Shown here piece by piece: positions 1 through 64,000 of a stretch of 64,000 nucleotides of DNA. The translations under genes and the position numbers were made by a program. The number at the start of each line of letters is the position of its first letter. Position 1 is the stretch's first letter. The notes beneath the pieces are model-generated. The model searched no databases, was not told where the DNA came from, and saw nothing but the letters and a program-made list of their open reading frames with translations. The stretch covers positions 30,823 to 94,822 of the IMG/VR virus record IMGVR_UViG_3300009059_000716. One strand, 5' to 3'. Origin of the DNA: a virus.

Positions 1-600
1 ACTAATGTAGTAGCTAAAAATACTGAAGAAGCAGCCAAACAAGGATTAGATGTAGCTTCTGATACCTGGAAAGAAGGAAGCAAACAGGCAATCGAATTTG
101 CTAAAGATGGACTAGAAGTAGTAGAAGATGTGGCAGAAGATATTAAAGACGCAGCAGAAGATGCTGTTGAATGGTTAGACCAAAATGCTTGTTACATTGG
201 ATTAAATATGGCATTAACAACTGGATGTGTAATGTATTTCACTCCTAAACCAGCACCAGCTGACCCTGGAACGGTAACATCAACAACTATCAGTGCAACA
301 ATGATAACAGCAATGTCCACCATGGGTCAAAAAGCAGCAATGGCGGCAGTATCAACAGTAATTGGTAACCTTTTAGCCGATGGAATATTCTTAATCCCAG
401 GAGTAAAAGGAGCTTGCAATAAAAAATTACTTACAAAGGTACTTACGAATGTAGTAGGACAAGCAAACCCAATATATGCAACAGCAGCTTTATCCACACC
501 GGCAGGTGTAGGTTTATTTGTAGGCTCAGTAGTATCTCCAATAGTAGCAACACTTATTTGTGAAGGAGTAGTACCAAATGGATTTTCAAAACTAGACTAG
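1..600 (+). CDS. C-terminal part of a hydrophobic, helix-rich protein of unknown function (5' end outside window)
   Basis: The frame is open from base 1, so the gene begins upstream of the window; the internal GTG at 130 should not be taken as its start. The visible 199 residues begin with about 60 residues of acidic/basic amphipathic helix with spaced Ala/Val/Glu, followed by Ala/Gly/Thr-rich hydrophobic stretches (about residues 65-80, 95-125 and 155-190) that could be membrane-seeking. Four cysteines are present. It lies 12 bases upstream of a cell-wall-enzyme candidate and spanin-like genes, so a lysis or envelope role is possible. I do not recognise the family. Confidence 0.7.
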   Translation, partial: TNVVAKNTEEAAKQGLDVASDTWKEGSKQAIEFAKDGLEVVEDVAEDIKDAAEDAVEWLDQNACYIGLNMALTTGCVMYFTPKPAPADPGTVTSTTISATMITAMSTMGQKAAMAAVSTVIGNLLADGIFLIPGVKGACNKKLLTKVLTNVVGQANPIYATAALSTPAGVGLFVGSVVSPIVATLICEGVVPNGFSKLD

Positions 601-612
601 TAAAAGCAGATT

Positions 613-1218
613 ATGAAGTTTTCAGCAGAGAAAATAAAAAAAGCAGTTGAATCAAAAGGATATAAATTCTTCGAAGGAGGAAACTACAACCTTAATATTA
701 TAGGAGTTAGAAACTCAGACACTAAAGGTAAAGTTACTAATAGATTTGATGACTTAATTACAGTATCTTACCAAGTAGACGGAGTACAGAAGTATCATGA
801 ATTCGATGCAACTACCGATCCAGGTTCTCATTGGGAAAGGAATTTACTTAATGAAGACGGAGTAGCAATACTATGCCCAGGTCAGTATAGAGGTTCCCAT
901 ACTATTGGAATGCATCAAGGTAAATACGAGGCTCTAAAACAACAGAAACCTGTCAAAGTTTACCGAGATAATAACAAAGACGGTGATTATGATATGTTAG
1001 AAGAAAATATCAAAGAAGGTATTTTTGGAATCAACATTCATAGAGCTACAGCTAAAGAAGGAGGAAAGTCCACTCAAGTTGACAAATGGTCTGCAGGGTG
1101 TCAGGTAATAGCAGCAAATAGTGATTTTAAACTACTTATGGAATTAGCTCACAAAGCAGCAGACTTGTACGGTAAATCATTTACCTATACGTTAATTGAA
1201 TCAAAAGACATCTTATAG
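613..1218 (+). CDS. YkuD-like (L,D-transpeptidase fold) cell-wall enzyme, possible endolysin
   Basis: A 201-residue protein. The C-terminal half carries the sequence INIHRA (about residues 139-144) and, about 20 residues on, WSAGCQVI (residues 159-166). A His followed by an S-x-GC motif resembles the catalytic His/Cys arrangement of YkuD L,D-transpeptidase-fold proteins. The N-terminal ~100 residues have no motif I recognise. There is no signal peptide. The gene sits directly before two spanin-like genes, which fits a lysis cassette in which this would be the peptidoglycan-acting enzyme. The fold call is from motifs only; another Cys-dependent cell-wall enzyme is possible. The stop codon abuts the next promoter. 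Confidence 0.5.
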   Translation: MKFSAEKIKKAVESKGYKFFEGGNYNLNIIGVRNSDTKGKVTNRFDDLITVSYQVDGVQKYHEFDATTDPGSHWERNLLNEDGVAILCPGQYRGSHTIGMHQGKYEALKQQKPVKVYRDNNKDGDYDMLEENIKEGIFGINIHRATAKEGGKSTQVDKWSAGCQVIAANSDFKLLMELAHKAADLYGKSFTYTLIESKDIL

Positions 1219-1250
1219 TTGTCTAATAGGAAATAAATACCTATCTTAAA
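1219..1250 (+). promoter_or_regulatory. Bacteroidota-type promoter
   Basis: TTG at 1219-1221, a 20-nt spacer, then TATCTTAAAG at 1242. It lies directly after the TAG stop of the preceding gene and 5' of the gene at 1254. It has the same geometry as the other promoters in the window. Confidence 0.55.
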
Positions 1251-1253
1251 GTT

Positions 1254-1640
1254 ATGAGCACAAGAAATACATTAATATTAGGTCTAGCAGGTGTCGCTAT
1301 ATTCTATTTGTTATATAAACAAAAAGAGTTCGATACCTCTTCCTATCTTAATAAGATAGTAGATCTTGAGAAAAAAGTAGATTCGCTTCATAGTCAAAAT
1401 AAAACACTTAATGTAGAACTAAAAACTTTAGAAGATGCATTAGCTAGGTATGACAAAGAAGTAGATAGTCTAGAAAATAGTATAGTAATAATAAAAAGAA
1501 GAACGGATGAAAAACTACGTAATGTTAGTAGTCTTACTCTGTCTGAGCTTCAAAGCTTTTTCACAGAAAGATACAATTCAAGTAGTACGCCTACAGGAAC
1601 CAATAGCCCGACTAGTGGTGAAGGATCTGATAATAGGTGA
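1254..1640 (+). CDS. Inner-membrane-anchored coiled-coil protein, i-spanin-like
   Basis: A 128-residue protein with an N-terminal membrane segment (about residues 5-21, ILGLAGVAIFYLLY) and then a long heptad-rich coiled coil (about 28-90). It ends in a Ser/Thr/Pro/Gly-rich tail. This is the build of a phage inner-membrane spanin (Rz type): one N-in anchor and a periplasmic coiled coil. The last 134 bases are overlapped in another frame by the next gene, which has an export signal. That is the gene arrangement typical of spanin pairs. The function is inferred from topology and position, not from sequence similarity. Confidence 0.5.
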   Translation: MSTRNTLILGLAGVAIFYLLYKQKEFDTSSYLNKIVDLEKKVDSLHSQNKTLNVELKTLEDALARYDKEVDSLENSIVIIKRRTDEKLRNVSSLTLSELQSFFTERYNSSSTPTGTNSPTSGEGSDNR

Positions 1641-1905
1641 TGGCTTACAGAAAGAACTTGCTGTATCTAGATTAGTTATAGAAACACTAAAAACTAAATC
1701 CATTACTCAAGACAGCATTATATTTAATTTTAAATCTCAAGTACTTAATTTAAATTCAATATTAATTACTAAAGATGAGCAATTTAAGATACAAGAAAAA
1801 CTTTCTAAAGACTTACAACAAGCTCTTAAGAAAGAGAAGTTTAAAAATAAGTTATTCTCAATAGGTACACCAGTCTTAATTTTAGGCGCATTACTTTTGA
1901 AATAA
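1507..1905 (+). CDS. Exported coiled-coil protein with C-terminal membrane segment, overlapping spanin partner candidate
   Basis: A 132-residue protein that starts inside the preceding gene in a different frame, with a purine-rich stretch (AAAAGAAGAACGG) before the ATG. Residues 1-20 form a signal peptide of Bacteroidota style, ending around AFSQ. Residues 60-115 are heptad-rich, and the C-terminus is hydrophobic (FSIGTPVLILGALLL). There is no convincing lipobox, so it is not a classical o-spanin lipoprotein. Signal plus C-terminal membrane segment is closer to a unimolecular spanin layout. The stop overlaps the next start (TAATG). Confidence 0.5.
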   Translation: MKNYVMLVVLLCLSFKAFSQKDTIQVVRLQEPIARLVVKDLIIGDGLQKELAVSRLVIETLKTKSITQDSIIFNFKSQVLNLNSILITKDEQFKIQEKLSKDLQQALKKEKFKNKLFSIGTPVLILGALLLK

Positions 1906-3077
1906 TGATTGAAACTATAAAAAGAAATACACTACCTACCATAATTGCGTTAGCAGCACTTTCAGTATCAGCATCAGCAGCATTTTATTCTGTTAGTGGA
2001 CTAAGTAAATTATTTGCAGGAGCAGCATTAGAGGTAACAATAATGGCTGGTTCATTAGAGGTAGCTAAGCTTGTTATCGCTTCACTTCTTTACCAATACT
2101 GGGATACATTAAATAAGTACCTTAGAACCTATCTCTCCATTGCAGCCTTTGTACTAGTATTGATTACTAGTATGGGTATATATGGATTTTTAAGTGCGGC
2201 ATATCAAGACACATACAGGCAATTAACAGTTAAAGAGAATCAAACTGCATTCCTAACCCAAAAGAAAGATTTCTATGAAAAAGATGTTATCAGATATGAT
2301 GGCGAACTTGAAAGAATCTCTAGCAATATTTCTACTCTCAGTAACGCAAAATCTACCGCAATCCAAATTAAGGACACATCGGTGGTTGGAGGCGTTAGAA
2401 CCACCATCTCTACTGCAGAGCTTAGACTTGCCCAGCAGCGTATCGGAGTTGAAGAGGAGAATAGAAAACAAGTACAAGCTAAAAGAGAAATAGCAGCAGA
2501 TAGCTTACAAAAATACCAACTTCAGATATTAGATTTAGATAACAATACAGAAGTAGCCGGAGAATTAGGACCATTACAGTACCTTTCCGGACTTACAGGA
2601 GCTCCGATGGATAAGATTATAAACATCTTACTCCTTGTAATCATATTTGTATTTGATCCTTTAGCTATATCACTTGTAATAGCAGCTAACTTCGCTTTTG
2701 ATCAGGCCAAACCTAAATGGAACCTTTATGGAGAAATAGAAGATGATTTTAGTGAATGGGATGATTTAGATGAAGAAGAACCTAACGGAGATCTTAAAAG
2801 AGCTGCTGAAAAATATAAAGAAATTAGTAGAGATGAATTAGTATCCGAAGAAGAGATAATGGAAGACCTTGACCCTAAAGAAATAGAAGTCATAGATCCA
2901 GAAACCGTTACAGGAGAAGAAGAATGGAGAACATTGAATGAGGACGATACTGAAATAAAAGAAAAAAAAGTAACCCGTATACTTCAAAAAACTCCTTCTA
3001 AAAGAAGAGTAGAATTCTCTGATGGCACCCAAGGATGGGTTGATAAAGGAGATGAGGATAAGATAATCTATATGTAA
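1905..3077 (+). CDS. Large membrane/coiled-coil protein with acidic cytoplasmic tail
   Basis: A 390-residue protein. Hydrophobic segments lie near residues 12-35, 42-65, 76-100 and 236-262. A long heptad-rich stretch occupies about 105-215, between the third and fourth segments. The C-terminal 125 residues are strongly acidic and end in a short basic module (KVTRILQKTPSKRRVEF). That module reappears at the C-terminus of the next gene product, which suggests a shared binding role. The start overlaps the preceding stop by one base, so the two are translationally linked. Function is unknown; a scaffold or channel-like membrane protein is a guess. Confidence 0.65.
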   Translation: MIETIKRNTLPTIIALAALSVSASAAFYSVSGLSKLFAGAALEVTIMAGSLEVAKLVIASLLYQYWDTLNKYLRTYLSIAAFVLVLITSMGIYGFLSAAYQDTYRQLTVKENQTAFLTQKKDFYEKDVIRYDGELERISSNISTLSNAKSTAIQIKDTSVVGGVRTTISTAELRLAQQRIGVEEENRKQVQAKREIAADSLQKYQLQILDLDNNTEVAGELGPLQYLSGLTGAPMDKIINILLLVIIFVFDPLAISLVIAANFAFDQAKPKWNLYGEIEDDFSEWDDLDEEEPNGDLKRAAEKYKEISRDELVSEEEIMEDLDPKEIEVIDPETVTGEEEWRTLNEDDTEIKEKKVTRILQKTPSKRRVEFSDGTQGWVDKGDEDKIIYM

Positions 3078-3090
3078 TATAACTTTACCA

Positions 3091-3106
3091 ATATTTATTA
3101 ATAAAC
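3091..3106 (+). promoter_or_regulatory. AT-rich motif, possible late promoter
   Basis: ATATTTATTAATAAAC lies 16 bases before the ATG at 3123. It resembles motifs at 24572 and 60830 and lacks a TTG at the -33 position. Assignment as a late promoter is inference from recurrence and from the presence of a gp55-like sigma gene. Confidence 0.25.
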
Positions 3107-3122
3107 ATAAAACAATATAACA

Positions 3123-3386
3123 ATGAGTGAAGAATTAAACTTTGAAGAGCAGCCAATCTTTGTACCTCAAGAAGAAGTACAGGAAATAGCTGAACAAACT
3201 CCTGAAGAAGCTCCTGCACCAGTAGAAGTTAAAAAAGTTAAAGAAGTAAAAAAATCAAACGAGGTGAAGGTAGTTAGAATAGTTCAACACTTACCTAGTG
3301 GATATAGATTACTTTTAGAAGGAGGAGAAATTGTTAAAGTAAGAAAATCTCAGTTCATACAAGGACAGAAGACAGTAAAACTTTAA
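3123..3386 (+). CDS. Small acidic protein sharing a C-terminal module with the upstream gene product
   Basis: An 87-residue protein. Residues 1-50 are Glu/Pro/Val-rich and probably disordered. Residues 51-87 (VKVVRIVQHLPSGYRLLLEG and following) match the C-terminal 40 residues of the preceding 390-residue membrane protein in pattern: K-V-x-R-I-(L/V)-Q-x-x-P-S-x-x-R. The protein may be a soluble version of that module or its partner. The gene is followed by a strong hairpin terminator. Confidence 0.6.
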   Translation: MSEELNFEEQPIFVPQEEVQEIAEQTPEEAPAPVEVKKVKEVKKSNEVKVVRIVQHLPSGYRLLLEGGEIVKVRKSQFIQGQKTVKL

Positions 3387-3409
3387 AACTTTTTTTAAAC
3401 AAAATATGT

Positions 3410-3437
3410 AAAAGAGTTGTCTAACGACGACTCTTTT
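3410..3437 (+). terminator. Rho-independent terminator overlapping a promoter
   Basis: A 12-bp stem (3410-3421 with 3426-3437, one G-U pair) closed by the TAAC loop. The 3' arm ends in CTTTT and runs into TCTTATATTT. The left arm also contains the TTG of the next promoter. Confidence 0.75.
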
Positions 3438-3447
3438 CTTATATTTA
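3417..3447 (+). promoter_or_regulatory. Bacteroidota-type promoter inside the terminator
   Basis: TTG at 3417-3419, a 20-nt spacer, TATATTTA at 3440-3447. The spacer contains most of the upstream terminator hairpin. It drives the gene at 3470. Confidence 0.7.
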
Positions 3448-3469
3448 TAGTATAGATAATTAATTAGTT

Positions 3470-3778
3470 ATGAGTAAAAATAGCGATATTTACGGAACAT
3501 GGACAATGGACAGTACAGCAGGGACTGTAAAAACAGATAAGTATGTCCAATCAGTAAAAAAAGCATTTGAACAAAGATCTCAAACTGGGATCAAAAAGTA
3601 CAATACTACTTTAGAAAGAGAAGATCTAAACTTCCTTGATTGGTTACAGCATCTACAAGAAGAATTGATGGATGCTACATTGTATGTTGAACGATTAAAA
3701 ACAAGTTATGCCGAAGAAGTTACCAAAGTTAGTAAAGGAAGTATGGGAAAGCAAACTAAAGCAGAGCCCAAAGAGTAA
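3470..3778 (+). CDS. MazG-like / DUF5664-type all-alpha NTP pyrophosphohydrolase-like protein
   Basis: A 102-residue protein. The segment from about residue 44 (KKYNTTLEREDLNFLDWLQH) through LQEELMDATLYVERLK is characteristic of small phage proteins related to MazG-type pyrophosphohydrolases; the EE-x-x-D helix is a metal-binding motif. The protein is a single-motif, short version, and the second acidic motif is not obvious, so activity is uncertain. If active it would hydrolyse nucleoside triphosphates during phage DNA metabolism. It has its own promoter and overlaps the following nuclease gene by 71 bases. Confidence 0.55.
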   Translation: MSKNSDIYGTWTMDSTAGTVKTDKYVQSVKKAFEQRSQTGIKKYNTTLEREDLNFLDWLQHLQEELMDATLYVERLKTSYAEEVTKVSKGSMGKQTKAEPKE

Positions 3779-4646
3779 CAAACACATTTCCTACTCACAG
3801 TTAAATTCTTTCGCTTCTTGTCAAAAACAATGGTACTTACAGTACGTTAAGAAATTAGCTCCTTATGAAGGTTCCATTCATGCTATGTTTGGAACTGCAA
3901 TGCATGAAACTATTCAGACTTGGTTGACAACTTTGTATTACGATAAAGTTAAAACTGCTAATGAGATGGACTTAGATGCTTTACTGTATGAGAATATGGT
4001 TAAAGCATATAAATCTACTAAAGCACAGAATAGCTTTCAGGAATTTACTTCATTAGAGGAAATGAATATGTTTTACTTAGACGGCAAACACATCTTAAAC
4101 TTTTTAAAGAAAAAAAGAGGTGGGTACTTTAGTACTAAGGGAACTTATTTGGCCGGTGTAGAGACGCTACTATACCAAGAATTACGCCCTGGAGTACAGT
4201 TTAAAGGCTTCATCGATTTAGTATTTTATAGTGAAGTATTAGATGAATGGACAATCATTGATATTAAAACCTCCACTTCAGGATGGAATGATTACGCTAA
4301 GAAGGACGATAACAAGATTGCACAAATTCTACTCTATAAAGAGTTCTTTTCCAAGCAGTTTGATATTCCAATTGATAAAATAAATGTAGAGTACTTTATA
4401 CTGAAACGTAAGGTACCAAAAGATGCTGAGTTTGCTGCAATGGAACGTAGAGTACAGCAATTTAGACCTCCGTCCGGAAAGATTAAAAGAGGTCAAGCAG
4501 TATCACTAATGAATAATTTTGTAGAGACAGCAGTCGATATAGATGGTGAGTATATTGATAAAGACTATCCAACTTCTCCTTCGAAAAGTACATGTATGTT
4601 TTGTGCTTTTAAGAAAATGAGGATATGTCCTGATGCTGTTTTATAA
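3708..4646 (+). CDS. PD-(D/E)XK nuclease, Cas4/AddB-like, with probable [4Fe-4S] site
   Basis: A 312-residue RecB-family nuclease. The N-terminal motif ISYSQLNSFASCQKQWYLQY contains Cys38. His66 lies in GTAMHET. The active-site triad is Asp170 (GFIDL) with Asp185-x-Lys187 (IIDIKTS), and QILLY follows as the C-terminal QxxxY-type motif. Three cysteines near the end (296, 299, 307) plus Cys38 give the one-plus-three arrangement that holds a [4Fe-4S] cluster in AddB and Cas4. The ATG at 3708 overlaps the upstream gene by 71 bases. It is needed because no later start precedes Cys38. A role in DNA end processing or recombination is likely. Confidence 0.85.
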   Translation: MPKKLPKLVKEVWESKLKQSPKSNKHISYSQLNSFASCQKQWYLQYVKKLAPYEGSIHAMFGTAMHETIQTWLTTLYYDKVKTANEMDLDALLYENMVKAYKSTKAQNSFQEFTSLEEMNMFYLDGKHILNFLKKKRGGYFSTKGTYLAGVETLLYQELRPGVQFKGFIDLVFYSEVLDEWTIIDIKTSTSGWNDYAKKDDNKIAQILLYKEFFSKQFDIPIDKINVEYFILKRKVPKDAEFAAMERRVQQFRPPSGKIKRGQAVSLMNNFVETAVDIDGEYIDKDYPTSPSKSTCMFCAFKKMRICPDAVL

Positions 4647-4651
4647 TTTAT

Positions 4652-4668
4652 ATATATTTATATATAGA
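4652..4668 (+). promoter_or_regulatory. AT-rich promoter-like motif
   Basis: ATATATTTATATATAGA, with TATATTTA at 4653-4660. A CTG (not TTG) lies 20 nt upstream at 4630-4632, so this could be a weak host-type promoter or a late-type site for the gene at 4680 and the glycan operon beyond. Confidence 0.35.
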
Positions 4669-4679
4669 ACAATTTAGTT

Positions 4680-4862
4680 ATGAAACAAGACGAAAAACTT
4701 ACCTCGGTAAAAATCACACAGCCATTATTTGATGAATTCAAGATGGCATCATTACAAAACAACTTTTCATTTAAAAAGCTTGCAGATCGTGCAATTTATC
4801 TTTATCTTACTGATAGAGACTTCCGTGAAAAAGTACACAAACAGAATAACATTAAACTTTAA
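4680..4862 (+). CDS. Small ribbon-helix-helix-like protein
   Basis: A 60-residue protein. A short strand (LTSVKITQ) is followed by two helices (LFDEFKMASLQNN, then FKKLADRAIYLYLT). This is the size and pattern of Arc/MetJ-type ribbon-helix-helix DNA-binding proteins. It lies directly before the glycosyltransferase operon, 2 bases from the next start, so it may regulate that operon. The assignment is by pattern only. Confidence 0.5.
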   Translation: MKQDEKLTSVKITQPLFDEFKMASLQNNFSFKKLADRAIYLYLTDRDFREKVHKQNNIKL

Positions 4863-4864
4863 TA

Positions 4865-6313
4865 ATGACTGACAAATTTGGTTATATCCCAAAAGACGAA
4901 AGAAAAAACGTCTTACTTTTATGTGATGATATTCGAATGCATTCCGGTATTGCTACTATGGCAAGAGAGTTTGTAGTTGGAACAGCACAACATTTTAATT
5001 GGTTTCAAGTAGGAGCAGCTTTACAGCATCCAGACGCAGGAAAGGTGTTTGACCTGTCAGAAGACATAAATAACCGTACCGGTATAAAGGATGCTTCTGT
5101 AAAAGTAATGCCTAATAACGGCTATGGAGATGCTACATTGATTAGAAGGTTACTTAAACAAGAAAAACCAGATGCTATCTTTATCTTTACGGATCCAAGA
5201 TACTGGACATGGCTGTTTGAAATCGAAAGAGAGATTAGATCTCAAATTCCAATTATGTGGTTAAACATCTGGGATGACTATCCTGCACCGATGTATAATA
5301 AAAGCTATTACGACTCAGTAGATGTCTTAATGGCAATCTCTAAACAAACTAAAAATATTAACGAATTAGTTTTAGGAGAAGAAGCTAAAAATAAACTCAT
5401 TAAGTATGTACCTCATGGTATTAACAGTAACGACTTCTTTCCTATCACAAAAGATCATAAATTATATCCAGACTTAGTTAAGTTTAAACAAGATACTATT
5501 CCAAATAAGGATGTAGAGTTTGTAGTTTACTTTAACTCAAGAAACATTAACAGAAAGAGACCAGGAGACGTAATTCTATCTTATAAATTCTTCTGTGACA
5601 GAATAGGAAAAGAAGCAGCTAAGAAATGTGCTTTAGTGATGCATACAGCAGCAGTAGATCAAAATGGAACTGATCTAAGAGCTGTAAAAGAAGCATTAAC
5701 AGATCCAGAATATGTTAACATTTATTTCTCTCAGGCTAAGATTAATACAGCCCAGATGAATATGATGTACAACATGGCTGATGTTACTATGTTAATCTCA
5801 TCTAATGAAGGATGGGGATTATCTTTGACAGAATCTATGATGGCAGGTACAATGATAGTTGGTGCTGTTACAGGAGGAATGCAAGATCAAATGAGATTCG
5901 AAGACGGTAATGGTAACTGGGTTGATTTTAGTTCTGACTTTCCTTCCAATCATAGAGGTACAATTAAACAATGCGGAGATTGGGTTGAACCAGTCTTCCC
6001 ATCAAACATCTCATTAACAGGTTCACCTTCTACTCCATATATTTTTGACGACAGAGTTTCATCAGAAGATGTAGCCATAGCTTTAGAGAAAGTATATAAC
6101 TTATCTACAGAAGAGAGAATCAAAAACGGACTGAAAGGTAGAGAATGGGTTACTTCAGACGAATCTCAAATGTCAGCCGATACAATGTGTAAGAACATTA
6201 TAGAGGTTATGGATGAAGGATTCAAAACATTTAAACCTAGACCAAGTTTTGAAATTCATAAAGCTGGTCCAAGACCATTAAAGAAAGTTACACATAAATT
6301 AACAGGTTATTAA
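4865..6313 (+). CDS. GT-B glycosyltransferase, GT4-like
   Basis: A 482-residue glycosyltransferase. The C-terminal nucleotide-sugar domain contains SSNEGWGLSLTESMMAGT, the E-x7-E motif of family-4 enzymes (about residues 317-334), and a preceding YFNSRNINRKRP basic motif typical of donor phosphate binding. The N-terminal half includes HSGIATMAREF, a Gly-rich acceptor-side loop. It has no signal peptide and should act in the cytoplasm. It is the first enzyme of a 14-gene run with spacings of 1-2 bases or ATGA overlaps, so the genes are co-transcribed. Donor and acceptor cannot be told from sequence. Confidence 0.85.
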   Translation: MTDKFGYIPKDERKNVLLLCDDIRMHSGIATMAREFVVGTAQHFNWFQVGAALQHPDAGKVFDLSEDINNRTGIKDASVKVMPNNGYGDATLIRRLLKQEKPDAIFIFTDPRYWTWLFEIEREIRSQIPIMWLNIWDDYPAPMYNKSYYDSVDVLMAISKQTKNINELVLGEEAKNKLIKYVPHGINSNDFFPITKDHKLYPDLVKFKQDTIPNKDVEFVVYFNSRNINRKRPGDVILSYKFFCDRIGKEAAKKCALVMHTAAVDQNGTDLRAVKEALTDPEYVNIYFSQAKINTAQMNMMYNMADVTMLISSNEGWGLSLTESMMAGTMIVGAVTGGMQDQMRFEDGNGNWVDFSSDFPSNHRGTIKQCGDWVEPVFPSNISLTGSPSTPYIFDDRVSSEDVAIALEKVYNLSTEERIKNGLKGREWVTSDESQMSADTMCKNIIEVMDEGFKTFKPRPSFEIHKAGPRPLKKVTHKLTGY

Positions 6314-6314
6314 G

Positions 6315-7574
6315 ATGAGTAAACCATTAGCAGTAGTAAGCTGCCCTATAGACACATATTCAGGATACGGAGCAAGAGCAAGAGACTTTGTAAAAGCTTT
6401 GATCGATTTAGATAAGTACGACGTAAAGGTTTTATCTCAAAGATGGGGTAACACTAGATTTGGTTATTTAGAAGATCATAATGAAGATGATTTAAGTTCT
6501 AGAATTATACCTAACATGACTGTTAAACCAGACTTATGGGTACAGATTACAGTACCGAATGAGTTTCAAAAAGTAGGTAAGTTTAACCTAGGAGTTACCG
6601 CTGGAATGGAAACTACATTAGTTCATAATACTTGGATTGAAGGATGTAATAGAATGGATCTAAACCTAGTATCATCAGAACATAGTAAAAAGACTTTTTT
6701 AGATACTGTGTATATTAAAGAGGATACTAAAACAAAACAACCTACTGGAGAATTAAGATTAACATCTCCTATGGAGGTTTTATTAGAAGGAGCTGATTTA
6801 ACTAAATACTTTCCGACTACAAGTTCATTAGACTTATCTCCTATAAAAGAATCATTTTGTTTCTTATTTGTAGGTCATTGGTTAAATGGTGACTTTGGTC
6901 AAGATAGAAAAAATGTAGGGTATATGATTAAATCTTTCTTAGAGACATTTAAGAATAAAAAAGATGCACCTGCTTTGATTCTAAAGACTAGTCAAGTTAC
7001 TACTTCTATTACGGATAGAGAAGCAGTATTAGATAAGATAGAACAAATTAGACAATCAGTTAAAGGTACCTTACCAAACATCTATCTCTTCCATGGAGAT
7101 GTAAGTGATTCGGAAATGAATGAACTTTACAATCATCCAAAAGTAAAAGCGATGATTTCGTTTACTAAAGGAGAAGGATTTGGAAGACCGTTATTGGAAT
7201 TCAGCCTTGTTAATAAACCTATCATAGCTTCAGGTTGGTCTGGACATGTAGACTTTTTAGATAAAGAATTTACAAACCTAGTAAGCGGGGAGTTAACACC
7301 AGTACATCCATCAGCAGCATCTAAGGATATGATACTTACCGAAGCTAAATGGTTTAGTGCAGATGAAGCAGCAGTAGGAAGAATTTTAAAAACAGTACAC
7401 AAAGACTACAAAAAGTTCTTATCTTTATCTAAGAGACAAGGACATAAAAGTAGAACAGAGTTTAGTTACGAAAAGATGGTAGAAGTATTAGGTAGAACAT
7501 TAGACCAATACGTTCCAGAATTTACTAAACAGATAGAATTAAATTTACCAAAATTAGATTTACCAAAATTATAG
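6315..7574 (+). CDS. GT-B glycosyltransferase, GT4-like
   Basis: A 419-residue protein. The N-terminus shows a Gly-rich loop (DTYSGYGARARDF). The C-terminal donor domain carries FTKGEGFGRPLLEFSLVNKP, a family-4 E-x7-E motif, followed by a conserved ASGWSGHVDFL segment. It is related in layout to the preceding enzyme but not a close copy. It lies 1 base after the upstream stop, in the glycan operon. The last residues repeat LPKLDLPKL. The acceptor is unknown. Confidence 0.85.
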   Translation: MSKPLAVVSCPIDTYSGYGARARDFVKALIDLDKYDVKVLSQRWGNTRFGYLEDHNEDDLSSRIIPNMTVKPDLWVQITVPNEFQKVGKFNLGVTAGMETTLVHNTWIEGCNRMDLNLVSSEHSKKTFLDTVYIKEDTKTKQPTGELRLTSPMEVLLEGADLTKYFPTTSSLDLSPIKESFCFLFVGHWLNGDFGQDRKNVGYMIKSFLETFKNKKDAPALILKTSQVTTSITDREAVLDKIEQIRQSVKGTLPNIYLFHGDVSDSEMNELYNHPKVKAMISFTKGEGFGRPLLEFSLVNKPIIASGWSGHVDFLDKEFTNLVSGELTPVHPSAASKDMILTEAKWFSADEAAVGRILKTVHKDYKKFLSLSKRQGHKSRTEFSYEKMVEVLGRTLDQYVPEFTKQIELNLPKLDLPKL

Positions 7575-7576
7575 TT

Positions 7577-8029
7577 ATGAAAGATCAATTAGTAGACTGT
7601 AAACGATGCGGAGGAAACGCATGTTACGAACAGCACATAGACGAATCAACAACTACCTGGTTATGTATGGGGTGCGGGTTTACAACCTCAACTCTAATGA
7701 ATGAAGGAGGAAAAGTAGTAGGGGACTTAATAGAAACTTCTCCAACTCTTTACAAAGATCTACTCTTCACAGACGATACTAAAAAAGTATGGGCTCCAGC
7801 AACAATGACATTACCAGAAAAAGGAATGGTATTCTTAGATGGTACATCAGAAAAGGAATGGAAATGGGCTGCAGTAAAAGCTATTAAGATTACAGAGGAG
7901 GAAAGAAAAGTAAAAAACTTCCCTAACGATCAGACATATAAAATGGATATGGCTGGCATTAAACATTACGGTCAAAGAGAGTTTATGGATGCTTTAGAGT
8001 TAATTGGTTTCTACGAAATAGGAGAGTAA
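7577..8029 (+). CDS. Zinc-ribbon protein of the glycan operon
   Basis: A 150-residue protein. The N-terminus has two cysteine pairs, CKRCGGNAC and CMGCGF (residues 8-34), that form a zinc ribbon. The rest is an alpha/beta region rich in Trp, Lys and Asp (residues 60-150) with no catalytic motif I recognise. It lies between glycosyltransferase genes with 2-base and 0-base spacings, so it belongs to the same operon. It could be an accessory or DNA-binding protein. Confidence 0.6.
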   Translation: MKDQLVDCKRCGGNACYEQHIDESTTTWLCMGCGFTTSTLMNEGGKVVGDLIETSPTLYKDLLFTDDTKKVWAPATMTLPEKGMVFLDGTSEKEWKWAAVKAIKITEEERKVKNFPNDQTYKMDMAGIKHYGQREFMDALELIGFYEIGE

Positions 8030-8653
8030 ATGAAAATTAGTTACGCAATAACAGTATGTAATGAGTTTGTAGAAATACAAAAGCTTGTTAACTTTCTTAG
8101 AGAGAATAAAAGAACTCAAGATGAGATTGTTATACTCTTTGATCAGAAGAACGGTGACCAAGAAGTAGCCAACTGGTTAACTAAACAAAGTAAATACCCA
8201 AATGTTCAGTTCTGGAGAGGATTCTTTGATGGCCATTTCGCTGATTGGAAAAATAAATTGACAGAATACTGTGAAGGAGATTATATCTTTCAGATTGATG
8301 CCGATGAATTGCCTAATAAAATTCTCATTGATAACCTACCTAATATACTAGAGGCTAACCCTACAGTTGATATGTTAAGAGTTTCTAGAATTAATACTGT
8401 TGAAGGATTAACAGAAGAGCATATTAAGAAATGGGGATGGACGGTAAATGAAAAAGGTTGGGTTAACTGGGCAGACTGGCAAATGAGAATCTATAGAAGA
8501 CATCCTGATATTAAGTGGAAAAATAAAGTTCATGAAGTATTGGATGGATTTAAAATACACGGGATGTTACCAATGGAGGAAGAGTATGCTCTATACCATC
8601 CAAAAGATATAGAAAGACAAGAAAAACAAAACGCATACTACGATACATTATGA
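8030..8653 (+). CDS. GT2-like glycosyltransferase
   Basis: A 207-residue GT-A fold protein. The N-terminal SYAITVCNEFVEIQKLV strand-helix and the metal-binding motif FQIDADELP (D-x-D, about residues 87-95) are standard for family-2 enzymes. The C-terminal part (WQMRIYRRHPDIKWKNKVHE) is typical of the short SunS/WcaA-like branch, which often modifies small acceptors. There is no membrane segment. It overlaps the next gene by 4 bases (ATGA). Confidence 0.85.
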   Translation: MKISYAITVCNEFVEIQKLVNFLRENKRTQDEIVILFDQKNGDQEVANWLTKQSKYPNVQFWRGFFDGHFADWKNKLTEYCEGDYIFQIDADELPNKILIDNLPNILEANPTVDMLRVSRINTVEGLTEEHIKKWGWTVNEKGWVNWADWQMRIYRRHPDIKWKNKVHEVLDGFKIHGMLPMEEEYALYHPKDIERQEKQNAYYDTL

Positions 8654-8964
8654 AACCAAAAAGTAATATATACGTAGATATAGATGAAACTATCTGTGAT
8701 TATGAGTACAGAGAAGATAAGTTTAACTACAACTTAGCAAGACCTATACAAATTAATATAGATAAAATTAATAGACTCTATATTCAGGGACATTTAATTA
8801 CATACTGGACTGCTAGAGGTTCAAGAACTGGGGAAGACTGGTACGAAGTTACTAAAAATCAATTAGAGGAATGGGGATGTAAGTACCACTTCTTAAGTGT
8901 AGGAGAAAAACCTGCATATGATTTACTGATATGTGATAAATCTAGAAGGATAGAGGAGATATGA
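8650..8964 (+). CDS. Small HAD-like phosphatase
   Basis: A 104-residue HAD-type protein. The N-terminal YVDIDETICDYE is motif I (D-x-D). YWTARGS is the motif II region, with Thr preceding Ala-Arg. The segment AYDLLICDKSRR supplies the late acidic motif. The size matches small capsule-locus phosphatases. It overlaps neuB by 4 bases. It could therefore remove the phosphate from a nonulosonate 9-phosphate, as in pathways where NeuB uses a 6-phosphorylated sugar. The substrate is inferred from position. Confidence 0.7.
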   Translation: MKPKSNIYVDIDETICDYEYREDKFNYNLARPIQINIDKINRLYIQGHLITYWTARGSRTGEDWYEVTKNQLEEWGCKYHFLSVGEKPAYDLLICDKSRRIEEI

Positions 8965-9812
8965 AAAAAACCTATATAATAGCTGAAATCGGAATTAACC
9001 ATCAGGGTGATATTAATATTGCAAAACGGTTAATAGATATTGCAGCAGCAGCTGGATGTGATGCAGTAAAGTTTCAAAAACGTAACCCCGATATAGCAGT
9101 CCCTGCAGCACAAAAAAATAAACCTCGTAGATGGCAAGGTCAAGATATGACCTATCTTGAATATAAGTATAAGGTTGAATTCGGTAAAGAAGAATACGAC
9201 GAAATCGATCGATACTGTAAGCAGCAAAACATTACTTGGTCAGCTTCACCATGGGATTATGATTCGGTTGAATTTTTAAAACAGTATGATTTACCGTTTA
9301 TAAAAGTACCTTCTGCTATGTTAACAAATCATAAACTGCTTACTTCATGTATGAAGAGTAGTATGAGAGTAATACTTTCAACAGGAATGTCCACTGAAGA
9401 AGAAATAGATGAAGCAGTTAATGTATTAAGAAAAGCTAAACATTTTTTTAGAAACCCTCATCCAATAGGATTACTACATTGTAATTCTTCCTACCCTGCT
9501 CCTGTAGAAGAACTTAACTTATCCGCTATAAAGACCTTAACCGAAAAATACCCTGATTGTGAAATAGGATACTCAGGACATGAGATATTACTAGGTACGA
9601 CAGTAGCGTCAGTACTACTAGGAGCGTCAATTGTAGAGAGACATGTTACACTAGATAGGAATATGGAGGGATCGGATCATGCATGCTCTGTTACTCCACA
9701 TGGTCTTTTTAAACTAGTTTCAGGAATAAGAGATTTAGAAAAAGCATATGGGGATGGACAAATCAAAGTAACTGAAACTGAAAAAGCTGTTAAAGAAAAA
9801 CTTAGAGGATGA
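8961..9812 (+). CDS. neuB: N-acetylneuraminate (nonulosonate) synthase family protein
   Basis: A 283-residue NeuB-type TIM barrel. IIAEIGINHQGD is the signature N-terminus. DAVKFQKRN, SASPWDYDSVEFL, IKVPSAMLTNH, ILSTGMST, LLHCNSSYPAP, IGYSGHE and VERHVTLDR are the conserved barrel motifs for phosphoenolpyruvate and metal binding. The enzyme condenses phosphoenolpyruvate with an N-acetylmannosamine-type sugar. The protein ends right after the barrel: the ~60-residue antifreeze-like SAF domain that caps the partner active site in host NeuB is absent. It is flanked by a HAD phosphatase and a NeuA-like gene, each with a 4-base overlap. Confidence 0.9.
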   Translation: MKKTYIIAEIGINHQGDINIAKRLIDIAAAAGCDAVKFQKRNPDIAVPAAQKNKPRRWQGQDMTYLEYKYKVEFGKEEYDEIDRYCKQQNITWSASPWDYDSVEFLKQYDLPFIKVPSAMLTNHKLLTSCMKSSMRVILSTGMSTEEEIDEAVNVLRKAKHFFRNPHPIGLLHCNSSYPAPVEELNLSAIKTLTEKYPDCEIGYSGHEILLGTTVASVLLGASIVERHVTLDRNMEGSDHACSVTPHGLFKLVSGIRDLEKAYGDGQIKVTETEKAVKEKLRG

Positions 9813-10492
9813 AAAACTTAAATGAAATAGCATTTGTAGTTCAGGCAAGACTTAATAGTAAAAGGGTACCTCAAAAGATGATTCGTCCATTTGCTGGTGA
9901 TACGTTATTTGGTATAGTATTAGACAAGCTATTGGACTGCAAAAATATACCTAACGAAAATATATTTGCTTCTATATACGAAGACGAGCTTATAGAGATT
10001 GTAGATAATAAACCAATCAGTTATTTTGTTAGAAGTAAAGAATCAGCCGAAGAAGAGGACAATTTACAATTAATATACGAATGGCATGATAAGCTTCCAG
10101 CTAAGTACAAGTACGTAGTTCTAATTTCTGGTTGTAATCCATTACTTCAAATAAATACGATTGATAGGTTTATAGAAAAGTTCGTAAACCAACAGGAAGA
10201 AAATCTATTTGCAGTCATAGAAAAAAGACAGTACTTCTGGAATAAACAAGGTAAGATGATTAATGATTGGCCGGTAGGTGAAACAATAATGAATACGAAA
10301 GTCATTGAACCTACATATGAAGCAGCACATTGTCTCTACGCTTCTAGATTAGATACTATAAAAAATAATAAATTTATGGTAGATTTTTCAAAAGAAAACC
10401 TTACCTTATATACTATACCAGAACTAGAGTCATTTGATATCGATTACGAATGGCAATTTAAAACAGCTGAACTGTTGTATGAAAAAATTTAA
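9809..10492 (+). CDS. neuA: CMP-nonulosonate cytidylyltransferase (NeuA-like)
   Basis: A 227-residue protein. ARLNSKRVPQKMIRPFAG is the nucleotide-binding signature of acylneuraminate cytidylyltransferases (A-R-x-x-S-K-R-x-P). The segment LISGCNPLL matches the position of the usual tSPL loop. The terminal FDIDYEWQFKTAELL is the conserved iDId-x-x-x-dF-x-x-AE ending. It would activate the NeuB product with CTP. It overlaps neuB by 4 bases and the next gene by 14. Kdo or a related acid is also possible as the natural substrate. Confidence 0.8.
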   Translation: MKNLNEIAFVVQARLNSKRVPQKMIRPFAGDTLFGIVLDKLLDCKNIPNENIFASIYEDELIEIVDNKPISYFVRSKESAEEEDNLQLIYEWHDKLPAKYKYVVLISGCNPLLQINTIDRFIEKFVNQQEENLFAVIEKRQYFWNKQGKMINDWPVGETIMNTKVIEPTYEAAHCLYASRLDTIKNNKFMVDFSKENLTLYTIPELESFDIDYEWQFKTAELLYEKI

Positions 10493-11306
10493 AGTAGGAG
10501 TATTAGGAAACGGATTCGTAGGAGAGAGTCAAGCATTTGCTTTCTCACCAACTACCGATTTAAGAATTTATGATGTAGATCCATTAAAAGCTACTCATAC
10601 AAAAGAACAAGTAGACGAATGTGATTTTATATTTGTTTGTGTTCCAACACCAATGTATAAAGATGGTTCACAAGATCTATCTTATATTGAAAAAGTATTT
10701 GAAGAGGCAGTAGAAGGGCCAATCTATATTATCAAATCTACAGTGCTACCCGGTACCACAAAAGAACTCTCTGAGAAATATAATAAGATTAATATAGTAT
10801 TTAGTCCTGAGTTTTTAACTGAGAGAACCGCTAAGTTAGATATGTTAACACAAGCAAGAATTATCTTTGGAGGACCAAGACAGCATACTAGAAAAGTAAG
10901 AGATTTGTTTGAGCAAAGATTCATGAATAGAAATATAATTGAAACAGACTCTACAACTGCTGAGTTAATCAAATATATGAACAATACTTTCTTTGCAACC
11001 AAAGTATCTATCATGAATGAATTCAAAAGACTTTCAGATGCAATAGGAACTGATTGGGAGACAGCTTTATATGGATTTGCTTCTGACGGAAGGATAGGAG
11101 ATAGCCACTTACATGTCCCTGGACCAGACGGTAGAATGGGATACGGAGGAACTTGTTTTCCTAAAGATGTTAACGCTATTATAAAATACGGAGAAAAATA
11201 TGGAACTCCTATGAATACTATAGCTGCAGGTTGGAAGACCAACCTAGAGGTTAGACCAGAAAAAGATTGGGAAAAAGATAAAGGTAGAGCAGTAAGCGAT
11301 GATTAA
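10479..11306 (+). CDS. UDP-glucose/GDP-mannose dehydrogenase family protein, C-terminally truncated
   Basis: Starting at the ATG at 10479 gives MKKFKVGVLGNGFVGES, a proper Rossmann start with G-x-G-x-x-G; an earlier in-frame ATG at 10434 would add an unrelated extension. FIFVCVPTP, STVLPGTT and FSPEFLTERTA are family motifs. GYGGTCFPKDVNAI carries the catalytic Cys and Lys of the dehydrogenase central domain. The protein stops at about 275 residues, whereas full-length enzymes have ~400-450. The C-terminal UDP-binding domain is missing with no frameshift remnant visible. It may be an altered oxidoreductase. Confidence 0.85.
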   Translation: MKKFKVGVLGNGFVGESQAFAFSPTTDLRIYDVDPLKATHTKEQVDECDFIFVCVPTPMYKDGSQDLSYIEKVFEEAVEGPIYIIKSTVLPGTTKELSEKYNKINIVFSPEFLTERTAKLDMLTQARIIFGGPRQHTRKVRDLFEQRFMNRNIIETDSTTAELIKYMNNTFFATKVSIMNEFKRLSDAIGTDWETALYGFASDGRIGDSHLHVPGPDGRMGYGGTCFPKDVNAIIKYGEKYGTPMNTIAAGWKTNLEVRPEKDWEKDKGRAVSDD

Positions 11307-11985
11307 AAATAGTTTTAGGGAAGATATAGAGTTCATTTTTACTAAACTAAAAAATAAAGAGAAGTTTAGTTTTAGTAAATACGCTGATGGAGAGTTCGCA
11401 ATACTAGCTAACCAACGTATAACCAATATCGATAATTGGACTTTTGATCCAACAAAACATTCTGAGATTAGGAATGAATTAATAAGATCGTTCCAATTTA
11501 AAGATCCTGAATACTACGTAGGAGTTAGCTGTAAGTGCTGCCAACCTGAACAAATAGTAAACTGGATGAGACAAGAATCAAAACAAGATGTTCTTACTTG
11601 GGCTAACATATTTGTTAATAGTAACTACCCTTACTTCCAAGAGAATTTTATTCCGGAATTTAGTAACCATAAAGTAGTTTTATTTGCAAGAGAAGATGCT
11701 CGTACAAATGAATTACCATTTGAAGTAGAACATATACCTATAACTTCGGAAGCTTTTATAGATAATTTTGATATGGTAGAAAATTTTCCTATAGAAGAAT
11801 ATAAAGACAAGTTATTTTTATTCTGTGCTGGACCATTAGGTAACATGTTAGCAGCTAAATTTTGGGAAAAGAATAAAGAGAATACATATCTTGATATAGG
11901 TTCAACATTAAACGGATACTTAACTGAAACTAATAGAGGGTACCTTAAAGGAGGTAACACAGCACTAAAAACTTGTATATGGTAA
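11299..11985 (+). CDS. GT-D fold glycosyltransferase (DUF1792-like)
   Basis: A 228-residue protein. FSFSKYADGEFAIL near residues 23-36 matches the DGE metal/donor motif of the GT-D fold family (DUF1792). LFLFCAGPLGNMLAAKFWE and TYLDIGSTL near 173-205 match the second conserved block of that family. It overlaps the upstream gene by 8 bases and the epimerase gene by 7. Acceptor unknown. The family assignment is by motif recall and moderately firm. Confidence 0.7.
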   Translation: MIKNSFREDIEFIFTKLKNKEKFSFSKYADGEFAILANQRITNIDNWTFDPTKHSEIRNELIRSFQFKDPEYYVGVSCKCCQPEQIVNWMRQESKQDVLTWANIFVNSNYPYFQENFIPEFSNHKVVLFAREDARTNELPFEVEHIPITSEAFIDNFDMVENFPIEEYKDKLFLFCAGPLGNMLAAKFWEKNKENTYLDIGSTLNGYLTETNRGYLKGGNTALKTCIW

Positions 11986-12959
11986 ATAAAGTCTTAATTT
12001 GTTTTGGAACAAGACCTGAATGGTTGAAAGTAAAACCTTTAGTTGAGACTTTAGATAACTGTCAACTACTCTTTACCGGTCAACATAAAGACTTACTTGC
12101 TGATATAAAAGTAGACTATAGAATAGAAATAGGAGATCAAACAAATAGACTTGATCAAATCATAAGTGACTGCTTACTTCAATTCCCAGAAGGAGACTTC
12201 GATACAGTCTTAGTTCACGGCGATACAGTTTCAGCTCTTGCTTGTGCTCTAGCAGCATTTAGTAGAAAGAAAAAAATCATTCACCTTGAAGCAGGTTTAA
12301 GATCTCATGATTTGACTCAACCTTACCCGGAAGAAGGGTACAGACAAATGATATCTAGAATAGCAGATATAAACTTTGCTCCAACTGAACTGTCAGCTGA
12401 GAATTTAAAACAAGAAAGAGTTTTAGGAACAACACACATTGTAGGTAATTCAGTTTTAGATAACTTACTGCCATTAAAAGATGAAGCAGTATATGGAGAC
12501 AAAGTTCTAGTCACCTTACATAGATGGGAGAATCATATTTGGATGGATAAATGGTTTAAAGAAGTAAACCAACTAGCGATTGATAACCCTACCTTAGAGT
12601 TTATCATTCCTCTACACCATCATCCCGAAGTACAAAAACATAGAGAATTACTAACACATGTTAATGTAGTTCCGTCTTTACCTCATACTGAACTTTTAGA
12701 TATAATGTTACAATCTAAACTCATCATATCAGATAGCGGAGGACTTCAGGAAGAAGGAACATTCTTTAATAAGAAAGTAATTGTATGTAGAGATGTAACT
12801 GAAAGACCAGAAGGTATAGAAACAGGACATTTACATTTATGTCATTACCCAGAACAGATATCTGATATCTTTTATAAGATTTTAAATAATTACGAAATAG
12901 ATACAAAATGTCCATACGGTGAAGGTAATACAGCCAAACTAGTTAAAGATTTACTATGA
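11979..12959 (+). CDS. UDP-N-acetylglucosamine 2-epimerase (WecB/NeuC family)
   Basis: The start is the ATG at 11979, giving MVNKVLICFGTRPEWLKVKPL. Family motifs follow in order: TGQH, VHGDTVSALA, HLEAGLRSHD, PYPEEGYRQMISRIAD, GNSVLDNL, VTLHRWENH, LHHHPEVQ and ISDSGGLQEEGTFF. At 326 residues it is slightly shorter than host WecB (~370), with a reduced tail. It would supply ManNAc or UDP-ManNAc. A hydrolysing NeuC-type reaction would feed NeuB three genes upstream. Whether it is hydrolysing cannot be judged from sequence alone. Confidence 0.85.
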   Translation: MVNKVLICFGTRPEWLKVKPLVETLDNCQLLFTGQHKDLLADIKVDYRIEIGDQTNRLDQIISDCLLQFPEGDFDTVLVHGDTVSALACALAAFSRKKKIIHLEAGLRSHDLTQPYPEEGYRQMISRIADINFAPTELSAENLKQERVLGTTHIVGNSVLDNLLPLKDEAVYGDKVLVTLHRWENHIWMDKWFKEVNQLAIDNPTLEFIIPLHHHPEVQKHRELLTHVNVVPSLPHTELLDIMLQSKLIISDSGGLQEEGTFFNKKVIVCRDVTERPEGIETGHLHLCHYPEQISDIFYKILNNYEIDTKCPYGEGNTAKLVKDLL

Positions 12960-13672
12960 TAACAGTTGTACTAAATAGCTACAAAAGAGCACAATACCTA
13001 CCTGAACAGATAAAAGCCATTAGGGAACAATCTATTCCTGTAGACGAAATAATGGTATGGTCAAACAAACCAGAAGAAGGGTTACAGTACAATATAGATA
13101 ATTTAGGAGTTAAGGTAGCTTATGCAAATCATAATTTCAAGTTTCATGGTAGATTTGCTTTTGGTTTATTAGCTAGAAGCGAGTATGTAGCTTTTTTTGA
13201 TGACGATACAATACCTGGACCTAAATGGTTTGAATCTTGTTTAAAATACTCAGAGGAAAATATTATACTAGGTTCAACAGGAGTTAAGTATTTAGGAGAT
13301 GCTTATGACCCGCATGAAAAGTATGGCTGGAATGGAATAAAAAGTAATAAACTAGAAGATGTTGACTTAGTTGGACATTCATGGTTTATGAAAAGATCTA
13401 CTTTAAAGTACTTATGGGAAGAAGATCCCATCTCTTGGGAGAACGGAGAAGATATTCAACTGTCTGGTTTTGCTTATAAATACGGAAACATAAGAACAGC
13501 AGTACCCCCTCACACTCTAGATAATAGAGAGGAATGGGGAAGTATAAAAGGAGACGTATACGGAAATGATGAAAATGCTTCTCATTGGAAAGGTAATCAT
13601 TCACCGTTACGTAATCAGATTTCTAAAACATTAATGGAACAAGGATACAAAAAAGTAATAGATAGAATATGA
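12956..13672 (+). CDS. GT2-like glycosyltransferase
   Basis: A 238-residue GT-A fold protein. It begins MITVVLNSYKRAQYLPEQIKAI, the family-2 nucleotide-binding start. FFDDDTIPGPKWFE (about residues 80-93) is the D-x-D metal motif. The C-terminal part has WENGEDIQLSGFAYKYG, where the E-D pair corresponds to the catalytic base region. It overlaps both neighbours by 4 bases (ATGA). Confidence 0.85.
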   Translation: MITVVLNSYKRAQYLPEQIKAIREQSIPVDEIMVWSNKPEEGLQYNIDNLGVKVAYANHNFKFHGRFAFGLLARSEYVAFFDDDTIPGPKWFESCLKYSEENIILGSTGVKYLGDAYDPHEKYGWNGIKSNKLEDVDLVGHSWFMKRSTLKYLWEEDPISWENGEDIQLSGFAYKYGNIRTAVPPHTLDNREEWGSIKGDVYGNDENASHWKGNHSPLRNQISKTLMEQGYKKVIDRI

Positions 13673-14517
13673 AAGTACTAGTAACAGGCGGAGCTGGTTT
13701 TATCGGAACAAATATTGTTAATAAACTTCTTAAAGAGGGGCATGAAGTTATGTCTTTAGATAATTACGATAGTGGCCTTAAAGAGAATGAACTACCTGGA
13801 TGTATATACAAAGAAGGAGAGTTAGAGTTCTTAAAGTACTTTAATGGAAACGGATTTGATATAGTTTACCATCTAGCAGCTTTATCTAGAATACAGCCTT
13901 CATTTGAAAATCCATTAGAAACTTTCAGAGTAAATACCGAAGGAAGTTTAATTGTAGCTGATTGGGCTAAAAAGTACAACGTAAAGGTTGTTTATGCCGG
14001 TTCATCTTCAAGATGGCATGATCCATTACAATCACCTTACGCAGCTTTTAAACATATGGGAGAAGAAATCTTTAAAATGTATAGAAAGGTATACGGGTTA
14101 AATGTAGAAATAGCTAGATTCTATAATGTATATGGACCGAAAGAAATAGTAGATGGAGATTGGGCAGCAGTTATAGGAATATGGAGACGTCAAGTTAGAG
14201 ATGGAGAACGTATTACAATAGTAGGTGATGGAGAACAGAGAAGAGACTTTACTCATGTTCACGACATAGTAGACGCTTTATATAAAATTGGTATTGGAAA
14301 AGAATCACACGAAGATGCTTGGGAATTAGGAACAGGAGTCAACTACTCTATCAACGAAGTATTTGATATGTTTAAAAGTAGGTTTAATGTTGAAGCAGTA
14401 TACTTACCAGACCAGAAAGGAAACTATAGAAAGACTTTAAGAGAGAATGATGATAGTTTATTACGTTTAGGTTGGAAACCTGAAGATCAATTACTATCTT
14501 ATATAAACAGCTTATGA
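13669..14517 (+). CDS. NAD-dependent nucleotide-sugar epimerase/dehydratase (extended SDR)
   Basis: A 282-residue extended short-chain dehydrogenase. VTGGAGFIGTNIV is the NAD-binding G-x-x-G-x-x-G. VYHLAALSRIQPS is the conserved LAA block. GSSSRW holds the active-site Ser region, and SPYAAFKHMGEE is the Y-x-x-x-K catalytic motif. RFYNVYGP and RDFTHVHDIVDAL are the sugar-binding blocks of GalE/RmlB relatives. Product sugar unknown. It is part of the glycan operon with ATGA overlaps on both sides. Confidence 0.85.
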   Translation: MKVLVTGGAGFIGTNIVNKLLKEGHEVMSLDNYDSGLKENELPGCIYKEGELEFLKYFNGNGFDIVYHLAALSRIQPSFENPLETFRVNTEGSLIVADWAKKYNVKVVYAGSSSRWHDPLQSPYAAFKHMGEEIFKMYRKVYGLNVEIARFYNVYGPKEIVDGDWAAVIGIWRRQVRDGERITIVGDGEQRRDFTHVHDIVDALYKIGIGKESHEDAWELGTGVNYSINEVFDMFKSRFNVEAVYLPDQKGNYRKTLRENDDSLLRLGWKPEDQLLSYINSL

Positions 14518-15263
14518 AATTAGTAGTATATACAGCCCTATTTGCAGACGAATCTCTACCTTTAGAAGATGTAGGAAGGTTTTTTCCATTCACTCATGAC
14601 AAAGGAGGTGTAGAGTACATAGCGTTTACAAATAGAGAAGACCTAAAATCAGACTTTTGGGATGTAAGAGGTATAGAAAAAGAAGGGGATAAGTCATTTA
14701 GAATGATGTCTAGGTTCTTAAAATGGAACCCAACAAAAGCTAATCTTCCGGAACATACTCATTCATTATGGATGGACTCACAATGTTATTTCCAATACGA
14801 ACCTACAGCTATTGTTGATGGATACTTGAAAGACAAATACCATACAGCTATGCATCATCATACAGACCTACAAAGTATCTATGTAGAAGGAATGGTAACA
14901 TCGTATGTTTACTTTAATGACAAACCTTCTATTGTTAATAGACAATTAGAAAGATACTTCGAAGAAGGGCATCCTTATCAATATGATCATTACGAAACTG
15001 GAATACTTATTAGAAAGAACTGTAAGGAAGCTAATGAACTTGGAGAGACTGTTTATAATGAACTCTCCAACGGAAGTATTAGAGATCAACTATGTACACC
15101 ATATGTAGTTAAAAAGAGGAGAGACAAAGGAGATGAAGGTATACTAACAATACAAGAATCTTTCACAGGACATAGAGGACAGCTACCTCTACCTAAATCA
15201 AAAATATTTTTTACAGAACCAAAACCAAGCGAAAAGCTTAAAGAAGATTTAACAAAGAGATGA
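14514..15263 (+). CDS. DUF616/TOD1-like glycosyltransferase
   Basis: A 249-residue protein. The opening KLVVYTALFADESLP, the YIAFTNRED strand and SHSLWMDSQCYFQYEP-type block (about residues 80-100) followed by MHHHTDLQSIYVEG resemble the DUF616 (TOD1/MUCI70-like) family of predicted GT-A glycosyltransferases. The metal motif is MDSQ rather than D-x-D. It ends the enzyme part of the glycan operon and overlaps the next small gene by 4 bases. Confidence 0.65.
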   Translation: MKLVVYTALFADESLPLEDVGRFFPFTHDKGGVEYIAFTNREDLKSDFWDVRGIEKEGDKSFRMMSRFLKWNPTKANLPEHTHSLWMDSQCYFQYEPTAIVDGYLKDKYHTAMHHHTDLQSIYVEGMVTSYVYFNDKPSIVNRQLERYFEEGHPYQYDHYETGILIRKNCKEANELGETVYNELSNGSIRDQLCTPYVVKKRRDKGDEGILTIQESFTGHRGQLPLPKSKIFFTEPKPSEKLKEDLTKR

Positions 15264-15433
15264 AAAAGTACATTGTAGAGTTTACGTATCTAGACGGAAC
15301 AAAAGAAGAAGTAGAGTTTTTAACCGATAGAATTGATTGGACTATAAACCAATACTGCCGTAATAGAATGATAGCTAATTCACAAGTTTTAACAGAAGGA
15401 TCATCAAATAGTAAAAAAATGTTATTAGGTTAA
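15260..15433 (+). CDS. Small unrecognised protein at the end of the glycan operon
   Basis: A 57-residue protein starting with an ATGA overlap on the preceding stop: MKKYIVEFTYLDGTKEEVEF and on to KKMLLG. It is predicted to be a small beta-rich domain with two Cys-free strands at the start and one Cys at residue 33. The overlap and normal codon use support it as a real gene. Function unknown. Confidence 0.6.
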   Translation: MKKYIVEFTYLDGTKEEVEFLTDRIDWTINQYCRNRMIANSQVLTEGSSNSKKMLLG

Positions 15434-15441
15434 CTATTTAT

Positions 15442-15474
15442 TTGTATACCCGAAAAAGATTTCTTATATTTAAG
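15442..15474 (+). promoter_or_regulatory. Bacteroidota-type promoter
   Basis: TTG at 15442-15444 (preceded by T, a full TTTG), a 20-nt spacer, TATATTTAAG at 15465-15474, 3 bases before the ATG at 15477 and so probably giving a very short leader or driving the genes further on. Confidence 0.6.
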
Positions 15475-15476
15475 AT

Positions 15477-15854
15477 ATGAAACAATTAGAAAAATTAGTA
15501 AAAGAAGTTATAACTGAAGCAGCTAAAATTAACTTTGCTGGACATTCATTTATGCTTAAGGTTGACACTAATGAGGATCCTCAGAAGAAAGGTGTAAAGG
15601 TTCAATTTATTCCAACACAGTTTGGACAAATGACTCCAACCGAACAAAATGATATTGCAATCGAATTGGAAACTAGACTTGAAAAAGGATTAGGTCAGTT
15701 TGATATGAGAGTAGAAAGAGACAGAAACTTAAAGGATAAAACTATTATAGGTTTCTTTATCTATATTGAATATTTCGATAGAATTATTCGTAAGGCTCTA
15801 GCAGGAGAGAATCCTGATCAAGGAGACGCTGGTGCAGAACCAGAACAAGTGTAA
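15477..15854 (+). CDS. Unrecognised phage protein
   Basis: A 125-residue protein. It opens with an amphipathic helix (MKQLEKLVKEVITEAAKI), an arrangement also seen at 52438, then an alpha/beta body with KGVKVQFIP and IIGFFIYIEYFDRII strands. The tail is acidic (GDAGAEPEQV). No catalytic motif is visible. It has its own promoter and starts a short cluster of small genes. Confidence 0.6.
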   Translation: MKQLEKLVKEVITEAAKINFAGHSFMLKVDTNEDPQKKGVKVQFIPTQFGQMTPTEQNDIAIELETRLEKGLGQFDMRVERDRNLKDKTIIGFFIYIEYFDRIIRKALAGENPDQGDAGAEPEQV

Positions 15855-15872
15855 CTTAAAACCAGTTTACAG

Positions 15873-16031
15873 ATGAATGGGTATCGATTTTACAGTAAAG
15901 AAGACCCTGAAAAAGAAACTATTATGGCCTGGCCTTCTAGTTCTTTTGAAACGGCAGTAGAAAGATTTGCACAAATTAAGAATCTTCCAGTAGAAGATTT
16001 TACTAAACTATTTGAAGTAGAAAGATTATGA
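15873..16031 (+). CDS. Small unrecognised protein
   Basis: A 52-residue protein, MNGYRFYSKEDPEKETIMAW onward, with an aromatic-rich start and a C-terminal helix (FETAVERFAQIKN). The stop overlaps the ATG of the next gene (ATGA), which supports translation. Function unknown. Confidence 0.6.
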   Translation: MNGYRFYSKEDPEKETIMAWPSSSFETAVERFAQIKNLPVEDFTKLFEVERL

Positions 16032-16435
16032 TTGAACCTAGAAAAAAAGTCAGACAAGTCCTATTTTCTATTCATCAATTATCTTACCGCATCAAAGAAA
16101 AATCCCCAAGTAACGAGCATATGAATAAAAAAATATTCATAGAGGTTTTAGAACAATTAAAGTTAATCGAAGAGCGTAGGGATTTTATGGAAGAAGAAAT
16201 AGGAATGGATATGACACAGTACGAAGATCAATTCTTCTCAGTCATTGAGAACCTATTTAAATTAGCTTTCAATAAACAGCAACTTGGACTCATTCAATTA
16301 TACCTCTATCAGTTAGTACCGGACAAAGAATGGGACGGAACAATCACAATAGAATTAGGTAAAGAAGAAAAGGTAGTAAATTTTAAAACACCTGAAGATG
16401 TTTGGAATACTATAAACTTATTTACAAATGGTTAA
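16028..16435 (+). CDS. Unrecognised helical protein
   Basis: A 135-residue, mostly alpha-helical protein with charged helices (residues 35-70) and a short C-terminal beta segment (TITIELGKEEKVVNF). No motif recognised. It overlaps the small gene before it by 4 bases and the Fe-S carrier gene after it by 8, so it is co-translated with the latter. Confidence 0.6.
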   Translation: MIEPRKKVRQVLFSIHQLSYRIKEKSPSNEHMNKKIFIEVLEQLKLIEERRDFMEEEIGMDMTQYEDQFFSVIENLFKLAFNKQQLGLIQLYLYQLVPDKEWDGTITIELGKEEKVVNFKTPEDVWNTINLFTNG

Positions 16436-16757
16436 CGTAAGTGATACAGCAGCACAGCAGCTACTAAATATATTTATAGAAGAGAATAAAGACCCAAAAG
16501 AAAACTACGTAAGAGTAGGAGTTAAATCAGGAGGATGTTCCGGTTTATCTTACATATTAGACTTTGAGGATAAAGCTTCGGAAGACGATAAAGTAGTAGA
16601 ATCAAATGGAGTAAATCTTCTTATAGATAAAAAGAGTCTTTTATACCTTATCGGGACTACATTAGAATATTCTTCCGGACTAAACGGTAAAGGATTTCAT
16701 TGGACTAATCCAAACGCACAAAGAAGTTGCGGATGTGGAGAAAGTTTTTCACTATAA
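16428..16757 (+). CDS. A-type iron-sulfur carrier (IscA/ErpA/HesB family)
   Basis: A 109-residue protein of the usual family length. The three invariant cysteines are present: Cys37 in VKSGGCSGLSY and Cys101 and Cys103 in RSCGCGESF. The family carries [2Fe-2S]/[4Fe-4S] clusters from the assembly machinery to target proteins. Possible clients encoded here are the Cas4/AddB-like nuclease (3708) and host enzymes. It starts within the end of the preceding gene. HesB-type genes are known from other marine phages. Confidence 0.9.
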   Translation: MVNVSDTAAQQLLNIFIEENKDPKENYVRVGVKSGGCSGLSYILDFEDKASEDDKVVESNGVNLLIDKKSLLYLIGTTLEYSSGLNGKGFHWTNPNAQRSCGCGESFSL

Positions 16758-16759
16758 AG

Positions 16760-16791
16760 TTGCTAGATTAAATTATTATTCTTATATTTAG
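16760..16791 (+). promoter_or_regulatory. Bacteroidota-type promoter
   Basis: TTG at 16760-16762, a 20-nt spacer, TATATTTAG at 16783-16791. It serves the gene at 16818. Confidence 0.7.
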
Positions 16792-16817
16792 TATTATTAA
16801 TTAACTAAAGGTTATAT

Positions 16818-17201
16818 ATGCAATTAGAAATGATTGAGTGCCCTAAATGCGGCAACGACTTCCCATTAAAAAGAAAAGAGTTAGGTTACCATGTATGTGT
16901 TAACTGTTCGACAACTAAAGCAGTAGTAGGCGTTACTACAGTAGAAGGAAGTGGAGACCATACTTACAATGATCTTATTATTATGGATCAAGATCAATAC
17001 CTTTCTATTAAAAGAAAAGAAGCTGAACTATCAGGTAAGAAATCAGACTTATTAGAAATTCTAGACTTAGACAGAGACGAAAACGAAGTAAGCCAATCAG
17101 TAAAAGAACAAGTCAACGTAATATTAGATGACGACTTGGAAGCAGAGGAAGACGAACAAGACGTTGACAGAACAGGTCAAATAGAAGGAATAGATTACTA
17201 G
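16818..17201 (+). CDS. Zinc-ribbon protein with acidic tail
   Basis: A 127-residue protein. Residues 7-30 form a CPKCGND...CVNCST zinc ribbon. VVGVTTVEGSGDHTYNDLII follows, a block I associate with small phage zinc proteins. The C-terminal third is very acidic (DDDLEAEEDEQD). It starts a three-gene unit (spacings of 1-3 bases) behind its own promoter. A role as a transcription or replication accessory is possible but unproven. Confidence 0.6.
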   Translation: MQLEMIECPKCGNDFPLKRKELGYHVCVNCSTTKAVVGVTTVEGSGDHTYNDLIIMDQDQYLSIKRKEAELSGKKSDLLEILDLDRDENEVSQSVKEQVNVILDDDLEAEEDEQDVDRTGQIEGIDY

Positions 17202-17202
17202 T

Positions 17203-18198
17203 ATGGATTTTGAAAATTACTTTAGAGACATAGGAAGGAAAGTTATATACAAAGCTGTAAACGGTGAGTACGACAAAGGTATAGATATGTTTAGTTATAA
17301 TGCTAAAGGAATAGATAACCATAAAAATCTCTATAAGTCTATACCTAATTTTAAAACTCAAGAGGATTTATGGGAGTTCTTATTAACTCACTTACCGGAT
17401 GGGTATAAAGTTGGCACTTTTAACTTACCTCCTGAAGATATATACTCTGTATTTAGCCCAATCGACCTAGTACATCAAGCTATTGAGTTTTTGGAACTAT
17501 ACAAGGAAGGTAGTGATTGGAAAGCTTTGATTAGCGATCTAGAATTTAAAAATGGTAAAACACTACTCTTACCTGTATACACACACTATTTTAAATTATC
17601 TCAATTAGCACGTATCTACATAAAGGCTGGTCTAAATTTTACATACCCTCCAACTGCAAATAAAATTTTAAACTTACCTAAATACTTCTTACACCCAGGA
17701 GGTTTTAGACAGTTAATCTACCAAGTATTTTCACCTGATAAAAATATAGAAGTGCTTGGGCTAGCAGCTAAAGATGTTGAAGTAGTTAAAGAATTTAACA
17801 GTACTGAGAGTATATTAGAGTATTTTAAACTTAATACAGAAACAGCAGAATTAGATATTACCTTACATGGTTTCGAAAATTTACTCCTGCCTCAATTTGC
17901 TTTCGGCTATACAGACTACCACAAAGGACTAAAATCAGAGTTTATAAACTTTCTCAAATTTTTTGATTCTGTAAACATATTTACCAACTTTATGTTTACT
18001 CATAAGAGTATAGATCAAAGTAAAGTAAAAACTGATTACTTTATAGAATTAGAAGATAAGGAAGATCCAATAATAATACTAAAAGTATTTCTTCTACTAC
18101 CTTTTTTAGAAACTAAAGATAGACACTATTTTGAGGAAATCCCAGGTGTAGTAGTAAGAGAATTAAAACCGATTAAGATTACTAAAACTAACAACTAA
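17203..18198 (+). CDS. Unrecognised 331-residue protein
   Basis: A soluble alpha/beta protein with no signal peptide or membrane segment and no motif I recognise. It is aromatic-rich (for example FLHPGGFRQLIYQVFSP near residues 165-181) and has two segments with alternating hydrophobics near the C-terminus (IILKVFLLLPFLE). It lies 1 base after the zinc-ribbon gene and 3 bases before an HNH-like gene, so the three probably act in one process. Confidence 0.6.
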   Translation: MDFENYFRDIGRKVIYKAVNGEYDKGIDMFSYNAKGIDNHKNLYKSIPNFKTQEDLWEFLLTHLPDGYKVGTFNLPPEDIYSVFSPIDLVHQAIEFLELYKEGSDWKALISDLEFKNGKTLLLPVYTHYFKLSQLARIYIKAGLNFTYPPTANKILNLPKYFLHPGGFRQLIYQVFSPDKNIEVLGLAAKDVEVVKEFNSTESILEYFKLNTETAELDITLHGFENLLLPQFAFGYTDYHKGLKSEFINFLKFFDSVNIFTNFMFTHKSIDQSKVKTDYFIELEDKEDPIIILKVFLLLPFLETKDRHYFEEIPGVVVRELKPIKITKTNN

Positions 18199-18201
18199 AA
18201 A

Positions 18202-18834
18202 TTGCCTAGAGCTCCAAAAATATTAACCAAAGAAGATATACAAAGAGCACAATTAAGAACTCGTTCTAATTTAGCAGCAGCAAGATATCTTCATGTTTCC
18301 TACCCACACTATAGGAAGTATGCTTTGTTATTTAAAAACGAAGACGGAGTTACTTTATTTGAAGCTCATAAAAATCAAGAGGGTAAAGGTATAGCCAAAT
18401 TTAATCCTAACGGAATAAATGAACCTCCTCTATTAGATATCTTAGAAGGTAGAGTACCTTTAGAACATTTTGACTCAAAAAGAATCAAAGAGAGAATAAT
18501 CTTTGAAGCTCTAATAGAAGAGAAATGTGCCCATTGCGGATTCTCAGAGAAGAGAGTACATGATACTAAAGTACCTATCATCTTAAACCATAAGGACGGT
18601 AATAGGAAGAACTGGCTTGTCGAGAATTTAGAATTCTTATGTTACAATTGTGCATTTTTGTACGCTACTTCTCCTATTACCGACAATCAGGTAGATAGAA
18701 TGGAAGATTATGTAGATAAATCTGATGAAGAGTTTACTTGGGAGATGGATGAAGCTACAGTAGAACATCTTAAGAACTTAGGACTGTACGAAGAAGAGAA
18801 GAGACCTGGAGATGAGTACATCTCTAGACTTTAA
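18202..18834 (+). CDS. HNH-like zinc protein with N-terminal helix-turn-helix region, probably catalytically altered
   Basis: A 210-residue protein starting at a TTG codon (no ATG fits before the conserved region). Residues 20-42 look like a helix-turn-helix (AAARYLHVSYPHYRKYA). The HNH zinc core follows: Cys109/Cys112 (CAHCGF), LNHKDGNRKN with His130, Asn142 in ENLEFLCYNC and Cys147/Cys150. In active HNH nucleases the LCxNC motif is followed by His; here it is Ala-Phe. Nuclease activity is therefore doubtful and a DNA-binding role is likely. Confidence 0.7.
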   Translation: MPRAPKILTKEDIQRAQLRTRSNLAAARYLHVSYPHYRKYALLFKNEDGVTLFEAHKNQEGKGIAKFNPNGINEPPLLDILEGRVPLEHFDSKRIKERIIFEALIEEKCAHCGFSEKRVHDTKVPIILNHKDGNRKNWLVENLEFLCYNCAFLYATSPITDNQVDRMEDYVDKSDEEFTWEMDEATVEHLKNLGLYEEEKRPGDEYISRL

Positions 18835-18847
18835 TCTATTTATTATT

Positions 18848-18997
18848 ATGACAAAGAAGAAAACTAGTAAGCTTTCTACCTTTAAAAAGAATAAACCTCT
18901 CGAAAGAAAAGTAGCCGATGACTTAGTAAGGCTACATGAACGTAATGAAAAGTTACGTGAAAAAGAGATAGGAACTTCCTTTTTAGACCTATTTTAG
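18848..18997 (+). CDS. Small basic protein
   Basis: A 49-residue, Lys-rich protein beginning at the ATG at 18848 (MTKKKTSKLSTFKKNKPLER). An ATG 36 bases upstream lies inside the previous gene and adds an unlikely hydrophobic extension. Residues 15-40 form a charged helix (DDLVRLHERNEKLREKE). Function unknown; nucleic-acid binding would fit the charge. Confidence 0.5.
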   Translation: MTKKKTSKLSTFKKNKPLERKVADDLVRLHERNEKLREKEIGTSFLDLF

Positions 18998-19028
18998 TTG
19001 GTCGTTATCTTTTTTTTCCTTATCTTTA
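18998..19028 (+). promoter_or_regulatory. Bacteroidota-type promoter
   Basis: TTG at 18998-19000, a 20-nt T-rich spacer, TATCTTTA at 19021-19028, before the gene at 19049. A weak GACC/GGTC hairpin (18986-19003) followed by a T run overlaps its upstream half. Confidence 0.65.
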
Positions 19029-19048
19029 ATTAACTTAAAAAACCTATT

Positions 19049-19612
19049 ATGATGTATAGATATGACAGAGTAACTTTGGAATTTAAAAAAATTAAGTATA
19101 GTGAAATTTTCTTTAAAACTATATTAGCAACTGTAGTTCTATTTACTCTTTTTAGTTTAACCTATAAATTAGATAGAACTAAAATAGATCAACTCACCGA
19201 CGAAGAGAAACTAATAATTATCTCAGACTATAATGAATTTTCGGAAGAAAAACTTGTTGCTAAGATTAAGGAATTGAACTTTAGATACCCACATATTGTA
19301 TTAGCACAAGCAAAACTAGAAACAGGTTACTTTAAATCAGAAAGTTTTACTTACGCTAATAACTTATTTGGTATGAAACAAGCTAAAGCAAGAGCAAATA
19401 CTGCTGTTGGAACTTCAAGAGGTCATGCTCGTTACGATAGTTGGATTGAAAGTCTATATGACTATGCTCTTTTCCATAACGCTTATTTAAATAAGTTAAG
19501 AACTGAAGCACTCTACTACGCCTACTTAGGTCAAAATTATGCTGAAGATCCTAAATATGTCGATAAATTAAAAGCTATAGTAGAAAAACAAGAATTAAAA
19601 AATAAATTCTAA
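19049..19612 (+). CDS. Membrane-anchored glucosaminidase (GH73-like) cell-wall hydrolase
   Basis: A 187-residue protein. Residues 19-38 form a signal anchor. The rest is the short glucosaminidase domain: AQAKLETGYFKSESF with the catalytic Glu91, followed by ANNLFGMKQ and GHARYDSWIESLYDYALF. These are conserved blocks of endo-beta-N-acetylglucosaminidases of the Bax/FlgJ type. It would cut peptidoglycan glycan strands on the periplasmic side. The start could be either of two adjacent ATGs. It has its own promoter, away from the lysis-like genes near the left end, so it may serve entry or cell remodelling. Confidence 0.8.
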   Translation: MMYRYDRVTLEFKKIKYSEIFFKTILATVVLFTLFSLTYKLDRTKIDQLTDEEKLIIISDYNEFSEEKLVAKIKELNFRYPHIVLAQAKLETGYFKSESFTYANNLFGMKQAKARANTAVGTSRGHARYDSWIESLYDYALFHNAYLNKLRTEALYYAYLGQNYAEDPKYVDKLKAIVEKQELKNKF

Positions 19613-19618
19613 AAAGTT

Positions 19619-19987
19619 ATGAATTTACTATTTCCAAAGTATAAATTATCAGACAAAGAAATACAAATTAAACATATTATTGAAAACCTAATTAATGACC
19701 CTGTTACTGTTAAGTTAATGGATCCAATTACATCTCATTATTACTTAGATAACAAAAAGTTGGGATACTTTATTCTCATTAGTTACAGTATTATAAAAAT
19801 TACAAATCATAAATTCTACTATACAGAAAATATTAGCAGTAGATTTAGCAGTGAAATTGAAAAATCAATCCAGGTAGCAATAAGTAAAGATAGAAGAAGA
19901 ATTGAAGACGAAATGTTTAAAAACGAATCTGATCTTTTGACAAATATTCTTAAAAAAGTCACAGTTCCTAGTTTGAAATCTGAATAA
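19619..19987 (+). CDS. Unrecognised protein
   Basis: A 122-residue soluble protein with a mixed helix/strand pattern: DKEIQIKHIIENLIN helix, then YYLDNKKLGYFILISYSIIKI strands, then a C-terminal helix rich in Glu/Lys/Arg. It lies 6 bases behind the glucosaminidase gene and shares its promoter. No motif recognised. Confidence 0.55.
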   Translation: MNLLFPKYKLSDKEIQIKHIIENLINDPVTVKLMDPITSHYYLDNKKLGYFILISYSIIKITNHKFYYTENISSRFSSEIEKSIQVAISKDRRRIEDEMFKNESDLLTNILKKVTVPSLKSE

Positions 19988-20004
19988 TATTTCTTATCTT
20001 TATG
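19973..20004 (+). promoter_or_regulatory. Bacteroidota-type promoter
   Basis: TTTG at 19972-19975, a 19-nt spacer, TATCTTTATG at 19995-20004, before the gene at 20022. The upstream element lies inside the end of the preceding gene. Confidence 0.55.
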
Positions 20005-20021
20005 TATATAAAAAATAGGTT

Positions 20022-20339
20022 ATGGCAGAAAAGAGGGGTGAAATTGAGAAAATTATAAATGATTTCAACACAGCTGGTAGTTTAGAGATAAACCATCCTG
20101 TAGTAGGTTGGCATAGAGTTACAGCTAAAGACTTCAGATCATTTGATGGCGAAAGAAGAATTACCGAGCCTGAATATACCAGACTTAGTACGGTTGAAGT
20201 TCCTATGAAGACAGTAGAGTACTTTGGCCCTGTATACTATTGGGGAACTAATAAAGAAGTACGTCCTACTAATTCAGGAAAGATAATTGATAGCCCTATA
20301 CAGGCAAAGTTAAACAGAATCTCAGGAAGTAAAGGTTAA
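20022..20339 (+). CDS. Unrecognised small protein
   Basis: A 105-residue protein, preceded by AATAGGTTATG, a variant of the standard leader. Sequence features: N-terminal helix, a HPVVGWHRVTAKDFRSFDGE segment rich in aromatic and charged residues, and a basic C-terminus. Found first in a run of seven small genes to 22745. Function unknown. Confidence 0.55.
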   Translation: MAEKRGEIEKIINDFNTAGSLEINHPVVGWHRVTAKDFRSFDGERRITEPEYTRLSTVEVPMKTVEYFGPVYYWGTNKEVRPTNSGKIIDSPIQAKLNRISGSKG

Positions 20340-20343
20340 TATA

Positions 20344-20637
20344 GTGAAGTTACATTTCGAAAATACACACGAGTTTGAAGTCCTATTCAAAAATAAATCA
20401 ATAGAAGTTACAAATGCTATCTACTTAGGTATTGAAAAAGCAATGCAGGATGGTAAAAAGACTGCTATGTTATTTGAGATTACTTTCGAAGAAGCAGAAA
20501 GAGCATTTGAAATATCTCTTCCCCGATCTCAATGGGTACAGGCATTAGAGTCCTGTCTTAAACATTTTCACGAACTTGAAATGTCAAATGAAGCAATAGA
20601 TTGCTGGAAACTATTAGAAGCAGCAAAAGTCTGGTAA
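20344..20637 (+). CDS. Conserved-looking small phage protein (GTG start)
   Basis: A 97-residue protein starting at GTG. The C-terminal block SQWVQALESCLKHFHELEMS and AIDCWKLLEAAKVW resembles a small protein family I associate with T4-like phages, of unknown function. All-alpha C-terminal half, beta N-terminal half. Spaced 4 bases from the preceding gene. Confidence 0.6.
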   Translation: MKLHFENTHEFEVLFKNKSIEVTNAIYLGIEKAMQDGKKTAMLFEITFEEAERAFEISLPRSQWVQALESCLKHFHELEMSNEAIDCWKLLEAAKVW

Positions 20638-20654
20638 AAATAAAAAGTAAAGTT

Positions 20655-20915
20655 ATGCCAATAAAAAAAGTATCAGTTACAAAGACATCACAGTATTATG
20701 TAGATGGGGAAGGTACAGTAGATAGAGATCGAATAGTTACTCTATCTCATGATTGGACTGAAAGAGACATAACCCTCTTTAAGAAACTAGCCAAACAAGG
20801 CGGTACCTGTAGACTTCAGGGGCTTAAGTATACAATCATACCAGGAGAAAAAATAACAACATCCAAAGGATGGGCGGATGCTGGAGCAGCTCCAATGCCT
20901 GGACCAGAAAATTAA
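20655..20915 (+). CDS. Unrecognised small protein
   Basis: An 86-residue protein. I choose the ATG at 20655 because it follows AAGTT and avoids an 18-residue extension reaching into the preceding gene. Basic N-terminus, a central helix (WTERDITLFKKLAKQGG) and a Pro/Gly-rich C-terminus. Function unknown. Confidence 0.55.
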   Translation: MPIKKVSVTKTSQYYVDGEGTVDRDRIVTLSHDWTERDITLFKKLAKQGGTCRLQGLKYTIIPGEKITTSKGWADAGAAPMPGPEN

Positions 20916-20920
20916 TAGTT

Positions 20921-21169
20921 ATGAAAGAACAAGACTTAATTGATCTAGGATTTATAAAGAATGATGTATCAGCAGAAGAATCAGGAGATATTTCATTCTA
21001 CTACTATACTTATGATATTACAGATGAGTTGTGTTTGATATCAAGTGATGATGGAGAGGCTAAAAAAGATGGATGGTCTGTAGAGATGTTTGATTACGAT
21101 GGTATTAAGTTTACTAATGTAGAAGACTTAAAAACTCTTATTGATGTTATAGAAAGGAATAAGTTATGA
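20921..21169 (+). CDS. Unrecognised small acidic protein
   Basis: An 82-residue acidic protein starting at 20921 (MKEQDLIDLGFIKNDVSAEE). Beta-rich middle (DISFYYYTYDITDELCLISS) and a C-terminal helix. It overlaps the next gene by 4 bases (ATGA). Function unknown. Confidence 0.6.
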   Translation: MKEQDLIDLGFIKNDVSAEESGDISFYYYTYDITDELCLISSDDGEAKKDGWSVEMFDYDGIKFTNVEDLKTLIDVIERNKL

Positions 21170-21813
21170 AAAATAGGTTCGAACTAAAAGATACCCGAAC
21201 ATTTGGACAAAAGGTAAAATCCTTTCTTCAATCACTTTTATTTTGGAAAGGTAGAAAGAAAGGAATGATTCACACTCGTAATTTAGAGTGGGGTGATTTT
21301 CGTTATATCTTTTTTCCTAAAAAGTTAGAAAAGTTTGGGTATTTAGGAATCACATTCTACAAAGAAGATAGTCCTTACTTTAAAGCAATCTATCCATTAG
21401 TTCTTGCAATGGATTATGAAGCAAAACCAAAATGGTGTCCAAGATGGTTTCTTCGTTTTCTTCATGTCTTCGGTGATGATAAAAGTTTGGTAAGAGTTAG
21501 AAACCATAAGTTGAGTAATCTACATAGAAGATTAACCAAAGGAATTCAGTTCTGGGATTGGAAAACAAAATGGACTGATTATGACCTTCGTATTTCCATA
21601 AGTGGACCAGAACATCTACAAAATCTTGCTGATAATATAGAACGAGGGTATTATAGTAGAGGTAGACAAAAAGAGTTGGTAGAACAGATTAAAAAATTTG
21701 ACCCGAGTGCAGGTATTATTTGGGGTAGTGTTAGTAGGTTAGAAGAACAACTTGAAGAACTAGAAAATAAAGAAGATGAAAGCAATACTAGAATTTCAAC
21801 TCCCGGAAGATAA
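21166..21813 (+). CDS. Unrecognised 215-residue protein
   Basis: Basic, aromatic-rich protein (many Trp, Phe, Arg, for example PKWCPRWFLRFLHVFGDDK) with a charged C-terminal helix (VSRLEEQLEELENKEDE). No catalytic motif seen. It overlaps the preceding gene by 4 bases and the following gene by 38. Confidence 0.6.
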   Translation: MKNRFELKDTRTFGQKVKSFLQSLLFWKGRKKGMIHTRNLEWGDFRYIFFPKKLEKFGYLGITFYKEDSPYFKAIYPLVLAMDYEAKPKWCPRWFLRFLHVFGDDKSLVRVRNHKLSNLHRRLTKGIQFWDWKTKWTDYDLRISISGPEHLQNLADNIERGYYSRGRQKELVEQIKKFDPSAGIIWGSVSRLEEQLEELENKEDESNTRISTPGR

Positions 21814-22009
21814 ACAAGATTTTGATTTCGCAACTCAAGGTTCGGATTGGTGGAATGTTTGTTGGGAAATGGACCAATGGCTCAGAGGAGAAATGAAACA
21901 TCCAGCTGGCGATATGAGCGATGATACTTACGAGGCATTACAAAAATGTAGAGAGAAACTAAGAGAACTGATTGACGATAGTAACCTTAATTTAGATAAC
22001 GTATTATGA
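21776..22009 (+). CDS. Small phage protein with WxxVCWEMDQWLR motif
   Basis: A 77-residue protein of a type common in tailed phages: MKAILEFQLPEDKQDFDFA, then WWNVCWEMDQWLRG and TYEALQKCREKLRELIDD. The function of this family is unknown to me. It begins inside the preceding gene (38-base overlap) and overlaps the next by 4. Confidence 0.7.
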   Translation: MKAILEFQLPEDKQDFDFATQGSDWWNVCWEMDQWLRGEMKHPAGDMSDDTYEALQKCREKLRELIDDSNLNLDNVL

Positions 22010-22335
22010 GTAAAGTAGAACAAAGAAAGATACTAATTGATATAATGAAAGCAGACGAAGCTTCTGGTCTATATGAAGAGTTAAATTGGAAGCTTGTTAG
22101 AGAAAGAGATGGACTTACTAAAGAATCAGAAAAGGTTCTATGGATTGAATTTAATGAAGATGGTAGATTTAAAGAGAAGTTTGATGAGGTAGCAGTAGGA
22201 AGATCTCTTCTTATGTCTCCATTCAATCAGTTCTTTACATGGCAGACTACTTCTATAACAGAGATAGTAGAGCAGAAAGAGGATTACATTAAATTCAAAA
22301 CACAAAATTCAAACTACGAATTATTTAAGTTATGA
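22006..22335 (+). CDS. Unrecognised small protein
   Basis: A 109-residue charged protein in the run of overlapping small genes (ATGA overlap on each side). Helical N-terminus (residues 1-45), then a beta-rich region with FNQFFTWQTTSITEIVEQ. No motif recognised. Confidence 0.6.
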   Translation: MSKVEQRKILIDIMKADEASGLYEELNWKLVRERDGLTKESEKVLWIEFNEDGRFKEKFDEVAVGRSLLMSPFNQFFTWQTTSITEIVEQKEDYIKFKTQNSNYELFKL

Positions 22336-22745
22336 AAGCATATAAAATGACAAACCGATATGGAGATAAATTTACATTTACTCCTCAAGAAGACGGAACC
22401 ATATTATGGGAAGGTAATTTTGAATATTGTAGATTTGGTTGGCCTAATGACTACACAAAAGCCTTCTTTGAATATACAAGAGATACCGGAGGAGGTATTT
22501 CATTAGAACAGTTTAGAGAATTAGTTCACGCTTATGATGAGGTAAAAGAATCATATGTATTAGAAGACAATAAATATAGAGAACTTGTTACATCTAATAA
22601 AGCTATTATTAATATGGTAGATCCATCTGGCGGACCATACTTAACTTCCGGAATGGCAGTAGAAAGTATATCTAAAGAATTAACTGATATGGAAATAGAG
22701 AGATTTGAATCGGTTAAAGAGGGTTGGAAAATATATTTAAGATAG
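22332..22745 (+). CDS. Unrecognised protein
   Basis: A 137-residue acidic protein. Its N-terminal half has beta pattern and aromatics (FEYCRFGWPNDYTKAFFEY), its C-terminal half is helical. Last gene of the 20022-22745 run; its TAG stop directly precedes the TTG of the next promoter. Confidence 0.6.
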   Translation: MKAYKMTNRYGDKFTFTPQEDGTILWEGNFEYCRFGWPNDYTKAFFEYTRDTGGGISLEQFRELVHAYDEVKESYVLEDNKYRELVTSNKAIINMVDPSGGPYLTSGMAVESISKELTDMEIERFESVKEGWKIYLR

Positions 22746-22782
22746 TTGTTTATTTGAATTATTCTTCTTATATTAAGGTATA
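22746..22782 (+). promoter_or_regulatory. Bacteroidota-type promoter, consensus form
   Basis: TTG at 22746-22748, a 20-nt spacer, then TATATTAAGGTATA from 22769. This is a good copy of the recurrent promoter, 37 bases from -7 element to the ATG at 22806. Confidence 0.8.
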
Positions 22783-22805
22783 ATTAAAAAATGATAATAA
22801 AGGTT

Positions 22806-24023
22806 ATGAAAAAAATTATTTTAAGTCTAAGCATTCTTTTTATAGTTAGCTGTACAAAAGATTCATTTACAGATACTGAACTTGAAAAAGTAATTGACAC
22901 AGTACCTATCGCAGATAACCCATTTAGTGTAACCTATACACCCGATTATACGAAACCTTCTTACTATACCAGATTGCCATTTCCAGAAAATGTAAAAAAT
23001 GGTACATATAGAGAGTTTAGCAATTGGCACCCTCCTCTAGAAGCTGTAGTTTTAGACTACGATAAAGATGGTTACTTAGACATTATAGACAATCAATCAG
23101 ACTACGGGGTATTTAGAAGAAACAGTATACTATTTCTAAAAGGTAATTCTTCTGGTAAGTTAGATATTGATAGGGAGAACTCATATAAACATACTGGTCT
23201 CATTCATGGGCGGAAAGGTCTTGTAGGTGATTACAATGGAGATGGATGGCCAGATGTATTTTTTATTGGACATGGATACGATGTAGTAGACGGAAATCCA
23301 AGAGATGAATACCCCATAATGCTCCTTAATAATCAGGGGAAAGATTTTGAATATAGAGCTTTTGAATCAGTAGTTGGTTTTTTTCATACGGGTGCTAGTG
23401 GAGATATAGATAACGATGGAGATTTAGATATACTAGTAATTGACGGTACTAAAGGAGTTAGTAATTCTTATATCTTTATCAACGACGGAAGTGGTAACTT
23501 TGAAAAGAAAACTTTAGATCAATATTCGTCTATACCTAATAATCTCTATGATTCATTTTTCCAAAAATGGACTGTGGAACTAAAAGATATAGACAACAAC
23601 GGGTACTTAGATATTATAATAGCTGGTGCACCGGATATGTATGATAGTACACCGCCTACTATAATGTTGAATTCTGCAAATGGATTTACCAGTAAAATTG
23701 AACTACCAAGAGAACCTGTATATAAATTAGTTGTAGATATAGACTTTTATGATTTTGATGGTGACGGGATAGATGAGTTAATACTAAACAGAACACCTTT
23801 AAATTATATATCTTATAAAGTTACTATTCATAGTTTAACTAGTGACGAGTACTTAACCACTACCTACTTCAATAACAGTGAGTATACAGGTCAGACTTCA
23901 GATAAATGGATGTATTGGATTTCTATCATTGAAAAAGATGGGGAACTATATTTAAAGGGAGACGATATGTATACTCCACATGAATGGATTTTTGAAGATG
24001 GAAAGTTTAAAAAAATAAAATAA
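22806..24023 (+). CDS. Lipoprotein with FG-GAP/VCBS-type beta-propeller repeats
   Basis: The start at 22806 (after AAAGGTTATG) gives a lipoprotein signal MKKIILSLSILFIVSC with Cys16 as lipid site. The 405-residue mature part contains repeated Asp-rich Ca-binding loops: DYDKDGYLDI, DYNGDGWPDV, DIDNDGDLDI, DIDNNGYLDI and DFDGDGIDEL. They are spaced as in FG-GAP/VCBS propellers. Such proteins are common on Bacteroidota surfaces. As a phage product it would be displayed on the host envelope and could block or alter surface receptors or bind glycans; this role is inferred. It has its own promoter and touches the next gene. Confidence 0.85.
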   Translation: MKKIILSLSILFIVSCTKDSFTDTELEKVIDTVPIADNPFSVTYTPDYTKPSYYTRLPFPENVKNGTYREFSNWHPPLEAVVLDYDKDGYLDIIDNQSDYGVFRRNSILFLKGNSSGKLDIDRENSYKHTGLIHGRKGLVGDYNGDGWPDVFFIGHGYDVVDGNPRDEYPIMLLNNQGKDFEYRAFESVVGFFHTGASGDIDNDGDLDILVIDGTKGVSNSYIFINDGSGNFEKKTLDQYSSIPNNLYDSFFQKWTVELKDIDNNGYLDIIIAGAPDMYDSTPPTIMLNSANGFTSKIELPREPVYKLVVDIDFYDFDGDGIDELILNRTPLNYISYKVTIHSLTSDEYLTTTYFNNSEYTGQTSDKWMYWISIIEKDGELYLKGDDMYTPHEWIFEDGKFKKIK

Positions 24024-24422
24024 ATGATAAAAGGAGTAATTGCCGGAAACTTTGACGTAATGCATCCAGGCTACATAAAGATGTTTAAAGAAGCAGCAGC
24101 AAATTGCGACTGTTTAGTAGTCTTACTTCATACTGACCCTTCTATTGAACGCCCACATAAGCTTAAACCTATTCTATCTATAGAAGAACGTAAAGAGATG
24201 TTGTTTGAATTAAAATCAATATGTGGCATACTTACGTATACTTATGAAGAACAGCTCTTAGACTTACTAAAAATGGGGGAGTTTGATGTAAGGTTCCTTG
24301 GAGATGATTATAAAGGTAAGCCTTTTACTGGAGACTATCTAAACATTCCTATTTATTATTTGAATAGGGATCACGGGTGGTCTACTACAAAGTTTAAAAA
24401 AATGATAGCTAAAACTGTATGA
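24024..24422 (+). CDS. Cytidylyltransferase-like nucleotidyltransferase (TagD/RfaE-C type)
   Basis: A 132-residue protein. GVIAGNFDVMHPGYIKMF holds the HxGH-like motif (here H-P-G-Y) of this superfamily. RFLGDDYKGK and GWSTTKFKK are the later conserved blocks (the usual ISTT). It transfers a nucleotide to a sugar- or glycerol-phosphate, making an activated precursor such as CDP-glycerol or an ADP/CDP-sugar. It abuts the propeller lipoprotein gene with no gap. The final His of HxGH being Tyr is unusual and may alter activity. Confidence 0.8.
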   Translation: MIKGVIAGNFDVMHPGYIKMFKEAAANCDCLVVLLHTDPSIERPHKLKPILSIEERKEMLFELKSICGILTYTYEEQLLDLLKMGEFDVRFLGDDYKGKPFTGDYLNIPIYYLNRDHGWSTTKFKKMIAKTV

Positions 24423-24496
24423 TAATACAGGAAAAGATTTTAACCCCTCACCTAGCTACAGAAGTTACTTCCGGAAAACGTTTAGTACTCGTATAA
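24419..24496 (+). CDS. Possible 25-residue peptide
   Basis: A short frame starting with an ATGA overlap on the preceding stop: MIIQEKILTPHLATEVTSGK then RLVLV. The overlap is the same as used by real genes here, but the length gives little support. Confidence 0.3.
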   Translation: MIIQEKILTPHLATEVTSGKRLVLV

Positions 24497-24571
24497 TGTT
24501 CTTAAGACAAGAAAACTTACAAATTAAAAGTGGATTAATTTGAATCTTCTTATTAGATTACAAAACATACC

Positions 24572-24590
24572 TATATTTATATTAAATAAA
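24572..24590 (+). promoter_or_regulatory. AT-rich motif, possible late promoter
   Basis: TATATTTATATTAAATAAA, 18 bases before the ATG at 24609. It shares ATATTTATATTAAA with the site at 60830 and has no TTG 20 nt upstream, so it is unlike the early promoters. Confidence 0.35.
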
Positions 24591-24608
24591 GCTTTATAAC
24601 TTATAATC

Positions 24609-26813
24609 ATGAAAGGAACCCTTTTTTCAACAGATTTTGTTAAAGACTCTAATGGAAACTTAAGATTGCTTGAAATCAATACAGATACTGCTATTGTTTC
24701 TTCTGCAATCAAACAATTAGACTTTACAGGATTTAAACAAGTATTAGAAAGTAATTCTATTACAAAAGTAAAGACAATCCATAAACTATATCAAGAAGAT
24801 ATCGTAGAAGCATTAAAAGCATACTTAGATGCAAATGTACCTTCAGTAAACTCTTTTGAAAGTATAGTTGAAGATAGCAACACTATTTATCCTACATCTG
24901 TAGAAGATGCAGCAGATACCTTTATCTTAAGGTTAGCTTATGATGAAGCTGCATTATTAGATAGTGAATATGCTAAAAACACACACAATATTCTAAAACT
25001 ATTCAGCGACAATGGGCAAATTAGTTCAACAGTTGGGTATTATTATGCTGGAGGCGGTAGTATAGAAGACCACCTTACAAGAGATTTTAATGCTGAAAAC
25101 GTTCCTGATATTTTAGTTAAAAACTTGAACACTACTTTAGGAGAGCCGATTGAGTTCTTTAAAATAGGTCAATCAAGTAAGACAGCTGAAGATAGATTTG
25201 CTGATGTATTCGATATGTTAGATGATACTAAAATTGCTATGAACTTCTACAACGATGAAGCAGCAGCAAAAGTAGAATCTTTTAGAACATTACACATAGT
25301 ATACGGAAGCGACCTAAACGTTATCGATGTAGCAGGATTTAAATCTTCAGCTATATTAGATAAACCAGCTTCTCTATCAGTAGTAGATGAAGATATAGTA
25401 ACGAAAGTAGATGTAAAGCACTACCATGAATTAACTACTACATTACCTAGATTTGGAGTAGGTTCTAACTACGGAGGTATCTTTGAAGAAGAGTTTATTG
25501 TAAAAGCAGACGGTACGTTAGTACCTATTAAAGACGCTACAGTAGGAGATTCCTTTAAATCATACTTTATTTCAGGTTCACCCGATACAGACATTGAATC
25601 AGAATATCTAGCATGGACTTACCCAGGATCTGAATTACCTAGTGGTTCTTACGCTACAACTTCTACTTTAGTAAACAACTTAGAAGTAGGTTTATTCTAT
25701 AATATGATCTTCCACGTAACTTTACAAGACGGAAGTGATTTTAGAGCAACAGGAAACTCTCACGTATTAGTTTACGATGTACAGGCAGACTTATTAAAGT
25801 ATGTTGCAGTAAACTATCTATCATCAGATAAACATAAATTAATATCTGCAGGAAATGGATTAGTAGATATTACAGGAGTTGTTTGTGAGATATTAGATGG
25901 GGAGTATTCTTCTCATATTCTAGATATGGAAATAGCCGATACATTCTTCATCGGTGATGGACAATTAAGCGTTAAGATTGTTGCCCACAACTGCTTCCCA
26001 GCTGGTACTAAAATTACAATGGCTGATGGTTCAGTCAAAAACATTGAAGACGTTAAGGCAGGAGATAAACTATTAACTATCAACGAAAATACTTTAGAAC
26101 AATCAGAAGGTAGAGTTGGAGATGTATTAGTTAAGAAAGATAGATTGTTATTCGAATTCAAATTAGAAGACGGAGGAGTAATCAAATCTACATCTCATCA
26201 CAGATATTTCGTAAAAGAAAAGTCATGGTTAACTGCTCAAGATATTCAAGTAGGAGACGTATTAGTTAGATCAAACGGAGATGATGTCAAAGTAGAATCA
26301 ATTGAACAGCACGAAGGTGAGTTTGAAGTATTCCATATTATTGATGTAAAAGATAACCATACTTACTACGCAGAAGATATTTTAGTTCATAACTATAAAG
26401 CTTGTTTCATCGCTGGAACAGAGATTACTTTAGCGAATGGAGATGTTAAAAATATCGAAGATGTAGCAGTAGGAGAAGAAGTTCTTACTTACAACGAAGA
26501 TAAAAAAGAAACAGAAGCAGGAGTAGTAGGAGACTTGAAGAAACATGAAGTTCAATCTGTAATCAGATTAACTCTTGATAATGAGAATGTAATCGTAACA
26601 ACTGAAGAACATCCTTTCTATGTAGTAGATGCAGGATGGGTAAAAGCAGGAGAATTACAACCATTAGATGTTTGTTTAAAAGAAGACGGTAAAGAATCTC
26701 TAATCTCTTCAGTAGAGGTATTAGAAGAGAAACATGAAGTATTTAACTTACTAAGCGTTTCTGAAAACCATAACTTCTTCGCTAACGGAATATTAGTTCA
26801 CAATAAAAAATAA
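24609..26813 (+). CDS. Protein with three tandem Hint (intein-like) domains at the C-terminus
   Basis: A 734-residue protein. Residues 1-289 are unassigned; the opening DFVKDSNGNLRLLEINTDTA recalls the end motif of ATP-grasp proteins. Three Hint domains follow. Hint1 (about 290-461) lacks the starting Cys (Gly290) but keeps a GNSHVLV block and ends AHN. Hint2 (462-595) begins CFPAGTKITMADG, has STSHHRYF and ends ILVHN. Hint3 (599-732) begins CFIAGTEITLANG, has TTEEHPFYV and ends ILVHN plus KK. Each HN pair is a self-cleavage site in inteins and BIL domains. Residue +1 is Cys after Hint1, Tyr after Hint2 and Lys after Hint3, so cleavage rather than splicing is expected. Confidence 0.8.
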   Translation: MKGTLFSTDFVKDSNGNLRLLEINTDTAIVSSAIKQLDFTGFKQVLESNSITKVKTIHKLYQEDIVEALKAYLDANVPSVNSFESIVEDSNTIYPTSVEDAADTFILRLAYDEAALLDSEYAKNTHNILKLFSDNGQISSTVGYYYAGGGSIEDHLTRDFNAENVPDILVKNLNTTLGEPIEFFKIGQSSKTAEDRFADVFDMLDDTKIAMNFYNDEAAAKVESFRTLHIVYGSDLNVIDVAGFKSSAILDKPASLSVVDEDIVTKVDVKHYHELTTTLPRFGVGSNYGGIFEEEFIVKADGTLVPIKDATVGDSFKSYFISGSPDTDIESEYLAWTYPGSELPSGSYATTSTLVNNLEVGLFYNMIFHVTLQDGSDFRATGNSHVLVYDVQADLLKYVAVNYLSSDKHKLISAGNGLVDITGVVCEILDGEYSSHILDMEIADTFFIGDGQLSVKIVAHNCFPAGTKITMADGSVKNIEDVKAGDKLLTINENTLEQSEGRVGDVLVKKDRLLFEFKLEDGGVIKSTSHHRYFVKEKSWLTAQDIQVGDVLVRSNGDDVKVESIEQHEGEFEVFHIIDVKDNHTYYAEDILVHNYKACFIAGTEITLANGDVKNIEDVAVGEEVLTYNEDKKETEAGVVGDLKKHEVQSVIRLTLDNENVIVTTEEHPFYVVDAGWVKAGELQPLDVCLKEDGKESLISSVEVLEEKHEVFNLLSVSENHNFFANGILVHNKK

Positions 26814-26818
26814 GAATC

Positions 26819-26959
26819 ATGCCAGTAGTATATAAATCATTTGATTACCAAACAGAAGCAAGAGACAAAGCAGTAGAAGCAGCAGATGTAACTACAAAAC
26901 AGCAAATGAATGACATCGTTGCAAGCTTTGTAAATTTATTTAAAGCTAAACACCTATAG
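26819..26959 (+). CDS. Small unrecognised protein
   Basis: A 46-residue protein, MPVVYKSFDYQTEARDKAVE and on to a hydrophobic amphipathic helix (MNDIVASFVNLFKAKHL). It starts 5 bases after the Hint-protein stop. Function unknown; it could be a partner of the Hint protein. Confidence 0.5.
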   Translation: MPVVYKSFDYQTEARDKAVEAADVTTKQQMNDIVASFVNLFKAKHL

Positions 26960-26973
26960 TATACAGCTTTAAA

Positions 26974-27501
26974 ATGGTTACTGAAAAAACGTTATTCTCA
27001 CAACAAGATTGCGAATACATTAAATCATTTTATGATGTAGCAATTGAGAAGAACGAAAAAGGTTTCAAAATAAACTCAGACAAATACCCACAAGGTATAG
27101 CAATAAAAGACGGTTCAGCAGTATCATGGAATGAAATCCAAAACGATACTCTGGACCGTTTCTTGTTAAGTAAGCTTATAGAGTTAGAAATAACTTCACT
27201 CCCTTATCTTAAGCTAATGAAGTACGGAGTCGGAAATGAAATGAAACCTCATAGAGATTTTCAGGCATATGATACAAGTACAATCTATAGATCAACAACA
27301 ATACAGCTAACCAGTCCGGAAGATTATAAAGGAGGAGAGTTATATGTAGAAGGAGTAAAAGCTAGTAATATACAAGGAACTGCAATTATGTTTAACCCCT
27401 ATCAAACACATTGGGTTACAGAGATTACTGAAGGAGAAAGATGGGTTATAGTAGCTTTTTTAGAAGAGTTTCATTTTAATACTAAGAAAAGTTTATTATG
27501 A
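26974..27501 (+). CDS. 2OG-Fe(II) oxygenase, prolyl-4-hydroxylase-like (first of three in tandem)
   Basis: A 175-residue double-stranded beta-helix oxygenase. Iron ligands His93 and Asp95 (KPHRDF) and His146 (QTHWVT), with Arg156 (GERWVI) as the 2-oxoglutarate anchor, and QLTSPEDYKGGELYVEG as the usual mid-domain block. The family hydroxylates protein side chains or small molecules using O2 and 2-oxoglutarate. It ends KKSLL, a tail pattern repeated in neighbouring genes. The stop overlaps the next oxygenase start by 4 bases. Substrate unknown. Confidence 0.85.
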   Translation: MVTEKTLFSQQDCEYIKSFYDVAIEKNEKGFKINSDKYPQGIAIKDGSAVSWNEIQNDTLDRFLLSKLIELEITSLPYLKLMKYGVGNEMKPHRDFQAYDTSTIYRSTTIQLTSPEDYKGGELYVEGVKASNIQGTAIMFNPYQTHWVTEITEGERWVIVAFLEEFHFNTKKSLL

Positions 27502-28007
27502 TTGATCAAAAAGTATTATTTACAGCAGAAGAATGTGAGTGGTTGAAATCCGCACAATCAACTATATACCCACCAGTAGAAGATACTAAATGGTGGGAGT
27601 CACATCGTATAAATTATAGATTTAAAAATATACAAGAAAGAGAAGTATTTGAACAGTCACGTTTAGATTTTGTTGCTAGTAGAGTTAAACAATTAGGAGT
27701 GAAATCTGTTCCTACATATAAAATTATACATTACGGTAAAGGTGGATTCTTCGCCCCTCACATAGATTCAGGGAGAAACCATCCAATTAGAAGAAAAACA
27801 TTATTAGTGCAGCTATCCTCTAAAGAAGATTATTCTGGAGGTGATATGTATGTTAAGGGTGTACTTTTTGAAAAGACAATAGGCAATACAATATTATTTG
27901 ATTCGTCATTAACTCATGAACTAAAATTAATAGAAGGAGGAAATAGATTAGTTATGGTCACATGGTTATCTATTTATAACCTTGAGAATCCTAAAACTTT
28001 ACTATGA
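27498..28007 (+). CDS. 2OG-Fe(II) oxygenase (second in tandem)
   Basis: A 169-residue paralogue of the preceding gene product with the same fold and length. Iron ligands His88 and Asp90 (APHIDSG) and His140 (LTHELK), and Arg150 (GGNRLVMV) for 2-oxoglutarate. The block QLSSKEDYSGGDMYVKG matches its neighbour. It ends PKTLL. The N-terminal 60 residues differ, suggesting a different substrate. It overlaps both neighbours by 4 bases. Confidence 0.85.
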   Translation: MIDQKVLFTAEECEWLKSAQSTIYPPVEDTKWWESHRINYRFKNIQEREVFEQSRLDFVASRVKQLGVKSVPTYKIIHYGKGGFFAPHIDSGRNHPIRRKTLLVQLSSKEDYSGGDMYVKGVLFEKTIGNTILFDSSLTHELKLIEGGNRLVMVTWLSIYNLENPKTLL

Positions 28008-28528
28008 TAACAGTTAAACATAACGTACTGTCGGATAGAGAGGTAAACAAGCTACTCACTTTATGGTATGATACAAAACCTAACCATATTATAACAGACG
28101 GCTATAAGTATAATATTGAAGCAGTAGAGATTTTAGACTACATAGATAAATTAAAACTTTCGTATTCTTTTCCAAAAGAACACTATAGGGACTTTATACT
28201 ACAGACAATAGATGAAACACATAGCAAAGCTCCTAATCATGACAAATATCACCGACATGAAAATGAATGGACATATGTTATGTACTTAAATGATAACTAT
28301 CAAGGAGGAGAAATAGAGTTTACTAATGGAACTATCATTAAACCACAAGTAGGAGATGTTATATACTTTTCACCTGAAGAAGGACATAGAGTTAAACCCC
28401 CATATGATTTTACCGAACAGTATTTTAAACACAACGGTAAGAGTATTCTTATGAATAAAAGATGGTCACTTGTCGGATTCATGAATTCTGACATTATAAA
28501 CGAGAATAAAAAAACATGCTTAATTTAA
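28004..28528 (+). CDS. 2OG-Fe(II) oxygenase (third in tandem), divergent ligand motif
   Basis: A 174-residue oxygenase with the core YVMYLNDNYQGGEIEFTNG, the second His128 (EEGHRV) and Arg153 (NKRWSLVGF). The first motif is YHRHENEWT: the usual H-x-D is not exact, with His83/His85 followed by Glu86/Glu88, so a His/Glu ligand set is possible. It ends KKTCLI. The stop overlaps the next gene by 13 bases. Likely the most divergent member of the set. Confidence 0.8.
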   Translation: MITVKHNVLSDREVNKLLTLWYDTKPNHIITDGYKYNIEAVEILDYIDKLKLSYSFPKEHYRDFILQTIDETHSKAPNHDKYHRHENEWTYVMYLNDNYQGGEIEFTNGTIIKPQVGDVIYFSPEEGHRVKPPYDFTEQYFKHNGKSILMNKRWSLVGFMNSDIINENKKTCLI

Positions 28529-29220
28529 TTTATACCTATTCAATCAAACTTAGCGGTAACAGTATAGAAAAATACGTTAAACTCCTAAATAAAGCATACC
28601 TACATAACAGTAAGTACCATTCTATAGTACTATATACCGATAGGGAGACATTACCGTATGTAGAAGATATTTTTCCGGAGATAAGATTAGTAGAAATAGA
28701 CAATCTTCAATTTATGGATGATATAAAAATGAAGATTATAGATAAACTTGAAAGCAATAGTATACTTACAGATTACGATATCTTTTTAAACTCACCTTTA
28801 ATACTTCCAGACAATTTTGATGTGTATGTAGATAGAAGAGGTAAGGTAAAAGAGTTAGTACTGTACAGCCATTTGTTTGAACATTTAAGACATGAAGGTT
28901 ATGGTATTTTTACTAAAGATGTAAATACCTATTTGAATGTAGGTATATTAAAAATCAACAGTGAACATAAAATAAAAGCTATTAAAGACGCATATTACGC
29001 TTTAAGAAATTGGTATGTGGATAATAAAATAGAAGAAAGAACTCAATTTACATACCATACAGGAGTATGCCCTTCTATAGCAGCTTTACAGTACAATTTA
29101 GATAAAATAGCTACTATAAGTAACTGGAAAGTATGTGAGATGAAAAAATACAACAACTACCATCATTTAGTTGGAGAAGATAAATTTAAAGAAATAAGCA
29201 CAAAAAATACTGTGATTTAG
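28516..29220 (+). CDS. GT-A-like glycosyltransferase candidate (related to gene at 29474)
   Basis: A 234-residue protein. It starts LIYTYSIKLSGNSIEKYVKL and has SIVLYTDRETLPYVEDIFPE, matching the layout of the 29474 product (RTVLYSDEESGKLFD). TYLNVGILKIN resembles the conserved asparagine-containing end block of retaining GT-A enzymes. A clear D-x-D is replaced by ILTDYDIFLNSPL. It lies right after three oxygenase genes and ends TKNTVI, a tail pattern shared with them. Confidence 0.6.
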   Translation: MLNLIYTYSIKLSGNSIEKYVKLLNKAYLHNSKYHSIVLYTDRETLPYVEDIFPEIRLVEIDNLQFMDDIKMKIIDKLESNSILTDYDIFLNSPLILPDNFDVYVDRRGKVKELVLYSHLFEHLRHEGYGIFTKDVNTYLNVGILKINSEHKIKAIKDAYYALRNWYVDNKIEERTQFTYHTGVCPSIAALQYNLDKIATISNWKVCEMKKYNNYHHLVGEDKFKEISTKNTVI

Positions 29221-29252
29221 TTGTCAAAACAGTATATTTTTCATATATTTAG
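29221..29252 (+). promoter_or_regulatory. Bacteroidota-type promoter
   Basis: TTG at 29221-29223 directly after the TAG stop, a 20-nt spacer, TATATTTAG at 29244-29252. It serves the gene at 29281. Confidence 0.7.
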
Positions 29253-29280
29253 ATATATTAATCTATTAAAGACAAATGTT

Positions 29281-29469
29281 ATGAACAAATTATTTTTTGT
29301 ACCTTCAACCAAAATTAACGCAAGAATTGCCGACACTGTTGTTACAGGACAGCATATTACAGTAGAAGGGTTAACTTACCAAATGGTATCAAAAAGACCA
29401 CTTGGAAGAAGAGTACTAAGACGTCTAATTAACGAATCTACAAATACAAAAATTGTAATCTATTCATAA
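29281..29469 (+). CDS. Small basic protein
   Basis: A 62-residue protein starting at the ATG at 29281 (MNKLFFVPSTKINARIADTV). An apparent TTG start at 29221 is really the promoter element. Basic C-terminal helix (RPLGRRVLRRLINES) with flanking strands, which could bind nucleic acid. Function unknown. Confidence 0.55.
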   Translation: MNKLFFVPSTKINARIADTVVTGQHITVEGLTYQMVSKRPLGRRVLRRLINESTNTKIVIYS

Positions 29470-29473
29470 CCAA

Positions 29474-30262
29474 ATGAAAGCAATATATAGCTACAAAATA
29501 TTCTCAGACCAACGTAAACCTTTAGATAAAACGTTTTGGAAACTAGCTGCATATAGTGTTAAGTCTGCTTCTAAGTATTATAGAACAGTTCTGTACTCCG
29601 ATGAAGAAAGTGGAAAGCTATTTGATAGACACGGAATTTATTTTGATGAGTATCATATTCTTCCTGAAATAGAAAATTATAAAGGAAGGGTTTATAGTGT
29701 ACCAAAAATATATGCAATGATTGCTGAGAAAGAGCCATATATTCATTTAGACTTTGACTCTGTAATACTGGAAGAGATTATATCTACACACACTATTACA
29801 TACGCATATACAGAAGTTGATTTAATAAATCTAGCAGGGTATGCTAGAATAGATTACGTATTTGGAGGATATGTAAGACCTTATCGAGACTTGTTGGTTG
29901 ATATATTTAAGGATGATATAATATATCCTGATTTTAATATAGTACCTAACCATTCTTTTCTGATGGTAAAAAATCCAACTATTGTTAGAGAGATTTACAA
30001 AAGAATACTCAGTAAAATACCAGCGGACATATTAGAAGAAGTAAGCCCTACATTATTAGAGCAATGTCTACTTTACCTATACTTAAAAGAAAATCAAACA
30101 GATATAGGATACTTAAGTTGGTATTCAGCAGAGAAGTTTTTAGAACGTGAGTTCGGTTCTTATAAATTTATACATTTACCATTTTACAACGAACCGGAAA
30201 AGAAAGAAGAAGTAGAGTTTGTTCTTAAAAAACTTGAAGAACAATTCGGCCCAATCGAATAA
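29474..30262 (+). CDS. Glycosyltransferase candidate (DUF6734-like, GT-A)
   Basis: A 262-residue protein, MKAIYSYKIFSDQRKPLDK onward. YIHLDFDSVILEE carries the D-x-D metal motif (about residue 94), preceded by VYSVPKIYAMIAEK. GGYVRP and PNHSFLMVKNP are likely acceptor-side blocks. It shares an N-terminal pattern with the 28516 gene product, so the two are probably paralogues. No signal peptide. Acceptor unknown. Confidence 0.65.
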   Translation: MKAIYSYKIFSDQRKPLDKTFWKLAAYSVKSASKYYRTVLYSDEESGKLFDRHGIYFDEYHILPEIENYKGRVYSVPKIYAMIAEKEPYIHLDFDSVILEEIISTHTITYAYTEVDLINLAGYARIDYVFGGYVRPYRDLLVDIFKDDIIYPDFNIVPNHSFLMVKNPTIVREIYKRILSKIPADILEEVSPTLLEQCLLYLYLKENQTDIGYLSWYSAEKFLEREFGSYKFIHLPFYNEPEKKEEVEFVLKKLEEQFGPIE

Positions 30263-30277
30263 CAGTTATACCTTATT

Positions 30278-30628
30278 ATGAAAATTAAAGAGCTACTTTT
30301 AGGAGCCGTGTTATTTACTCTCGGACAGAGCATAGCCTGGTACCAGACTAATGGGCAATTTATAAGTAGTTGGATAAAAGAACATCCGTTACTTATGTCG
30401 GCAATAGTTGGAGTACCTGTTGGGATGTGTTATATTTACGGAACAACGTACACAGTAAGTGCTTTTGAAGGAGAATTATGGCCGGCAAGAATTATAGGAT
30501 TTACAACTGGTATATTTTCCTTTACAGTTCTTACTACACTACACTTAAATCAGACAATCGACCTTAAGACAGGTGTCATACTTAGTCTTGCAATTATAAT
30601 TATTTTACTACAAGCTTTTTGGAAATGA
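30278..30628 (+). CDS. Four-helix membrane protein
   Basis: A 116-residue integral membrane protein with predicted helices near residues 4-21, 38-58, 71-90 and 96-115. The pattern GAVLFTLGQSIAWYQTNGQF, AFEGELWPARIIGF and an FWK end is one I associate with a conserved family of tailed-phage membrane proteins of unknown function. The gene overlaps thyA by 4 bases. Confidence 0.7.
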   Translation: MKIKELLLGAVLFTLGQSIAWYQTNGQFISSWIKEHPLLMSAIVGVPVGMCYIYGTTYTVSAFEGELWPARIIGFTTGIFSFTVLTTLHLNQTIDLKTGVILSLAIIIILLQAFWK

Positions 30629-31509
30629 ATTTTTTAGATAGTCAATATCAAGACCTCCTCAAATACATTATTGAGAAAGGTCAAATAAAAGAAGATAGAA
30701 CCGGAACCGGAACATTATCAGTATTTGGTAGACAATTTAGACATGAGATGTCATTAGGCTTTCCTCTCCTAACAACAAAGAAGATAGCAGTCAAAACTAT
30801 GATGACTGAACTGAAATGGTTTCTAAAAGGAGATACTAATATCAAGTATTTAGTTGATAACGGTTGTAATATTTGGAATGGTGATGCTTATAAGAATTAT
30901 AGAAATAAGTTTGAACCAGCCCCTTATCAATTTACTCCAGATACAATGGAAGAGTTCATCAACAAAATCAAAACCGATGATGAGTTCGCAGAGGAGTGGG
31001 GTGAGTTAGGTCCAATATATGGAAAGCAATGGACTGATTGGAATGGTATAGACCAGATATTAAATCTTCTTAACTCAATAAAGAAGAACCCAAATAGTAG
31101 AAGATTGATGGTATCGGCTTGGAATGTAGGTGAATTACATGAGATGACATTACCTCCTTGTCATTACGGATTCCAGATAAATGTTAGAGGAGAGTATTTA
31201 GACCTAATGTGGAATCAAAGAAGTGTAGATACATTTTTAGGAGTACCTTTTAATATAGCCTCATATGGTCTGCTACTTAGTCTAATAGCGTATGAGACAG
31301 GTTATAAGCCTGGTTCTCTCATAGGATCTCTAGGAGATACACATCTATACACAAACCATATAGAACAGGCGAAGGAACAGATAAAAAGAACTTCATTTGA
31401 TCTTCCTACTCTTAAGATTATTTCATCTGATATTCTAAATGGAGAGTTTGAAGTAGAGTTTGAGAACTATATTTCACATCCTGCAATAAAAGCACCTTTA
31501 TCAAATTAA
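30625..31509 (+). CDS. thyA: Thymidylate synthase
   Basis: A 294-residue classical ThyA. The ATG at 30625 overlaps the preceding stop; a TTG 6 bases earlier is not needed. DRTGTGTLSVFGRQFRHEM is the phosphate-binding start. LPPCHYGFQINVRGEYLDLM carries catalytic Cys179. QRSVDTFLGVPFNIASYGLL and GDTHLYTNH are the dUMP/folate-binding blocks. It converts dUMP to dTMP with methylenetetrahydrofolate, raising dTTP for phage DNA synthesis. No mutation of key residues seen. No dihydrofolate reductase gene is next to it. Confidence 0.97.
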   Translation: MNFLDSQYQDLLKYIIEKGQIKEDRTGTGTLSVFGRQFRHEMSLGFPLLTTKKIAVKTMMTELKWFLKGDTNIKYLVDNGCNIWNGDAYKNYRNKFEPAPYQFTPDTMEEFINKIKTDDEFAEEWGELGPIYGKQWTDWNGIDQILNLLNSIKKNPNSRRLMVSAWNVGELHEMTLPPCHYGFQINVRGEYLDLMWNQRSVDTFLGVPFNIASYGLLLSLIAYETGYKPGSLIGSLGDTHLYTNHIEQAKEQIKRTSFDLPTLKIISSDILNGEFEVEFENYISHPAIKAPLSN

Positions 31510-31512
31510 AGT

Positions 31513-31546
31513 TTGTAGTCTGAATTATTCTTCTTATATTAAGGTA
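31513..31546 (+). promoter_or_regulatory. Bacteroidota-type promoter
   Basis: TTTG at 31512-31515, a 19-nt spacer, TATATTAAGGTA from 31535. It serves the gene at 31566. Confidence 0.75.
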
Positions 31547-31565
31547 GTTAAAAAAAGAAAAGGTT

Positions 31566-31931
31566 ATGCATTTAAGAACTACAAGAAGATTAGCTGAGAA
31601 GTATTTAAACAATTGTGAGAAAGTTTACGGATTAAGTAAGTTTCATGATAGCACTCCTTACATAGAGTTTCAACCTTATGTTCATTCTGTTTACACAGAA
31701 GATGATAATCCAATTGCAGAGTATATCTTTGACTATAATACTATTGTAATATACTATAAGAATATTCACAGTGCAGAAGATTTAGCTCAAACTATCGTTC
31801 ATGAATACCAACACTACTTACAATCACCAAGCTGGATGACTAGATACTATAATATGGGCTTCTGTTATTCAGACCATCCATATGAAATAGCAGCATTTAA
31901 TGAAGAGAAAAATTGGAAATTAGTTGCTTAG
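31566..31931 (+). CDS. HExxH metalloprotease-like protein
   Basis: A 121-residue protein. TIVHEYQHYLQ holds the zinc motif HExxH (His79, Glu80, His83), and HPYEIAAF (Glu107) supplies a downstream Glu as likely third ligand. The same spacing and a related P-(Y/W)-E-(I/L)-x-AF block occur in the 34186 product. No signal peptide is seen, so it probably acts in the cytoplasm. It has its own promoter. Substrate unknown. Confidence 0.7.
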   Translation: MHLRTTRRLAEKYLNNCEKVYGLSKFHDSTPYIEFQPYVHSVYTEDDNPIAEYIFDYNTIVIYYKNIHSAEDLAQTIVHEYQHYLQSPSWMTRYYNMGFCYSDHPYEIAAFNEEKNWKLVA

Positions 31932-31979
31932 TTAAAGTACATTTCACTATTTATTAAGAACTAAACTAAACTAGAATAT

Positions 31980-32792
31980 ATGGCATGTGGTTGTGGAAGA
32001 TCTCCAGACGGATGTAGAGGCTGGCACTCTTTAACAGAAGAAGAATTCAAAGTAGAATATGATGCGTTTCTAAAAGAAAAAGATGGTATCTTAAGAGTAA
32101 AAGAGGTAGAACATTATACCGATACTCTATTCAAATTCAAGTTAACTAAAACAGACGAATATAAATTTAAGGCCGGACAGTTTACAATGTTAAATGTAGA
32201 CGGTGCACCAAAAAGAGCTTATAGCTATACAAGTGGTCCGGAAGATGATTTTATAGAGTTCTATAGTATAAAGGTACCAAATGGACCTCTTACAAGTAAG
32301 CTTCAGAAGATACAAGTAGGAGACTTTGTAAATGTTTCTCCAAAAGCTACTGGAACACTCATAGTAGATAATCTTACAGAAGGAGACGATTTATGGTTAC
32401 TTGCTACAGGAACTGGAATTGCACCATTCATTAGTATGTTATGTGATCCTTTAACTTACGACAGATTTAAAAACATTCATGTTGTATGGTCGGTAAGAGT
32501 AAAAGAAGAACTAGACGCTTTTCATGATTGGTTAGGAAGTATAGGAATAGATTATATTCCAATTGTTACTCGAGATGATAGATGGGAAGGAGAGAAAGAA
32601 AGAATAACAACTCTTATTCAAAGAGGAGACATAATGAAAGATAGTACTCCAGATAATGATAAAGTAATGCTATGCGGTAATATGGACTTCAACAAAGAGA
32701 TAAAAAATCTACTTGTTGACGAAAGAGGATGGGTAGAAGGTAATAGTAGACAAGCAGGATCATTTGCTTTAGAGAAAGCTTTTGTTGGATAA
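31980..32792 (+). CDS. Ferredoxin-NADP reductase-like flavoprotein with N-terminal Cys box
   Basis: A 270-residue protein. Residues 3-16 form a CGCGRSPDGCRGWH box (Cys3, Cys5, Cys12, His16), like small free-standing phage Cys-box proteins, followed by an LTEEEF helix. From residue 38 it is a ferredoxin-NADP reductase: RAYSYTS (79-85) for FAD, LLATGTGIAPFISML (141-155) for NADP and VMLCGNMDFNKEI near the end. It would pass electrons between NADPH and a ferredoxin or flavodoxin. Fusion of the two parts is unusual. The Cys box could bind zinc or a cluster. Confidence 0.85.
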   Translation: MACGCGRSPDGCRGWHSLTEEEFKVEYDAFLKEKDGILRVKEVEHYTDTLFKFKLTKTDEYKFKAGQFTMLNVDGAPKRAYSYTSGPEDDFIEFYSIKVPNGPLTSKLQKIQVGDFVNVSPKATGTLIVDNLTEGDDLWLLATGTGIAPFISMLCDPLTYDRFKNIHVVWSVRVKEELDAFHDWLGSIGIDYIPIVTRDDRWEGEKERITTLIQRGDIMKDSTPDNDKVMLCGNMDFNKEIKNLLVDERGWVEGNSRQAGSFALEKAFVG

Positions 32793-32796
32793 AAAG

Positions 32797-32833
32797 TTGC
32801 TGCAATGGACTATTATTCTTATATTAAGGTATA
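32797..32833 (+). promoter_or_regulatory. Bacteroidota-type promoter, consensus form
   Basis: TTG at 32797-32799, a 20-nt spacer, TATATTAAGGTATA at 32820-32833. It serves the gene at 32853. Confidence 0.8.
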
Positions 32834-32852
32834 ATTAAAAATAGTAAGAGTT

Positions 32853-33251
32853 ATGACAACAGCAAAACTTTATTTAGTTACTTTTGAGTATGAAGGTACA
32901 AAATTTTTCAAAGTAGGTATTACAGAAAAAGGAGATGTAATGGATAGGTTTAAGTACTCTATACTTAAATATAAACTAATGAACTTTAAAATACATAAGT
33001 CCTCTTGGTTTAAATCTTTGGAAGCAGCAGAGAAAGCTGAACAAAAATGCTTTGCAGACATTAAACAAACCTTTCCAGAAAATAACTATGTTGATGCTCA
33101 AGGGAACCACTACTTCCATAATAAGTGGTTAGATGAAAAGATAAATGGTATAACTGAAATCAGAGTATACAATGGAGAAGAGTATAAATTTGCATGGAAT
33201 TTTGTACATAATAATGGAGTAAATAAATATAAGGATTTAGTAGGTTCTTAG
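32853..33251 (+). CDS. T5orf172/GIY-YIG-like domain protein
   Basis: A 132-residue protein. KLYLVTFEYEGTKFFKVGIT followed by MDRFKYS matches the start of T5orf172/MUG113 domains, which belong to the GIY-YIG superfamily: strand, K-(V/I)-G-(I/F)-T, then an Arg about 8-10 residues on. SLEAAEKAEQKCF gives the acidic helix. Another such protein is encoded at 46885. Nuclease activity in this family is often unproven. It has its own promoter. Confidence 0.7.
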   Translation: MTTAKLYLVTFEYEGTKFFKVGITEKGDVMDRFKYSILKYKLMNFKIHKSSWFKSLEAAEKAEQKCFADIKQTFPENNYVDAQGNHYFHNKWLDEKINGITEIRVYNGEEYKFAWNFVHNNGVNKYKDLVGS

Positions 33252-33276
33252 TAAACTTATTCTTATATTAAGGTAT
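33244..33276 (+). promoter_or_regulatory. Bacteroidota-type promoter, weak upstream element
   Basis: TATATTAAGGTATA from 33264. The position 20 nt upstream reads TAG/GTT rather than TTG. It serves the gene at 33291 after a short leader. Confidence 0.6.
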
Positions 33277-33290
33277 AAATAATAAGGGTT

Positions 33291-33584
33291 ATGAAAGCAG
33301 AAAAACATTATCAAGAGTGGTCTTTAGAAGAGTGTAGAGTTTATTTCAAAATGTATCTTGAATTAATTAAAAGGAGAGATGTTAAAGAAGTAAGAAAAGA
33401 GTTAGCCGAATTTTTTGGTAGGACTTATTCAGCTATAGGTTTCAAAGAGAGAGAAGTAGTAGGAGTGTTGACTGAAGGTCAACAAGGAATTTATACTTAC
33501 GGTGAGAATATGGTTACAGCTACTAACGAAGCATTAGAAGCTTCTGGTATGAGTGTTATACGTTTTAAAATGTTATTCGAATAA
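33291..33584 (+). CDS. Unrecognised small protein with SANT/Myb-like N-terminus
   Basis: A 97-residue basic protein. The first 60 residues (YQEWSLEECRVYFKMYLELI, then AEFFGRTYSAIGFKERE) resemble a tri-helical Myb/SANT-like DNA-binding fold with a leading Trp. The leader is AAGGGTTATG. One base separates it from the SWIM-domain gene, so they are co-transcribed. Confidence 0.45.
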   Translation: MKAEKHYQEWSLEECRVYFKMYLELIKRRDVKEVRKELAEFFGRTYSAIGFKEREVVGVLTEGQQGIYTYGENMVTATNEALEASGMSVIRFKMLFE

Positions 33585-33585
33585 T

Positions 33586-33984
33586 ATGGCATTATGGGAT
33601 GTAGATGGAGAGATAGTGTATACAGAAGGTAGCCTGTCTCTAACGCCTGAAAAGGCAAATGCTTTATTTGTTACTCGTCATCGATATAAAATACCTTATT
33701 CAAATGTCGGTATGGGCGGTTTTGTTAAGACTGATAGAGGAACTTTTCATACTCCTTCTTGGATACAAGTTCATCCTCAAACTTCTTTTGAAGATTTAGA
33801 AGTAGAAAAGAAACCTTTCGAAGAGTTGTTTGTTGAAGAAAAGAAATGGGAGTTTAAATCAGGCTCTTCAGATAAAGTATATACTGTTAAACATAATAAG
33901 AGAGGAGAACTTTCTTGCGACTGTATGGGGTATATTGGTCATAGAAAATGTAAACACATAACAGTAGTTAAAGAAAGCTTATGA
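33586..33984 (+). CDS. SWIM zinc-finger protein
   Basis: A 132-residue protein starting at 33586 (MALWDVDGEIVYTEGSLSLT). The C-terminus holds a SWIM motif: VKHNKRGELSCDCMGYIGHR then CKH, that is CxC and CxH, about residues 106-122. SWIM fingers bind DNA or proteins. A FETPSW-like block (GTFHTPSWIQVHP) in the middle is of unknown role. It overlaps the next gene by 4 bases. Confidence 0.75.
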   Translation: MALWDVDGEIVYTEGSLSLTPEKANALFVTRHRYKIPYSNVGMGGFVKTDRGTFHTPSWIQVHPQTSFEDLEVEKKPFEELFVEEKKWEFKSGSSDKVYTVKHNKRGELSCDCMGYIGHRKCKHITVVKESL

Positions 33985-34202
33985 GAATAATTATAGAGTA
34001 TTTTGTTTGGTATATACTACCGGGACTATTTTGGGCAGGATTTTTGGAGTGGTTTACAACTACCAAATTAGAAGGTATATTTGGACAGCCTTGGAAAATG
34101 CCGGAAAGATTAATGCATTCATTTTTATGGCCGCTATCATTCTTAAAGTTTGCAATCGAATTTCTAAAAGGTTTATTTGGATACTATGACGAAGAAGAAT
34201 AG
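33981..34202 (+). CDS. Small membrane-associated protein
   Basis: A 73-residue hydrophobic protein with aromatic-rich membrane-seeking segments (IIIEYFVWYILPGLFWAGFL and SFLWPLSFLKFAIEFLKGLF) and an acidic end (YYDEEE). It overlaps the SWIM gene by 4 bases and the following metalloprotease gene by 17. It may anchor or accompany that protease. Function unknown. Confidence 0.55.
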   Translation: MRIIIEYFVWYILPGLFWAGFLEWFTTTKLEGIFGQPWKMPERLMHSFLWPLSFLKFAIEFLKGLFGYYDEEE

Positions 34203-34722
34203 AAATATAGGTTTACTCATTCTATTTTTACTTTTAGCTTTAGTTGCTATAATAGTATTTACATATAGAGAAAAGACATTTAATATAGTTGAATTAGGTA
34301 AAGAGAATGCTGTCTTAAATAGAACAGACAAACCATATCTTGATACAATTGTAAGTGTAGGACTAAGTGAATTAGGTATTGCCGGAATTACTGTTCTAAT
34401 AGACCCGTTAGAAAAAGAATTAATTACTGGAGAGTTTGAAATTCAAGCTCATATAATCGGTACACAAAATCAATTCATTATATTTACAAATGAATTTTCA
34501 AGAGAGAAAGCTTTAGAAGTAATGTCTCATGAGTTAATACATCTTCAACAATATAATACTGGAAGACTTATTAAGACAAATGGAGGAGTAATTTGGGAAG
34601 GATATTATATACAGTCAATAGATCAAATTCCATATTTAGCTCGTCCGTGGGAGTTAGAAGCTTTTGTATTAGGTGAGAATTTAGAAAGGACTTTGAAAGT
34701 AATTTTAATAAAAAAACAGTAG
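34186..34722 (+). CDS. Membrane-anchored HExxH metalloprotease-like protein
   Basis: A 178-residue protein from the ATG at 34186 (a TTG at 34177 would extend it by three residues). Residues 8-26 are a membrane anchor. VMSHELIHLQQ (115-119) is the zinc motif, and RPWELEAF (Glu157/Glu159) supplies the third-ligand candidate, as in the 31566 product. The catalytic part would face the periplasm if the anchor is N-in. It could trim envelope proteins. Inference only. Confidence 0.65.
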   Translation: MTKKNRNIGLLILFLLLALVAIIVFTYREKTFNIVELGKENAVLNRTDKPYLDTIVSVGLSELGIAGITVLIDPLEKELITGEFEIQAHIIGTQNQFIIFTNEFSREKALEVMSHELIHLQQYNTGRLIKTNGGVIWEGYYIQSIDQIPYLARPWELEAFVLGENLERTLKVILIKKQ

Positions 34723-34756
34723 GTTCGTATTATTATTTTTCTTATATTAAGGTATA
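34720..34756 (+). promoter_or_regulatory. Bacteroidota-type promoter, GTAGGTTCGTATT subclass
   Basis: GTAGGTTCGTATT upstream element (TAG at 34720-34722 replaces TTG), a 20-nt spacer, TATATTAAGGTATA from 34743. It serves the gene at 34777. Confidence 0.7.
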
Positions 34757-34776
34757 ATTAAAAACAAATAGAGGTT

Positions 34777-35427
34777 ATGAAAAAGTTTAAAGGTTGGATT
34801 TTACTACCATTATTATTATTAAGCTGTAACAAAGACACTGAAGAGATACTCGAAATACCTCAGAATGTTTACTGGTATCAAGACGAAATATATTCACAAA
34901 TTGAAGATTCAGGTGAAGTACAAGATGTATTTAAGTCTTACTTAAGAGCTTTTATAGCTGACGCTCAAAGACATGGAGTAGATTTATCACACGTTAATAT
35001 TGAAAATAGTAGATTAGATTTAATTACAACTGATATTATTGCTTCAATTGGGTACTGTGACCCTACTAGAGCTCAATTAATCTGGAATGTAAATAGCTGG
35101 AATACAAATAAATTAGAGAGAGTAGGAGAGCCTACTAAAATCTATTTAATGTGGCATGAATTAGGACACGATTTATTAGGATTAGATCATGTTTGTAAAT
35201 CCGGGCATATAATGACTGGAAGACATACTCCCTGTAAAGGCGATGGAAACGAAGGAGAGGAAATAAACCTATACGGACTCAGATATAACACCGTAGAGGA
35301 TGTTAGGAATTTTAAAAGAGCGGTTGATGATATGTTTGCAATGTATGAACAGTACCATATGGACTGTAGAAATTCATTTTCTTCAAAAGGAACTGTAGAA
35401 ATTCTGTCATGTAATTTAAATTATTAA
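34777..35427 (+). CDS. Lipoprotein zinc metalloprotease-like protein
   Basis: A 216-residue protein with a lipoprotein signal (MKKFKGWILLPLLLLSC, Cys17). MWHELGHDLLGLDHVCKSGH contains HELGH (127-131) and a third His at 138, then an IM Met-turn (145-146). This resembles metzincins (HExxHxxGxxH) but has one extra residue before the last His. The lipid anchor places it on the periplasmic face or the outer membrane. A phage enzyme there could cleave envelope or receptor proteins. Its partner genes are unclear. Confidence 0.75.
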   Translation: MKKFKGWILLPLLLLSCNKDTEEILEIPQNVYWYQDEIYSQIEDSGEVQDVFKSYLRAFIADAQRHGVDLSHVNIENSRLDLITTDIIASIGYCDPTRAQLIWNVNSWNTNKLERVGEPTKIYLMWHELGHDLLGLDHVCKSGHIMTGRHTPCKGDGNEGEEINLYGLRYNTVEDVRNFKRAVDDMFAMYEQYHMDCRNSFSSKGTVEILSCNLNY

Positions 35428-35428
35428 G

Positions 35429-35641
35429 ATGTACACACCTCCTCCTCAAATACCAATATCTGTCGCATATAAAAAGAAGACAGGACAAAAAGTTTGGATC
35501 AAAACATTTACCGATCTAAGATCTCCAGACCGATTAATAACTAACCGTTCTACTTTACTTCCGGAAGGGAGTGATATTTTAGAGATAGGAGTTGGGAGTA
35601 ATTTTGAAGCAAGCTACAAAAAGAAATATAAAGTTAAATGA
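35429..35641 (+). CDS. Small unrecognised protein
   Basis: A 70-residue basic protein with a Pro-rich start (MYTPPPQIPISVAYKKKTGQ). A beta-rich middle follows. It begins 1 base after the metalloprotease stop and overlaps the next gene by 4. Function unknown. Confidence 0.5.
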   Translation: MYTPPPQIPISVAYKKKTGQKVWIKTFTDLRSPDRLITNRSTLLPEGSDILEIGVGSNFEASYKKKYKVK

Positions 35642-35820
35642 AGTTAGTATATACTCAAGAGACTATCAACTACATGGCTAAAATTAATCCTCAACTCATA
35701 GAAGATCTAGCCAAATACGGAGCACCAGAACCAGTCGAACTATTAGATGATAAGGGAACTATAATAAACAAGTACTATCTATATAATATTAATGAAGATA
35801 CTTCCGAACATATTAGCTAA
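35638..35820 (+). CDS. Small unrecognised protein
   Basis: A 60-residue protein (MKLVYTQETINYMAKINPQL onward) with a helix then a short strand pattern. It overlaps both neighbours (4 and 29 bases). Function unknown. Confidence 0.5.
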   Translation: MKLVYTQETINYMAKINPQLIEDLAKYGAPEPVELLDDKGTIINKYYLYNINEDTSEHIS

Positions 35821-36322
35821 AGAATATGTTTCTTCTATACTTTCTAAACAAAAGCAGTTAGGGTATAAAGGAAGAGAATCATCTCCTATACATTTGAATT
35901 CTGCTATTGTAGAATGGAATATAGAAGGATATTGGAATAATGATGATGCAGTAGTACTTTCATTTGAAGATAAAGGCTTCGTATTTCTTCTATATACTTT
36001 TCAAAAGGATATAAACGGAACAGATAAACTCTACTGCGAAATAAGGCACATAGTAACATTAGAACAGTATAGAGGACAAGGTACCGGTAAGCAGTTAGTA
36101 GAAGCAACTGCAAAACACATGAAAGAGAGAGATTGTCAAATCTTAAAAGTCCTTTCAGATATTAAATCTAAAAACTTCTACATTAAAAATGGATTTGAGG
36201 TTTCCGGAATAACAAAGCACGGACTATCCTACTTCTGTAATGATATTACTTCTAGGAGAAATGTTTCAATGCCTGCTAGTGATTTTCCTTTTATGACTAA
36301 TTCTCCTAAATCAATATTATGA
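35792..36322 (+). CDS. GNAT-family acetyltransferase
   Basis: A 176-residue protein. CEIRHIVTLEQYRGQGTGKQ is the acetyl-CoA-binding Q/R-x-x-G-x-G/A motif A, followed by LVEATAKHMKERDCQ and FYIKNGFEVSG, the usual end block. Acceptor unknown. It ends PKSIL, matching the tail pattern of the oxygenases, and overlaps the next oxygenase gene by 4 bases. Confidence 0.85.
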   Translation: MKILPNILAKEYVSSILSKQKQLGYKGRESSPIHLNSAIVEWNIEGYWNNDDAVVLSFEDKGFVFLLYTFQKDINGTDKLYCEIRHIVTLEQYRGQGTGKQLVEATAKHMKERDCQILKVLSDIKSKNFYIKNGFEVSGITKHGLSYFCNDITSRRNVSMPASDFPFMTNSPKSIL

Positions 36323-36840
36323 GAGGTATAATTAGAAATGTACTCAATCAATCTGATATAGACTCTATTTTTAAACTATATAATGAGTCTTCTAATATTG
36401 TTGAATTATATGGAGAGTTAAAAAATAGACATAACATTTCAAGTAATTTAGGAATGTTTCTTTTATCACATTTTACACAAAAAGAGTTTCAACCATTCCT
36501 TTCTAAAATTATACCTTCAATAGAAGCTAAAGAAAGAATTGAATTAGAAACTACTTCATGTAGGGTACTTAAATACACGAAAGATTGCTTTATTTCAAAA
36601 CATAGAGACATTAAAACTTCAGAAGCCAATTCAAGCCTTTCGGTAATAATACAGCTCTCTAATCAAGATGAGTACGTAGGAGGAAAAGCGATTATAGACG
36701 GAGAAGAAAGTATACTACAGCAAGGTGATTTAGAGTATTATACCTATAGTTACGAACATGAAGTTACTAAAATATTTTCCGGTTGTAGGTATGTTATTAA
36801 CTTACGAATTAATATCAAAAAAGATTCAACTTTAATATAA
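36319..36840 (+). CDS. 2OG-Fe(II) oxygenase
   Basis: A 173-residue oxygenase with His95 and Asp97 (SKHRDIK), His147 (YEHEVT) and Arg157 (GCRYVINL), and the QLSNQDEYVGGKAIIDG block seen in the 26974 and 27498 products. It ends DSTLI. It is co-translated with a GNAT acetyltransferase (ATGA overlap), so the two may modify the same target. Substrate unknown. Confidence 0.85.
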   Translation: MRGIIRNVLNQSDIDSIFKLYNESSNIVELYGELKNRHNISSNLGMFLLSHFTQKEFQPFLSKIIPSIEAKERIELETTSCRVLKYTKDCFISKHRDIKTSEANSSLSVIIQLSNQDEYVGGKAIIDGEESILQQGDLEYYTYSYEHEVTKIFSGCRYVINLRINIKKDSTLI

Positions 36841-36846
36841 AAAAAG

Positions 36847-36882
36847 TTGCTAGAACGATTATTTCTTCTTATATTTAGGTAT
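36847..36882 (+). promoter_or_regulatory. Bacteroidota-type promoter
   Basis: TTG at 36847-36849, a 20-nt spacer, TATATTTAGGTATA from 36870. It serves the gene at 36905. Confidence 0.75.
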
Positions 36883-36904
36883 AATAATTAAAACAAATAT
36901 ATCT

Positions 36905-37030
36905 ATGAAGTATCAAGCGATTTTAAAAAATGGAAAGAATGGAGAAAAATTATTTTCAACGCCAAAAAAAGCGGTTAAATTTTATCCCGGTCAAATTAAA
37001 TTATTGAAAGAGATTTATATAGGGGGTTAA
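36905..37030 (+). CDS. Small basic protein
   Basis: A 41-residue Lys-rich protein (MKYQAILKNGKNGEKLFSTP onward) behind its own promoter. The stop codon lies inside the left arm of a G/C-run hairpin system at 37022-37052. Function unknown. Confidence 0.5.
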   Translation: MKYQAILKNGKNGEKLFSTPKKAVKFYPGQIKLLKEIYIGG

Positions 37031-37052
37031 TAATAACCCCTTTTGGGGGTTA
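37022..37052 (+). repeat. Competing G5/C4 inverted repeats between two genes
   Basis: GGGGGTTA (37022-37029), TAACCCC (37034-37040) and GGGGGTTA (37045-37052) form two mutually exclusive hairpins. No U run follows on the + strand, so a simple terminator is unlikely. The first G run overlaps the end of the small gene. Confidence 0.5.
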
Positions 37053-37065
37053 AAAAATAAAGGTT

Positions 37066-37620
37066 ATGTCCACATTAGAATTCTACCCTACACTTACTCC
37101 AATCGAAATGTTACAGGAAGGTATATTTGGAGGTTCATATTTCGGAGTAGAGAAGTTGCAAGGAGATCAAGATTACCTACCTCTCTTTGAAACGTTAGGA
37201 GATATAGATCCTGCTCTCTATTTAGGAAACAAATATAAACCTAAAGTAAATAAGTTCAAAGTACGTTCGGGAATGCCATATCAATATTGGGTAGATATGA
37301 AATGGATGCATGCAGATGATCCATATGGTTGGTTTGAATGGTACATTAAATACTTCAACGGACGTAGACATCCAGATGACAATAGACAGATTTCTAGATG
37401 GCAGGACTTTGCCGGAAGGAATGGAAGATGGAGAAACAATATCTATAAGAAGATATATGATACAGGAGATTGGAATGTATCTCCTCGTATTCAGCAATCA
37501 TTATTACATTGGGGATATAAAGTTAATGAAGGAGATTATAACTTATGGTTAAACTCTATTCATAAATCAGATGAATGGTGTCAGTATGGCGGAATGCCTT
37601 CACCAAAAGCTTATATGTAA
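37066..37620 (+). CDS. Unrecognised protein
   Basis: A 184-residue aromatic- and Asp-rich protein (WMHADDPYGWFEWYIKYFNG, then RNGRWRNNIYKKI) with many Trp and Tyr. I associate similar proteins with marine phages, with no known role. The leader is AAAGGTTATG, and the gene follows the competing hairpins. Confidence 0.6.
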   Translation: MSTLEFYPTLTPIEMLQEGIFGGSYFGVEKLQGDQDYLPLFETLGDIDPALYLGNKYKPKVNKFKVRSGMPYQYWVDMKWMHADDPYGWFEWYIKYFNGRRHPDDNRQISRWQDFAGRNGRWRNNIYKKIYDTGDWNVSPRIQQSLLHWGYKVNEGDYNLWLNSIHKSDEWCQYGGMPSPKAYM

Positions 37621-37637
37621 ACTTTTTTAAAATAAAG

Positions 37638-37674
37638 TTGGTCCGTATTGTTTTTCTTCTTATATTAAGGTATA
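37638..37674 (+). promoter_or_regulatory. Bacteroidota-type promoter, GTTGGTCCGTATT subclass
   Basis: TTG at 37638-37640, a 20-nt spacer, TATATTAAGGTATA from 37661. 33 bases from the -7 element to the ATG at 37694. Confidence 0.8.
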
Positions 37675-37693
37675 GAAATTAAAAATAAAGGTT

Positions 37694-37912
37694 ATGACAA
37701 ATCCATTACATTACTTCACATTTTCATTCAAAGACAAATCAACCAAAGAGTATGTTGGTTGGAATACTACAGTTGCTACAACAGAAGAGGAAGCAATTGT
37801 AAAAGCACAGCAGCAATGGGATACAGCTGAGAGTACTTACTATATCGATACAGCATCTTTTATTCAGCAAACGGATGAAGAAATGGTAGAGATGGTAAAC
37901 TTTGCACTATAA
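37694..37912 (+). CDS. Small acidic protein
   Basis: A 72-residue protein (MTNPLHYFTFSFKDKSTKEY onward) with beta N-terminus, a WNTTVATTEEEAIVKAQQQW helix and an acidic end. Pattern of a small beta-alpha domain. Its own promoter and AAAGGTTATG leader. Function unknown. Confidence 0.55.
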   Translation: MTNPLHYFTFSFKDKSTKEYVGWNTTVATTEEEAIVKAQQQWDTAESTYYIDTASFIQQTDEEMVEMVNFAL

Positions 37913-37916
37913 GTAG

Positions 37917-37953
37917 TTGATTATTTAATTTATTCTTCGTATATTTAGGTATA
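37917..37953 (+). promoter_or_regulatory. Bacteroidota-type promoter
   Basis: TTG at 37917-37919, a 20-nt spacer, TATATTTAGGTATA from 37940. It drives the structured leader at 37964 and the gene at 38046. Confidence 0.75.
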
Positions 37954-37963
37954 GAAATTAAGA

Positions 37964-38031
37964 AATAAGTATTGCTTGCGGTTGGCAAAGCATGGATAAA
38001 GGCAGATAAGCCCATGCACTTATTCTTTTTT
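37964..38031 (+). ncRNA. Candidate three-way-junction RNA / structured leader
   Basis: The outer stem AATAAGT (37964-37970) pairs with ACTTATT (38018-38024). It encloses hairpin TTGC/GCAA (37972-37975, 37985-37988) and a second hairpin GCATG/CATGC (37990-37994, 38013-38017) with inner GGC/GCC. A C and seven Ts follow (38025-38032). It lies between a promoter and the gene at 38046, where the other promoters have a plain short leader. It could be a small RNA or a regulatory leader. Seen in the sequence; function inferred. Confidence 0.5.
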
Positions 38032-38045
38032 AAAAAATAAATGTT

Positions 38046-38429
38046 ATGCAAAATTACATTACAGTTTACGATTCATTAGACGCACCAGACACTTCTGGTT
38101 CAAGTTTAAAAGGACATTTAGGTTACGGCATTACTTACGGTATGTTAATTGAGTATTTAGGATTACCAACTTACCTTCCGGAAGATTCAGGAGACGGTAA
38201 AGTAAACTTTCAATGGGTAATAGAATTTGAAACTGCTAATGGAGGAACAAAAGTATTCTATATTTACGATTGGAAAACTGAATCTCCAGAATGGTCAAGA
38301 CTGAATACTGGAACTAAAGAACAAGCTTCAGAATGGTTTGGAGGTTCAAGATGGCATGTAGGAGGTAAAACTTATGCTGGAGACTTTATCGATTTTATCG
38401 AAAAAGAAATTAAGGAATTAGTTGCCTAA
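38046..38429 (+). CDS. Unrecognised protein behind a structured leader
   Basis: A 127-residue protein with a beta-rich body (FQWVIEFETANGGTKVFYIY, then DWKTESPEWSRLNTG) and a C-terminal amphipathic helix. The leader is ATAAATGTTATG. Unlike other genes here it follows a 70-nt structured RNA candidate, so it may be controlled by it. Its last codons (GTT GCC) contain the TTG of the next promoter. Function unknown. Confidence 0.6.
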   Translation: MQNYITVYDSLDAPDTSGSSLKGHLGYGITYGMLIEYLGLPTYLPEDSGDGKVNFQWVIEFETANGGTKVFYIYDWKTESPEWSRLNTGTKEQASEWFGGSRWHVGGKTYAGDFIDFIEKEIKELVA

Positions 38430-38458
38430 TAGAAATATTCTTCTTATATTAAGGTATA
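38422..38458 (+). promoter_or_regulatory. Bacteroidota-type promoter overlapping the upstream gene
   Basis: TTG at 38422-38424, inside the last codons of the preceding gene, a 20-nt spacer, TATATTAAGGTATA from 38445. It serves 38476. Confidence 0.8.
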
Positions 38459-38475
38459 ATTAAAAAATAAAGGTT

Positions 38476-38826
38476 ATGTTAAAAAATGTATTAGTAGTAT
38501 TAGGATTAACAGTTTTAGCTTCATGTAATAGCGGGTTAAAGGTAGAAGATGAATATGGTTTTAATGAGAAAGATAAAACATATTTAATAAACGAACTTAA
38601 AAGACTCGTAATAGAAGATGTTGAATCAGAAACCGATTTAATATTTACTGAAATCTCCATTCAGCCTACTTATGGTAAAATGAAAGATGATGGTAGATTT
38701 ATTGTTAATGGAAGTATATTCTATTCAATAGGTCCGTCAAATTATTTACAACCATTTATTGGTGAAGTGGACGGAACTATCCATTTAGCAGGTGCTGCTG
38801 TTAATGCAGACTTTTTTAAAAAATAG
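38476..38826 (+). CDS. Small lipoprotein
   Basis: A 116-residue protein with a lipoprotein signal, MLKNVLVVLGLTVLASC (Cys17). The mature part has a helix (LINELKRLVIEDVESE) and beta strands and no recognised motif. Expected on the inner or outer membrane facing the periplasm. It has its own consensus promoter, suggesting a stand-alone accessory function, such as exclusion or envelope modification; this is inference. Confidence 0.7.
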   Translation: MLKNVLVVLGLTVLASCNSGLKVEDEYGFNEKDKTYLINELKRLVIEDVESETDLIFTEISIQPTYGKMKDDGRFIVNGSIFYSIGPSNYLQPFIGEVDGTIHLAGAAVNADFFKK

Positions 38827-38863
38827 TTGTCTAATAGAAATATTCTTCTTATATTAAGGTATA
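38827..38863 (+). promoter_or_regulatory. Bacteroidota-type promoter, consensus form
   Basis: TTG at 38827-38829 directly after the TAG stop, a 20-nt spacer, TATATTAAGGTATA from 38850. It serves 38883. Confidence 0.8.
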
Positions 38864-38882
38864 ATTAAAAAGGTAAAAGGTT

Positions 38883-39677
38883 ATGACACGTACAGAAATT
38901 TTAAAGATTAGATTAGACGAGCTTAGTAATGAAAATACCAAGCTTGATGCTAGAGTAAGAAACTTGTATATTAGAAGACAGAAAGAACTTATTAATGTCT
39001 TAAGAGACTGGTTTATTCCTTTCAATATAGAAGATCAAGATGTTACTTTCAACTTTACTGAGTATAGAGTTGAGGTATTGAAAAAACAAAAAGAAGAAAA
39101 TAAGGCCATCTTCTGGTTTAAATTGAGAGAAGAGTGGAACGATAAAACTACTTTTACTGGATTTGAACTAAATAGTTATTATGGAGGAGCGATAATTAGC
39201 GATGATACTGTTACAACAATGATATTAACTGCTAAATGGAGTCAGTTTGTATTAGATTATCAAGATGATATTATTGCCGAACTTAATATGGTTCAAGAGA
39301 GATATGAAAAGTATATAACTATACTAAGAGATAAACAATATGAGTTGAAAAAGTCTATCAATCAACAGCAATCAGATATTAATGAGTTGAGAAAAGAAGA
39401 GATCTTATCTAAACTAACTACTGAAGGAATAGAGTTAGATACAAATAAGAAAGAGAATAAGGATTCATATCTTCCATCTTTAGAAGTAAAGTTTGATTGG
39501 ACTTTAAGATCAGTTAAAGCGTTAAAAGTTTTGAGAATGACTACTTCTAAAAAGTCAGCTGATGTTGAAGTTACAACAAGAGATTGGCAAGGAGGTTTAC
39601 ACAAAACAATAGTAGAAAGAGTCAGAATGGATAATATTTTAGGCTTTGTAAGATACAATGAGGATATAATAATTTAA
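38883..39677 (+). CDS. Coiled-coil protein
   Basis: A 264-residue protein. Helical N-terminus (residues 1-40), a beta-rich region (45-110) and a long heptad-rich coiled coil (about 120-175, DDIIAELNMVQERYEKYITI onward), then a basic C-terminal part. No catalytic motif. It is co-transcribed with the next two genes. Function unknown. Confidence 0.6.
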   Translation: MTRTEILKIRLDELSNENTKLDARVRNLYIRRQKELINVLRDWFIPFNIEDQDVTFNFTEYRVEVLKKQKEENKAIFWFKLREEWNDKTTFTGFELNSYYGGAIISDDTVTTMILTAKWSQFVLDYQDDIIAELNMVQERYEKYITILRDKQYELKKSINQQQSDINELRKEEILSKLTTEGIELDTNKKENKDSYLPSLEVKFDWTLRSVKALKVLRMTTSKKSADVEVTTRDWQGGLHKTIVERVRMDNILGFVRYNEDIII

Positions 39678-39680
39678 GTT

Positions 39681-39947
39681 ATGGTAGAAATATTTCCAGC
39701 ATATAGAAAAGCAATTAAAGTTATAGAATCTAGTGAAACATTACAACATTTGGAAGGTGCTAGAAAGTTTATTAATAACTTCTTCAGAGCTTATTCAATT
39801 CCTTACGAAGTCAGAAAAAGAAAGTTTGGTTGGGAGAACTTAAATAGTGAAACAAAAGTTGAAATAAGACAGCCTAATACGCTAGCAGCACATATGTATG
39901 AAGAACTGTTAATCATACTTGAAACAAAAGAAGCTAAATTTCAATGA
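39681..39947 (+). CDS. Small helical protein
   Basis: An 88-residue protein, mostly alpha-helical (YRKAIKVIESSETLQHLEGA onward) with a basic patch (RKRKFGWENL). It follows the coiled-coil gene by 3 bases and overlaps the next small gene by 4. Function unknown. Confidence 0.55.
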   Translation: MVEIFPAYRKAIKVIESSETLQHLEGARKFINNFFRAYSIPYEVRKRKFGWENLNSETKVEIRQPNTLAAHMYEELLIILETKEAKFQ

Positions 39948-40066
39948 GGGCACTAGCAAGACCAACCAGACTAAAATTATCACACAATCCTACTTCTCTA
40001 CTGATTGTTTCAATACAGAAGAAGTTAAGAAGAGAGAAGAGGAAGAAAGCTTATAGGATGTCATAA
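39944..40066 (+). CDS. Small very basic protein
   Basis: A 40-residue protein, MRALARPTRLKLSHNPTSLL then a Lys/Arg run (KKLRREKRKKAYR). It starts with an ATGA overlap. The composition suggests nucleic-acid or ribosome binding. It ends in the left arm of a weak hairpin. Confidence 0.5.
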   Translation: MRALARPTRLKLSHNPTSLLIVSIQKKLRREKRKKAYRMS

Positions 40067-40084
40067 CCCCTATATTATGTTTTT
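40062..40084 (+). terminator. Weak hairpin with T run
   Basis: CATAA (40062-40066) pairs with TTATG (40075-40079), followed by TTTTT. The 5-bp AT stem is weak; it precedes the strong terminator at 40102. Confidence 0.35.
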
Positions 40085-40101
40085 AATTATTATTAGAAGA
40101 G

Positions 40102-40133
40102 CCGGTAGACGTCATAACCCTACCGGTTTTTTT
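40102..40133 (+). terminator. Rho-independent terminator
   Basis: CCGGTAG (40102-40108) pairs with CTACCGG (40120-40126) around an 11-nt loop, then seven Ts. A clear intrinsic terminator ending the 38883-40066 unit. Confidence 0.9.
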
Positions 40134-40156
40134 ATTGAAAATAATTAACAAAAGAG

Positions 40157-40193
40157 TAGGTTCGTATTGTTATTCTTCTTATATTAAGGTATA
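40157..40193 (+). promoter_or_regulatory. Bacteroidota-type promoter, GTAGGTTCGTATT subclass
   Basis: TAG replaces TTG at 40157-40159, followed by the GGTTCGTATTG extension. A 20-nt spacer, TATATTAAGGTATA from 40180. It serves 40214. Confidence 0.7.
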
Positions 40194-40213
40194 GAAATTA
40201 AAAGATAAAGGTT

Positions 40214-40516
40214 ATGACAATTACAGCAATTAAAAAAGAAAACTTCAAAGCAGTTAAAGACTTATTAATCAAGAAGTACAACGCTTACAACATCGAAAAT
40301 GAAGGTAACTACTTTCATATGTTTATCGATTTTGAAGATGAAACTCTACAATGTGAATTAACAAGAGATTGTTCATTCGGAAGCTGGGATGCAACTAAAC
40401 TTTCAGGTGAGGGATGGACACAAGAAGAGATAGCTAAACAAGCAGCTGCTGAAAGATTAGAAAATGAAGTTTATGCTGATATGAAAAAAATAACTAAAGA
40501 AATAGTTTCTAGTTAG
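40214..40516 (+). CDS. Small acidic protein
   Basis: A 100-residue protein. N-terminal helices (KENFKAVKDLLIKKYNAYNI), a beta segment (FHMFIDFEDETLQCELTRDC) and a C-terminal helix. Two nearby cysteines but no zinc motif. Single-gene unit. Function unknown. Confidence 0.55.
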   Translation: MTITAIKKENFKAVKDLLIKKYNAYNIENEGNYFHMFIDFEDETLQCELTRDCSFGSWDATKLSGEGWTQEEIAKQAAAERLENEVYADMKKITKEIVSS

Positions 40517-40542
40517 AAATATTATTCTTATATTTAGGTATA
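40506..40542 (+). promoter_or_regulatory. Bacteroidota-type promoter for a structured RNA
   Basis: TTT at 40506-40508 in the place of TTG, a 20-nt spacer, TATATTTAGGTATA from 40529. It directly precedes the cloverleaf-like RNA. Confidence 0.6.
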
Positions 40543-40673
40543 ATAGTTGGGGTAAGTATATCGGTATGGAGCAAGTCCGATGTTAAAGAGTCCCTAGAGA
40601 GTAATTGGCTGAAATCATCCTAACCCTACCAGAAGTTAGGTTTCAACTCACTACCCAACATTATACTTTTTTA
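40541..40673 (+). ncRNA. Candidate cloverleaf-like structured RNA with terminator tail
   Basis: The closing stem GTTGGG (40546-40551) pairs with CCCAAC, and GTATAA with TTATAC extends it. Inside are ATCGG/CCGAT (40560-40564, 40577-40581), a weaker central hairpin (AGTC/GGCT, 40589-40610), and TGAAA/TTTCA stacked on CCTAAC/GTTAGG (40610-40645). The closing arm is followed by CTTTTTT. It has its own promoter, and no open frame accounts for it. It is not a tRNA: no T-arm or anticodon arm of standard form. It may be a discrete ncRNA or leader for the 40-residue gene at 40693. Confidence 0.55.
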
Positions 40674-40692
40674 AACTAAACAAATAAAGGTT

Positions 40693-40815
40693 ATGATTGA
40701 AACAAGAGAACTACTTAGAGAAGAATTAAGATTACTACTTGACGGTACAAACAATGTAGCGGAGACAGTAGAAGAGATCATCGCACACATCAGATGGAGA
40801 GAAGATAATTTATAA
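40693..40815 (+). CDS. Small acidic helical protein
   Basis: A 40-residue protein (MIETRELLREELRLLLDGTN onward) behind an AAAGGTTATG leader and downstream of the cloverleaf-like RNA. All-helical, charged. The leader and spacing support it as a real gene. Function unknown. Confidence 0.55.
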   Translation: MIETRELLREELRLLLDGTNNVAETVEEIIAHIRWREDNL

Positions 40816-40835
40816 TTCTAAAACAAATAAAAGTT

Positions 40836-41066
40836 ATGGCAACAGGATACAATTCAGTAATTAAGATCGAATGTATAAAAGGTTTCATTCCGGAAGGAGG
40901 AGATCTAGTAATAATGAAAGGAGATAGATTCTATCAATCTTCAGACTTCAGCGATGATTGGATTGGAGAGGTAGATGGAAGAATGGAAGGAATGATTATA
41001 TCTTTCTACACAGAACAACTAGCAAATAACTTTCAATTTGTAGGTAGAAAAATCTCCTTATATTAG
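40836..41066 (+). CDS. Small unrecognised protein
   Basis: A 76-residue beta-rich protein (MATGYNSVIKIECIKGFIPE onward), acidic, with a ATAAAAGTTATG leader. Probably read from the promoter at 40506. Function unknown. Confidence 0.55.
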   Translation: MATGYNSVIKIECIKGFIPEGGDLVIMKGDRFYQSSDFSDDWIGEVDGRMEGMIISFYTEQLANNFQFVGRKISLY

Positions 41067-41103
41067 TAGGTTCGTATTGATATTCTTCTTATATTAAGGT
41101 ATA
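41067..41103 (+). promoter_or_regulatory. Bacteroidota-type promoter, GTAGGTTCGTATT subclass
   Basis: TAG at 41067-41069 in the TTG position, GGTTCGTATTG, TATATTAAGGTATA from 41090. 33 bases to the ATG at 41123. Confidence 0.7.
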
Positions 41104-41122
41104 GAAATTAAAAATAAAGGTT

Positions 41123-41629
41123 ATGACAATTCAAAACGTATTATCATTAGAGAATTTAGTAGATGTTCAAGCGGTATTATCTGCAGCAACAAGAAGGGTA
41201 ATTGAGTTAAAAAATAACTTACCATCCTTTCCGGAAGTTAAAAAGCAGGCTGTTACTTTGAAGAAAGAGTTCAGAGCTTTAGTAAACGACGATTCTAAAT
41301 ACTATAATGACGATTTGACTGGCCGTGTTGAGATGATGAAGAATGAAGACGGGTCTAGATATTATGAAGGTTCGTTTAAAGTTATACCTTCAACAGGTCA
41401 AGAAGGAGTATATGATGAGGATTTGGGTTCACTTGCCGGACAGCCTAGATATGGATACAAATTTCAACTTGATTCTCCAGACCAGACATTAGAGATTGTT
41501 AATAAAGTATTACCAAAAGGATGGACTACAGAAGTTAAAATCGATAAGGGCTTAGTTCATGAAGGTGACGATTTAGTACCTTATTCTTCTTATTTAGTAA
41601 GTGTAAAATCTCCAAACTTTTTTAAGTAA
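41123..41629 (+). CDS. Unrecognised protein
   Basis: A 168-residue soluble protein. Helical N-terminus (SLENLVDVQAVLSAATRRVI), then a mixed acidic region with a QPRYGYKFQLDSPDQTLEIV strand-helix and a final beta segment. No catalytic motif. Single-gene unit with the standard AAAGGTTATG leader. Confidence 0.6.
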   Translation: MTIQNVLSLENLVDVQAVLSAATRRVIELKNNLPSFPEVKKQAVTLKKEFRALVNDDSKYYNDDLTGRVEMMKNEDGSRYYEGSFKVIPSTGQEGVYDEDLGSLAGQPRYGYKFQLDSPDQTLEIVNKVLPKGWTTEVKIDKGLVHEGDDLVPYSSYLVSVKSPNFFK

Positions 41630-41633
41630 ATAG

Positions 41634-41670
41634 TTGTTTCGTATTGATATTCTTCTTATATTAAGGTATA
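41634..41670 (+). promoter_or_regulatory. Bacteroidota-type promoter
   Basis: TTG at 41634-41636 with TTTCGTATTG, a 20-nt spacer, TATATTAAGGTATA from 41657. 33 bases to the ATG at 41690. Confidence 0.8.
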
Positions 41671-41689
41671 ATTAAAAACAATAAGAGTT

Positions 41690-42202
41690 ATGGCAAATTA
41701 TTTATCAGTAAACAAAAAGTATTCATCGTTTAATTCTCAACTTGCTCAGTCAGAAAAGAATGACTGCTTTGTAAGAGCGTTAGCTGTTGCAGGTGAAACA
41801 GATTATCAAACAGCTCATCAAATAGCTAAAGATGTATTTGGAAGAAGAGAGAAGAAAGGAACTTTAGGTTATATGATTCACTCTGCATTCTTAAAAGCAG
41901 AAGCTGCAGGAATGATGTTAGGAGGTAAAAAGCTTGAGGTAGCGGTATTAGGTAGAAGAGATACCAAAAATAGATATAAGGTTAAAGGAGAAGTAATTTG
42001 GAGACAAAAGACTCTAAAAAGCTTTATCGAATCTCATCCAGTAGGAAATTATATCGTTACAGTTGCCGGACATGCATTAGCAGTAATAGATGGAGAGTTA
42101 GCAGATTGGTCTAAAGAAGGATTCAAACCTACTCGTAAAGTTCAAGCAGCTTATAGAGTTCATCCTCAACAAATAGCATCTCAATTAAGTCTATTTGAAT
42201 AG
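41690..42202 (+). CDS. Papain-like cysteine peptidase candidate
   Basis: A 170-residue protein. EKNDCFVRALAVAG places a Cys at the start of a helix (about residue 27), and YIVTVAGHALAVIDGELADW gives a His in a strand with a following Asp (about residues 125-140). This is the Cys-His-Asp order of papain-fold peptidases such as C39-type domains. It has no signal peptide. Phage papain-like proteins of this size occur; substrate and role here are unknown. Confidence 0.6.
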   Translation: MANYLSVNKKYSSFNSQLAQSEKNDCFVRALAVAGETDYQTAHQIAKDVFGRREKKGTLGYMIHSAFLKAEAAGMMLGGKKLEVAVLGRRDTKNRYKVKGEVIWRQKTLKSFIESHPVGNYIVTVAGHALAVIDGELADWSKEGFKPTRKVQAAYRVHPQQIASQLSLFE

Positions 42203-42222
42203 GAAAATAAATGGGGAAAGGG

Positions 42223-42259
42223 TTGCTAGATCGATCCTTTCTTCTTATATTTAGGTATA
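42223..42259 (+). promoter_or_regulatory. Bacteroidota-type promoter
   Basis: TTG at 42223-42225, a 20-nt spacer, TATATTTAGGTATA from 42246. It serves 42282. Confidence 0.75.
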
Positions 42260-42281
42260 ATAATTAAAACAAATCATTTTT

Positions 42282-42500
42282 ATGTTCTACCAAATTAAAA
42301 ACACCTCAAAATTAAAATTTAATTTAATTGCTGTGAATTCAAAAAGCAAAATCTTTAACGCTATAAAAGAAGCTGGTTGGGTTGCATCTGAATGCAAAAT
42401 AATTGCAATGGATGATTCATTAAAAAATACATTCACAAATATTAAAACTGGCAATCGCAATAAAAAAGGACGCCAATTTGCAATGAGAGCGGGGGTTTAA
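42282..42500 (+). CDS. Small basic protein
   Basis: A 72-residue Lys/Asn-rich protein (MFYQIKNTSKLKFNLIAVNS onward) with a beta start, a helix (FNAIKEAGWVASECKII) and a basic end (GNRNKKGRQFAMRAG). Its leader (AATCATTTTTATG) differs from the standard AAAGGTTATG. Function unknown. Confidence 0.55.
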   Translation: MFYQIKNTSKLKFNLIAVNSKSKIFNAIKEAGWVASECKIIAMDDSLKNTFTNIKTGNRNKKGRQFAMRAGV

Positions 42501-42517
42501 AAAACCTCAAATAGTAG

Positions 42518-42554
42518 TAGGTTTGTATTAATATTCTTCTTATCATAATGTATA
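42518..42554 (+). promoter_or_regulatory. Degenerate Bacteroidota-type promoter
   Basis: TAG at 42518-42520 with GTTTGTATTA, a 20-nt spacer, TATCATAATGTATA from 42541. The geometry is kept but both boxes are altered. It serves 42574. Confidence 0.55.
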
Positions 42555-42573
42555 GAAATTAAAAATAGAGGTT

Positions 42574-42765
42574 ATGAGAGATTCAATCGCATTTAGTTCA
42601 AAGCATTTAAACCATGAGCGTATTGCTCAAGAGATCTTCGAAACATTCAACATTCGAGAGATAGGATTTGGTATCGTTAGATTTAAACTCAATCAGATGG
42701 GAATTACTGATGTAGAAGACATAAAAAAAGTTACGGATTTAGTTATGAAAAAGTTGGACGTCTGA
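42574..42765 (+). CDS. Small unrecognised protein
   Basis: A 63-residue protein, largely helical (SSKHLNHERIAQEIFETFNI, then VEDIKKVTDLVMKKLDV), with an IGFGIVRFKLNQMG strand. Its size and pattern could fit a DNA-binding fold but no motif is clear. The end of the gene contains the TTG of the next promoter. Confidence 0.5.
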   Translation: MRDSIAFSSKHLNHERIAQEIFETFNIREIGFGIVRFKLNQMGITDVEDIKKVTDLVMKKLDV

Positions 42766-42790
42766 GTTATTCTTCGTAAATTAAGGTATA
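42754..42790 (+). promoter_or_regulatory. Bacteroidota-type promoter overlapping the upstream gene
   Basis: TTG at 42754-42756 within the last codons of the preceding gene, a 20-nt spacer, TAAATTAAGGTATA from 42777. 33 bases to the ATG at 42810. Confidence 0.7.
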
Positions 42791-42809
42791 GAAATTAAAA
42801 ATAAAGGTT

Positions 42810-43130
42810 ATGACGATTCAAGATCAAGCAAAGCAATTAAAGAACGACGTTAAGCAATTTATTAATGGAGGATATGTTTGGATGCACAAAAGAAAGGCTG
42901 CCAAATGGACAGGTGGAGGAGAGTATTATGTAGTTGCTTTCCAAACATTAGAGAAGGAGAACAAAGAAGAGGACTTAATTACTCTACAATCATTAATACT
43001 TCCAGAAGGTTGGGTTGCATATTGGACAGGTTTCAGAATTGAACTTTATAAGAGAATAGGAGAAGGAGATTTACAGTTGGATGATATACAATATAAACAT
43101 TTTACATTAGAATTCGAAAAATTACAATAA
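42810..43130 (+). CDS. Small unrecognised protein
   Basis: A 106-residue protein, mixed helix/strand, with GYVWMHKRKAAKWTGGGEYY and VAYWTGFRIELYKR segments rich in Trp. No motif recognised. It is followed by a GC-rich structured RNA candidate. Confidence 0.55.
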   Translation: MTIQDQAKQLKNDVKQFINGGYVWMHKRKAAKWTGGGEYYVVAFQTLEKENKEEDLITLQSLILPEGWVAYWTGFRIELYKRIGEGDLQLDDIQYKHFTLEFEKLQ

Positions 43131-43139
43131 GAGTAGAAA

Positions 43140-43202
43140 GGGGAATGGCGTTTTTCTCTCCCCGACGAAGTCGCCACGCGCATTTTTAACGAAACTTTTC
43201 TT
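43140..43202 (+). ncRNA. Candidate structured RNA element, copy A
   Basis: GGGGA (43140) pairs with TCCCC (43159-43163) around a loop containing GGCGTTTTT. The next hairpin is CGAC-GAA-GTCG (43163-43173), followed by ACGCGCATTTTTAACGAAA. The loop GCGT can pair with ACGC of the tail to make a pseudoknot. The same build with compensated bases recurs at 44442. GC-rich in an AT-rich genome. Confidence 0.5.
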
Positions 43203-43211
43203 TAAATAAAG

Positions 43212-43248
43212 TTGGTTCGTATTAGATTTCTTCTTATATTAAGGTATA
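43212..43248 (+). promoter_or_regulatory. Bacteroidota-type promoter, GTTGGTTCGTATT, best copy
   Basis: TTG at 43212-43214 within GTTGGTTCGTATT, a 20-nt spacer, TATATTAAGGTATA from 43235. 33 bases to the ATG at 43268. Confidence 0.85.
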
Positions 43249-43267
43249 GAAATTAAAAATAAAGGTT

Positions 43268-43522
43268 ATGACTTATTACACAGCATTAGTTTTAGTTGAA
43301 AGAAAGAACGCTTTTACAAACCGTATAAATAAGGTTAAAGAAAAATACGTAGTAGAAGCTAAATACGATTCAGAAGTAGAATCAAAAGTACTTTCTTATT
43401 TTGAAAATGGTGGAGGGGTATGGAACACGACAATGAAAGATGGTTCGGTAGTTAATGTATCAGGTAATGTTCTTAGTGTTTTAAGTATTACTCGCACTAC
43501 AGTTGAAGGAGTAATAGTATAA
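43268..43522 (+). CDS. Small beta-rich protein
   Basis: An 84-residue protein (MTYYTALVLVERKNAFTNRI onward) with beta strands and a helix (YDSEVESKVLSYFENGG), Val/Thr-rich end. Behind a consensus promoter and leader. Function unknown. Confidence 0.55.
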   Translation: MTYYTALVLVERKNAFTNRINKVKEKYVVEAKYDSEVESKVLSYFENGGGVWNTTMKDGSVVNVSGNVLSVLSITRTTVEGVIV

Positions 43523-43537
43523 ATTAAAATAAAGGTT

Positions 43538-43813
43538 ATGAGTAAATTTAAAACATTCGAAGACATTACTTGGAAAGCACACCAACTTGGAAAAGGTGCA
43601 ATTCAAGGATTATTAATGCTAGATAATGGCATAGAATTATCTATTGTAGCAGGACAGGGGATGTATAGCACACCCCGTGAAGATTTAGGTTCACCCGATT
43701 TACACTCATCATTTGAAGTTGCAATATTTGATAAAAAGGGTGATATGGTTGATGATGTGTTAGGGTGGCAATCGAGAGAGGATATAAATAACTTAATTCA
43801 AATACATTCCTAA
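43538..43813 (+). CDS. Small unrecognised protein
   Basis: A 91-residue acidic protein with AAAGGTTATG leader, co-transcribed with the gene at 43268. Beta-rich (LLMLDNGIELSIVAGQGMYS, then SSFEVAIFDKKGD), C-terminal helix. Function unknown. Confidence 0.55.
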   Translation: MSKFKTFEDITWKAHQLGKGAIQGLLMLDNGIELSIVAGQGMYSTPREDLGSPDLHSSFEVAIFDKKGDMVDDVLGWQSREDINNLIQIHS

Positions 43814-43835
43814 AGTATAATACAAAATAAAGGTC

Positions 43836-44021
43836 ATGCCAAAGAAGAAATTAGCATTAGATTCAGAATCACATTTACATTTATTAACTCATTTGTTTGA
43901 TATCGAAGCGATGATTGAACCGGGTGAAGATATAATGCTTGATAGAGCATTAGAGAAACTAATTGAAGAGGTTAGGTTTTCGGATATAATTGTCTCATAT
44001 AAACTAATGAAAGATGAGTAG
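43836..44021 (+). CDS. Small acidic helical protein
   Basis: A 61-residue protein (MPKKKLALDSESHLHLLTHL onward), all-helical, acidic. The leader AAAGGTCATG is a variant of the standard one. It overlaps the next small gene by 8 bases. Function unknown. Confidence 0.5.
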   Translation: MPKKKLALDSESHLHLLTHLFDIEAMIEPGEDIMLDRALEKLIEEVRFSDIIVSYKLMKDE

Positions 44022-44154
44022 AAGTTATTGGGGATGTGAAATGGAATCTCCTATCTATCGAGAGGTAGCAGAAGAGATGAGGTTGAAGAAGGAACCATAT
44101 AGTCTTCAGAGTAATGAAAAGACTAAGAGAGGTAAGAAGAGTAATAAAGTCTAA
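44014..44154 (+). CDS. Small basic protein
   Basis: A 46-residue protein, MSRSYWGCEMESPIYREVAE onward, ending in a Lys-rich tail (KTKRGKKSNKV). It starts inside the preceding gene with an 8-base overlap. Function unknown; moderate support. Confidence 0.45.
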   Translation: MSRSYWGCEMESPIYREVAEEMRLKKEPYSLQSNEKTKRGKKSNKV

Positions 44155-44170
44155 CATTAATAAAACGTTT

Positions 44171-44371
44171 ATGAAAGAAGGTAGTTACGAAGAAGTAAAG
44201 TATGGAGATGAGACATTTAAAATAGATAAGTCGACAGGTAAGATTGAGACGAACTATACAATGAAGAACTCTCAAGGAAGGACAATAAAGCAAGAAGAGG
44301 ATAGTGCTAAGATAATAGGCATTGCTATAATAGCTTTGATTGTATTAGGAATCGTTTTAGTATTTGTATAA
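44171..44371 (+). CDS. Small C-tail-anchored membrane protein
   Basis: A 66-residue protein from the ATG at 44171 (MKEGSYEEVKYGDETFKIDK) with a C-terminal membrane segment (IIGIAIIALIVLGIVLVFV). A longer frame from 44114 overlaps the previous gene and lacks a better start. Tail-anchored topology with a cytoplasmic polar part. Function unknown. Confidence 0.5.
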   Translation: MKEGSYEEVKYGDETFKIDKSTGKIETNYTMKNSQGRTIKQEEDSAKIIGIAIIALIVLGIVLVFV

Positions 44372-44372
44372 G

Positions 44373-44447
44373 ATGGATGATGAAAGGATTTACAAAGCGA
44401 TAGAAGATTCTATTTTAGAGGAGTGGAAGAGGACGGAGTTGGAGTGA
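44373..44447 (+). CDS. Possible 24-residue acidic peptide
   Basis: MDDERIYKAIEDSILEEWKR then TELE, starting 2 bases after the preceding stop. The end overlaps the first arm of the RNA element at 44442. Weak support because of length. Confidence 0.3.
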   Translation: MDDERIYKAIEDSILEEWKRTELE

Positions 44448-44504
44448 GGGGGCGCTTTCCTCTCTCGACAACGAAGTTGTCACGCGCATATTTCACGAAA
44501 GGTC
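44442..44504 (+). ncRNA. Candidate structured RNA element, copy B
   Basis: GAGTGAGG (44442-44449) pairs with CCTCTCTC (44459-44466, one mismatch) around a loop with GGCGCTTT. The next hairpin is GACAAC-GAA-GTTGTC (44467-44481), then ACGCGCATATTTCACGAAA. Loop GCGC can pair with tail GCGC. It matches copy A at 43140 in layout, loop GAA and tail, with stems changed in compensating fashion. Confidence 0.5.
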
Positions 44505-44928
44505 CTACCATCCTTCCTTACATTCTACAATAAGGACAAATATGTGATAACAAGCAAAGCTTGTCTCTGAGGTAGTTAGTGATTTGGGTGAACACTTCAT
44601 ATTAAACCCTAACGAACCTATAAGAGAGATAAGGATACATATGGTAGATAGAGGGTAAATGGCTTATTTCTACTTAAGTATAGAACATATTGTAAGTGTA
44701 TAGATAATACCTAATGGAGACAACGCTATATGGGGTTAAAGACATCTAAAGATTATCTATAGAAACCTAAAGACAACTAAAGAAGAACTAAAGATTCTAT
44801 ATAGATCAATAGGAATAGAGTGTGTAGAATAATGAAGGCTTGTGAATGGAATGAGATATATAAAGTACAGGCGTGTGCCTCCCTCCCTTCCCTTTTCAAA
44901 ATTCTATAGAAAATATATGGTCAAATAG
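44505..44928 (+). other. Non-coding stretch with hairpins and operator-like repeats
   Basis: No gene of convincing length. The stretch holds hairpins TCCTTA/TAAGGA (44515-44536) and ACAAGC-AAA-GCTTGT (44550-44564). It also holds a GGGT/ACCC pair near 44586-44612, the CTAWAGA array at 44746-44794 and a pyrimidine-rich run at 44877-44893. Together with copy B of the RNA element it may be one long non-coding transcript or a regulatory island. Confidence 0.45.
44746..44794 (+). repeat. Phased CTAWAGA array 1 (five units)
   Basis: CTAAAGA or CTATAGA at 44746, 44757, 44767, 44777 and 44788, spaced 11, 10, 10 and 11 bp. Same heptamer and phase as at 45334 and 45471. Confidence 0.7.
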
Positions 44929-44965
44929 TTGCCGGCCTGCCATATTCTTCTTATATTAAGGTATA
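44929..44965 (+). promoter_or_regulatory. Bacteroidota-type promoter
   Basis: TTG at 44929-44931, a 20-nt spacer, TATATTAAGGTATA from 44952. It serves 44984 and lies between operator arrays 1 and 2. A CTATAGA lies at 44904. Confidence 0.8.
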
Positions 44966-44983
44966 ATTAAAAAGATAAAGGTT

Positions 44984-45337
44984 ATGACTTATTCAGAGAG
45001 AGTAAAAGCAGCTAAGACAATCATCAACGCAGTTAAGGTATTAAAGGACAAAGAGTACATCGTTGTAACTTATGGTACAGATTACAATAACGTACCTCAG
45101 GAGTATAGGATTTCTTGCAGCATATACAAAGAGGGTAAGCCTTCTTATAGCATTTACCGTAATGAGGTATGGGCTTTAGGTGGTATGAACATAGAGTCAT
45201 TTACCAATACATTGGCTAAGGCTTATACTTACGATATGATGAGACAGAGAACTGCTTATAACTTTCCATTGTGTGAGATGGTATTAGTAGAAGAGCCTTT
45301 TAAAGAACAAGTTAATACTAGTGAGTGGGGTATCTAA
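44984..45337 (+). CDS. Unrecognised protein upstream of a ribbon-helix-helix gene
   Basis: A 117-residue protein (MTYSERVKAAKTIINAVKVL onward), helical start then a beta-rich aromatic middle (YRISCSIYKEGKPSYSIYRN) and a helix (NTLAKAYTYDMMRQRTAYNF). Three Cys. It sits between CTAWAGA arrays and in the same unit as the ribbon-helix-helix gene. Toxin-antitoxin-like pairing is conceivable but there is no toxin motif. Confidence 0.55.
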   Translation: MTYSERVKAAKTIINAVKVLKDKEYIVVTYGTDYNNVPQEYRISCSIYKEGKPSYSIYRNEVWALGGMNIESFTNTLAKAYTYDMMRQRTAYNFPLCEMVLVEEPFKEQVNTSEWGI

Positions 45338-45362
45338 AGAGAATCTAAAGAGAGTCTATAGA
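45334..45362 (+). repeat. Phased CTAWAGA array 2 (three units)
   Basis: CTAAAGA at 45334 and 45345, CTATAGA at 45356, exactly 11 bp apart. It ends at the start codon of the ribbon-helix-helix gene. Confidence 0.75.
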
Positions 45363-45622
45363 TGAAAGAAAGAATAACTATACAAATAGATAGAGAGGTA
45401 GCTGAGACCATAAAGGAGTTATATCCAGATATGTCTTATACAGTAGCTCTAAGGCTATTACTTGATACATCTAAAGAGAGTCTAAAGAAAGTCTATAGAC
45501 CTCCTACCATACATACGCCTACTACAGACAATATGGCTAGTCTAGATGATATAAAGGAATTAAAGGATAAGTTCTCTTCTGTACTGGACAACCTAATCAA
45601 AAAGAATAAGTTAAAGGTATAA
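45362..45622 (+). CDS. Ribbon-helix-helix DNA-binding protein, probable repressor
   Basis: An 86-residue protein. RITIQIDREVAETIKELYPD is a ribbon strand and first helix; YTVALRLLLDTSKESL gives the second helix of a MetJ/Arc fold. A Pro/Thr linker (RPPTIHTPTTDN) leads to a C-terminal helix (IKELKDKFSSVLDNLIKKNK). Such proteins bind arrays of short direct repeats as cooperative dimers. Heptamer repeats with 11-bp period occur right before the gene, inside it (45471) and upstream of the unit (44746), so autoregulation is likely. Confidence 0.7.
   Translation: MKERITIQIDREVAETIKELYPDMSYTVALRLLLDTSKESLKKVYRPPTIHTPTTDNMASLDDIKELKDKFSSVLDNLIKKNKLKV
45471..45499 (+). repeat. Phased CTAWAGA array 3 inside the gene
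   Basis: CTAAAGA at 45471 and 45482, CTATAGA at 45493, 11 bp apart. A near-copy of array 2 within codons of the ribbon-helix-helix gene (residues KESLKKVYR). Confidence 0.75.
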
Positions 45623-45793
45623 GAGAGATTCCGGAAATTAGTAGGGTAGGTTTATATCACCTTGATGGCACCTTGCTATAACACTGCCAGTATAGTTCCC
45701 TAAGAGGTTGGGCATCGGCTCGGCTGCGCCATACCTGGTTTCATATTTCTGATGATTTTTCACTATATAGGGTTATATATATTTATATATTGT
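45623..45793. other. Convergent intergenic region with GC-rich hairpins
   Basis: No gene. It contains a CTAT/ATAG plus ACT/AGT hairpin (45676-45695) and a GGT-GGC/GCC-ACC hairpin (45706-45735), in a patch richer in GC than its surroundings, then AT-rich sequence. It lies between convergent genes and could act as a two-way terminator or a short RNA. Confidence 0.4.
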
Positions 45794-46219
45794 TTATATA
45801 ATAGAGATTGTAGAACCAAATACCGTCAAAGATATACGTGTACCTTGTTGTATCTTAGGAAGTCTATGTAGAGTAGTAGAACTAAACACTCCTTCCTCCA
45901 TCTCAAAGCCATTTACTACTAATTTAGTATTACATTCAGAGGGTTTTAACTCGCATACATACGCCCATTTACGCCTAAAGTTATTATCCATATGTTCGTT
46001 AAAGAAGTCTCCTTCCTTCCATGTGTGTATATGGTAGGTATCGTATTCAGTTGATATATCAATACCTTCAAATGAGTATATATGTTCTTTTAATTCCTTA
46101 TGGAAGGGTACTTTACTGTAATGTGTATTAGTATACTTATAACTTCTATCTGGCCGATTATATGATTCTTGGTCGATATTTCTATTTCGTATAAACCAGT
46201 CTTTATATTCTTGTTTCAT
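45794..46219 (-). CDS. 2OG-Fe(II) oxygenase on the minus strand
   Basis: A 141-residue compact oxygenase, the only convincing minus-strand gene in the window. His76 and Asp78 (NEHMDNN), His118 (TLHRLP) and Arg128 (GTRISLTVF) form the iron and 2-oxoglutarate sites. It is shorter than the other four oxygenases and lacks their K(S/T)xL tail, ending in STISII. It has its own promoter on the minus strand with the same geometry as the plus-strand ones. Reverse orientation suggests separate acquisition. Confidence 0.8.
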   Translation of the reverse strand: MKQEYKDWFIRNRNIDQESYNRPDRSYKYTNTHYSKVPFHKELKEHIYSFEGIDISTEYDTYHIHTWKEGDFFNEHMDNNFRRKWAYVCELKPSECNTKLVVNGFEMEEGVFSSTTLHRLPKIQQGTRISLTVFGSTISII

Positions 46220-46286
46220 TATGTCAAAGACCTATTGTGTTACTATATATGTTGATCCCTCTATGGGTACGGTTTCTCTATAATAT

Positions 46287-46315
46287 AAGATACGATTTCT
46301 CTCTCTACTTTCCAA
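46287..46315 (-). promoter_or_regulatory. Bacteroidota-type promoter, minus strand
   Basis: Read on the minus strand: TTG (46315-46313), a 20-nt spacer, TATCTT (46292-46287), 68 bases before the ATG at 46219. Confidence 0.6.
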
Positions 46316-46357
46316 CTGTTTTCACAAAATACTTGGGGAAATTTTTTGGCAAAATTT

Positions 46358-46390
46358 TTCGGTATATAGGGGGTGTCTTCTTATATTGAT
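46358..46390 (+). promoter_or_regulatory. Weak promoter-like site
   Basis: TATATTGAT from 46382 with TTC near 46358, no good TTG. It may serve the gene at 46411. Confidence 0.35.
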
Positions 46391-46410
46391 AATATACGAA
46401 CTATTTATCG

Positions 46411-46842
46411 ATGATGAAACAAATAGATAAAGATACATTATTCTCAATCTTCGAACAAGGAGATGAAGAAGTATACATGGAGCATGGAGTTAAAGATGTT
46501 CTAGACAATCCTTTTGTTTTAATGGGAATGATACTTAGAGGTTTAGAGAACTTTGAACTAATGGATATGATGTATAAAAGAAACTATCCAGAAGAATATG
46601 AGAATGTAAAGAACCTTATAAAATACAAATACTACAATAAGTTATATAGATACCTTACAAAAATAGACAGTAGGTGTTTTAAAGATGAGTATACAATAGG
46701 AGAGGCTTTTGATAGTGAGAATGTATATAAGGCTTTAGATGACCTAAGAGTATACTATGAAGTTATAGAGGAATACGAAAAATGTTCGGTTATAAAGAAT
46801 TTTAGAGAACTTTTAATAGATAAAGTTGTTACTTTAAAATAG
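46411..46842 (+). CDS. Unrecognised helical protein
   Basis: A 143-residue, all-helical charged protein (MMKQIDKDTLFSIFEQGDEE onward), with many Tyr/Lys/Glu. Either of two adjacent ATGs may be used. It lies beyond the divergent promoter of the minus-strand oxygenase. Function unknown. Confidence 0.55.
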   Translation: MMKQIDKDTLFSIFEQGDEEVYMEHGVKDVLDNPFVLMGMILRGLENFELMDMMYKRNYPEEYENVKNLIKYKYYNKLYRYLTKIDSRCFKDEYTIGEAFDSENVYKALDDLRVYYEVIEEYEKCSVIKNFRELLIDKVVTLK

Positions 46843-46862
46843 TTTTCTTATCTTTATGTATA
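46826..46862 (+). promoter_or_regulatory. Bacteroidota-type promoter
   Basis: TTG at 46826-46828 inside the end of the preceding gene, a 20-nt spacer, TATCTTTATG from 46849. It serves 46885. Confidence 0.6.
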
Positions 46863-46884
46863 GAAACAAAATAAAGGTTATATT

Positions 46885-47415
46885 ATGTCAAAAACTCAAG
46901 AGGGATTCAAAGTCACTAAGATATCCCCAGATCAAGCTTCTGAGCTTATTGCTTGCAATGATGACCAATTAGGTACCCCTGCAGCACACTTTACATTAAC
47001 ACCTTCCACTAATAGTAATTACCCGGCCTCTGAAGGATGGGAAGATGTTAGGTACTACACCAACCGACCCAGGCATATACAAATGCCAAAAGGTATTACT
47101 AACTGTCAATGGATATACATCCTCTCTAATGAAACGATGCCCGGTCTTGTTAAGATTGGCTTTACAAAGAATAAACCTTCGGAGAGAGTTAAGCAGATCA
47201 ATGCTGCGACAGGAGTCGCATTAGACTTCTCGGTCGAATGGGCTTACCCTTGCTTTAACGCACATGATCTTGAAAAAGAGATACATATCTACCTTGAGAA
47301 TCAAGGCTTCCGAGTAAATAAAAAGAAGGAATTCTTTAATATTACGATTGAACAGGCAAGATCTGTTATCGAACGTATAGGAGAACCTTATAGGATGGAA
47401 GTATTCCAAGACTAA
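46885..47415 (+). CDS. T5orf172/GIY-YIG-like domain protein
   Basis: A 176-residue protein. WIYILSNETMPGLVKIGFTK followed by SERVKQINAATGV is the T5orf172/MUG113 signature (GIY-YIG superfamily), with LEKEIHIYLENQGFRVNKKK and EFFNI as the later acidic and aromatic blocks. The N-terminal 60 residues are a separate unassigned region. It is a second member of this family besides the gene at 32853. A role in DNA processing is possible. Confidence 0.75.
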   Translation: MSKTQEGFKVTKISPDQASELIACNDDQLGTPAAHFTLTPSTNSNYPASEGWEDVRYYTNRPRHIQMPKGITNCQWIYILSNETMPGLVKIGFTKNKPSERVKQINAATGVALDFSVEWAYPCFNAHDLEKEIHIYLENQGFRVNKKKEFFNITIEQARSVIERIGEPYRMEVFQD

Positions 47416-47417
47416 AA

Positions 47418-47482
47418 ACTTCGTGGCAACTTCGCGCGTTTTGCGCGGCGGCGTAGCCGTTATATTTTCCATATAAAGCGCC
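47418..47482 (+). other. GC-rich hairpin region, possible diverged inverted copy of the RNA element
   Basis: Contains GCGCG/CGCGC and GGC-TAG-type hairpins, CAACTTCG and AAAGCGCCC. The last two match the reverse complement of the elements at 43140 and 44442 in order. Homology is uncertain. Confidence 0.35.
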
Positions 47483-47489
47483 CAAAAAG

Positions 47490-47521
47490 TTGCACACCTG
47501 CTTTTTTCTTCTTATATTTAG
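47490..47521 (+). promoter_or_regulatory. Bacteroidota-type promoter
   Basis: TTG at 47490-47492, a 20-nt spacer, TATATTTAG from 47513. It serves 47539. Confidence 0.75.
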
Positions 47522-47538
47522 TAAACAAAATAAAGGTT

Positions 47539-48144
47539 ATGTATAAATTTAATGTTTTTCTGCTATTAGTAGCGGCTTCTTTACTATCTTGTTCACCTTC
47601 CGACGACTTTTCTCCTACTTGTCCATCTGGAGATTGTGAAGCAGGGGTTGTTTTTCCTGTTCAACCGGATGAGAATGGGTACTACCATGTGAAATTAGAT
47701 TGGACTCGTGAGTATTTGCCTTATTTCTCGGTAGATGCTTATGCCGAACCTACTTCTCCGGAGTACCATTACAATAATTCACCTTTTGTAACTGCTAGAT
47801 TTGATTCTAATTTAGTCTGGACGATTGGTGATACGTTGGTTATGCCGGATTACTACTACAATCCATTCGGATCCGATAGAACTTCGTCGGGAACAGTGCT
47901 TCCAAGTGAAAAAATAGAGGTTTTACTCAATCAATTCAAAGGAATTCAAGTAAATGTTGCACAAAACACCGAAATTTACTTTTCAGATAAGGGAAATTCA
48001 AAACTATACACAAAAAGAGTACTTGGACCATTCCCTCCAGAGTCAATTGGGGATACTATTACCCTATATATGGAGGTATTTTGGGATGCAGGAGTGGAAT
48101 CTCAAATAAAAAACCACTACAGACAAAAATTTATTGTAGAGTAG
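47539..48144 (+). CDS. Lipoprotein of unknown function
   Basis: A 201-residue protein with a lipoprotein signal, MYKFNVFLLLVAASLLSC (Cys18). Two early cysteines (CPSGDC) follow the lipid Cys. The body is beta-rich and aromatic, like small surface domains of Bacteroidota lipoproteins, but no motif is recognised. Standard AAAGGTTATG leader and own promoter. One of four phage lipoproteins in the window; host-surface modification is a reasonable guess. Confidence 0.7.
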   Translation: MYKFNVFLLLVAASLLSCSPSDDFSPTCPSGDCEAGVVFPVQPDENGYYHVKLDWTREYLPYFSVDAYAEPTSPEYHYNNSPFVTARFDSNLVWTIGDTLVMPDYYYNPFGSDRTSSGTVLPSEKIEVLLNQFKGIQVNVAQNTEIYFSDKGNSKLYTKRVLGPFPPESIGDTITLYMEVFWDAGVESQIKNHYRQKFIVE

Positions 48145-48175
48145 TTGATTCTTTAAATTATTTTTCATACCTTCA
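48145..48175 (+). promoter_or_regulatory. Bacteroidota-type promoter
   Basis: TTG at 48145-48147 directly after the TAG stop, a 20-nt spacer, TACCTTCATA from 48168. Serves 48312 through a long AT-rich leader. Confidence 0.6.
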
Positions 48176-48311
48176 TATTATATAATTAATAAAATATATA
48201 TAAGTATATAAATATATATAAATAATAACTATATAATCAATAATAAAATAGAATATAATAATATATTAATAGTATATATAATATAAATTTAATAAATACA
48301 AAAGGTTATCT
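48176..48311 (+). other. Very AT-rich leader
   Basis: About 135 bases of almost pure A/T with repeated ATATATAA units before the gene at 48312, ending AAAAGGTTATCTATG. No open frame. It may be an easily melted region, origin-like, or simply a long leader. Confidence 0.4.
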
Positions 48312-49046
48312 ATGTTACAAGCAGAACAAATTCAAGGCAATTGGGATAAACATATTAAGATTGTTAACCACTATATTACCGGAGAACGTAAGGAAAAGGT
48401 ATTAGCTATGTTGGAAAAACTTTCCGATATCTACGTTATGGCTCCTGCTAGCGGTAAATCTTGGTACCATAATGCTTTTCCCGGTGGATATGTTGACCAT
48501 GTTAATAGAGTTGTTCAATATGCCGTAAAACAGAAAGACCTTTACCTTCAAATGGGTGGGATAGTAGACTTTTCCGATGAAGAGTTAGTATTTGCTGCTT
48601 TATTTCATGATTTAGGTAAGATAGGTGATGGAGAGGGTCCAAATTATATTCCTCAAACTGATAAATGGAGACAAGATAAGTTATCTGAGATGTATACGCC
48701 TAATCCTGATTTAGACTTTATGCTTATACCGGACAGATCTCTATTTTTACTTCAGAAGTTTGGCGTTACAGTTAACCAAAAGGAATACTTAGGTATCAGA
48801 TGTCATGATGGTGTGTTTGACGATGCTAATAAAGCTTATTTCTTTAGCAATCAAGAATCTTCCAGACAAAAGACAGCTTTGATATCTATTTTACATTCAG
48901 CTGACTTTTTAGCTTCTAAGGTGGAGTATGATATGTGGAAATCACAAGGTGGTACTACTAAACCAAAAAGTGAAAAGATTACTTCTTCGACAGGAAGACC
49001 GGTAAAAGCTTCAGAAGGTCTAACTAACATGTTAAAAAACTTATAA
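48312..49046 (+). CDS. HD-domain phosphohydrolase
   Basis: A 244-residue protein of the HD superfamily. FPGGYVDHVNRVVQYA gives the first His, VFAALFHDLGKIGDG is the HD doublet (residues 99-100), and ISILHSADFLASK carries the last metal-ligand Asp. Such enzymes hydrolyse nucleotides or cyclic nucleotides. Phage members include nucleotidases and anti-signalling phosphodiesterases. The substrate is not deducible. It leads the late-type cluster. Confidence 0.85.
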   Translation: MLQAEQIQGNWDKHIKIVNHYITGERKEKVLAMLEKLSDIYVMAPASGKSWYHNAFPGGYVDHVNRVVQYAVKQKDLYLQMGGIVDFSDEELVFAALFHDLGKIGDGEGPNYIPQTDKWRQDKLSEMYTPNPDLDFMLIPDRSLFLLQKFGVTVNQKEYLGIRCHDGVFDDANKAYFFSNQESSRQKTALISILHSADFLASKVEYDMWKSQGGTTKPKSEKITSSTGRPVKASEGLTNMLKNL

Positions 49047-49048
49047 TA

Positions 49049-49354
49049 ATGGTACAGTACATAGTAATTACAGTATTAGTTGTATTCTCCGGAATTTTAT
49101 CTTATCTTATATATAACCTACTAAGAAAAGTAGAGAAATATGAAGATATAACCTTAGATCAAACTAAATACTTACAGAACATATCGAACATAATAGCAGA
49201 ATCTCAACAACACCTTTCAAAGTTAGATGAAAATGGGGTATTTCAATCTGATGATGAGGTTGGAGAATTCTTTAAACAAATGCAAGCAATACAGACTGAG
49301 CTAGACAAATACATGCTCCCCGAAAACTATGGCAAGGAAGAAATCCAAAGCTAA
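49049..49354 (+). CDS. Membrane-anchored coiled-coil protein
   Basis: A 101-residue protein with an N-terminal membrane segment (residues 3-23, YIVITVLVVFSGILSYLIY) and a helical, acidic rest with heptad features. It overlaps the sigma gene by 26 bases. Function unknown. Confidence 0.6.
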   Translation: MVQYIVITVLVVFSGILSYLIYNLLRKVEKYEDITLDQTKYLQNISNIIAESQQHLSKLDENGVFQSDDEVGEFFKQMQAIQTELDKYMLPENYGKEEIQS

Positions 49355-50033
49355 CTACTTTACCTCAGAAACAGAAGATTATATAGTAAAATATAACCAA
49401 TCAACTGATCACGATTACAGAGCTAAAATATTTACAGACCACATTTATTTACCGTTTTATAAATTAGCGGAAAATATAATACATACATTTAAATTCTACT
49501 ACACGGATGTAGAGCGGATAGAAGACCTCAAACACGAGGTCGTTTCTGTTTTACTTGAACAGAAGATAGATAAGTTCGATCCTACGAACGGAGCTAAAGC
49601 ATATTCTTATTTTGGTACAATAGTTAAAAGATGGTTAATTAACTACAATAATATTAACTACAAAAAACTAAAACAGATAGGTTCCTTTTCTGATATAGAA
49701 GAATCATATGAAACAACAGGAGACCCAGATTTTTCTAACGCTAGGACATTGAGTACATTTGTAGACGAATGGGTTGAAGAGATGTATAACGAAATTGATT
49801 ATATATTTCCTAAATCTGATGAGTTAAAAATAGCAGATGCTGTTTTGACTATATTTAAAACAAGGAACGATTTAGATATATTTAAGAAAAAAGCTTTATA
49901 TATCTATATAAGAGAAATGACTGATTGCGAAACACCGCAACTAACTAAAGTATTAAATGTACTTAAAAGTAATTTCTACGAAAAATACCAACATTACTAC
50001 GATCTAGGTCTTCTTTCCCGAAAACCATTGTAA
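49329..50033 (+). CDS. T4 gp55-like late sigma factor
   Basis: A 234-residue protein. EDLKHEVVSVLLEQKIDKFD, then GAKAYSYFGTIVKRWLINYN, is the sigma-70 region-2-like signature of gp55-type late sigma factors: acidic helix, FDPxNGxxAYSYF, basic helix. There is no region 4, as in gp55. It would direct host RNA polymerase to late promoters of the structural genes. It begins within the preceding gene and sits just before the baseplate cluster. Recognised by motif; a clamp/co-activator gene (gp45/gp33) is not in the window. Confidence 0.8.
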   Translation: MARKKSKANYFTSETEDYIVKYNQSTDHDYRAKIFTDHIYLPFYKLAENIIHTFKFYYTDVERIEDLKHEVVSVLLEQKIDKFDPTNGAKAYSYFGTIVKRWLINYNNINYKKLKQIGSFSDIEESYETTGDPDFSNARTLSTFVDEWVEEMYNEIDYIFPKSDELKIADAVLTIFKTRNDLDIFKKKALYIYIREMTDCETPQLTKVLNVLKSNFYEKYQHYYDLGLLSRKPL

Positions 50034-50059
50034 CTCTATTTATAATAAAACTATAAACT

Positions 50060-50437
50060 ATGAGTTTAGATAAAGAAATATTTAATGGAAAGACCCTATC
50101 AGATCTTTTCGGAGAAATCTACGATAACTCTAAAGATACAAGATCACAAGTTCAAGGGTTAATTAGAGAGTTAAAACCTCTAATAGAGAACATAGGAGAT
50201 GCGACTTTAATCGTCCCTATGATAAAAGAATACATGGAGATAGGTGTAAAGAATGACGACGCTTTAATTAAGATGGCCACAATCATTCAAAGGATAGTAA
50301 GCGCAGAATCTAAAGGTGAGTCTGCAAGTGATTTTGATTTCTCAGATTTACAAGATTTGTTAGAAGAACAGAATCAAATAGAGGCTGAATTAGAATCAGT
50401 TAAGAAAGAAGAAGAGACGGATGAATCTATCAACTAG
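50060..50437 (+). CDS. Unrecognised helical protein of the late cluster
   Basis: A 125-residue acidic all-helical protein (SDLFGEIYDNSKDTRSQVQG onward) ending in a Glu-rich coiled-coil tail. It overlaps the next structural gene by 17 bases. The preceding CTATTTATAATAAAAC (50036-50051) resembles the late-type AT motif. Virion assembly or chaperone role possible. Confidence 0.55.
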   Translation: MSLDKEIFNGKTLSDLFGEIYDNSKDTRSQVQGLIRELKPLIENIGDATLIVPMIKEYMEIGVKNDDALIKMATIIQRIVSAESKGESASDFDFSDLQDLLEEQNQIEAELESVKKEEETDESIN

Positions 50438-51578
50438 TTTTTCCAGTAATTTAAACTCAGCTAACAGGTTACCGGCAAATAACCTTGCTTTAATCCCTGT
50501 ACGTGTCATCGATGTGATTATGGATGAAACTCATCCTGAGTATAATAAGTACGGAAAAACTAAATGTATTGGAGCCATTAAATATCAACCAGTAGATAAA
50601 AAGCTAAACAGCGACAATACCGAAACACTACCTATTGCTTTTCCTTCTAGTGCAACTTTAAGAACGATCCCACTAGTAAACGAAATAGTACTTCTTACCT
50701 CAGCTCCTGACGAAGAGTCTTCTAATGAGAAGTCTACTAGTTCTACTTTTTATTATATATCTATCATATCTGTTTGGAATCATCCCCACCATAATGCCTC
50801 CCCAGACGGTGTTTCTACATCTAAGGTAGATTTAGGGAATGACTTTAAAGAGAAAAACAACATAAACCCTCTACAGCCGTACCCAGGAGATGTTTTAGTA
50901 GAAGGGAGACAAGGTCAATCCATACGATTGTCTGGTACTAAACATTTTAAGAATATATATACCAACCAATCTAATGAAGGAGATCCTTTTACTATTATAA
51001 GTAATGGCCAAAAGAAGACTGAAAATGGTTCTGATTACATTGAAGAAGATATAAACGAAGATGAATCTTCGATATATCTTGTTTCTAATCACACAGTTCC
51101 GTTAAAACAAGCTAGAGATAAGATAAAAGCTTGGAAGAAAGCTCCAATAAAAGCAGATAAGTATGAAGGTTCACAAGTAGTTGTGAATGGAGGAAGACTT
51201 TATTTTAATTCAAAAGAAGAAAGCATCTTATTTTCAAGTAAAGAAGCTTTCGGAGTTACCTCTAAAAACATTAATTTAGATGCTAAAGACTATATAGCAC
51301 TAGATGCAGAAAAAATATACTTAGGGGAAAAAGCTTTAGTTGAAGAATACGAACCTGTACTATTAGGGGAGTCAACAGAACAGTTTTTAAGTGAATTACT
51401 ATACAATTTAAAAGAACTAGCTAAAGATTTAGTAAAAGCTAAAACTATAGACGGTAAAATTATCCCTAATTTAATATTAAGAGGTAAATTACTTGAAGCA
51501 GGAATGAAAAGCTTAGAGGCACAAATTAACCCCGGAGGAAAATCACAACTCAAATCCAGAAAAGTATACACTGAATAA
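50421..51578 (+). CDS. Baseplate hub/spike candidate with OB-fold domain
   Basis: A 385-residue protein. The N-terminal ~130 residues (VRVIDVIMDETHPEYNKYGK and following beta-rich stretch with PLVNEIVLL) have the pattern of the OB-fold of gp5/VgrG-type baseplate spikes. A Ser/Asn-rich loop and an ESILFSSKEAFGVTSKNINL beta-repeat region (about 265-300) fit a spike-like prism. It opens the baseplate cluster and touches the next gene. No lysozyme domain is visible. Structural call is inferred. Confidence 0.55.
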   Translation: MNLSTSFSSNLNSANRLPANNLALIPVRVIDVIMDETHPEYNKYGKTKCIGAIKYQPVDKKLNSDNTETLPIAFPSSATLRTIPLVNEIVLLTSAPDEESSNEKSTSSTFYYISIISVWNHPHHNASPDGVSTSKVDLGNDFKEKNNINPLQPYPGDVLVEGRQGQSIRLSGTKHFKNIYTNQSNEGDPFTIISNGQKKTENGSDYIEEDINEDESSIYLVSNHTVPLKQARDKIKAWKKAPIKADKYEGSQVVVNGGRLYFNSKEESILFSSKEAFGVTSKNINLDAKDYIALDAEKIYLGEKALVEEYEPVLLGESTEQFLSELLYNLKELAKDLVKAKTIDGKIIPNLILRGKLLEAGMKSLEAQINPGGKSQLKSRKVYTE

Positions 51579-52420
51579 TGCCACACGGATATTTAAAAGA
51601 ATTTAAAAGTTTACTAGCTCAATTTGCTGCCTTTAAAATAGGAGATCTTGAAGCTATGGCTATACAGTATGCTAATACCAAAGTAAATGAAATTATAAAC
51701 GAATTACTTAATCAATGTCCGCCGCCTGAAGTTTTAAAGCAAATGGGTAAGACTGTTGACAATGTAAACAGTCTAATGAATAAGGTAGATAGACAAGTAG
51801 GGCAATTAGAAAAACTTCCAAAAAAATTAGATAAGCCAATCAAAGCGGGTAAGATAATAGTAGAGGTACTTTCACACATGCCGCTACCTTCGACTATTGG
51901 AGGACCAGGCCCGATAGGTGTAATATTTTCAGTACCGACAGGAGTCATACAGGCACAAGCACAACTACTAACGTTTACTTCTAATATGATTAACACATTA
52001 GAAAATGACCAGACAGCTATCAAGGATCTGTTATCATCTGCCTCCGGTATATTTTCCCCAGTTCGAACTAAGCTTAGTAGAATAGAAAGGTTACTGGCTA
52101 GATGTGCTTCCAATCCAAATCTATCAGATGAAGATAGAAAAAAAATATTAGAAGGTTTACAGGATAAAAATACTGGAACCTCAGGTACAACTGCCGGAGG
52201 AAAAGGAAAAGGAGTGGAGTATACTTCCAATATTAATGGAAATACATACACTATATCCATTGTAACAAATACCGAGACAGGTATAAGTGTACCACAAAGA
52301 CAAGCAGTAGCTAAAGATTTTAGAGGAATTATAGTAATAAAAGGCCCTTTATCTTTTGCAAGCTCTGAGCAAGTCTTAATAGATGAATTAAAATTTAGAA
52401 TAGATAATCAACTTCCATAA
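51578..52420 (+). CDS. Virion/tail structural protein candidate
   Basis: A 280-residue protein: helical N-terminal part (residues 1-60), a Gly/Pro-rich middle with hydrophobic helices (GGPGPIGVIFSVPTGVIQAQ), a long helical stretch and a C-terminal beta-rich domain with a Gly-rich linker (TSGTTAGGKGKG, about 208-219). It lies between the hub candidate and the gp25-like gene, hence probably baseplate. Function not recognised. Confidence 0.5.
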   Translation: MPHGYLKEFKSLLAQFAAFKIGDLEAMAIQYANTKVNEIINELLNQCPPPEVLKQMGKTVDNVNSLMNKVDRQVGQLEKLPKKLDKPIKAGKIIVEVLSHMPLPSTIGGPGPIGVIFSVPTGVIQAQAQLLTFTSNMINTLENDQTAIKDLLSSASGIFSPVRTKLSRIERLLARCASNPNLSDEDRKKILEGLQDKNTGTSGTTAGGKGKGVEYTSNINGNTYTISIVTNTETGISVPQRQAVAKDFRGIIVIKGPLSFASSEQVLIDELKFRIDNQLP

Positions 52421-52437
52421 ACTAACTATTTATATAT

Positions 52438-52920
52438 ATGAAACTCGATCAACTTAGAAAGATAATCAGAGAAGAAGTGAGAGCCGCTGTTAAGGAAGAG
52501 TTACAAGAAGTAATGAACGAAGCAGTTAAAGCAGCTAGCACACCTACAGGATTACAACCAGCTCCTATAGCAGGAGAGACCTCATGGTCAGCACCGAAAA
52601 AACCTTCAAGACAGGATTTAGCAGAAATGATGGGCTTATCTGATATGAAACCAAAGACAACTAATTTAAAGTTCGACGATCCAATCCAAGAGATGTTAAA
52701 TCAAACTAAAAATAATATGTCTGGAGAGGAGTATAAGAATGTTATGAACTTTGATTCGTCAATGGTACAGAAACCAAGCTTCGCTTCCTCTATGGCTAAT
52801 CAAATGGGAATGACATCACCGGAAAATATGCCCGGTTTAGATATATCTCAATTAAGTTTTGTAAAAAAAGCTAAAAAGGTTTTAGATCTAGCTAACGAAA
52901 AAAGTAGTAATAGACTATAA
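52438..52920 (+). CDS. Unrecognised late protein with N-terminal amphipathic helix
   Basis: A 160-residue protein. It opens with a charged helix (MKLDQLRKIIREEVRAAVKE), then Pro/Ser/Met-rich low-complexity sequence and short helices. An AT motif CTATTTATATATATG (52426-52440) lies right at the start codon. One base overlaps the gp25-like gene. Possibly an assembly or scaffold factor. Confidence 0.5.
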   Translation: MKLDQLRKIIREEVRAAVKEELQEVMNEAVKAASTPTGLQPAPIAGETSWSAPKKPSRQDLAEMMGLSDMKPKTTNLKFDDPIQEMLNQTKNNMSGEEYKNVMNFDSSMVQKPSFASSMANQMGMTSPENMPGLDISQLSFVKKAKKVLDLANEKSSNRL

Positions 52921-53330
52921 TGGCATTTCAAATTCAAAAAATATACCCTCTAGATTTAGAACCTAGAAAAGCTATCGGAGTAGATTTACCTTTCTCTGGT
53001 AAAGCTGTATTTAATTCTAATTACTTAACTAAGGATGCTATTAGGAACAACCTAATTAATTATTTTTTGACTAATAAAGGTGAAAGGTACCTAAACCCTT
53101 CCTTTGGCTCTAATATTAGAAAAATGCTGTTTGAGAATATAACTCAAGATACATTACAGGATATTAAAGAGATTATAGCTGAAGATTTAGCCACATACTT
53201 CCCAAGAGTGGTACCAAAAACATTTGAACTAACAGCTACACCGAACTCTAATACTGTTAGGTTTTATTTGAAGTATACAATAGCAGACACAAATATAGAA
53301 GATGAACTTCTAATTAATATCGACCAATAA
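52920..53330 (+). CDS. Baseplate wedge protein, GPW/gp25 family
   Basis: A 136-residue protein with the lysozyme-like GPW/gp25 core: DAIRNNLINYFLTNKGERYL then PSFGSNIRKMLFE. This is the conserved NL-x-x-L-L-T-x-x-GeR-x-x-x-P-x-fGs-x-l block found from T4 gp25 to P2 gpW and type VI secretion TssE. It links the hub to the wedge and the sheath start. Position directly before a baseplate-J gene is the standard order. Confidence 0.9.
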   Translation: MAFQIQKIYPLDLEPRKAIGVDLPFSGKAVFNSNYLTKDAIRNNLINYFLTNKGERYLNPSFGSNIRKMLFENITQDTLQDIKEIIAEDLATYFPRVVPKTFELTATPNSNTVRFYLKYTIADTNIEDELLINIDQ

Positions 53331-55141
53331 TGGCAGAAGAAAGAGACATAAAGTATATTAATAAAGACTTTTCTGATTTTAGAAATCAATTAGTGGAGTA
53401 CGCTAAAAACTACTTTCCTGATAGCTACAACGATTTTTCTCCTACCTCACCCGGTATGATGTTTATCGAAATGGCTTCTTATGTTGGAGATGTACTGTCC
53501 TTTTACCAGGACACCCAGCTTCAAGAAACATACTTAACCTATGCTAAAGACCCTAAAAACCTATATGCTTTAGCATATATGATGGGATATAAACCTAAAG
53601 TAACCGGAGTAGCAGAAGTCGATATCGAGATCTCACAGATTATAGATGCTACCGGTGGTAGTTATAACCCTAACTGGGATCAAGCAGCAATTTTACAGCC
53701 AAACGCTATTCTAAGATCCACCGATAGCTCACAAACTTCATTTATTATTGAACAGAGAGTAGACTTTTCTTATTCAAGCTCTTTCGATCCAACAGATGTT
53801 ATAATAAACAGCTTAGATTATTCAAACCTTCCAGAAAGCTACAAACTTACTAAAACAGTTAAAGCTATTTCAGGAGAAGTAAAAACTACTACACAAGCTA
53901 TAACTTCTGTAGAAAAGTTTAAAACCATAACTATTCAAGATAGTAATATAGTTAGGATATTAGAAGTAACTGACTCCGATAATAACGTATGGTACGAAGT
54001 TCCTTTTTTAGGTCAAGATACAATTTATGTTGATGAAGAGGCTACCTTTTCTACATCTAATGGACTACCACATACATTAAGTTTAAGAAAAGTTCCAAGA
54101 AGATTTGTTTCTAGGTTTCTTTCTAGCGGGTATTTACAACTTCAATTCGGAGCCGGTACAAATAGTAGTGATGATTCCGTTATATTACCCGACCCGTCAA
54201 ATTTAAATATAGGGAATAATAATGCAGATAGTACAATAGATAGAGCTTTTGATCCATCTAACTTTCTATATAGTAAATCTTACGGTATCGCACCTAGTAA
54301 TACCACATTAACAATTAAATACCTCACAGGTGGAGGAGTAACTGCTAACGTTCCTGCTAATACAATCACAGTAGCATCTAATGTAACAATATCTCCATCA
54401 TTTGCAACACTCACCTACAACAACCCTAAACCAGCAGCTGGAGGAAGAGATGGTGATACTGTAGAAGAATTAAGACAAAATTCTTTAAGAGCTTTCAACG
54501 AGCAAAATAGAGCAGTAACACTACAGGATTACACAGTAAGAGCATTATCATTACCTGGAAAATTTGGAAGTATAGCTAAAGCTTATGCTACTCAAGATCA
54601 ATTAACCAACACAAACAGCGTAGATTCAGTTCTATTAGACAATAACCCACTAGCTATTTCACTTTATGTACTATCTTACGATGTAAACAAAAAACTAGTT
54701 CAAGGCTCTGTAAAATTAAAAGAGAATTTAAAAACATACCTTTCTGAGTATATGCTACTCACAGACTCTATAAACATTAAAGACGCATTTATAGTAAATA
54801 TTGGCGTAAATTACGATATTATAGTGAGACCAGATTATAGCGGTAGAGATGTGCTCCTTAACTGTAACATAAAATTACAAGAGTTATTTAATATTACCAA
54901 ATGGACAATTAACCAACCGGTGAACTTATCGCAAATTTACTCTACTTTAGATAAAGTAAAAGGAGTACAAACAATACAGAATATAGAAGTAGTAAATAAA
55001 GCAGGAGGAAACTATAGTGCTTTCGGTTATGATGTAAAAGGAGCAACAAGAAATAACGTAGTTTACCCTTCTTATGATCCTTGTATATTTGAAGTAAAAT
55101 TCCCAGAACAGGATATTAAAGGAAGAATAACAACATTATAA
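53330..55141 (+). CDS. Baseplate wedge protein, baseplate-J/gp6 family
   Basis: A 603-residue protein. The start (DFRNQLVEYAKNYFPDSYND followed by SPGMMFIEMASYVGDVLSFY) is typical of T4 gp6-type wedge proteins. The C-terminal half contains the baseplate-J-type segment DTVEELRQNSLRAFNEQNRA, followed by VTLQDYTVRALSLPGKFGSI. It forms the wedge dimers of the contractile-tail baseplate. It touches the gp25-like gene. Confidence 0.9.
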   Translation: MAEERDIKYINKDFSDFRNQLVEYAKNYFPDSYNDFSPTSPGMMFIEMASYVGDVLSFYQDTQLQETYLTYAKDPKNLYALAYMMGYKPKVTGVAEVDIEISQIIDATGGSYNPNWDQAAILQPNAILRSTDSSQTSFIIEQRVDFSYSSSFDPTDVIINSLDYSNLPESYKLTKTVKAISGEVKTTTQAITSVEKFKTITIQDSNIVRILEVTDSDNNVWYEVPFLGQDTIYVDEEATFSTSNGLPHTLSLRKVPRRFVSRFLSSGYLQLQFGAGTNSSDDSVILPDPSNLNIGNNNADSTIDRAFDPSNFLYSKSYGIAPSNTTLTIKYLTGGGVTANVPANTITVASNVTISPSFATLTYNNPKPAAGGRDGDTVEELRQNSLRAFNEQNRAVTLQDYTVRALSLPGKFGSIAKAYATQDQLTNTNSVDSVLLDNNPLAISLYVLSYDVNKKLVQGSVKLKENLKTYLSEYMLLTDSINIKDAFIVNIGVNYDIIVRPDYSGRDVLLNCNIKLQELFNITKWTINQPVNLSQIYSTLDKVKGVQTIQNIEVVNKAGGNYSAFGYDVKGATRNNVVYPSYDPCIFEVKFPEQDIKGRITTL

Positions 55142-55142
55142 T

Positions 55143-56261
55143 ATGGCAGTATATAAAATATTTCCCGATAAAGATACATTTATCTACACTGAAGTACCGA
55201 TTGCGAATGCAGGGTATGACGAGATGTTAGAGATAGGAGGTTATAATATATCTGAAGTACCGCAAATGTCTAGGATACTTTTACATTTTGCCGATAGAGA
55301 GGTTAATGATGTTGTATCTAATAAGATAGGATCTACCGAATATAGCGCCAGCCTTAACCTAAAGATAGCTACTGCATATGAAACACCTATATCCCACTCG
55401 GTTTATGCCTATCCGGTGTATGAATATTGGGACGGTGGAGTAGGTAAGTATGGAGACTACCCATGGGATTTATCCGGGGCTGCTTGGAGATATGCACTAG
55501 AACAAAGTAAGGGATCTTGGACTTTACCTCACAATACCGTTAACATGCCAGCCTACGTTACAGGTTCGTACCTTGAAGGGTATCCCGGAGGAGGAAACTG
55601 GTATACAGGTTCTAATGGTATTAGTTTAGAATCTAGTCAAAGCTTTGAAGTAAATGATAGTGTAGACCTAGATTTAAACGTTACTGAGGCAGTTAAATTA
55701 ATGTATACAGGAAGTATATCAAATAACGGATTTATACTCAAATTTCCATCGGATATAGAGTTTGATATTACATCTTCTGTTAGACATAAATTTTATAGCG
55801 CAAATACAAATACAATATATCCTCCAACTTTAGACTTAAAATGGGACGATAGTTCATACCTTACTGGAAGCCTAGATGTATTAGGAACAGATATTGCCGA
55901 AATTGATATCACCAATAATAAAGGACAATATCCAGATATAGGTAAACAAAGATTTAGATTACTAGCTAGACCTAAATTCCCAGTAAGAACATTTACAACT
56001 AGTTCAGTATACAAAACTAATTACGCTTTACCTCAAGAATCATACTGGGGGTTGAAAGATGAATTTACAGAAGAGATGGTCATACCTTTTGATGACGAGT
56101 TTACAAAAATATCTTGTGATGAAAAAGGTTCCTACTTTGATATATACATGGATGGATTACAACCAGAGAGGTACTATAGGGTATTAGTTAAGTCCGTAAT
56201 AGATGGAACAACAGCAGTCATTAATAAAGATAACGTATTTAAGGTAGTTAGAAATGGCTAA
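55143..56261 (+). CDS. DNRLRE-type structural protein
   Basis: A 372-residue protein. The start (VYKIFPDKDTFIYTEVPIAN then QMSRILLHF) and the WDGGVGKYG region match DNRLRE-type beta-sandwich domains, seen in surface and phage structural proteins. The middle ends with a short conserved SSVRHKFYSANT motif. The C-terminal 80 residues form another beta domain. Probably a baseplate-attached or fibre-connecting protein. It overlaps the next gene by 8 bases. Confidence 0.65.
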   Translation: MAVYKIFPDKDTFIYTEVPIANAGYDEMLEIGGYNISEVPQMSRILLHFADREVNDVVSNKIGSTEYSASLNLKIATAYETPISHSVYAYPVYEYWDGGVGKYGDYPWDLSGAAWRYALEQSKGSWTLPHNTVNMPAYVTGSYLEGYPGGGNWYTGSNGISLESSQSFEVNDSVDLDLNVTEAVKLMYTGSISNNGFILKFPSDIEFDITSSVRHKFYSANTNTIYPPTLDLKWDDSSYLTGSLDVLGTDIAEIDITNNKGQYPDIGKQRFRLLARPKFPVRTFTTSSVYKTNYALPQESYWGLKDEFTEEMVIPFDDEFTKISCDEKGSYFDIYMDGLQPERYYRVLVKSVIDGTTAVINKDNVFKVVRNG

Positions 56262-56613
56262 TGAAATAAAAATACATAAGACGGTTCTAAAAAAGGACGA
56301 ATTTAATAAAGTTGTTGATTCTAACTTTTCTACATTTGTAGATCCCGTAGTTGAAGTTAATAACGATACTGTAGCTGAATTTTTTAGACTATACAGTAAA
56401 TTATATTATGAGATTCCAATTGAAGGAGAAGCTAATTCACATACTTACTTATTAAAAGAAAGTTCTAAATTAGTAGATTTAGAAAAAGACCTTACAGATG
56501 TACAACCGTTACTAGATGAGATAACAGAACTTAGAGAAAGATTATTGGTTATAAATCAAGAAAAGATTGAAATACAGACACAGGCTATAACAGATGCAGC
56601 AAACAACGTATAA
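56254..56613 (+). CDS. Small helical late protein
   Basis: A 119-residue protein with beta N-terminus and a heptad-rich C-terminal helix (LDEITELRERLLVINQEKIE). It overlaps neighbours by 8 and 20 bases. It may be a coiled-coil connector in the baseplate. Function unknown. Confidence 0.5.
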   Translation: MANEIKIHKTVLKKDEFNKVVDSNFSTFVDPVVEVNNDTVAEFFRLYSKLYYEIPIEGEANSHTYLLKESSKLVDLEKDLTDVQPLLDEITELRERLLVINQEKIEIQTQAITDAANNV

Positions 56614-59563
56614 GACTTTTTTAGTAGACACTACTAATGAACAACAGGAATACCAAAGTAGAGATGTCGAGCTAGTTACTAGTTACGATATTAACTCTGT
56701 ATTTATCCCTGAAAAACATAATATAGAACTTCACGTATACTCTATAGACGGAGAACTTTTAGAATCTAACCACAATTACGTAGACCAGTCGTACCTACAG
56801 GGATCAGAAACCTCTGGGACAAAAGGTGCGTCAAAACTTACACTTAACCCAGAACAAGACGCCTTAAATCTGGGGTACGAATACGGGGGAATAAGACTTA
56901 GTTATAATTTCCTAGATAATTTATTTTCTGAGTTAAAATCAAATGTAGACTTTTTCATTGAAGAAATCTCCCCGGACAGAACAGAAGTAAGGCTCCTAAC
57001 AACAAAGCTAACAGATGATCAGATAACTACATTTGTAGAAGCAATACAGGTTAAATTAAACTCAACCTCTTACCTATCTGATTTCAGGTTAAATTTTAAA
57101 AAAAATAACCTACTAATAGGGGTTAATATTAGTACCCAAAATTATAAAAACAGTAAGTCAGTAATAGTAAAATTATACGAACCTCTTCCTGCAAGACACA
57201 CCGTAAAAGATATACTAACATTAGAAGAAGTAATATCAGATACAGTTACTTTTGAAATAGAAGCTGAATCAGTTACCGATGAAATAAAAGTACCTTACCT
57301 TAAAGGTCCGAATTTTAGTCTAGATCTTTCTGAAGAGAGTACAATACCTTCTCAATACCTTAACTACGAAGAACTATTTAACTTTCCTACAAATAACACT
57401 TATAGAGAGTTAAGATCTTTGTTTGAAGAGAAGAGTATTAATATTAGTATAGACTATACAGATTACGAAAATTTTATTCAATTTTCATCTGCAGACGAAA
57501 GATTAAGAAACTTTAAATATAAACTTGATCTTATAGAGAACTACCAAAGCTATTTAGATTCAACCGGTAGTTTAAATGTAGACAATACATATTACGAAGG
57601 ATTAATCAACAACATCCTTCAGAACTTCGACCATTACGATAGACACCTATACTATGAAAGCGGTTCAACATCATGGCCTAAATCTAATACAACAAAACCC
57701 TATGTAAACACTACCGGACCGGCAACAGGATCCTGGTGGAATACTCAAATAGGAACAGCAATACTGTTTGATCAACAAAACCCTAACCGGTTACTAAACA
57801 CTGTACCTACATACCTTAGAGAAGATTCTAACAATGAACCTTATAATGTATTCCTAAATATGTTAGGGCAGCATTTTGATAACTTATGGATATACTCAAA
57901 AGCTGTAACAGATAAGTACGACGCTGATAACAGACTTGATAAAGGTATTTCTAAAGATCTTATTCAAGACGCTCTTAAAAACTTTGGTTTAAAGTTATAC
58001 ACAAGCAATAAGTCTACCGAAGATCTATTTAAAACTTTTACCGGTGAATTTTACCAACCAGGGGAAGAAGTTGTTAATACATTTATAACCGCTTCTACTA
58101 GCCCTACTTCCGAAGAAAATTATAGAAGAGAAGTATACAAAAGACTGTACCATAACTTACCTTTACTTTTAAAATCTAAAGGAACAGAAAGAGCTGCAAG
58201 AGTACTTTTAAATAGTTTTGGTGTACCTACTTTAAACAGCGATGGAGCCCATAAAGGACTTTATATTAGAACTCAAGGTGGGCAAAGAACAGACGGCTCT
58301 ATTAACTTAGGACCACAGCAACAATCTACTAGTTCGTTAGCCAATATTAAAATAGACAGTACCGGAAGTATTATATCCGGTAGTACATTATCTATATATA
58401 CATCAATTAATAAAAGACCAACCGAGTTTACAGACCAAGTACACTCTGTGGAAATAGGATACTCAGTAGCTGAATATCAAAATGATCAAATTTACACTGC
58501 TTTAACAGCCAGCGGATTTAATATTGATGATATTATAGGAGACCCAGGTCTTGCTTTTTCGAGCAGTTACCAAGCATTAAATAACCAAGCTAACTCTATA
58601 CTAAAAAGCAATACATATAACCTACAGGAGTTTACAAGACTATTAAAATTCTACGATAACGTAGTATTTAAAATGGTTAAAGACTTTGTACCCGCTAGAT
58701 CAAACACAGAAACAGGTATTGTAGTAAAACCTCACCTACTTGAAAGAAATAAAGTAAAACAAGTTCAAGGTACATTTACTAATGATATTATAACCGGTTC
58801 AATTACAGTAGGAAACTATAGTGGCAGCCATGGTAAATCATTTGGAAGTAGTGTAGAAAAAACTACAAACTATAGTTCTAGTTATATGACTTCAGGAGGA
58901 ATAGCCCCTAAAAAAGATCATTTATTAGAACAAGCAAAATTTAACGGAGAATTATCAGGAAGCCAAATCACTGTTTCACAAACAGATTTTTACCCTATTA
59001 ATCCATTTAAATACGCATATTCTACCGGTGTTAAATATAAACTCGGTATCATCCAGTACGAAGAACCTCCAACACCAACTCCAACTAGTACACCTACTCA
59101 AACTCCAACACCTACCCCTACTAATGCGGTGATAGTTCCTTCTGCTACTCCAACAGGTACTCCAACTCCTACTCCGACAACTGTAGGACAAACATACCAG
59201 ATAGGGCTAAATGTCTTATTAGCAGTACTAGAAGCAGGTGAGTGCCCGACATATGTAGCTACATATACCGATACAAACGGACAAAGTGGACCGTTAACTT
59301 CATTTAGTGCACTAGTTCCTTGCTCCTCAAGTGTGTTTAAACTTAGAAATGCGCCAAGCCCTTCCTTTTATTCGATAGCTACAGTTAGCAGAACTCAACC
59401 TGATTCAACAGTTGCAGATTTTACAACTATACAGTTTGTAAGAAATAACACAGTAGAATATACAAGATTCATAGCAGTAGATAACCCTGTTACTTCTATT
59501 TCGTACCAATTCAACAATGTTAACCCGGAAGATGAATTAGACATAATAATATCAGAAGGGTAG
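56594..59563 (+). CDS. Large tail/baseplate protein with tail-protein-I-like segment and Pro/Thr linker
   Basis: A 989-residue virion protein. About residues 508-550 hold the P2 gpI-like block YRREVYKRLYHNLPLLLKSK with GTERAARVLLNSFGVP. A Pro/Thr-rich linker (TPTSTPTQTPTPTPT, about residues 826-865) separates it from a C-terminal ~120-residue beta-rich domain starting around YQIGLNVLL. The linker is the same kind as in the last two genes of the window. The C-terminal domain could be a receptor-facing or decoration module. The rest is beta-rich and helical without known motif. Confidence 0.65.
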   Translation: MQQTTYKTFLVDTTNEQQEYQSRDVELVTSYDINSVFIPEKHNIELHVYSIDGELLESNHNYVDQSYLQGSETSGTKGASKLTLNPEQDALNLGYEYGGIRLSYNFLDNLFSELKSNVDFFIEEISPDRTEVRLLTTKLTDDQITTFVEAIQVKLNSTSYLSDFRLNFKKNNLLIGVNISTQNYKNSKSVIVKLYEPLPARHTVKDILTLEEVISDTVTFEIEAESVTDEIKVPYLKGPNFSLDLSEESTIPSQYLNYEELFNFPTNNTYRELRSLFEEKSINISIDYTDYENFIQFSSADERLRNFKYKLDLIENYQSYLDSTGSLNVDNTYYEGLINNILQNFDHYDRHLYYESGSTSWPKSNTTKPYVNTTGPATGSWWNTQIGTAILFDQQNPNRLLNTVPTYLREDSNNEPYNVFLNMLGQHFDNLWIYSKAVTDKYDADNRLDKGISKDLIQDALKNFGLKLYTSNKSTEDLFKTFTGEFYQPGEEVVNTFITASTSPTSEENYRREVYKRLYHNLPLLLKSKGTERAARVLLNSFGVPTLNSDGAHKGLYIRTQGGQRTDGSINLGPQQQSTSSLANIKIDSTGSIISGSTLSIYTSINKRPTEFTDQVHSVEIGYSVAEYQNDQIYTALTASGFNIDDIIGDPGLAFSSSYQALNNQANSILKSNTYNLQEFTRLLKFYDNVVFKMVKDFVPARSNTETGIVVKPHLLERNKVKQVQGTFTNDIITGSITVGNYSGSHGKSFGSSVEKTTNYSSSYMTSGGIAPKKDHLLEQAKFNGELSGSQITVSQTDFYPINPFKYAYSTGVKYKLGIIQYEEPPTPTPTSTPTQTPTPTPTNAVIVPSATPTGTPTPTPTTVGQTYQIGLNVLLAVLEAGECPTYVATYTDTNGQSGPLTSFSALVPCSSSVFKLRNAPSPSFYSIATVSRTQPDSTVADFTTIQFVRNNTVEYTRFIAVDNPVTSISYQFNNVNPEDELDIIISEG

Positions 59564-59590
59564 TTAAAAATCTAATACTATAGATAACAA

Positions 59591-60817
59591 ATGACATTAG
59601 AAGATTTTAAAATAAACACACCAGAACCAGGACAGATACTAATCCTGAGAGATGATTTGTACCAAGTTAAGGGTATAACTATCCACCGTACCGATTGTTC
59701 TCTTAGTTCATATGATTCTAGTTTAAATCAACTTACTGGTCTAACTATTCAAATAGGACCTGGCTTTGTAGTGGAGATTAATAGTGTTACTAAATACGGT
59801 TCGTACTACTATTTGGACGTAGTGCCATTTGAATTTCTAGAAGAACCAAATGAAGAAGTTTGTGAAACTATACTTTTGGAACCTTTTAATGAAAATGTTT
59901 CTTTAGACTTCAGAAACTCAGTATTTTACCCGCTATATAATAATGTACCAGAAACTCTAACTCAAGCAGCTATAGACACTATCTATAAGGGTAAAATTGA
60001 AATAAGAAGAGGTAAAAATATATATGATGTAGATAGAAAGAACGATGCAATAGTACCTACTAATATTACTAATATATTAGAAGATACTGCAAACCTAGCT
60101 GAGTTCCCTGAATCAAATTATTCTTCACTTTCCAACATAACAGGTAGGTACCTAGGGAGCAAGACATCAATATCAGATTACGGAACAAATCCATCACTAG
60201 GTTTAATACAGGTTGATGCAAGTATATTTAATACATCTATTACTAACAGTACTATATGTTCACAGTCCCTTAGCGATCTAGTGATAACTGAGGCAAGTTT
60301 TGATTCAACATACAATACAAAACCAAGTTCAAATTTAATCCCTACTGCTTCTAGAGGAGGTTTAGATGGATTTATAAACGGAACTACCTCATCTTTTGCT
60401 TCTATAACTAATACACAAACAGAAATGGAATTTACAATTCCAAATGAAAATGTGTATAAGTTGAAACCTGGAGCAATAGTATACTTAACCAACAACACAC
60501 AAGTAGATTATGTAGAGGTAACAAAAGTATCCGTAGTTGGACCACAGACTGGGTGGAATAGAACTATATTTAACGTTACCGTAACAAGAGGTATAGATGG
60601 AACATCTACAGCAATGGATGGAGTTTTTAACGCTCCTGGAAGCGGACAGTATGAAATAATAAGCATCCGGTTTATAGATAGTGACACCCTATATACATAC
60701 GAAGGAAGTAAACCGATTACAATATCAAATAAAAAGGTATATTTTCCTGCATCCGGTGAAATTTATAAAGTAGGCCCTAAAGGAAGAATACTTTATGGAG
60801 TAGGAACCTGTAATTAA
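59591..60817 (+). CDS. Virion structural protein
   Basis: A 408-residue, beta-rich, Thr/Asn-rich protein with few charged residues and no signal. Its content and place between tail genes suggest a baseplate or fibre component. No domain recognised. It follows the large tail protein by 27 bases. Confidence 0.55.
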   Translation: MTLEDFKINTPEPGQILILRDDLYQVKGITIHRTDCSLSSYDSSLNQLTGLTIQIGPGFVVEINSVTKYGSYYYLDVVPFEFLEEPNEEVCETILLEPFNENVSLDFRNSVFYPLYNNVPETLTQAAIDTIYKGKIEIRRGKNIYDVDRKNDAIVPTNITNILEDTANLAEFPESNYSSLSNITGRYLGSKTSISDYGTNPSLGLIQVDASIFNTSITNSTICSQSLSDLVITEASFDSTYNTKPSSNLIPTASRGGLDGFINGTTSSFASITNTQTEMEFTIPNENVYKLKPGAIVYLTNNTQVDYVEVTKVSVVGPQTGWNRTIFNVTVTRGIDGTSTAMDGVFNAPGSGQYEIISIRFIDSDTLYTYEGSKPITISNKKVYFPASGEIYKVGPKGRILYGVGTCN

Positions 60818-60829
60818 AAATAAAAATCA

Positions 60830-60847
60830 TATATTTATATTAAACAA
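60830..60847 (+). promoter_or_regulatory. AT-rich motif, possible late promoter
   Basis: TATATTTATATTAAACAA, 9 bases before the ATG at 60856. It shares ATATTTATATTAAA with the site at 24572 and lacks a TTG at the usual distance. Confidence 0.35.
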
Positions 60848-60855
60848 CATTTAAA

Positions 60856-61515
60856 ATGGGATATTTAAATAACGCAGTCGTAACAGTCGATGCAATTTTA
60901 ACTAAAAAAGGTAGAGAGCTACTCGCTAGAGGTGATGGTTCTTTTAAGATTACACAATTTGCCTTATCCGATGATGAAATCGATTACACTTTGTATAATC
61001 CTTCTCACCCATCTGGATCGGCATTTTACGGAGAGGCTATAGAAAATATGCCATTACTAGAAGCATTCCCTGATGAGAATCAGATTATGAAATACAAGCT
61101 TGCTACCCTACCAAGAGGTACTTCTAAATTACCAATCTTACAAGCTGGGTACTCTGCAATAGTTTTAAAACAAGGAGCTTCTCTAGCGATTACTCCACAA
61201 ACATTAAACTACTTAGGAGCTACTTCTACTTTCGAAACAGGAGGGTATACAGCACAGATTGCTGATACAAGAGTACTTTCTAACTTTACCGGTGTTGGTA
61301 TTAATACTGAGGAAGCTGAGAGACTAAACAGTACTACTACAGTAGGGACAAACGTTTCTAAGACAGTAATAGGGACTTCTATTAACCTAACTGGTACAAC
61401 AGTAAATACTTTATTCGGTACAAGAACACAACTACAGACTACTATTACACTTATTGGTAGAGATTCTGGAGCTAGAATAACTATCCCGGTAACTATTCAA
61501 AAAGTAAATAACTAA
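60856..61515 (+). CDS. Virion structural protein of a conserved large-phage family
   Basis: A 219-residue protein. The start, VTVDAILTKKGRELLARGDG followed by SFKITQFALSDDEIDYTLYN, is a pattern I associate with structural proteins of many large tailed phages. The rest is beta-rich, Thr/Ser-rich. It probably forms part of the baseplate or a fibre base. Function not established. Confidence 0.65.
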   Translation: MGYLNNAVVTVDAILTKKGRELLARGDGSFKITQFALSDDEIDYTLYNPSHPSGSAFYGEAIENMPLLEAFPDENQIMKYKLATLPRGTSKLPILQAGYSAIVLKQGASLAITPQTLNYLGATSTFETGGYTAQIADTRVLSNFTGVGINTEEAERLNSTTTVGTNVSKTVIGTSINLTGTTVNTLFGTRTQLQTTITLIGRDSGARITIPVTIQKVNN

Positions 61516-61520
61516 GAGAT

Positions 61521-62513
61521 ATGGCATTCAAAAGATTCGATACAGAAGATATAGTAGTAAGCTCAGATTCAATTTCTTCACCAGCGTGGAGTAATAATCA
61601 AGTAACACTAACTACATTCGCTTACAACCCAGACCAAATCGGTACAGGTTCAGCAGGTGGACAGTATTATTGGAATGTTTACCAAACAGGCTCTACAGAC
61701 CAAGCAGCAGCAATTCAGTTTTCCATTGCATATGGTAACAGATTCGGTTCAGGGTCAATACCATATAATGCAGCAGTTCCGGGAAAATCACCTTCGGCTA
61801 CAATTTACGGTCAATATAGAACCCTTATTAATGGAGATGAGAACACAGACTTTCAGTTTGGAACTTCAACACCAAATAGTGTATTCTTCATTTCAGTAGA
61901 AAGAGCGAGATTTAAAGAAAAAATTCTCCCAGGTTCTTTAACCTTGGTACTAGAAAATAGCAGCAGTATTTCCCTTACAGACAATAGTGTGACTGCTTCT
62001 GTAGATACATATAAAGATAGCGGTAGAGAATACTTAATTTATTCTGGGGCAGCAGGACAGATATACAGTGATGCTAAAGTATACGGTAAATTATACCCAG
62101 ATGTTGGAATAGTAGTACTCAATGGAGATTTATTAGAAAGTGACGGTGCTTTACCGACTATTGATTTAACTAACGATCTAACAGGTTCAGCTTTTCAAGG
62201 TAATAAATCTGTACTTTTTAATTCAATTGAAGCAGGACAGAGCTTTACGTTAAGAGCAGAGGAGACACTATCTTCTAATTACGTATTTGTTAGAGCACGT
62301 AACAGTGAGTTCAATTACTCAACTAACCCTTCTAACATTTCAGGTTCGGGAGAATTACAACACAGTAGTATGATTGATACTCCACAAGCTTATATCACAG
62401 CAGTTGGATTGTACAACGATAATAATGAACTATTAGCAGTAAGTAAACTATCAACACCGTTACTAAAAGATTTTACAAAAGAAGCACTTATTAGAATCAA
62501 ACTAGACTACTAG
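61521..62513 (+). CDS. Virion structural protein
   Basis: A 330-residue beta-rich protein. The start AFKRFDTEDIVVSSDSISSP and the ARFKEKILPGSLTLVLEN segment are typical of a structural family seen in large phages. It follows the 60856 gene by 5 bases. No enzymatic motif. Likely tail-fibre or baseplate periphery. Confidence 0.6.
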   Translation: MAFKRFDTEDIVVSSDSISSPAWSNNQVTLTTFAYNPDQIGTGSAGGQYYWNVYQTGSTDQAAAIQFSIAYGNRFGSGSIPYNAAVPGKSPSATIYGQYRTLINGDENTDFQFGTSTPNSVFFISVERARFKEKILPGSLTLVLENSSSISLTDNSVTASVDTYKDSGREYLIYSGAAGQIYSDAKVYGKLYPDVGIVVLNGDLLESDGALPTIDLTNDLTGSAFQGNKSVLFNSIEAGQSFTLRAEETLSSNYVFVRARNSEFNYSTNPSNISGSGELQHSSMIDTPQAYITAVGLYNDNNELLAVSKLSTPLLKDFTKEALIRIKLDY

Positions 62514-62515
62514 AA

Positions 62516-62797
62516 ATGAGTGTTTGGAAAAAGTTAAATAAGCAGGATGCATTTGTTACAACATATGTAGCAAAAAAAAGATGGACGTTATCCGGAGATG
62601 ATCTAGAATCAGCTGGAGTAAAACTATTACCTGCTTATGCTAGCTTTAGTACAAATATAGAAAGTTTTGTAGAAGCACCACAATACTTATTTCAGGTGCA
62701 GGGAGTATCGTTAGGTGATACATGCTTAGTAGCAGTTGAAGGCGTTTCCTTAGATATATGCGAAATAATACTTTCAGGTTCGGTAGTAACAACATAA
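62516..62797 (+). CDS. Small structural protein
   Basis: A 93-residue protein, beta-rich, with KKLNKQDAFVTTYVAKKRWT at the N-terminus. Two Cys near the end. It lies 2 bases after the preceding structural gene and is probably part of the same fibre or decoration module. Function unknown. Confidence 0.55.
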   Translation: MSVWKKLNKQDAFVTTYVAKKRWTLSGDDLESAGVKLLPAYASFSTNIESFVEAPQYLFQVQGVSLGDTCLVAVEGVSLDICEIILSGSVVTT

Positions 62798-62806
62798 AGA
62801 GAAAAA

Positions 62807-63406
62807 ATGGCTCAAACAATTAAAATAAACAAAGTAGCATTCGGTACAGAGGTTATCGATACACATGTTTATAAAGTAACATATATAGACTCTCAGACAG
62901 GTGAAGTAACTATGACTCAACCTGCTTTTATATCTGCAGGACAAATCAGAACAGGAAAAGCAGTAGTAGTGGTAAGAGACCCGGATGTTAGAGAAGCACT
63001 ATTAACCTGTCAAACAGGTAAATGCTTCGAAAAAACATTTCCTGTAAGTTGGCAGTCGCTCTCGTGTAACTTTACTATATTATTAGATGAACCAACAGCC
63101 GCTCCTACACCTTTTCCAACGGCTAGTCCAACGGCAACGCCAACACCGACTGTAAGTCCTACAAGTACACCAACAGGAACCCCTGCATCAACACCAAACA
63201 GTACACCAGCTAGTACTCCTGCATCAACACCAAACAGTACACCAGCTAGTACTCCTGCATCAACACCAAACAGTACACCAGCTAGTACTCCTGCATCAAC
63301 ACCAACGGCGACATCAACGCCTACCCCTACTAGTACACCAACACCAACACCAACAGGAACTCCTCCGCCTAATTGTGACCTTACAGGAAAAATAACAGCA
63401 TCTTAA
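62807..63406 (+). CDS. Structural protein with long Pro/Thr/Ser repeat tail
   Basis: A 199-residue protein. Residues 1-95 form a beta-rich domain with three Cys. Residues about 97-192 are Thr/Pro/Ser/Ala repeats, including three perfect copies of PASTPNSTPAST (63182-63289). The last residues are NCDLTGKITAS. The tail is mucin-like and could be glycosylated. The same repeat vocabulary is used in the next gene, making recombination between them easy. Confidence 0.7.
   Translation: MAQTIKINKVAFGTEVIDTHVYKVTYIDSQTGEVTMTQPAFISAGQIRTGKAVVVVRDPDVREALLTCQTGKCFEKTFPVSWQSLSCNFTILLDEPTAAPTPFPTASPTATPTPTVSPTSTPTGTPASTPNSTPASTPASTPNSTPASTPASTPNSTPASTPASTPTATSTPTPTSTPTPTPTGTPPPNCDLTGKITAS
63182..63306 (+). 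repeat. 36-bp tandem repeat inside the Pro/Thr-rich gene
   Basis: Three perfect 36-bp copies (63182-63217, 63218-63253, 63254-63289), each encoding PASTPNSTPAST, plus a partial fourth copy. A related tract is at 63721 in the next gene. Confidence 0.9.
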
Positions 63407-63424
63407 GATAAAATATAATAAATA

Positions 63425-64000
63425 ATGGCAACAAAGAACATAAAAATTGACTTTACAGGACTAAGTTACGATAACACAAGCACGTTTTCGATAACCAGTA
63501 ACGCAGGAGACGGACCTGTAACTGTAGGATTTAACGATCTAACCAGTACGGGATCTGGATACCCTTTTTTAATTTCAGATTCAGCAACTAGTATCACTGT
63601 TGCCAGTACAAATGGAGTTTGTATTACTACCTCTGATACTGTTACTTTTGAGGCAGCTGGAATAACCCCAACACCTACTCAAACACCAGGAGGAACTCCA
63701 CCTGTAACACCAACAGGAACCCCTGCATCAACACCAAACAGTACTCCTGCATCAACACCAGGAGGAACTCCACCTGCAACACCACCTAGCACACCAGCAT
63801 CAACACCACCTAGCACACCAGGAGGAACTCCACCTGCAACACCACCTAGCACACCAGCACCTGCACCTGTTTCACCAACACCGACACAAACACTACCTCT
63901 ATACTACACATTAACCAAGTGTGAAGAGAACGGTACACAATCACCAGGATTTAGATCAACTCAAAATACATCTCAAATTAGTTTAAGTATAGGAGATAGA
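63425..64000 (+). CDS. Structural protein with Pro/Thr/Gly repeat linker (3' end outside window)
   Basis: The frame is open from ATG 63425 to the window end. Residues 1-77 (MATKNIKIDFTGLSYDNTST onward) form a beta-rich, Thr/Ser-rich domain of immunoglobulin-like look. A linker of TP, STP and GGTPPATPP repeats (about 79-155) follows, with a 39-bp direct repeat at 63761 and 63821. A new domain starts near LYYTLTKCEENG. It probably continues as a fibre or decoration protein. Confidence 0.65.
   Translation, partial: MATKNIKIDFTGLSYDNTSTFSITSNAGDGPVTVGFNDLTSTGSGYPFLISDSATSITVASTNGVCITTSDTVTFEAAGITPTPTQTPGGTPPVTPTGTPASTPNSTPASTPGGTPPATPPSTPASTPPSTPGGTPPATPPSTPAPAPVSPTPTQTLPLYYTLTKCEENGTQSPGFRSTQNTSQISLSIGDR

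What the first reader, a model, noticed from the sequence alone, without database searches (positions are those of the whole stretch)
40541..40673. Cloverleaf-like RNA with its own promoter and terminator tail
A 130-nt non-coding stretch starts at the expected transcription start of a promoter. It folds into a closing stem (GTATAA plus GTTGGG with CCCAAC plus TTATAC), two clear inner hairpins and one weak one, and ends in a run of Ts. It is not a tRNA or any riboswitch class I recognise.
Basis: partly seen in the sequence, partly recalled or inferred. Interest (0 to 1): 0.75.

Follow-up and report, generated by a model that had tools for sequence, protein, structure and literature searches.

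The report
Orphan structured leader RNA in phage
A phage of Flavobacterium-like bacteria carries a 130-base non-coding insert, able to fold back on itself, exactly between a promoter and the start of a small gene; it has no detectable relative anywhere we could look, so it is probably a home-grown regulatory leader of the mRNA, with its function unproven.

Summary
The sequence feature is real, but "own promoter and terminator" overstates it. A phage-wide promoter at 40525-40542 (24 copies in the window; 0.9 expected) is followed by about 130 nt of non-coding DNA whose two ends pair (13 bp, one bulged A), then T6. This is the only such stem in 64 kb, and a stem with a T tail arose once in 100 shuffled windows. 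Overall folding energy is ordinary (z -0.3 to -1.5). The shape is a closed two- to three-helix junction, not a cloverleaf. No tRNA, Rfam, phage, plasmid, IMG/VR or Bacteroidota match was found.

Key result: in the closest relative (L009) the same promoter and gene are joined directly, 21 nt apart; here they are 150 nt apart. About 110 other promoters of this phage group lie 0-42 nt from their gene. The promoter before the RNA is the only recognisable one for the two small genes downstream (40693, 40836). The RNA is therefore most likely a structured 5' leader, perhaps partly released as a small RNA. A second, smaller insert of the same layout (37954-38045) sits in the same phage and is also missing from L009.

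With no homologue, covariation cannot be tested. New member of a known kind; modest interest.

The parts
40505..40542 (+). phage promoter: upstream GTTTC (40505-40509; GTTG in most other copies) and the conserved TTCTTATATTTAGGTATA (40525-40542), containing a TAnnTTT(G)-like -7 box at 40529-40536
   Evidence: 24 copies in the window vs 0.93 expected; alignment of promoters; -7 rule from PMC6847099
40541..40672 (+). non-coding insert / leader RNA (predicted start 40541-40542, possibly 40538; ends in the T run)
   Evidence: sequence; absent from the syntenic promoter-gene gap of L009 7936-7956; no ORF of 40 aa or more inside
40538..40551 (+). 5' arm of the closing stem: GTATAAT, bulged A40545, GTTGGG
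40654..40666 (+). 3' arm of the closing stem: CCCAAC ATTATAC
40558..40583 (+). inner hairpin 1, 7 bp, loop TATGGAGCAAGT
   Evidence: pair probabilities 0.68-1.0
40610..40645 (+). inner hairpin 2, 5 + 6 bp with an internal TCAT bulge, loop CCTACCAGAA
   Evidence: pair probabilities 0.76-0.97
40595..40653 (+). weak helix 40595-40602 / 40646-40653 enclosing hairpin 2
   Evidence: pair probabilities 0.19-0.40
40667..40672 (+). T6 run after the closing stem
   Evidence: no canonical terminator recognised
40660..40697 (+). alternative hairpin: 40660-40670 pairs with 40686-40697 (AAAGG and the ATG of gene 40693); competes with the outer closing stem
   Evidence: -2.8 kcal/mol alone; stronger than in 95-96% of shuffles only if the start is at 40541-40542
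40693..40815 (+). small gene (40 aa) directly behind the insert, unknown function; homologue L009 7957-8085
40836..41066 (+). second small gene (76 aa) with no promoter of its own in the window; homologue L009 8419-8619
40214..40516 (+). upstream flanking gene (100 aa), conserved at 78% in L009 7607-7909; anchors the synteny
37936..38045 (+). second promoter with a long structured leader (RNA-B): closing stem AAGAA-A-TAAGT / ACTTA-TTCTT and T run, before gene 38046; absent from L009 6014-6032
   Evidence: present also in near-identical contig L071

Best explanation
A lineage-specific, about 130-nt non-coding sequence was gained between a phage promoter and the start codon of a small accessory gene, giving that gene an unusually long 5' leader that folds back on itself. 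I think its main job is in cis: the junction closed by the 5'-3' stem caps the 5' end of the 40693-40836 mRNA and tunes its stability and/or translation. Some transcripts may stop at the T run and be released as a small RNA. Shown here: the sequence, the promoter family, the insertion relative to the closest relative, the lack of any other recognisable phage promoter for the downstream genes, and the predicted closing stem. Inferred: that it is transcribed and folds so in the cell, and what it does.
For: Promoter at 40525-40542 belongs to a family of 24 copies vs 0.93 expected. In L009 the same flanking genes lie in the same order, and the promoter (7918-7935) is followed 21 nt later by the homologue of gene 40693; in the window the gap is 150 nt. 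Across the related records about 110 promoters have 0-42 nt to the ATG, and this one is an outlier. No other phage promoter lies between the RNA and genes 40693/40836. The end-to-end stem is the only one of its size in the window, and a stem with a T tail arose once in 100 shuffled windows. A second leader insert of the same layout sits in the same genome. Structured leaders in T4-like phages have precedent: manA, wcaG and PhotoRC-II (PMC2864571).
Against: Global folding energy is ordinary. No homologue, hence no covariation. No expression data. The RBS-hiding alternative pairing depends on the exact transcription start and is only nominally unusual. The insert is seen in a single assembly: two near-identical contigs end on either side of it, at 39538 and 41731.
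Confidence: 0.5

Rival explanations
1. A free-standing small RNA gene: transcription starts at about 40541, stops at the T run after the closing stem, and the stable ~130-nt RNA acts in trans (target pairing, protein decoy or counter-defence); the downstream gene is expressed only by read-through.
For: Ends pair with each other and are followed at once by T6. T4 has analogous late small RNAs of unknown function, RNAC and RNAD (PMC9697503). A promoter followed by no ORF also occurs in relative immuto at 67536 (-).
Against: No canonical terminator: the pairs next to the T run are A-U and the loop is over 100 nt. It would leave genes 40693 and 40836 without a promoter. Only 20 nt separate the T run from the start codon.
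Confidence: 0.25
2. A non-functional insertion (random gain by recombination between the many promoter copies, or a decayed element) that happens to fold.
For: Energy z-scores of -0.3 to -1.5 are within the range of shuffled sequence; stems of this length without a T tail are expected about 2.4 times per shuffled window; found in only one assembly.
Against: The stem spans exactly from the promoter's start region to the T run, and the second insert in the same phage has the same layout.
Confidence: 0.2
3. A divergent member of a known RNA class (tRNA, tmRNA, ribozyme, riboswitch, 6S-flavo).
For: Size and closed junction are compatible with several classes.
Against: No Rfam family reaches its gathering score anywhere in the window, and only chance-level matches appear in the relaxed search; ARAGORN finds nothing.
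Confidence: 0.03
4. A small mobile DNA element (MITE-like) with 13-bp terminal inverted repeats.
For: Absent from the empty site in L009; terminal inverted repeat.
Against: No other copy in the 94.8-kb record beyond the promoter; exact 17- and 19-base probes in IMG/VR found only unrelated coding DNA; no target-site duplication visible by eye.
Confidence: 0.03

Closest known systems
manA, wcaG and PhotoRC-II motifs of T4-like cyanophages (Weinberg et al. 2010, PMC2864571)
   Same: Structured RNAs in potential 5' leaders of accessory genes of T4-like phages.
   Different: Those are conserved families with covariation and associated with metabolic or photosynthesis genes; this one is an orphan before tiny genes of unknown function and matches no Rfam family.
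T4 RNAC and RNAD (PMC9697503)
   Same: Small RNAs of unknown function in a T4-type phage; their length of roughly 120-140 nt is from my own knowledge.
   Different: In T4 they lie among tRNA genes (own knowledge); here there is no tRNA in the window and the RNA lies directly between a promoter and a gene. No sequence comparison with them was made one to one.
Bacteroidota primary-sigma promoters (TTTG / TAnnTTTG; PMC6847099, PMC7366714)
   Same: The phage motif carries a TAnnTTT(A/G)-like box and predicts the start at 40541-40542.
   Different: The phage motif is longer and more uniform (TTCTTATATTWAGGTATA), so a phage-modified or phage-specific recognition is possible.

Membership tests
tRNA / tmRNA | cloverleaf with T-arm and anticodon arm, detected by ARAGORN or Rfam RF00005 | tested here: not met
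   0 genes in the window; no Rfam hit at gathering score, none in the relaxed search of 40200-41000
Known riboswitch, ribozyme or sRNA family of Rfam 15 | score at or above the family's gathering cut-off | tested here: not met
   none in 64 kb; best relaxed match is S774 at 23.9 bits vs cut-off 48
Structured 5' leader (cis-regulatory RNA) | lies between promoter and start codon on the same strand with no other promoter for the gene | tested here: met
   gene order and promoter in L009. Absence of other, unrecognised promoters is not excluded
Structured 5' leader (cis-regulatory RNA) | covariation of stems across homologues | tested here: inconclusive
   no homologue found, so it cannot be counted
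Structured 5' leader (cis-regulatory RNA) | two alternative folds that expose or hide the RBS or a terminator | tested here: inconclusive
   an RBS-hiding hairpin competes with the closing stem only if the start is at 40541-40542; 4-4.5% of shuffles hide it as well, 29.5% if the start is 40540
Free-standing intrinsically terminated sRNA | G+C-rich hairpin directly followed by a T run | tested here: not met
   no terminator-like site reported in 39900-41200; only the long-range stem precedes T6
Free-standing sRNA | discrete ~130-nt transcript | not testable with these tools
   needs RNA-seq, Term-seq or northern blot

The most novel reading that the evidence does not exclude
The insert is a previously undescribed phage RNA switch: the strand 40660-40670 pairs either with the 5' end (closing stem, gene on) or with the ribosome-binding region and start codon of gene 40693 (gene off), with the junction as sensor; the second leader (RNA-B) would be another member of a set of fast-turning-over leader RNAs of these phages.
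Probability: 0.1. Interest if true: 0.6.

Novelty: new member of a known kind. Interest (0 to 1): 0.3.

Why it matters
If it is expressed, it shows that T4-like phages of Bacteroidota gain and lose structured leader RNAs at individual promoters on short evolutionary time scales. The presence/absence pair (window vs L009), with conserved promoter and gene, is a natural experiment for measuring what such a leader does.

Tried and rejected
Known RNA classes. Homologues by blastn in phages and plasmids, exact 17- and 19-base probes in IMG/VR, a gapped stem-tolerant probe in IMG/VR and in 84,980 genomes, and a covariance model against all fetched loci and seven related records and 395 Bacteroidota genomes: only chance matches, many of them inside open frames of unrelated genes. 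L001 looked like a hit but lies in a coding frame ending at the contig edge. A look-alike motif (TTCCCTAAGAGGTTGG) in the conserved element at 45628-45759 was tested with a profile and is not related. An RBS-sequestering switch was modelled and is not clearly better than shuffled sequence. A MITE was rejected for lack of copies.

Full report
What the window is. The window is part of a 94.8-kb IMG/VR virus record. Several proteins have 60-90% identical relatives in other IMG/VR contigs (L009, L010, L012, L013), and one protein (49329-50033) is 62% identical to the Flavobacterium phage immuto (MW353175). It is a Bacteroidota phage; from the gene content I take it to be T4-like. No tRNA and no Rfam family is found in the 64 kb.

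Check of the observation. The described stems exist. The closing stem is GTATAAT-A-GTTGGG / CCCAAC-ATTATAC, 13 pairs with one bulged A, followed by T6. It is the only stem of that size in the window. Shuffled windows hold 2.4 such stems on average, but one followed by a T tail turned up once in 100 shuffles, and here the 5' arm also starts at a promoter. Two inner hairpins are well predicted; the third element is a weak enclosing helix, so the shape is a closed junction and not a cloverleaf. By total energy the RNA is unremarkable (z -0.29 from 40541, -1.47 from 40538).

Promoter and start. TTCTTATATTWAGGTATA occurs 24 times in the window within three mismatches (0.93 expected). Usually GTTG lies about 19 nt upstream and an ATG 20-30 nt downstream. 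It contains a TAnnTTT(A/G) box like that of the Bacteroidota primary sigma factor; with the spacing measured in F. johnsoniae (box at -12 to -5; PMC6847099) transcription starts at 40541-40542. The outermost three pairs of the closing stem would then lie outside the RNA; if the start is at 40538 they are inside. This matters for the predicted fold.

The decisive comparison. In L009 the flanking genes are in the same order. The homologue of 40214 (L009 7607-7909, 78% identical) is followed by the promoter (7918-7935) and, 21 nt later, by the homologue of 40693 (7957). In the window the same promoter and gene are 150 nt apart, and the extra ~130 nt are the RNA. Across eight records, about 110 such promoters lie 0-42 nt from the next start codon; the finding, at 152 nt by the same measure, is an outlier. 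The only other clear outlier in the window is 37936 (94 nt), whose leader also has a closing stem with a bulged A and a T run and is also missing from L009. So the RNA is a gained insert, and because no other phage promoter precedes genes 40693 and 40836, it is their leader as far as the sequence shows.

Terminator. The T run is preceded by A-U pairs of a long-range stem, and no canonical terminator is recognised. Partial termination is possible but not shown.

Search for relatives. BLAST in phages and plasmids, exact probes in IMG/VR, a stem-tolerant probe in IMG/VR and in genomes, a covariance model over loci and related records and 395 Bacteroidota genomes gave only chance matches. The model was built from one sequence, so it would miss distant relatives, and records very near the window may be left out of the collections. 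Two near-identical contigs of the same phage end on either side of the insert (39538 and 41731), so it is seen in one assembly only; the syntenic flanks make a chimera unlikely.

Mechanism. I favour a structured 5' leader acting in cis, with a possible released small RNA. A switch-like alternative exists on paper: 40660-40670 can pair with the AAAGG...ATG region of gene 40693 instead of with the 5' end. If the start is 40541-40542 the region is more hidden than in 95-96% of shuffles, but with a start at 40540 the result is ordinary and at 40538 it is open. I treat this as a hypothesis only.

Known relatives in kind. Structured leaders occur in T4-like cyanophages (manA, wcaG, PhotoRC-II; PMC2864571), and T4 makes small RNAs of unknown function, RNAC and RNAD (PMC9697503). 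The finding is a new, orphan example of that general kind. Without homologues neither structure nor function can be proved by sequence.

Noticed in passing
window 37954-38045: Second structured leader (RNA-B) between a phage promoter (37936) and gene 38046: closing stem AAGAA-A-UAAGU/ACUUA-UUCUU, inner hairpins, T run; absent from L009, present in near-identical contig L071. Fold z -0.71, no Rfam match.
   Followed up: partly
window 44438-44893; L009 12196-12670; L012 11064-11486; L013 2465-2895: Conserved non-coding block of about 450 nt with a purine-rich 5' end (GAGUGAGGGGGCG...) that pairs with a CCUCCCUCCC-type 3' end in the window and L009 and, with different letters, in L012; candidate large structured phage RNA with no Rfam match.
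   Followed up: partly
window 45628-45759; L009 13372-13512; L012 12318-12460; L013 3482-3622; L079 7765-7905 (-): Conserved ~130-nt non-coding element (AUAACACUGCCAGUAUAGUUCCCUAAGAGG...) in five related phages, partly similar to its own reverse complement; no Rfam match, weak consensus structure.
   Followed up: partly
L086 7536 (-), i.e. immuto MW353175 about 67536 on the minus strand: Phage promoter followed by no ORF but by a G+C-rich, hairpin-forming stretch opposite tiny annotated ORFs; possible small RNA gene.
   Followed up: no
L079 7474-7600 (G003): Promoter-like site followed by a non-coding stretch with a long closing repeat AAGATCTTAATG...CATATTAAGATC.
   Followed up: no
window 40099-40135 and L009 7488-7528: Intrinsic terminator GCCGGTAG...CTACCGGTTTTTTT with compensatory change in the relative (GCCGGAAG...CTTCCGG), showing that this phage does use strong compact terminators.
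   Followed up: no

Follow-up and report, generated by a model that had tools for sequence, protein, structure and literature searches.

The 64-kb stretch of viral DNA analysed here (the window; positions 30823 to 94822 of the 94.8-kb virus record G000) contains two related GC-rich segments, which raise the question of what kind of signal they represent and what it does for the phage. A sequence-only reading had interpreted them as an RNA element in AT-rich DNA, composed of two hairpins and a shared tail, and a sequence check located both copies where it had placed them. The heptamer CACGCGC occurs in the window, which has a GC content of 33%, at the two copies only (positions 43175 and 44481). 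The shared tail, ACGCGCATNTTTNACGAAA, is genuine: it occurs twice in the window at up to three mismatches, compared to a mean of 0.07 occurrences among 100 shuffled sequences, none of which contained two. Judged from its conservation, the element is almost certainly a real and previously unlisted signal, because its fold and seven-letter tag are kept even inside a protein-coding gene. The relevant features of the window are as follows.

42810..43130, + strand: 106-aa ORF directly upstream of copy c1
~43132..43195, + strand: element copy c1, locus b1; match to covariance model R1 at 43132-43191 (71.1 bits, E ~1e-13)
43140..43163, + strand: candidate hairpin 1 of c1, GGGGA (43140-43144) facing TCCCC (43159-43163), with GGCGTTT in the loop (from the sequence)
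43163..43173, + strand: hairpin 2 of c1, CGAC-GAA-GTCG (from the sequence); stem covaries in the family
43175..43181, + strand: CACGCGC tail of c1 (from the sequence)
44373..44447, + strand: 24-aa ORF, MDDERIYKAIEDSILEEWKRTELE, what is left of the small b2 ORF after truncation (from the sequence, by comparison with the intact ORF of L147, MDRIHKAIEESLIEDLKGWGFDIDALEESEGALSSLSTKSPRADLTEEEWCSYSGMPSPKFYE)
~44436..44500, + strand: element copy c2, locus b2; match to covariance model R1 at 44436-44497 (62.5 bits)
44442..44466, + strand: candidate hairpin 1 of c2, GAG.GAGGGG / TTCCTC.CTC (from the minimum-energy fold); contains the TGA stop codon at 44445-44447
44467..44481, + strand: hairpin 2 of c2, GACAAC-GAA-GTTGTC (from the sequence); stem covaries in the family
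44481..44487, + strand: CACGCGC tail of c2 (from the sequence)

Copies of the element and their distribution

While c1 and c2 were confirmed, the element had been regarded as two-copy, a count which proved too low: G000 harbors a third copy, c3, outside the window at record positions 25241 to 25301. Copy c3 adjoins the 3′ side of a 56-aa gene whose product scores 33.7 bits against the Pfam family Hc1 (histone H1-like; cut-off, 23.5), and which comes after groEL in this genome. Copy c1 begins 1 nt past the stop codon of the ORF at 42810 to 43130, for which Pfam and PHROG searches produced no match.

The sequence-only reading implied that homologues with preserved pairing should exist elsewhere, and a covariance model search found them in related phages. 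The model, constructed from 27 sequences with stem 2 (that of the second hairpin) as its sole structure, matched 34 of 39 phage records, with one to three copies each and a single orientation within each record, and 19 of the 25 records of a further set at E ≤ 0.01, one record being common to both sets. In total, no fewer than 52 related phage records carry the element, with nearly all matches far above noise. Flavobacterium phage vB_FspM_immuto_2-6A (Immutovirus, Baltic Sea) carries a strong copy behind its Hc1-like gene (42439 to 42498; 7e-14) and a second, weak copy without hairpin 2; the link to this phage came from protein searches, a DNA-level search of named phages having returned no match. 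Further copies were retrieved by a DNA pattern search of IMG/VR, and use of the Hc1-like protein as a query yielded 80 loci, in many of which the element comes immediately after the stop codon. When a landmark independent of the element was employed (a conserved neighboring protein, 53 loci), the element was near the landmark gene in most cases.

The element family is apparently undescribed and is not in Rfam. No match was obtained in the window at the Rfam 15 gathering threshold, on the element up to an E value of 5, or at 11 further copy-bearing loci up to an E value of 1, nor was any tRNA or tmRNA detected, and a literature search found no description of the element. The sole Rfam match near the region, Flavo-1 RNA (RF01705; score, 16.9 bits; threshold, 42; E 2.7), lies off the element at 44328 to 44408 and was dismissed as a chance hit. 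When 85,000 genomes of bacteria and archaea were scanned with an exact pattern, four matches emerged, all of them unrelated, although absence from such genomes is unproven, since the pattern spans the AT-type tail only.

Structure, genomic setting and inheritance

The element is about 60 letters in length, and its core consists of hairpin 2 followed by the near-invariant CACGCGC. As had been described for c1 and c2, the stems of hairpin 2 differ in sequence and remain paired around a GAA loop. Across the family, this hairpin is present in 73 of 77 distinct copies (a few, L032, L143, L175 and L183, lack it altogether), is closed by a C-G pair in all 73, and bears a GAA loop in 71 and a GCA loop in 2, while GC, AT, TA and CG are all encountered at the third pair. 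In the model alignment, 97.4% of stem 2 cells are paired, the covariation score was reached by none of 500 shuffles, and sliding the pairing destroys the signal. G-U pairs are absent from the inner three pairs and number four further out.

The stem covariation claimed for the element therefore stands, strongly, for hairpin 2, but not for hairpin 1, whose arms pair no better than composition-preserving shuffles (77 copies; mean z 0.04; 29% G-U). In the segment upstream of hairpin 2, a purine-rich arm is followed by a loop, frequently GCGYUU, and then by a CU-rich arm. Hairpin 1 is possibly a real helix, given that Watson-Crick stems can form in this segment in more deeply diverged relatives (z of −0.8 to −2.4 for folding of the whole element). 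Strand folding of single copies, which is not diagnostic, gave z values of −0.3 and −0.6 for c1 and c2, and both hairpins are absent from the minimum-energy fold of c1.

The tail is exactly CACGCGC in 86 of 94 distinct copies, and CGCG is kept in all; the variants comprise CCCGCGC, GACGCGC and CACGCGG, and two copies identified later have CTCGCGC (the c1 orthologue of G047) and CACGCGA. A conserved H-type pseudoknot between loop and tail, for which GCGT:ACGC in c1 and GCGC:GCGC in c2 had been put forward, was rejected. These complementarities are present as strings, but they lie in different registers and so do not represent compensating changes at one pair. Moreover, the loop is free to change (GCGU, GCAU, GUGAU, GUUUUC and GUCGU) against a nearly fixed tail, with no compensation, and in approximately 17% of copies (16 of 94) the pseudoknot is impossible, there being no 4-nt complement.

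Three settings recur. Copies behind the Hc1-like gene (class a) have tails beginning 19 to 49 nt past the stop codon, and a terminator lies within 95 nt downstream in 22 of 26; in L027, L037 and L053, an extra gene follows the Hc1-like gene, and the element is then situated behind that gene. The six class b1 copies follow a 170-aa gene whose product terminates in QLSLFE or a similar sequence, and in each of them an ATG is found no more than 40 nt from the tail. Copy c1 is assigned to this locus because its G047 orthologue directly follows the 170-aa b1 gene, there the orthologue of the ORF at 41690 to 42202. In class b2, the element is in frame within a small ORF reaching a conserved C-terminus, either CHYSGLRSTxSYME or EWCxYxGMPSPKAYM; c2 occupies this locus, where its ORF is ended early by the TGA at 44445, with hairpin 2 and the tail intact. 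Automatic labels left 40 of the 94 copies unclassed, 19 of these 40 with an ATG within 40 nt, and some copies are intergenic, approximately 15 nt ahead of a start codon. As the 6 b1 copies and approximately 19 others are located just ahead of a start codon with no terminator, a strict 3′-end role fails for some copies. Every copy seen shares the strand of the gene that it follows or interrupts, a bias which cannot separate RNA from DNA, since nearly all genes of these phages are on one strand. Stop-codon readthrough was considered and rejected, as the reading frames past the stop vary from copy to copy and in many cases soon terminate.

Within the element, over its loop and tail, 20 distinct in-ORF copies, mostly found by a model that includes the tail, use CGC for Arg in 20 of 20 cases, AAG for Lys in 15 of 15 and CCA for Pro in 16 of 16. 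Right after the element, all four Thr codons are in use, as are three codons each for Ser and Val. Among the window's own genes, CGC accounts for 0.2% of 495 Arg codons (1 in ~500) and AAG for 24% of Lys codons. The codon pattern indicates that selection is acting on the nucleic acid itself, since codons are frozen across the element and free after it, and since c2 has outlived its broken ORF. Such double coding, with ORF codons frozen in some copies and the same element untranslated in others, constitutes direct evidence of a nucleic-acid-level function and points to a partner.

Identity is higher between copies that share a locus in different phages (78.1%) than between copies of one genome (75.4%, a value not above the background of 74.6%; P = 0.12), and the element is thus inherited in place, with no current spread. 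Genome G022, where copies a and b1 are 92% identical, represents an exception.

Possible roles of the element

We propose, with a probability of roughly 40%, that the element is a cis-acting mRNA tag which is bound by a trans-acting factor and controls transcript processing or stability. It would act as RNA inside phage mRNAs, where the factor would recognize both hairpin 2, with its C(GNA)G cap, and the single-stranded CACGCGC on its 3′ side, the upstream purine-arm/pyrimidine-arm segment serving as a loosely paired spacer or a second helix. Since the element is found only in this phage group, the factor is probably phage encoded. The most likely job would be in local transcript fate, either processing or the shielding of an mRNA end (3′ or intercistronic), because copies are found just past stop codons, where the groEL-Hc1 block finishes, in short intergenic gaps and late in a small last ORF. 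A more ambitious formulation, about which we are doubtful, is that the C(GNA)G hairpin and CACGCGC define a new, portable class of phage regulatory RNA, equally at home in untranslated and translated sequence and read by a dedicated phage factor, which sets the ends or lifetimes of chosen transcripts and is selected despite translation. Against the mRNA tag, the near absence of G-U pairs from stem 2 is atypical of RNA and would fit a hairpin in DNA, and any RNA structure in the b2 copies should be disrupted when they are translated. A role in DNA is possible on account of this almost wobble-free stem and of the placement in a translated ORF.

The main rival is a DNA-level function, to which we would give a minority share of belief, in which the C-GNA-G hairpin, extruded or formed on single-stranded DNA, would act with CACGCGC as a site at which replication is primed, recombination occurs or packaging takes place. 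Among DNA mini-hairpins, those with a C-GNA-G loop on a strictly Watson-Crick stem are an exceptionally stable type. Hairpin 2 is of this type, having the C-G closing pair, the GNA loop and a Watson-Crick stem whose inner pairs include no G-T. Stable DNA mini-hairpins of this kind are among the subjects touched on in PMC4686876. Location in a translated ORF would be no obstacle to a DNA site, and a conserved, AT-rich, origin-like non-coding stretch lies ~60 to 250 nt past b2/c2, but no AT-rich companion of this kind was noted at either the Hc1 or the b1 locus. Furthermore, the positions of the element follow gene ends and reading direction, and its G-rich and CT-rich arms would need many G-T pairs (29%), which are intolerable in DNA if that helix matters.

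Compared to the mRNA tag, antitermination, small-RNA and mobile-element readings are less well supported. An antiterminator-like element, through which the nascent RNA would modify RNA polymerase, with or without a factor, and cause terminator read-through or pausing, is unlikely. Phage HK022 put is a cis element of ~60 to 75 nt in which two hairpins lie side by side and unpaired bases are conserved, and which occurs more than once per genome, and lambda-type nut (boxA-boxB) combines a small purine-capped hairpin with a neighboring conserved single-stranded sequence. The element resembles put in size, two-hairpin layout (its own hairpin 1 being a candidate), conserved unpaired bases and presence in several copies per genome, and resembles nut in its purine-capped hairpin and adjoining conserved single-stranded sequence; a terminator also follows ~30 nt downstream in the same 22 of 26 class a copies. 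However, put and nut sites are found near promoters, put in the 5′ part of early transcripts, rather than at the ends of gene blocks, whereas the element is located after stop codons, before start codons or inside an ORF. Its sequence also differs from that of put, and its hosts are Bacteroidota; with regard to nut, the conserved sequence is CACGCGC, 3′ of the hairpin, instead of boxA on the 5′ side of boxB. In several copies, promoter-like sequence is present past the terminator, such that read-through seems unneeded, and b1 copies have no nearby terminator at all.

It is quite improbable that the element is a 3′-UTR-derived small RNA whose CACGCGC pairs with target RNAs. The tail is near-invariant and predicted to be single stranded, and the class a terminator would define a 3′ end, but the in-ORF and intercistronic copies have no terminator, no target was identified, and the complement GCGCGTG is absent from the window.

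Rickettsia palindromic elements and bacterial REP sequences are short hairpins found between genes and in frame inside genes, and a dispersed element of this kind, spread by transposition and functionless for the phage, would account for several dispersed copies, for the in-frame class and for the G022 pair; this reading is already disfavored and retains very little probability, given the low copy number at fixed loci, the frozen synonymous sites and the positional inheritance, as within-genome copies are, G022 excepted, no more alike than orthologues. An N4-type virion RNA polymerase hairpin promoter, prompted by the GNA loop, was rejected because its template orientation would direct transcription against all genes; no giant polymerase ORF was found in the examined part of the genome.

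Gene control in Bacteroidota phages has been little studied, and the element extends across a large group of Immutovirus-related phages, in which the proposed mRNA tag is testable using the cultured phage immuto_2-6A on Flavobacterium sp. LMO8.

Neighboring features

At L029, L030, L031 and L081 to L099, a similar Hc1-like gene is present without the element and is associated with a simple G-rich terminator hairpin (e.g., AGGGGGGCGTTTGCTCCCCT), a structure similar to arm 1 of the element paired with a fully complementary partner.

A conserved non-coding stretch of ~350 nt was observed behind b2/c2, at 44565 to 44945 in the window and in L134, L138, L139, L147, L148, L149, L159, L200, L215 and L224. 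It comprises, in order, CTGAGGTAGTnTAnGACTTTGG, AGAGA, an AT-rich part (TATATATTCATATATAGATATA) and a final pyrimidine and T run, and it looks like a replication origin or a regulatory region; RNAalifold detected no common RNA structure in it. Just before CTGAGGTAGT, at 44545 to 44564 and at the same place in L134, L138, L147, L148 and L149, there is a small hairpin with a variable stem and an A-rich loop (e.g., ACAAGC-AAA-GCTTGT and GCATGC-TAAA-GCATGT), the stems of which seem to compensate. In L152 (9440 to 10060, corresponding to immuto 66297 to 66917), a non-coding region with many ACCCGTnn repeats lies near the site of the conserved AT-rich region of other phages.

The C-terminal motif EWCxYxGMPSPKAYM or CHYSGLRSTxSYME of the b2 ORF recurs at the C-terminus of the ORF at 37066 to 37620 (window 37573 to 37617) and in L133, L134, L147 and L149, and is common to two different adjacent proteins, as if it had been moved or fused between genes. 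Finally, the protein encoded at 49329 to 50033 displays a very weak match to the sigma factor SigI (E 0.0098) and is possibly a phage late sigma factor.
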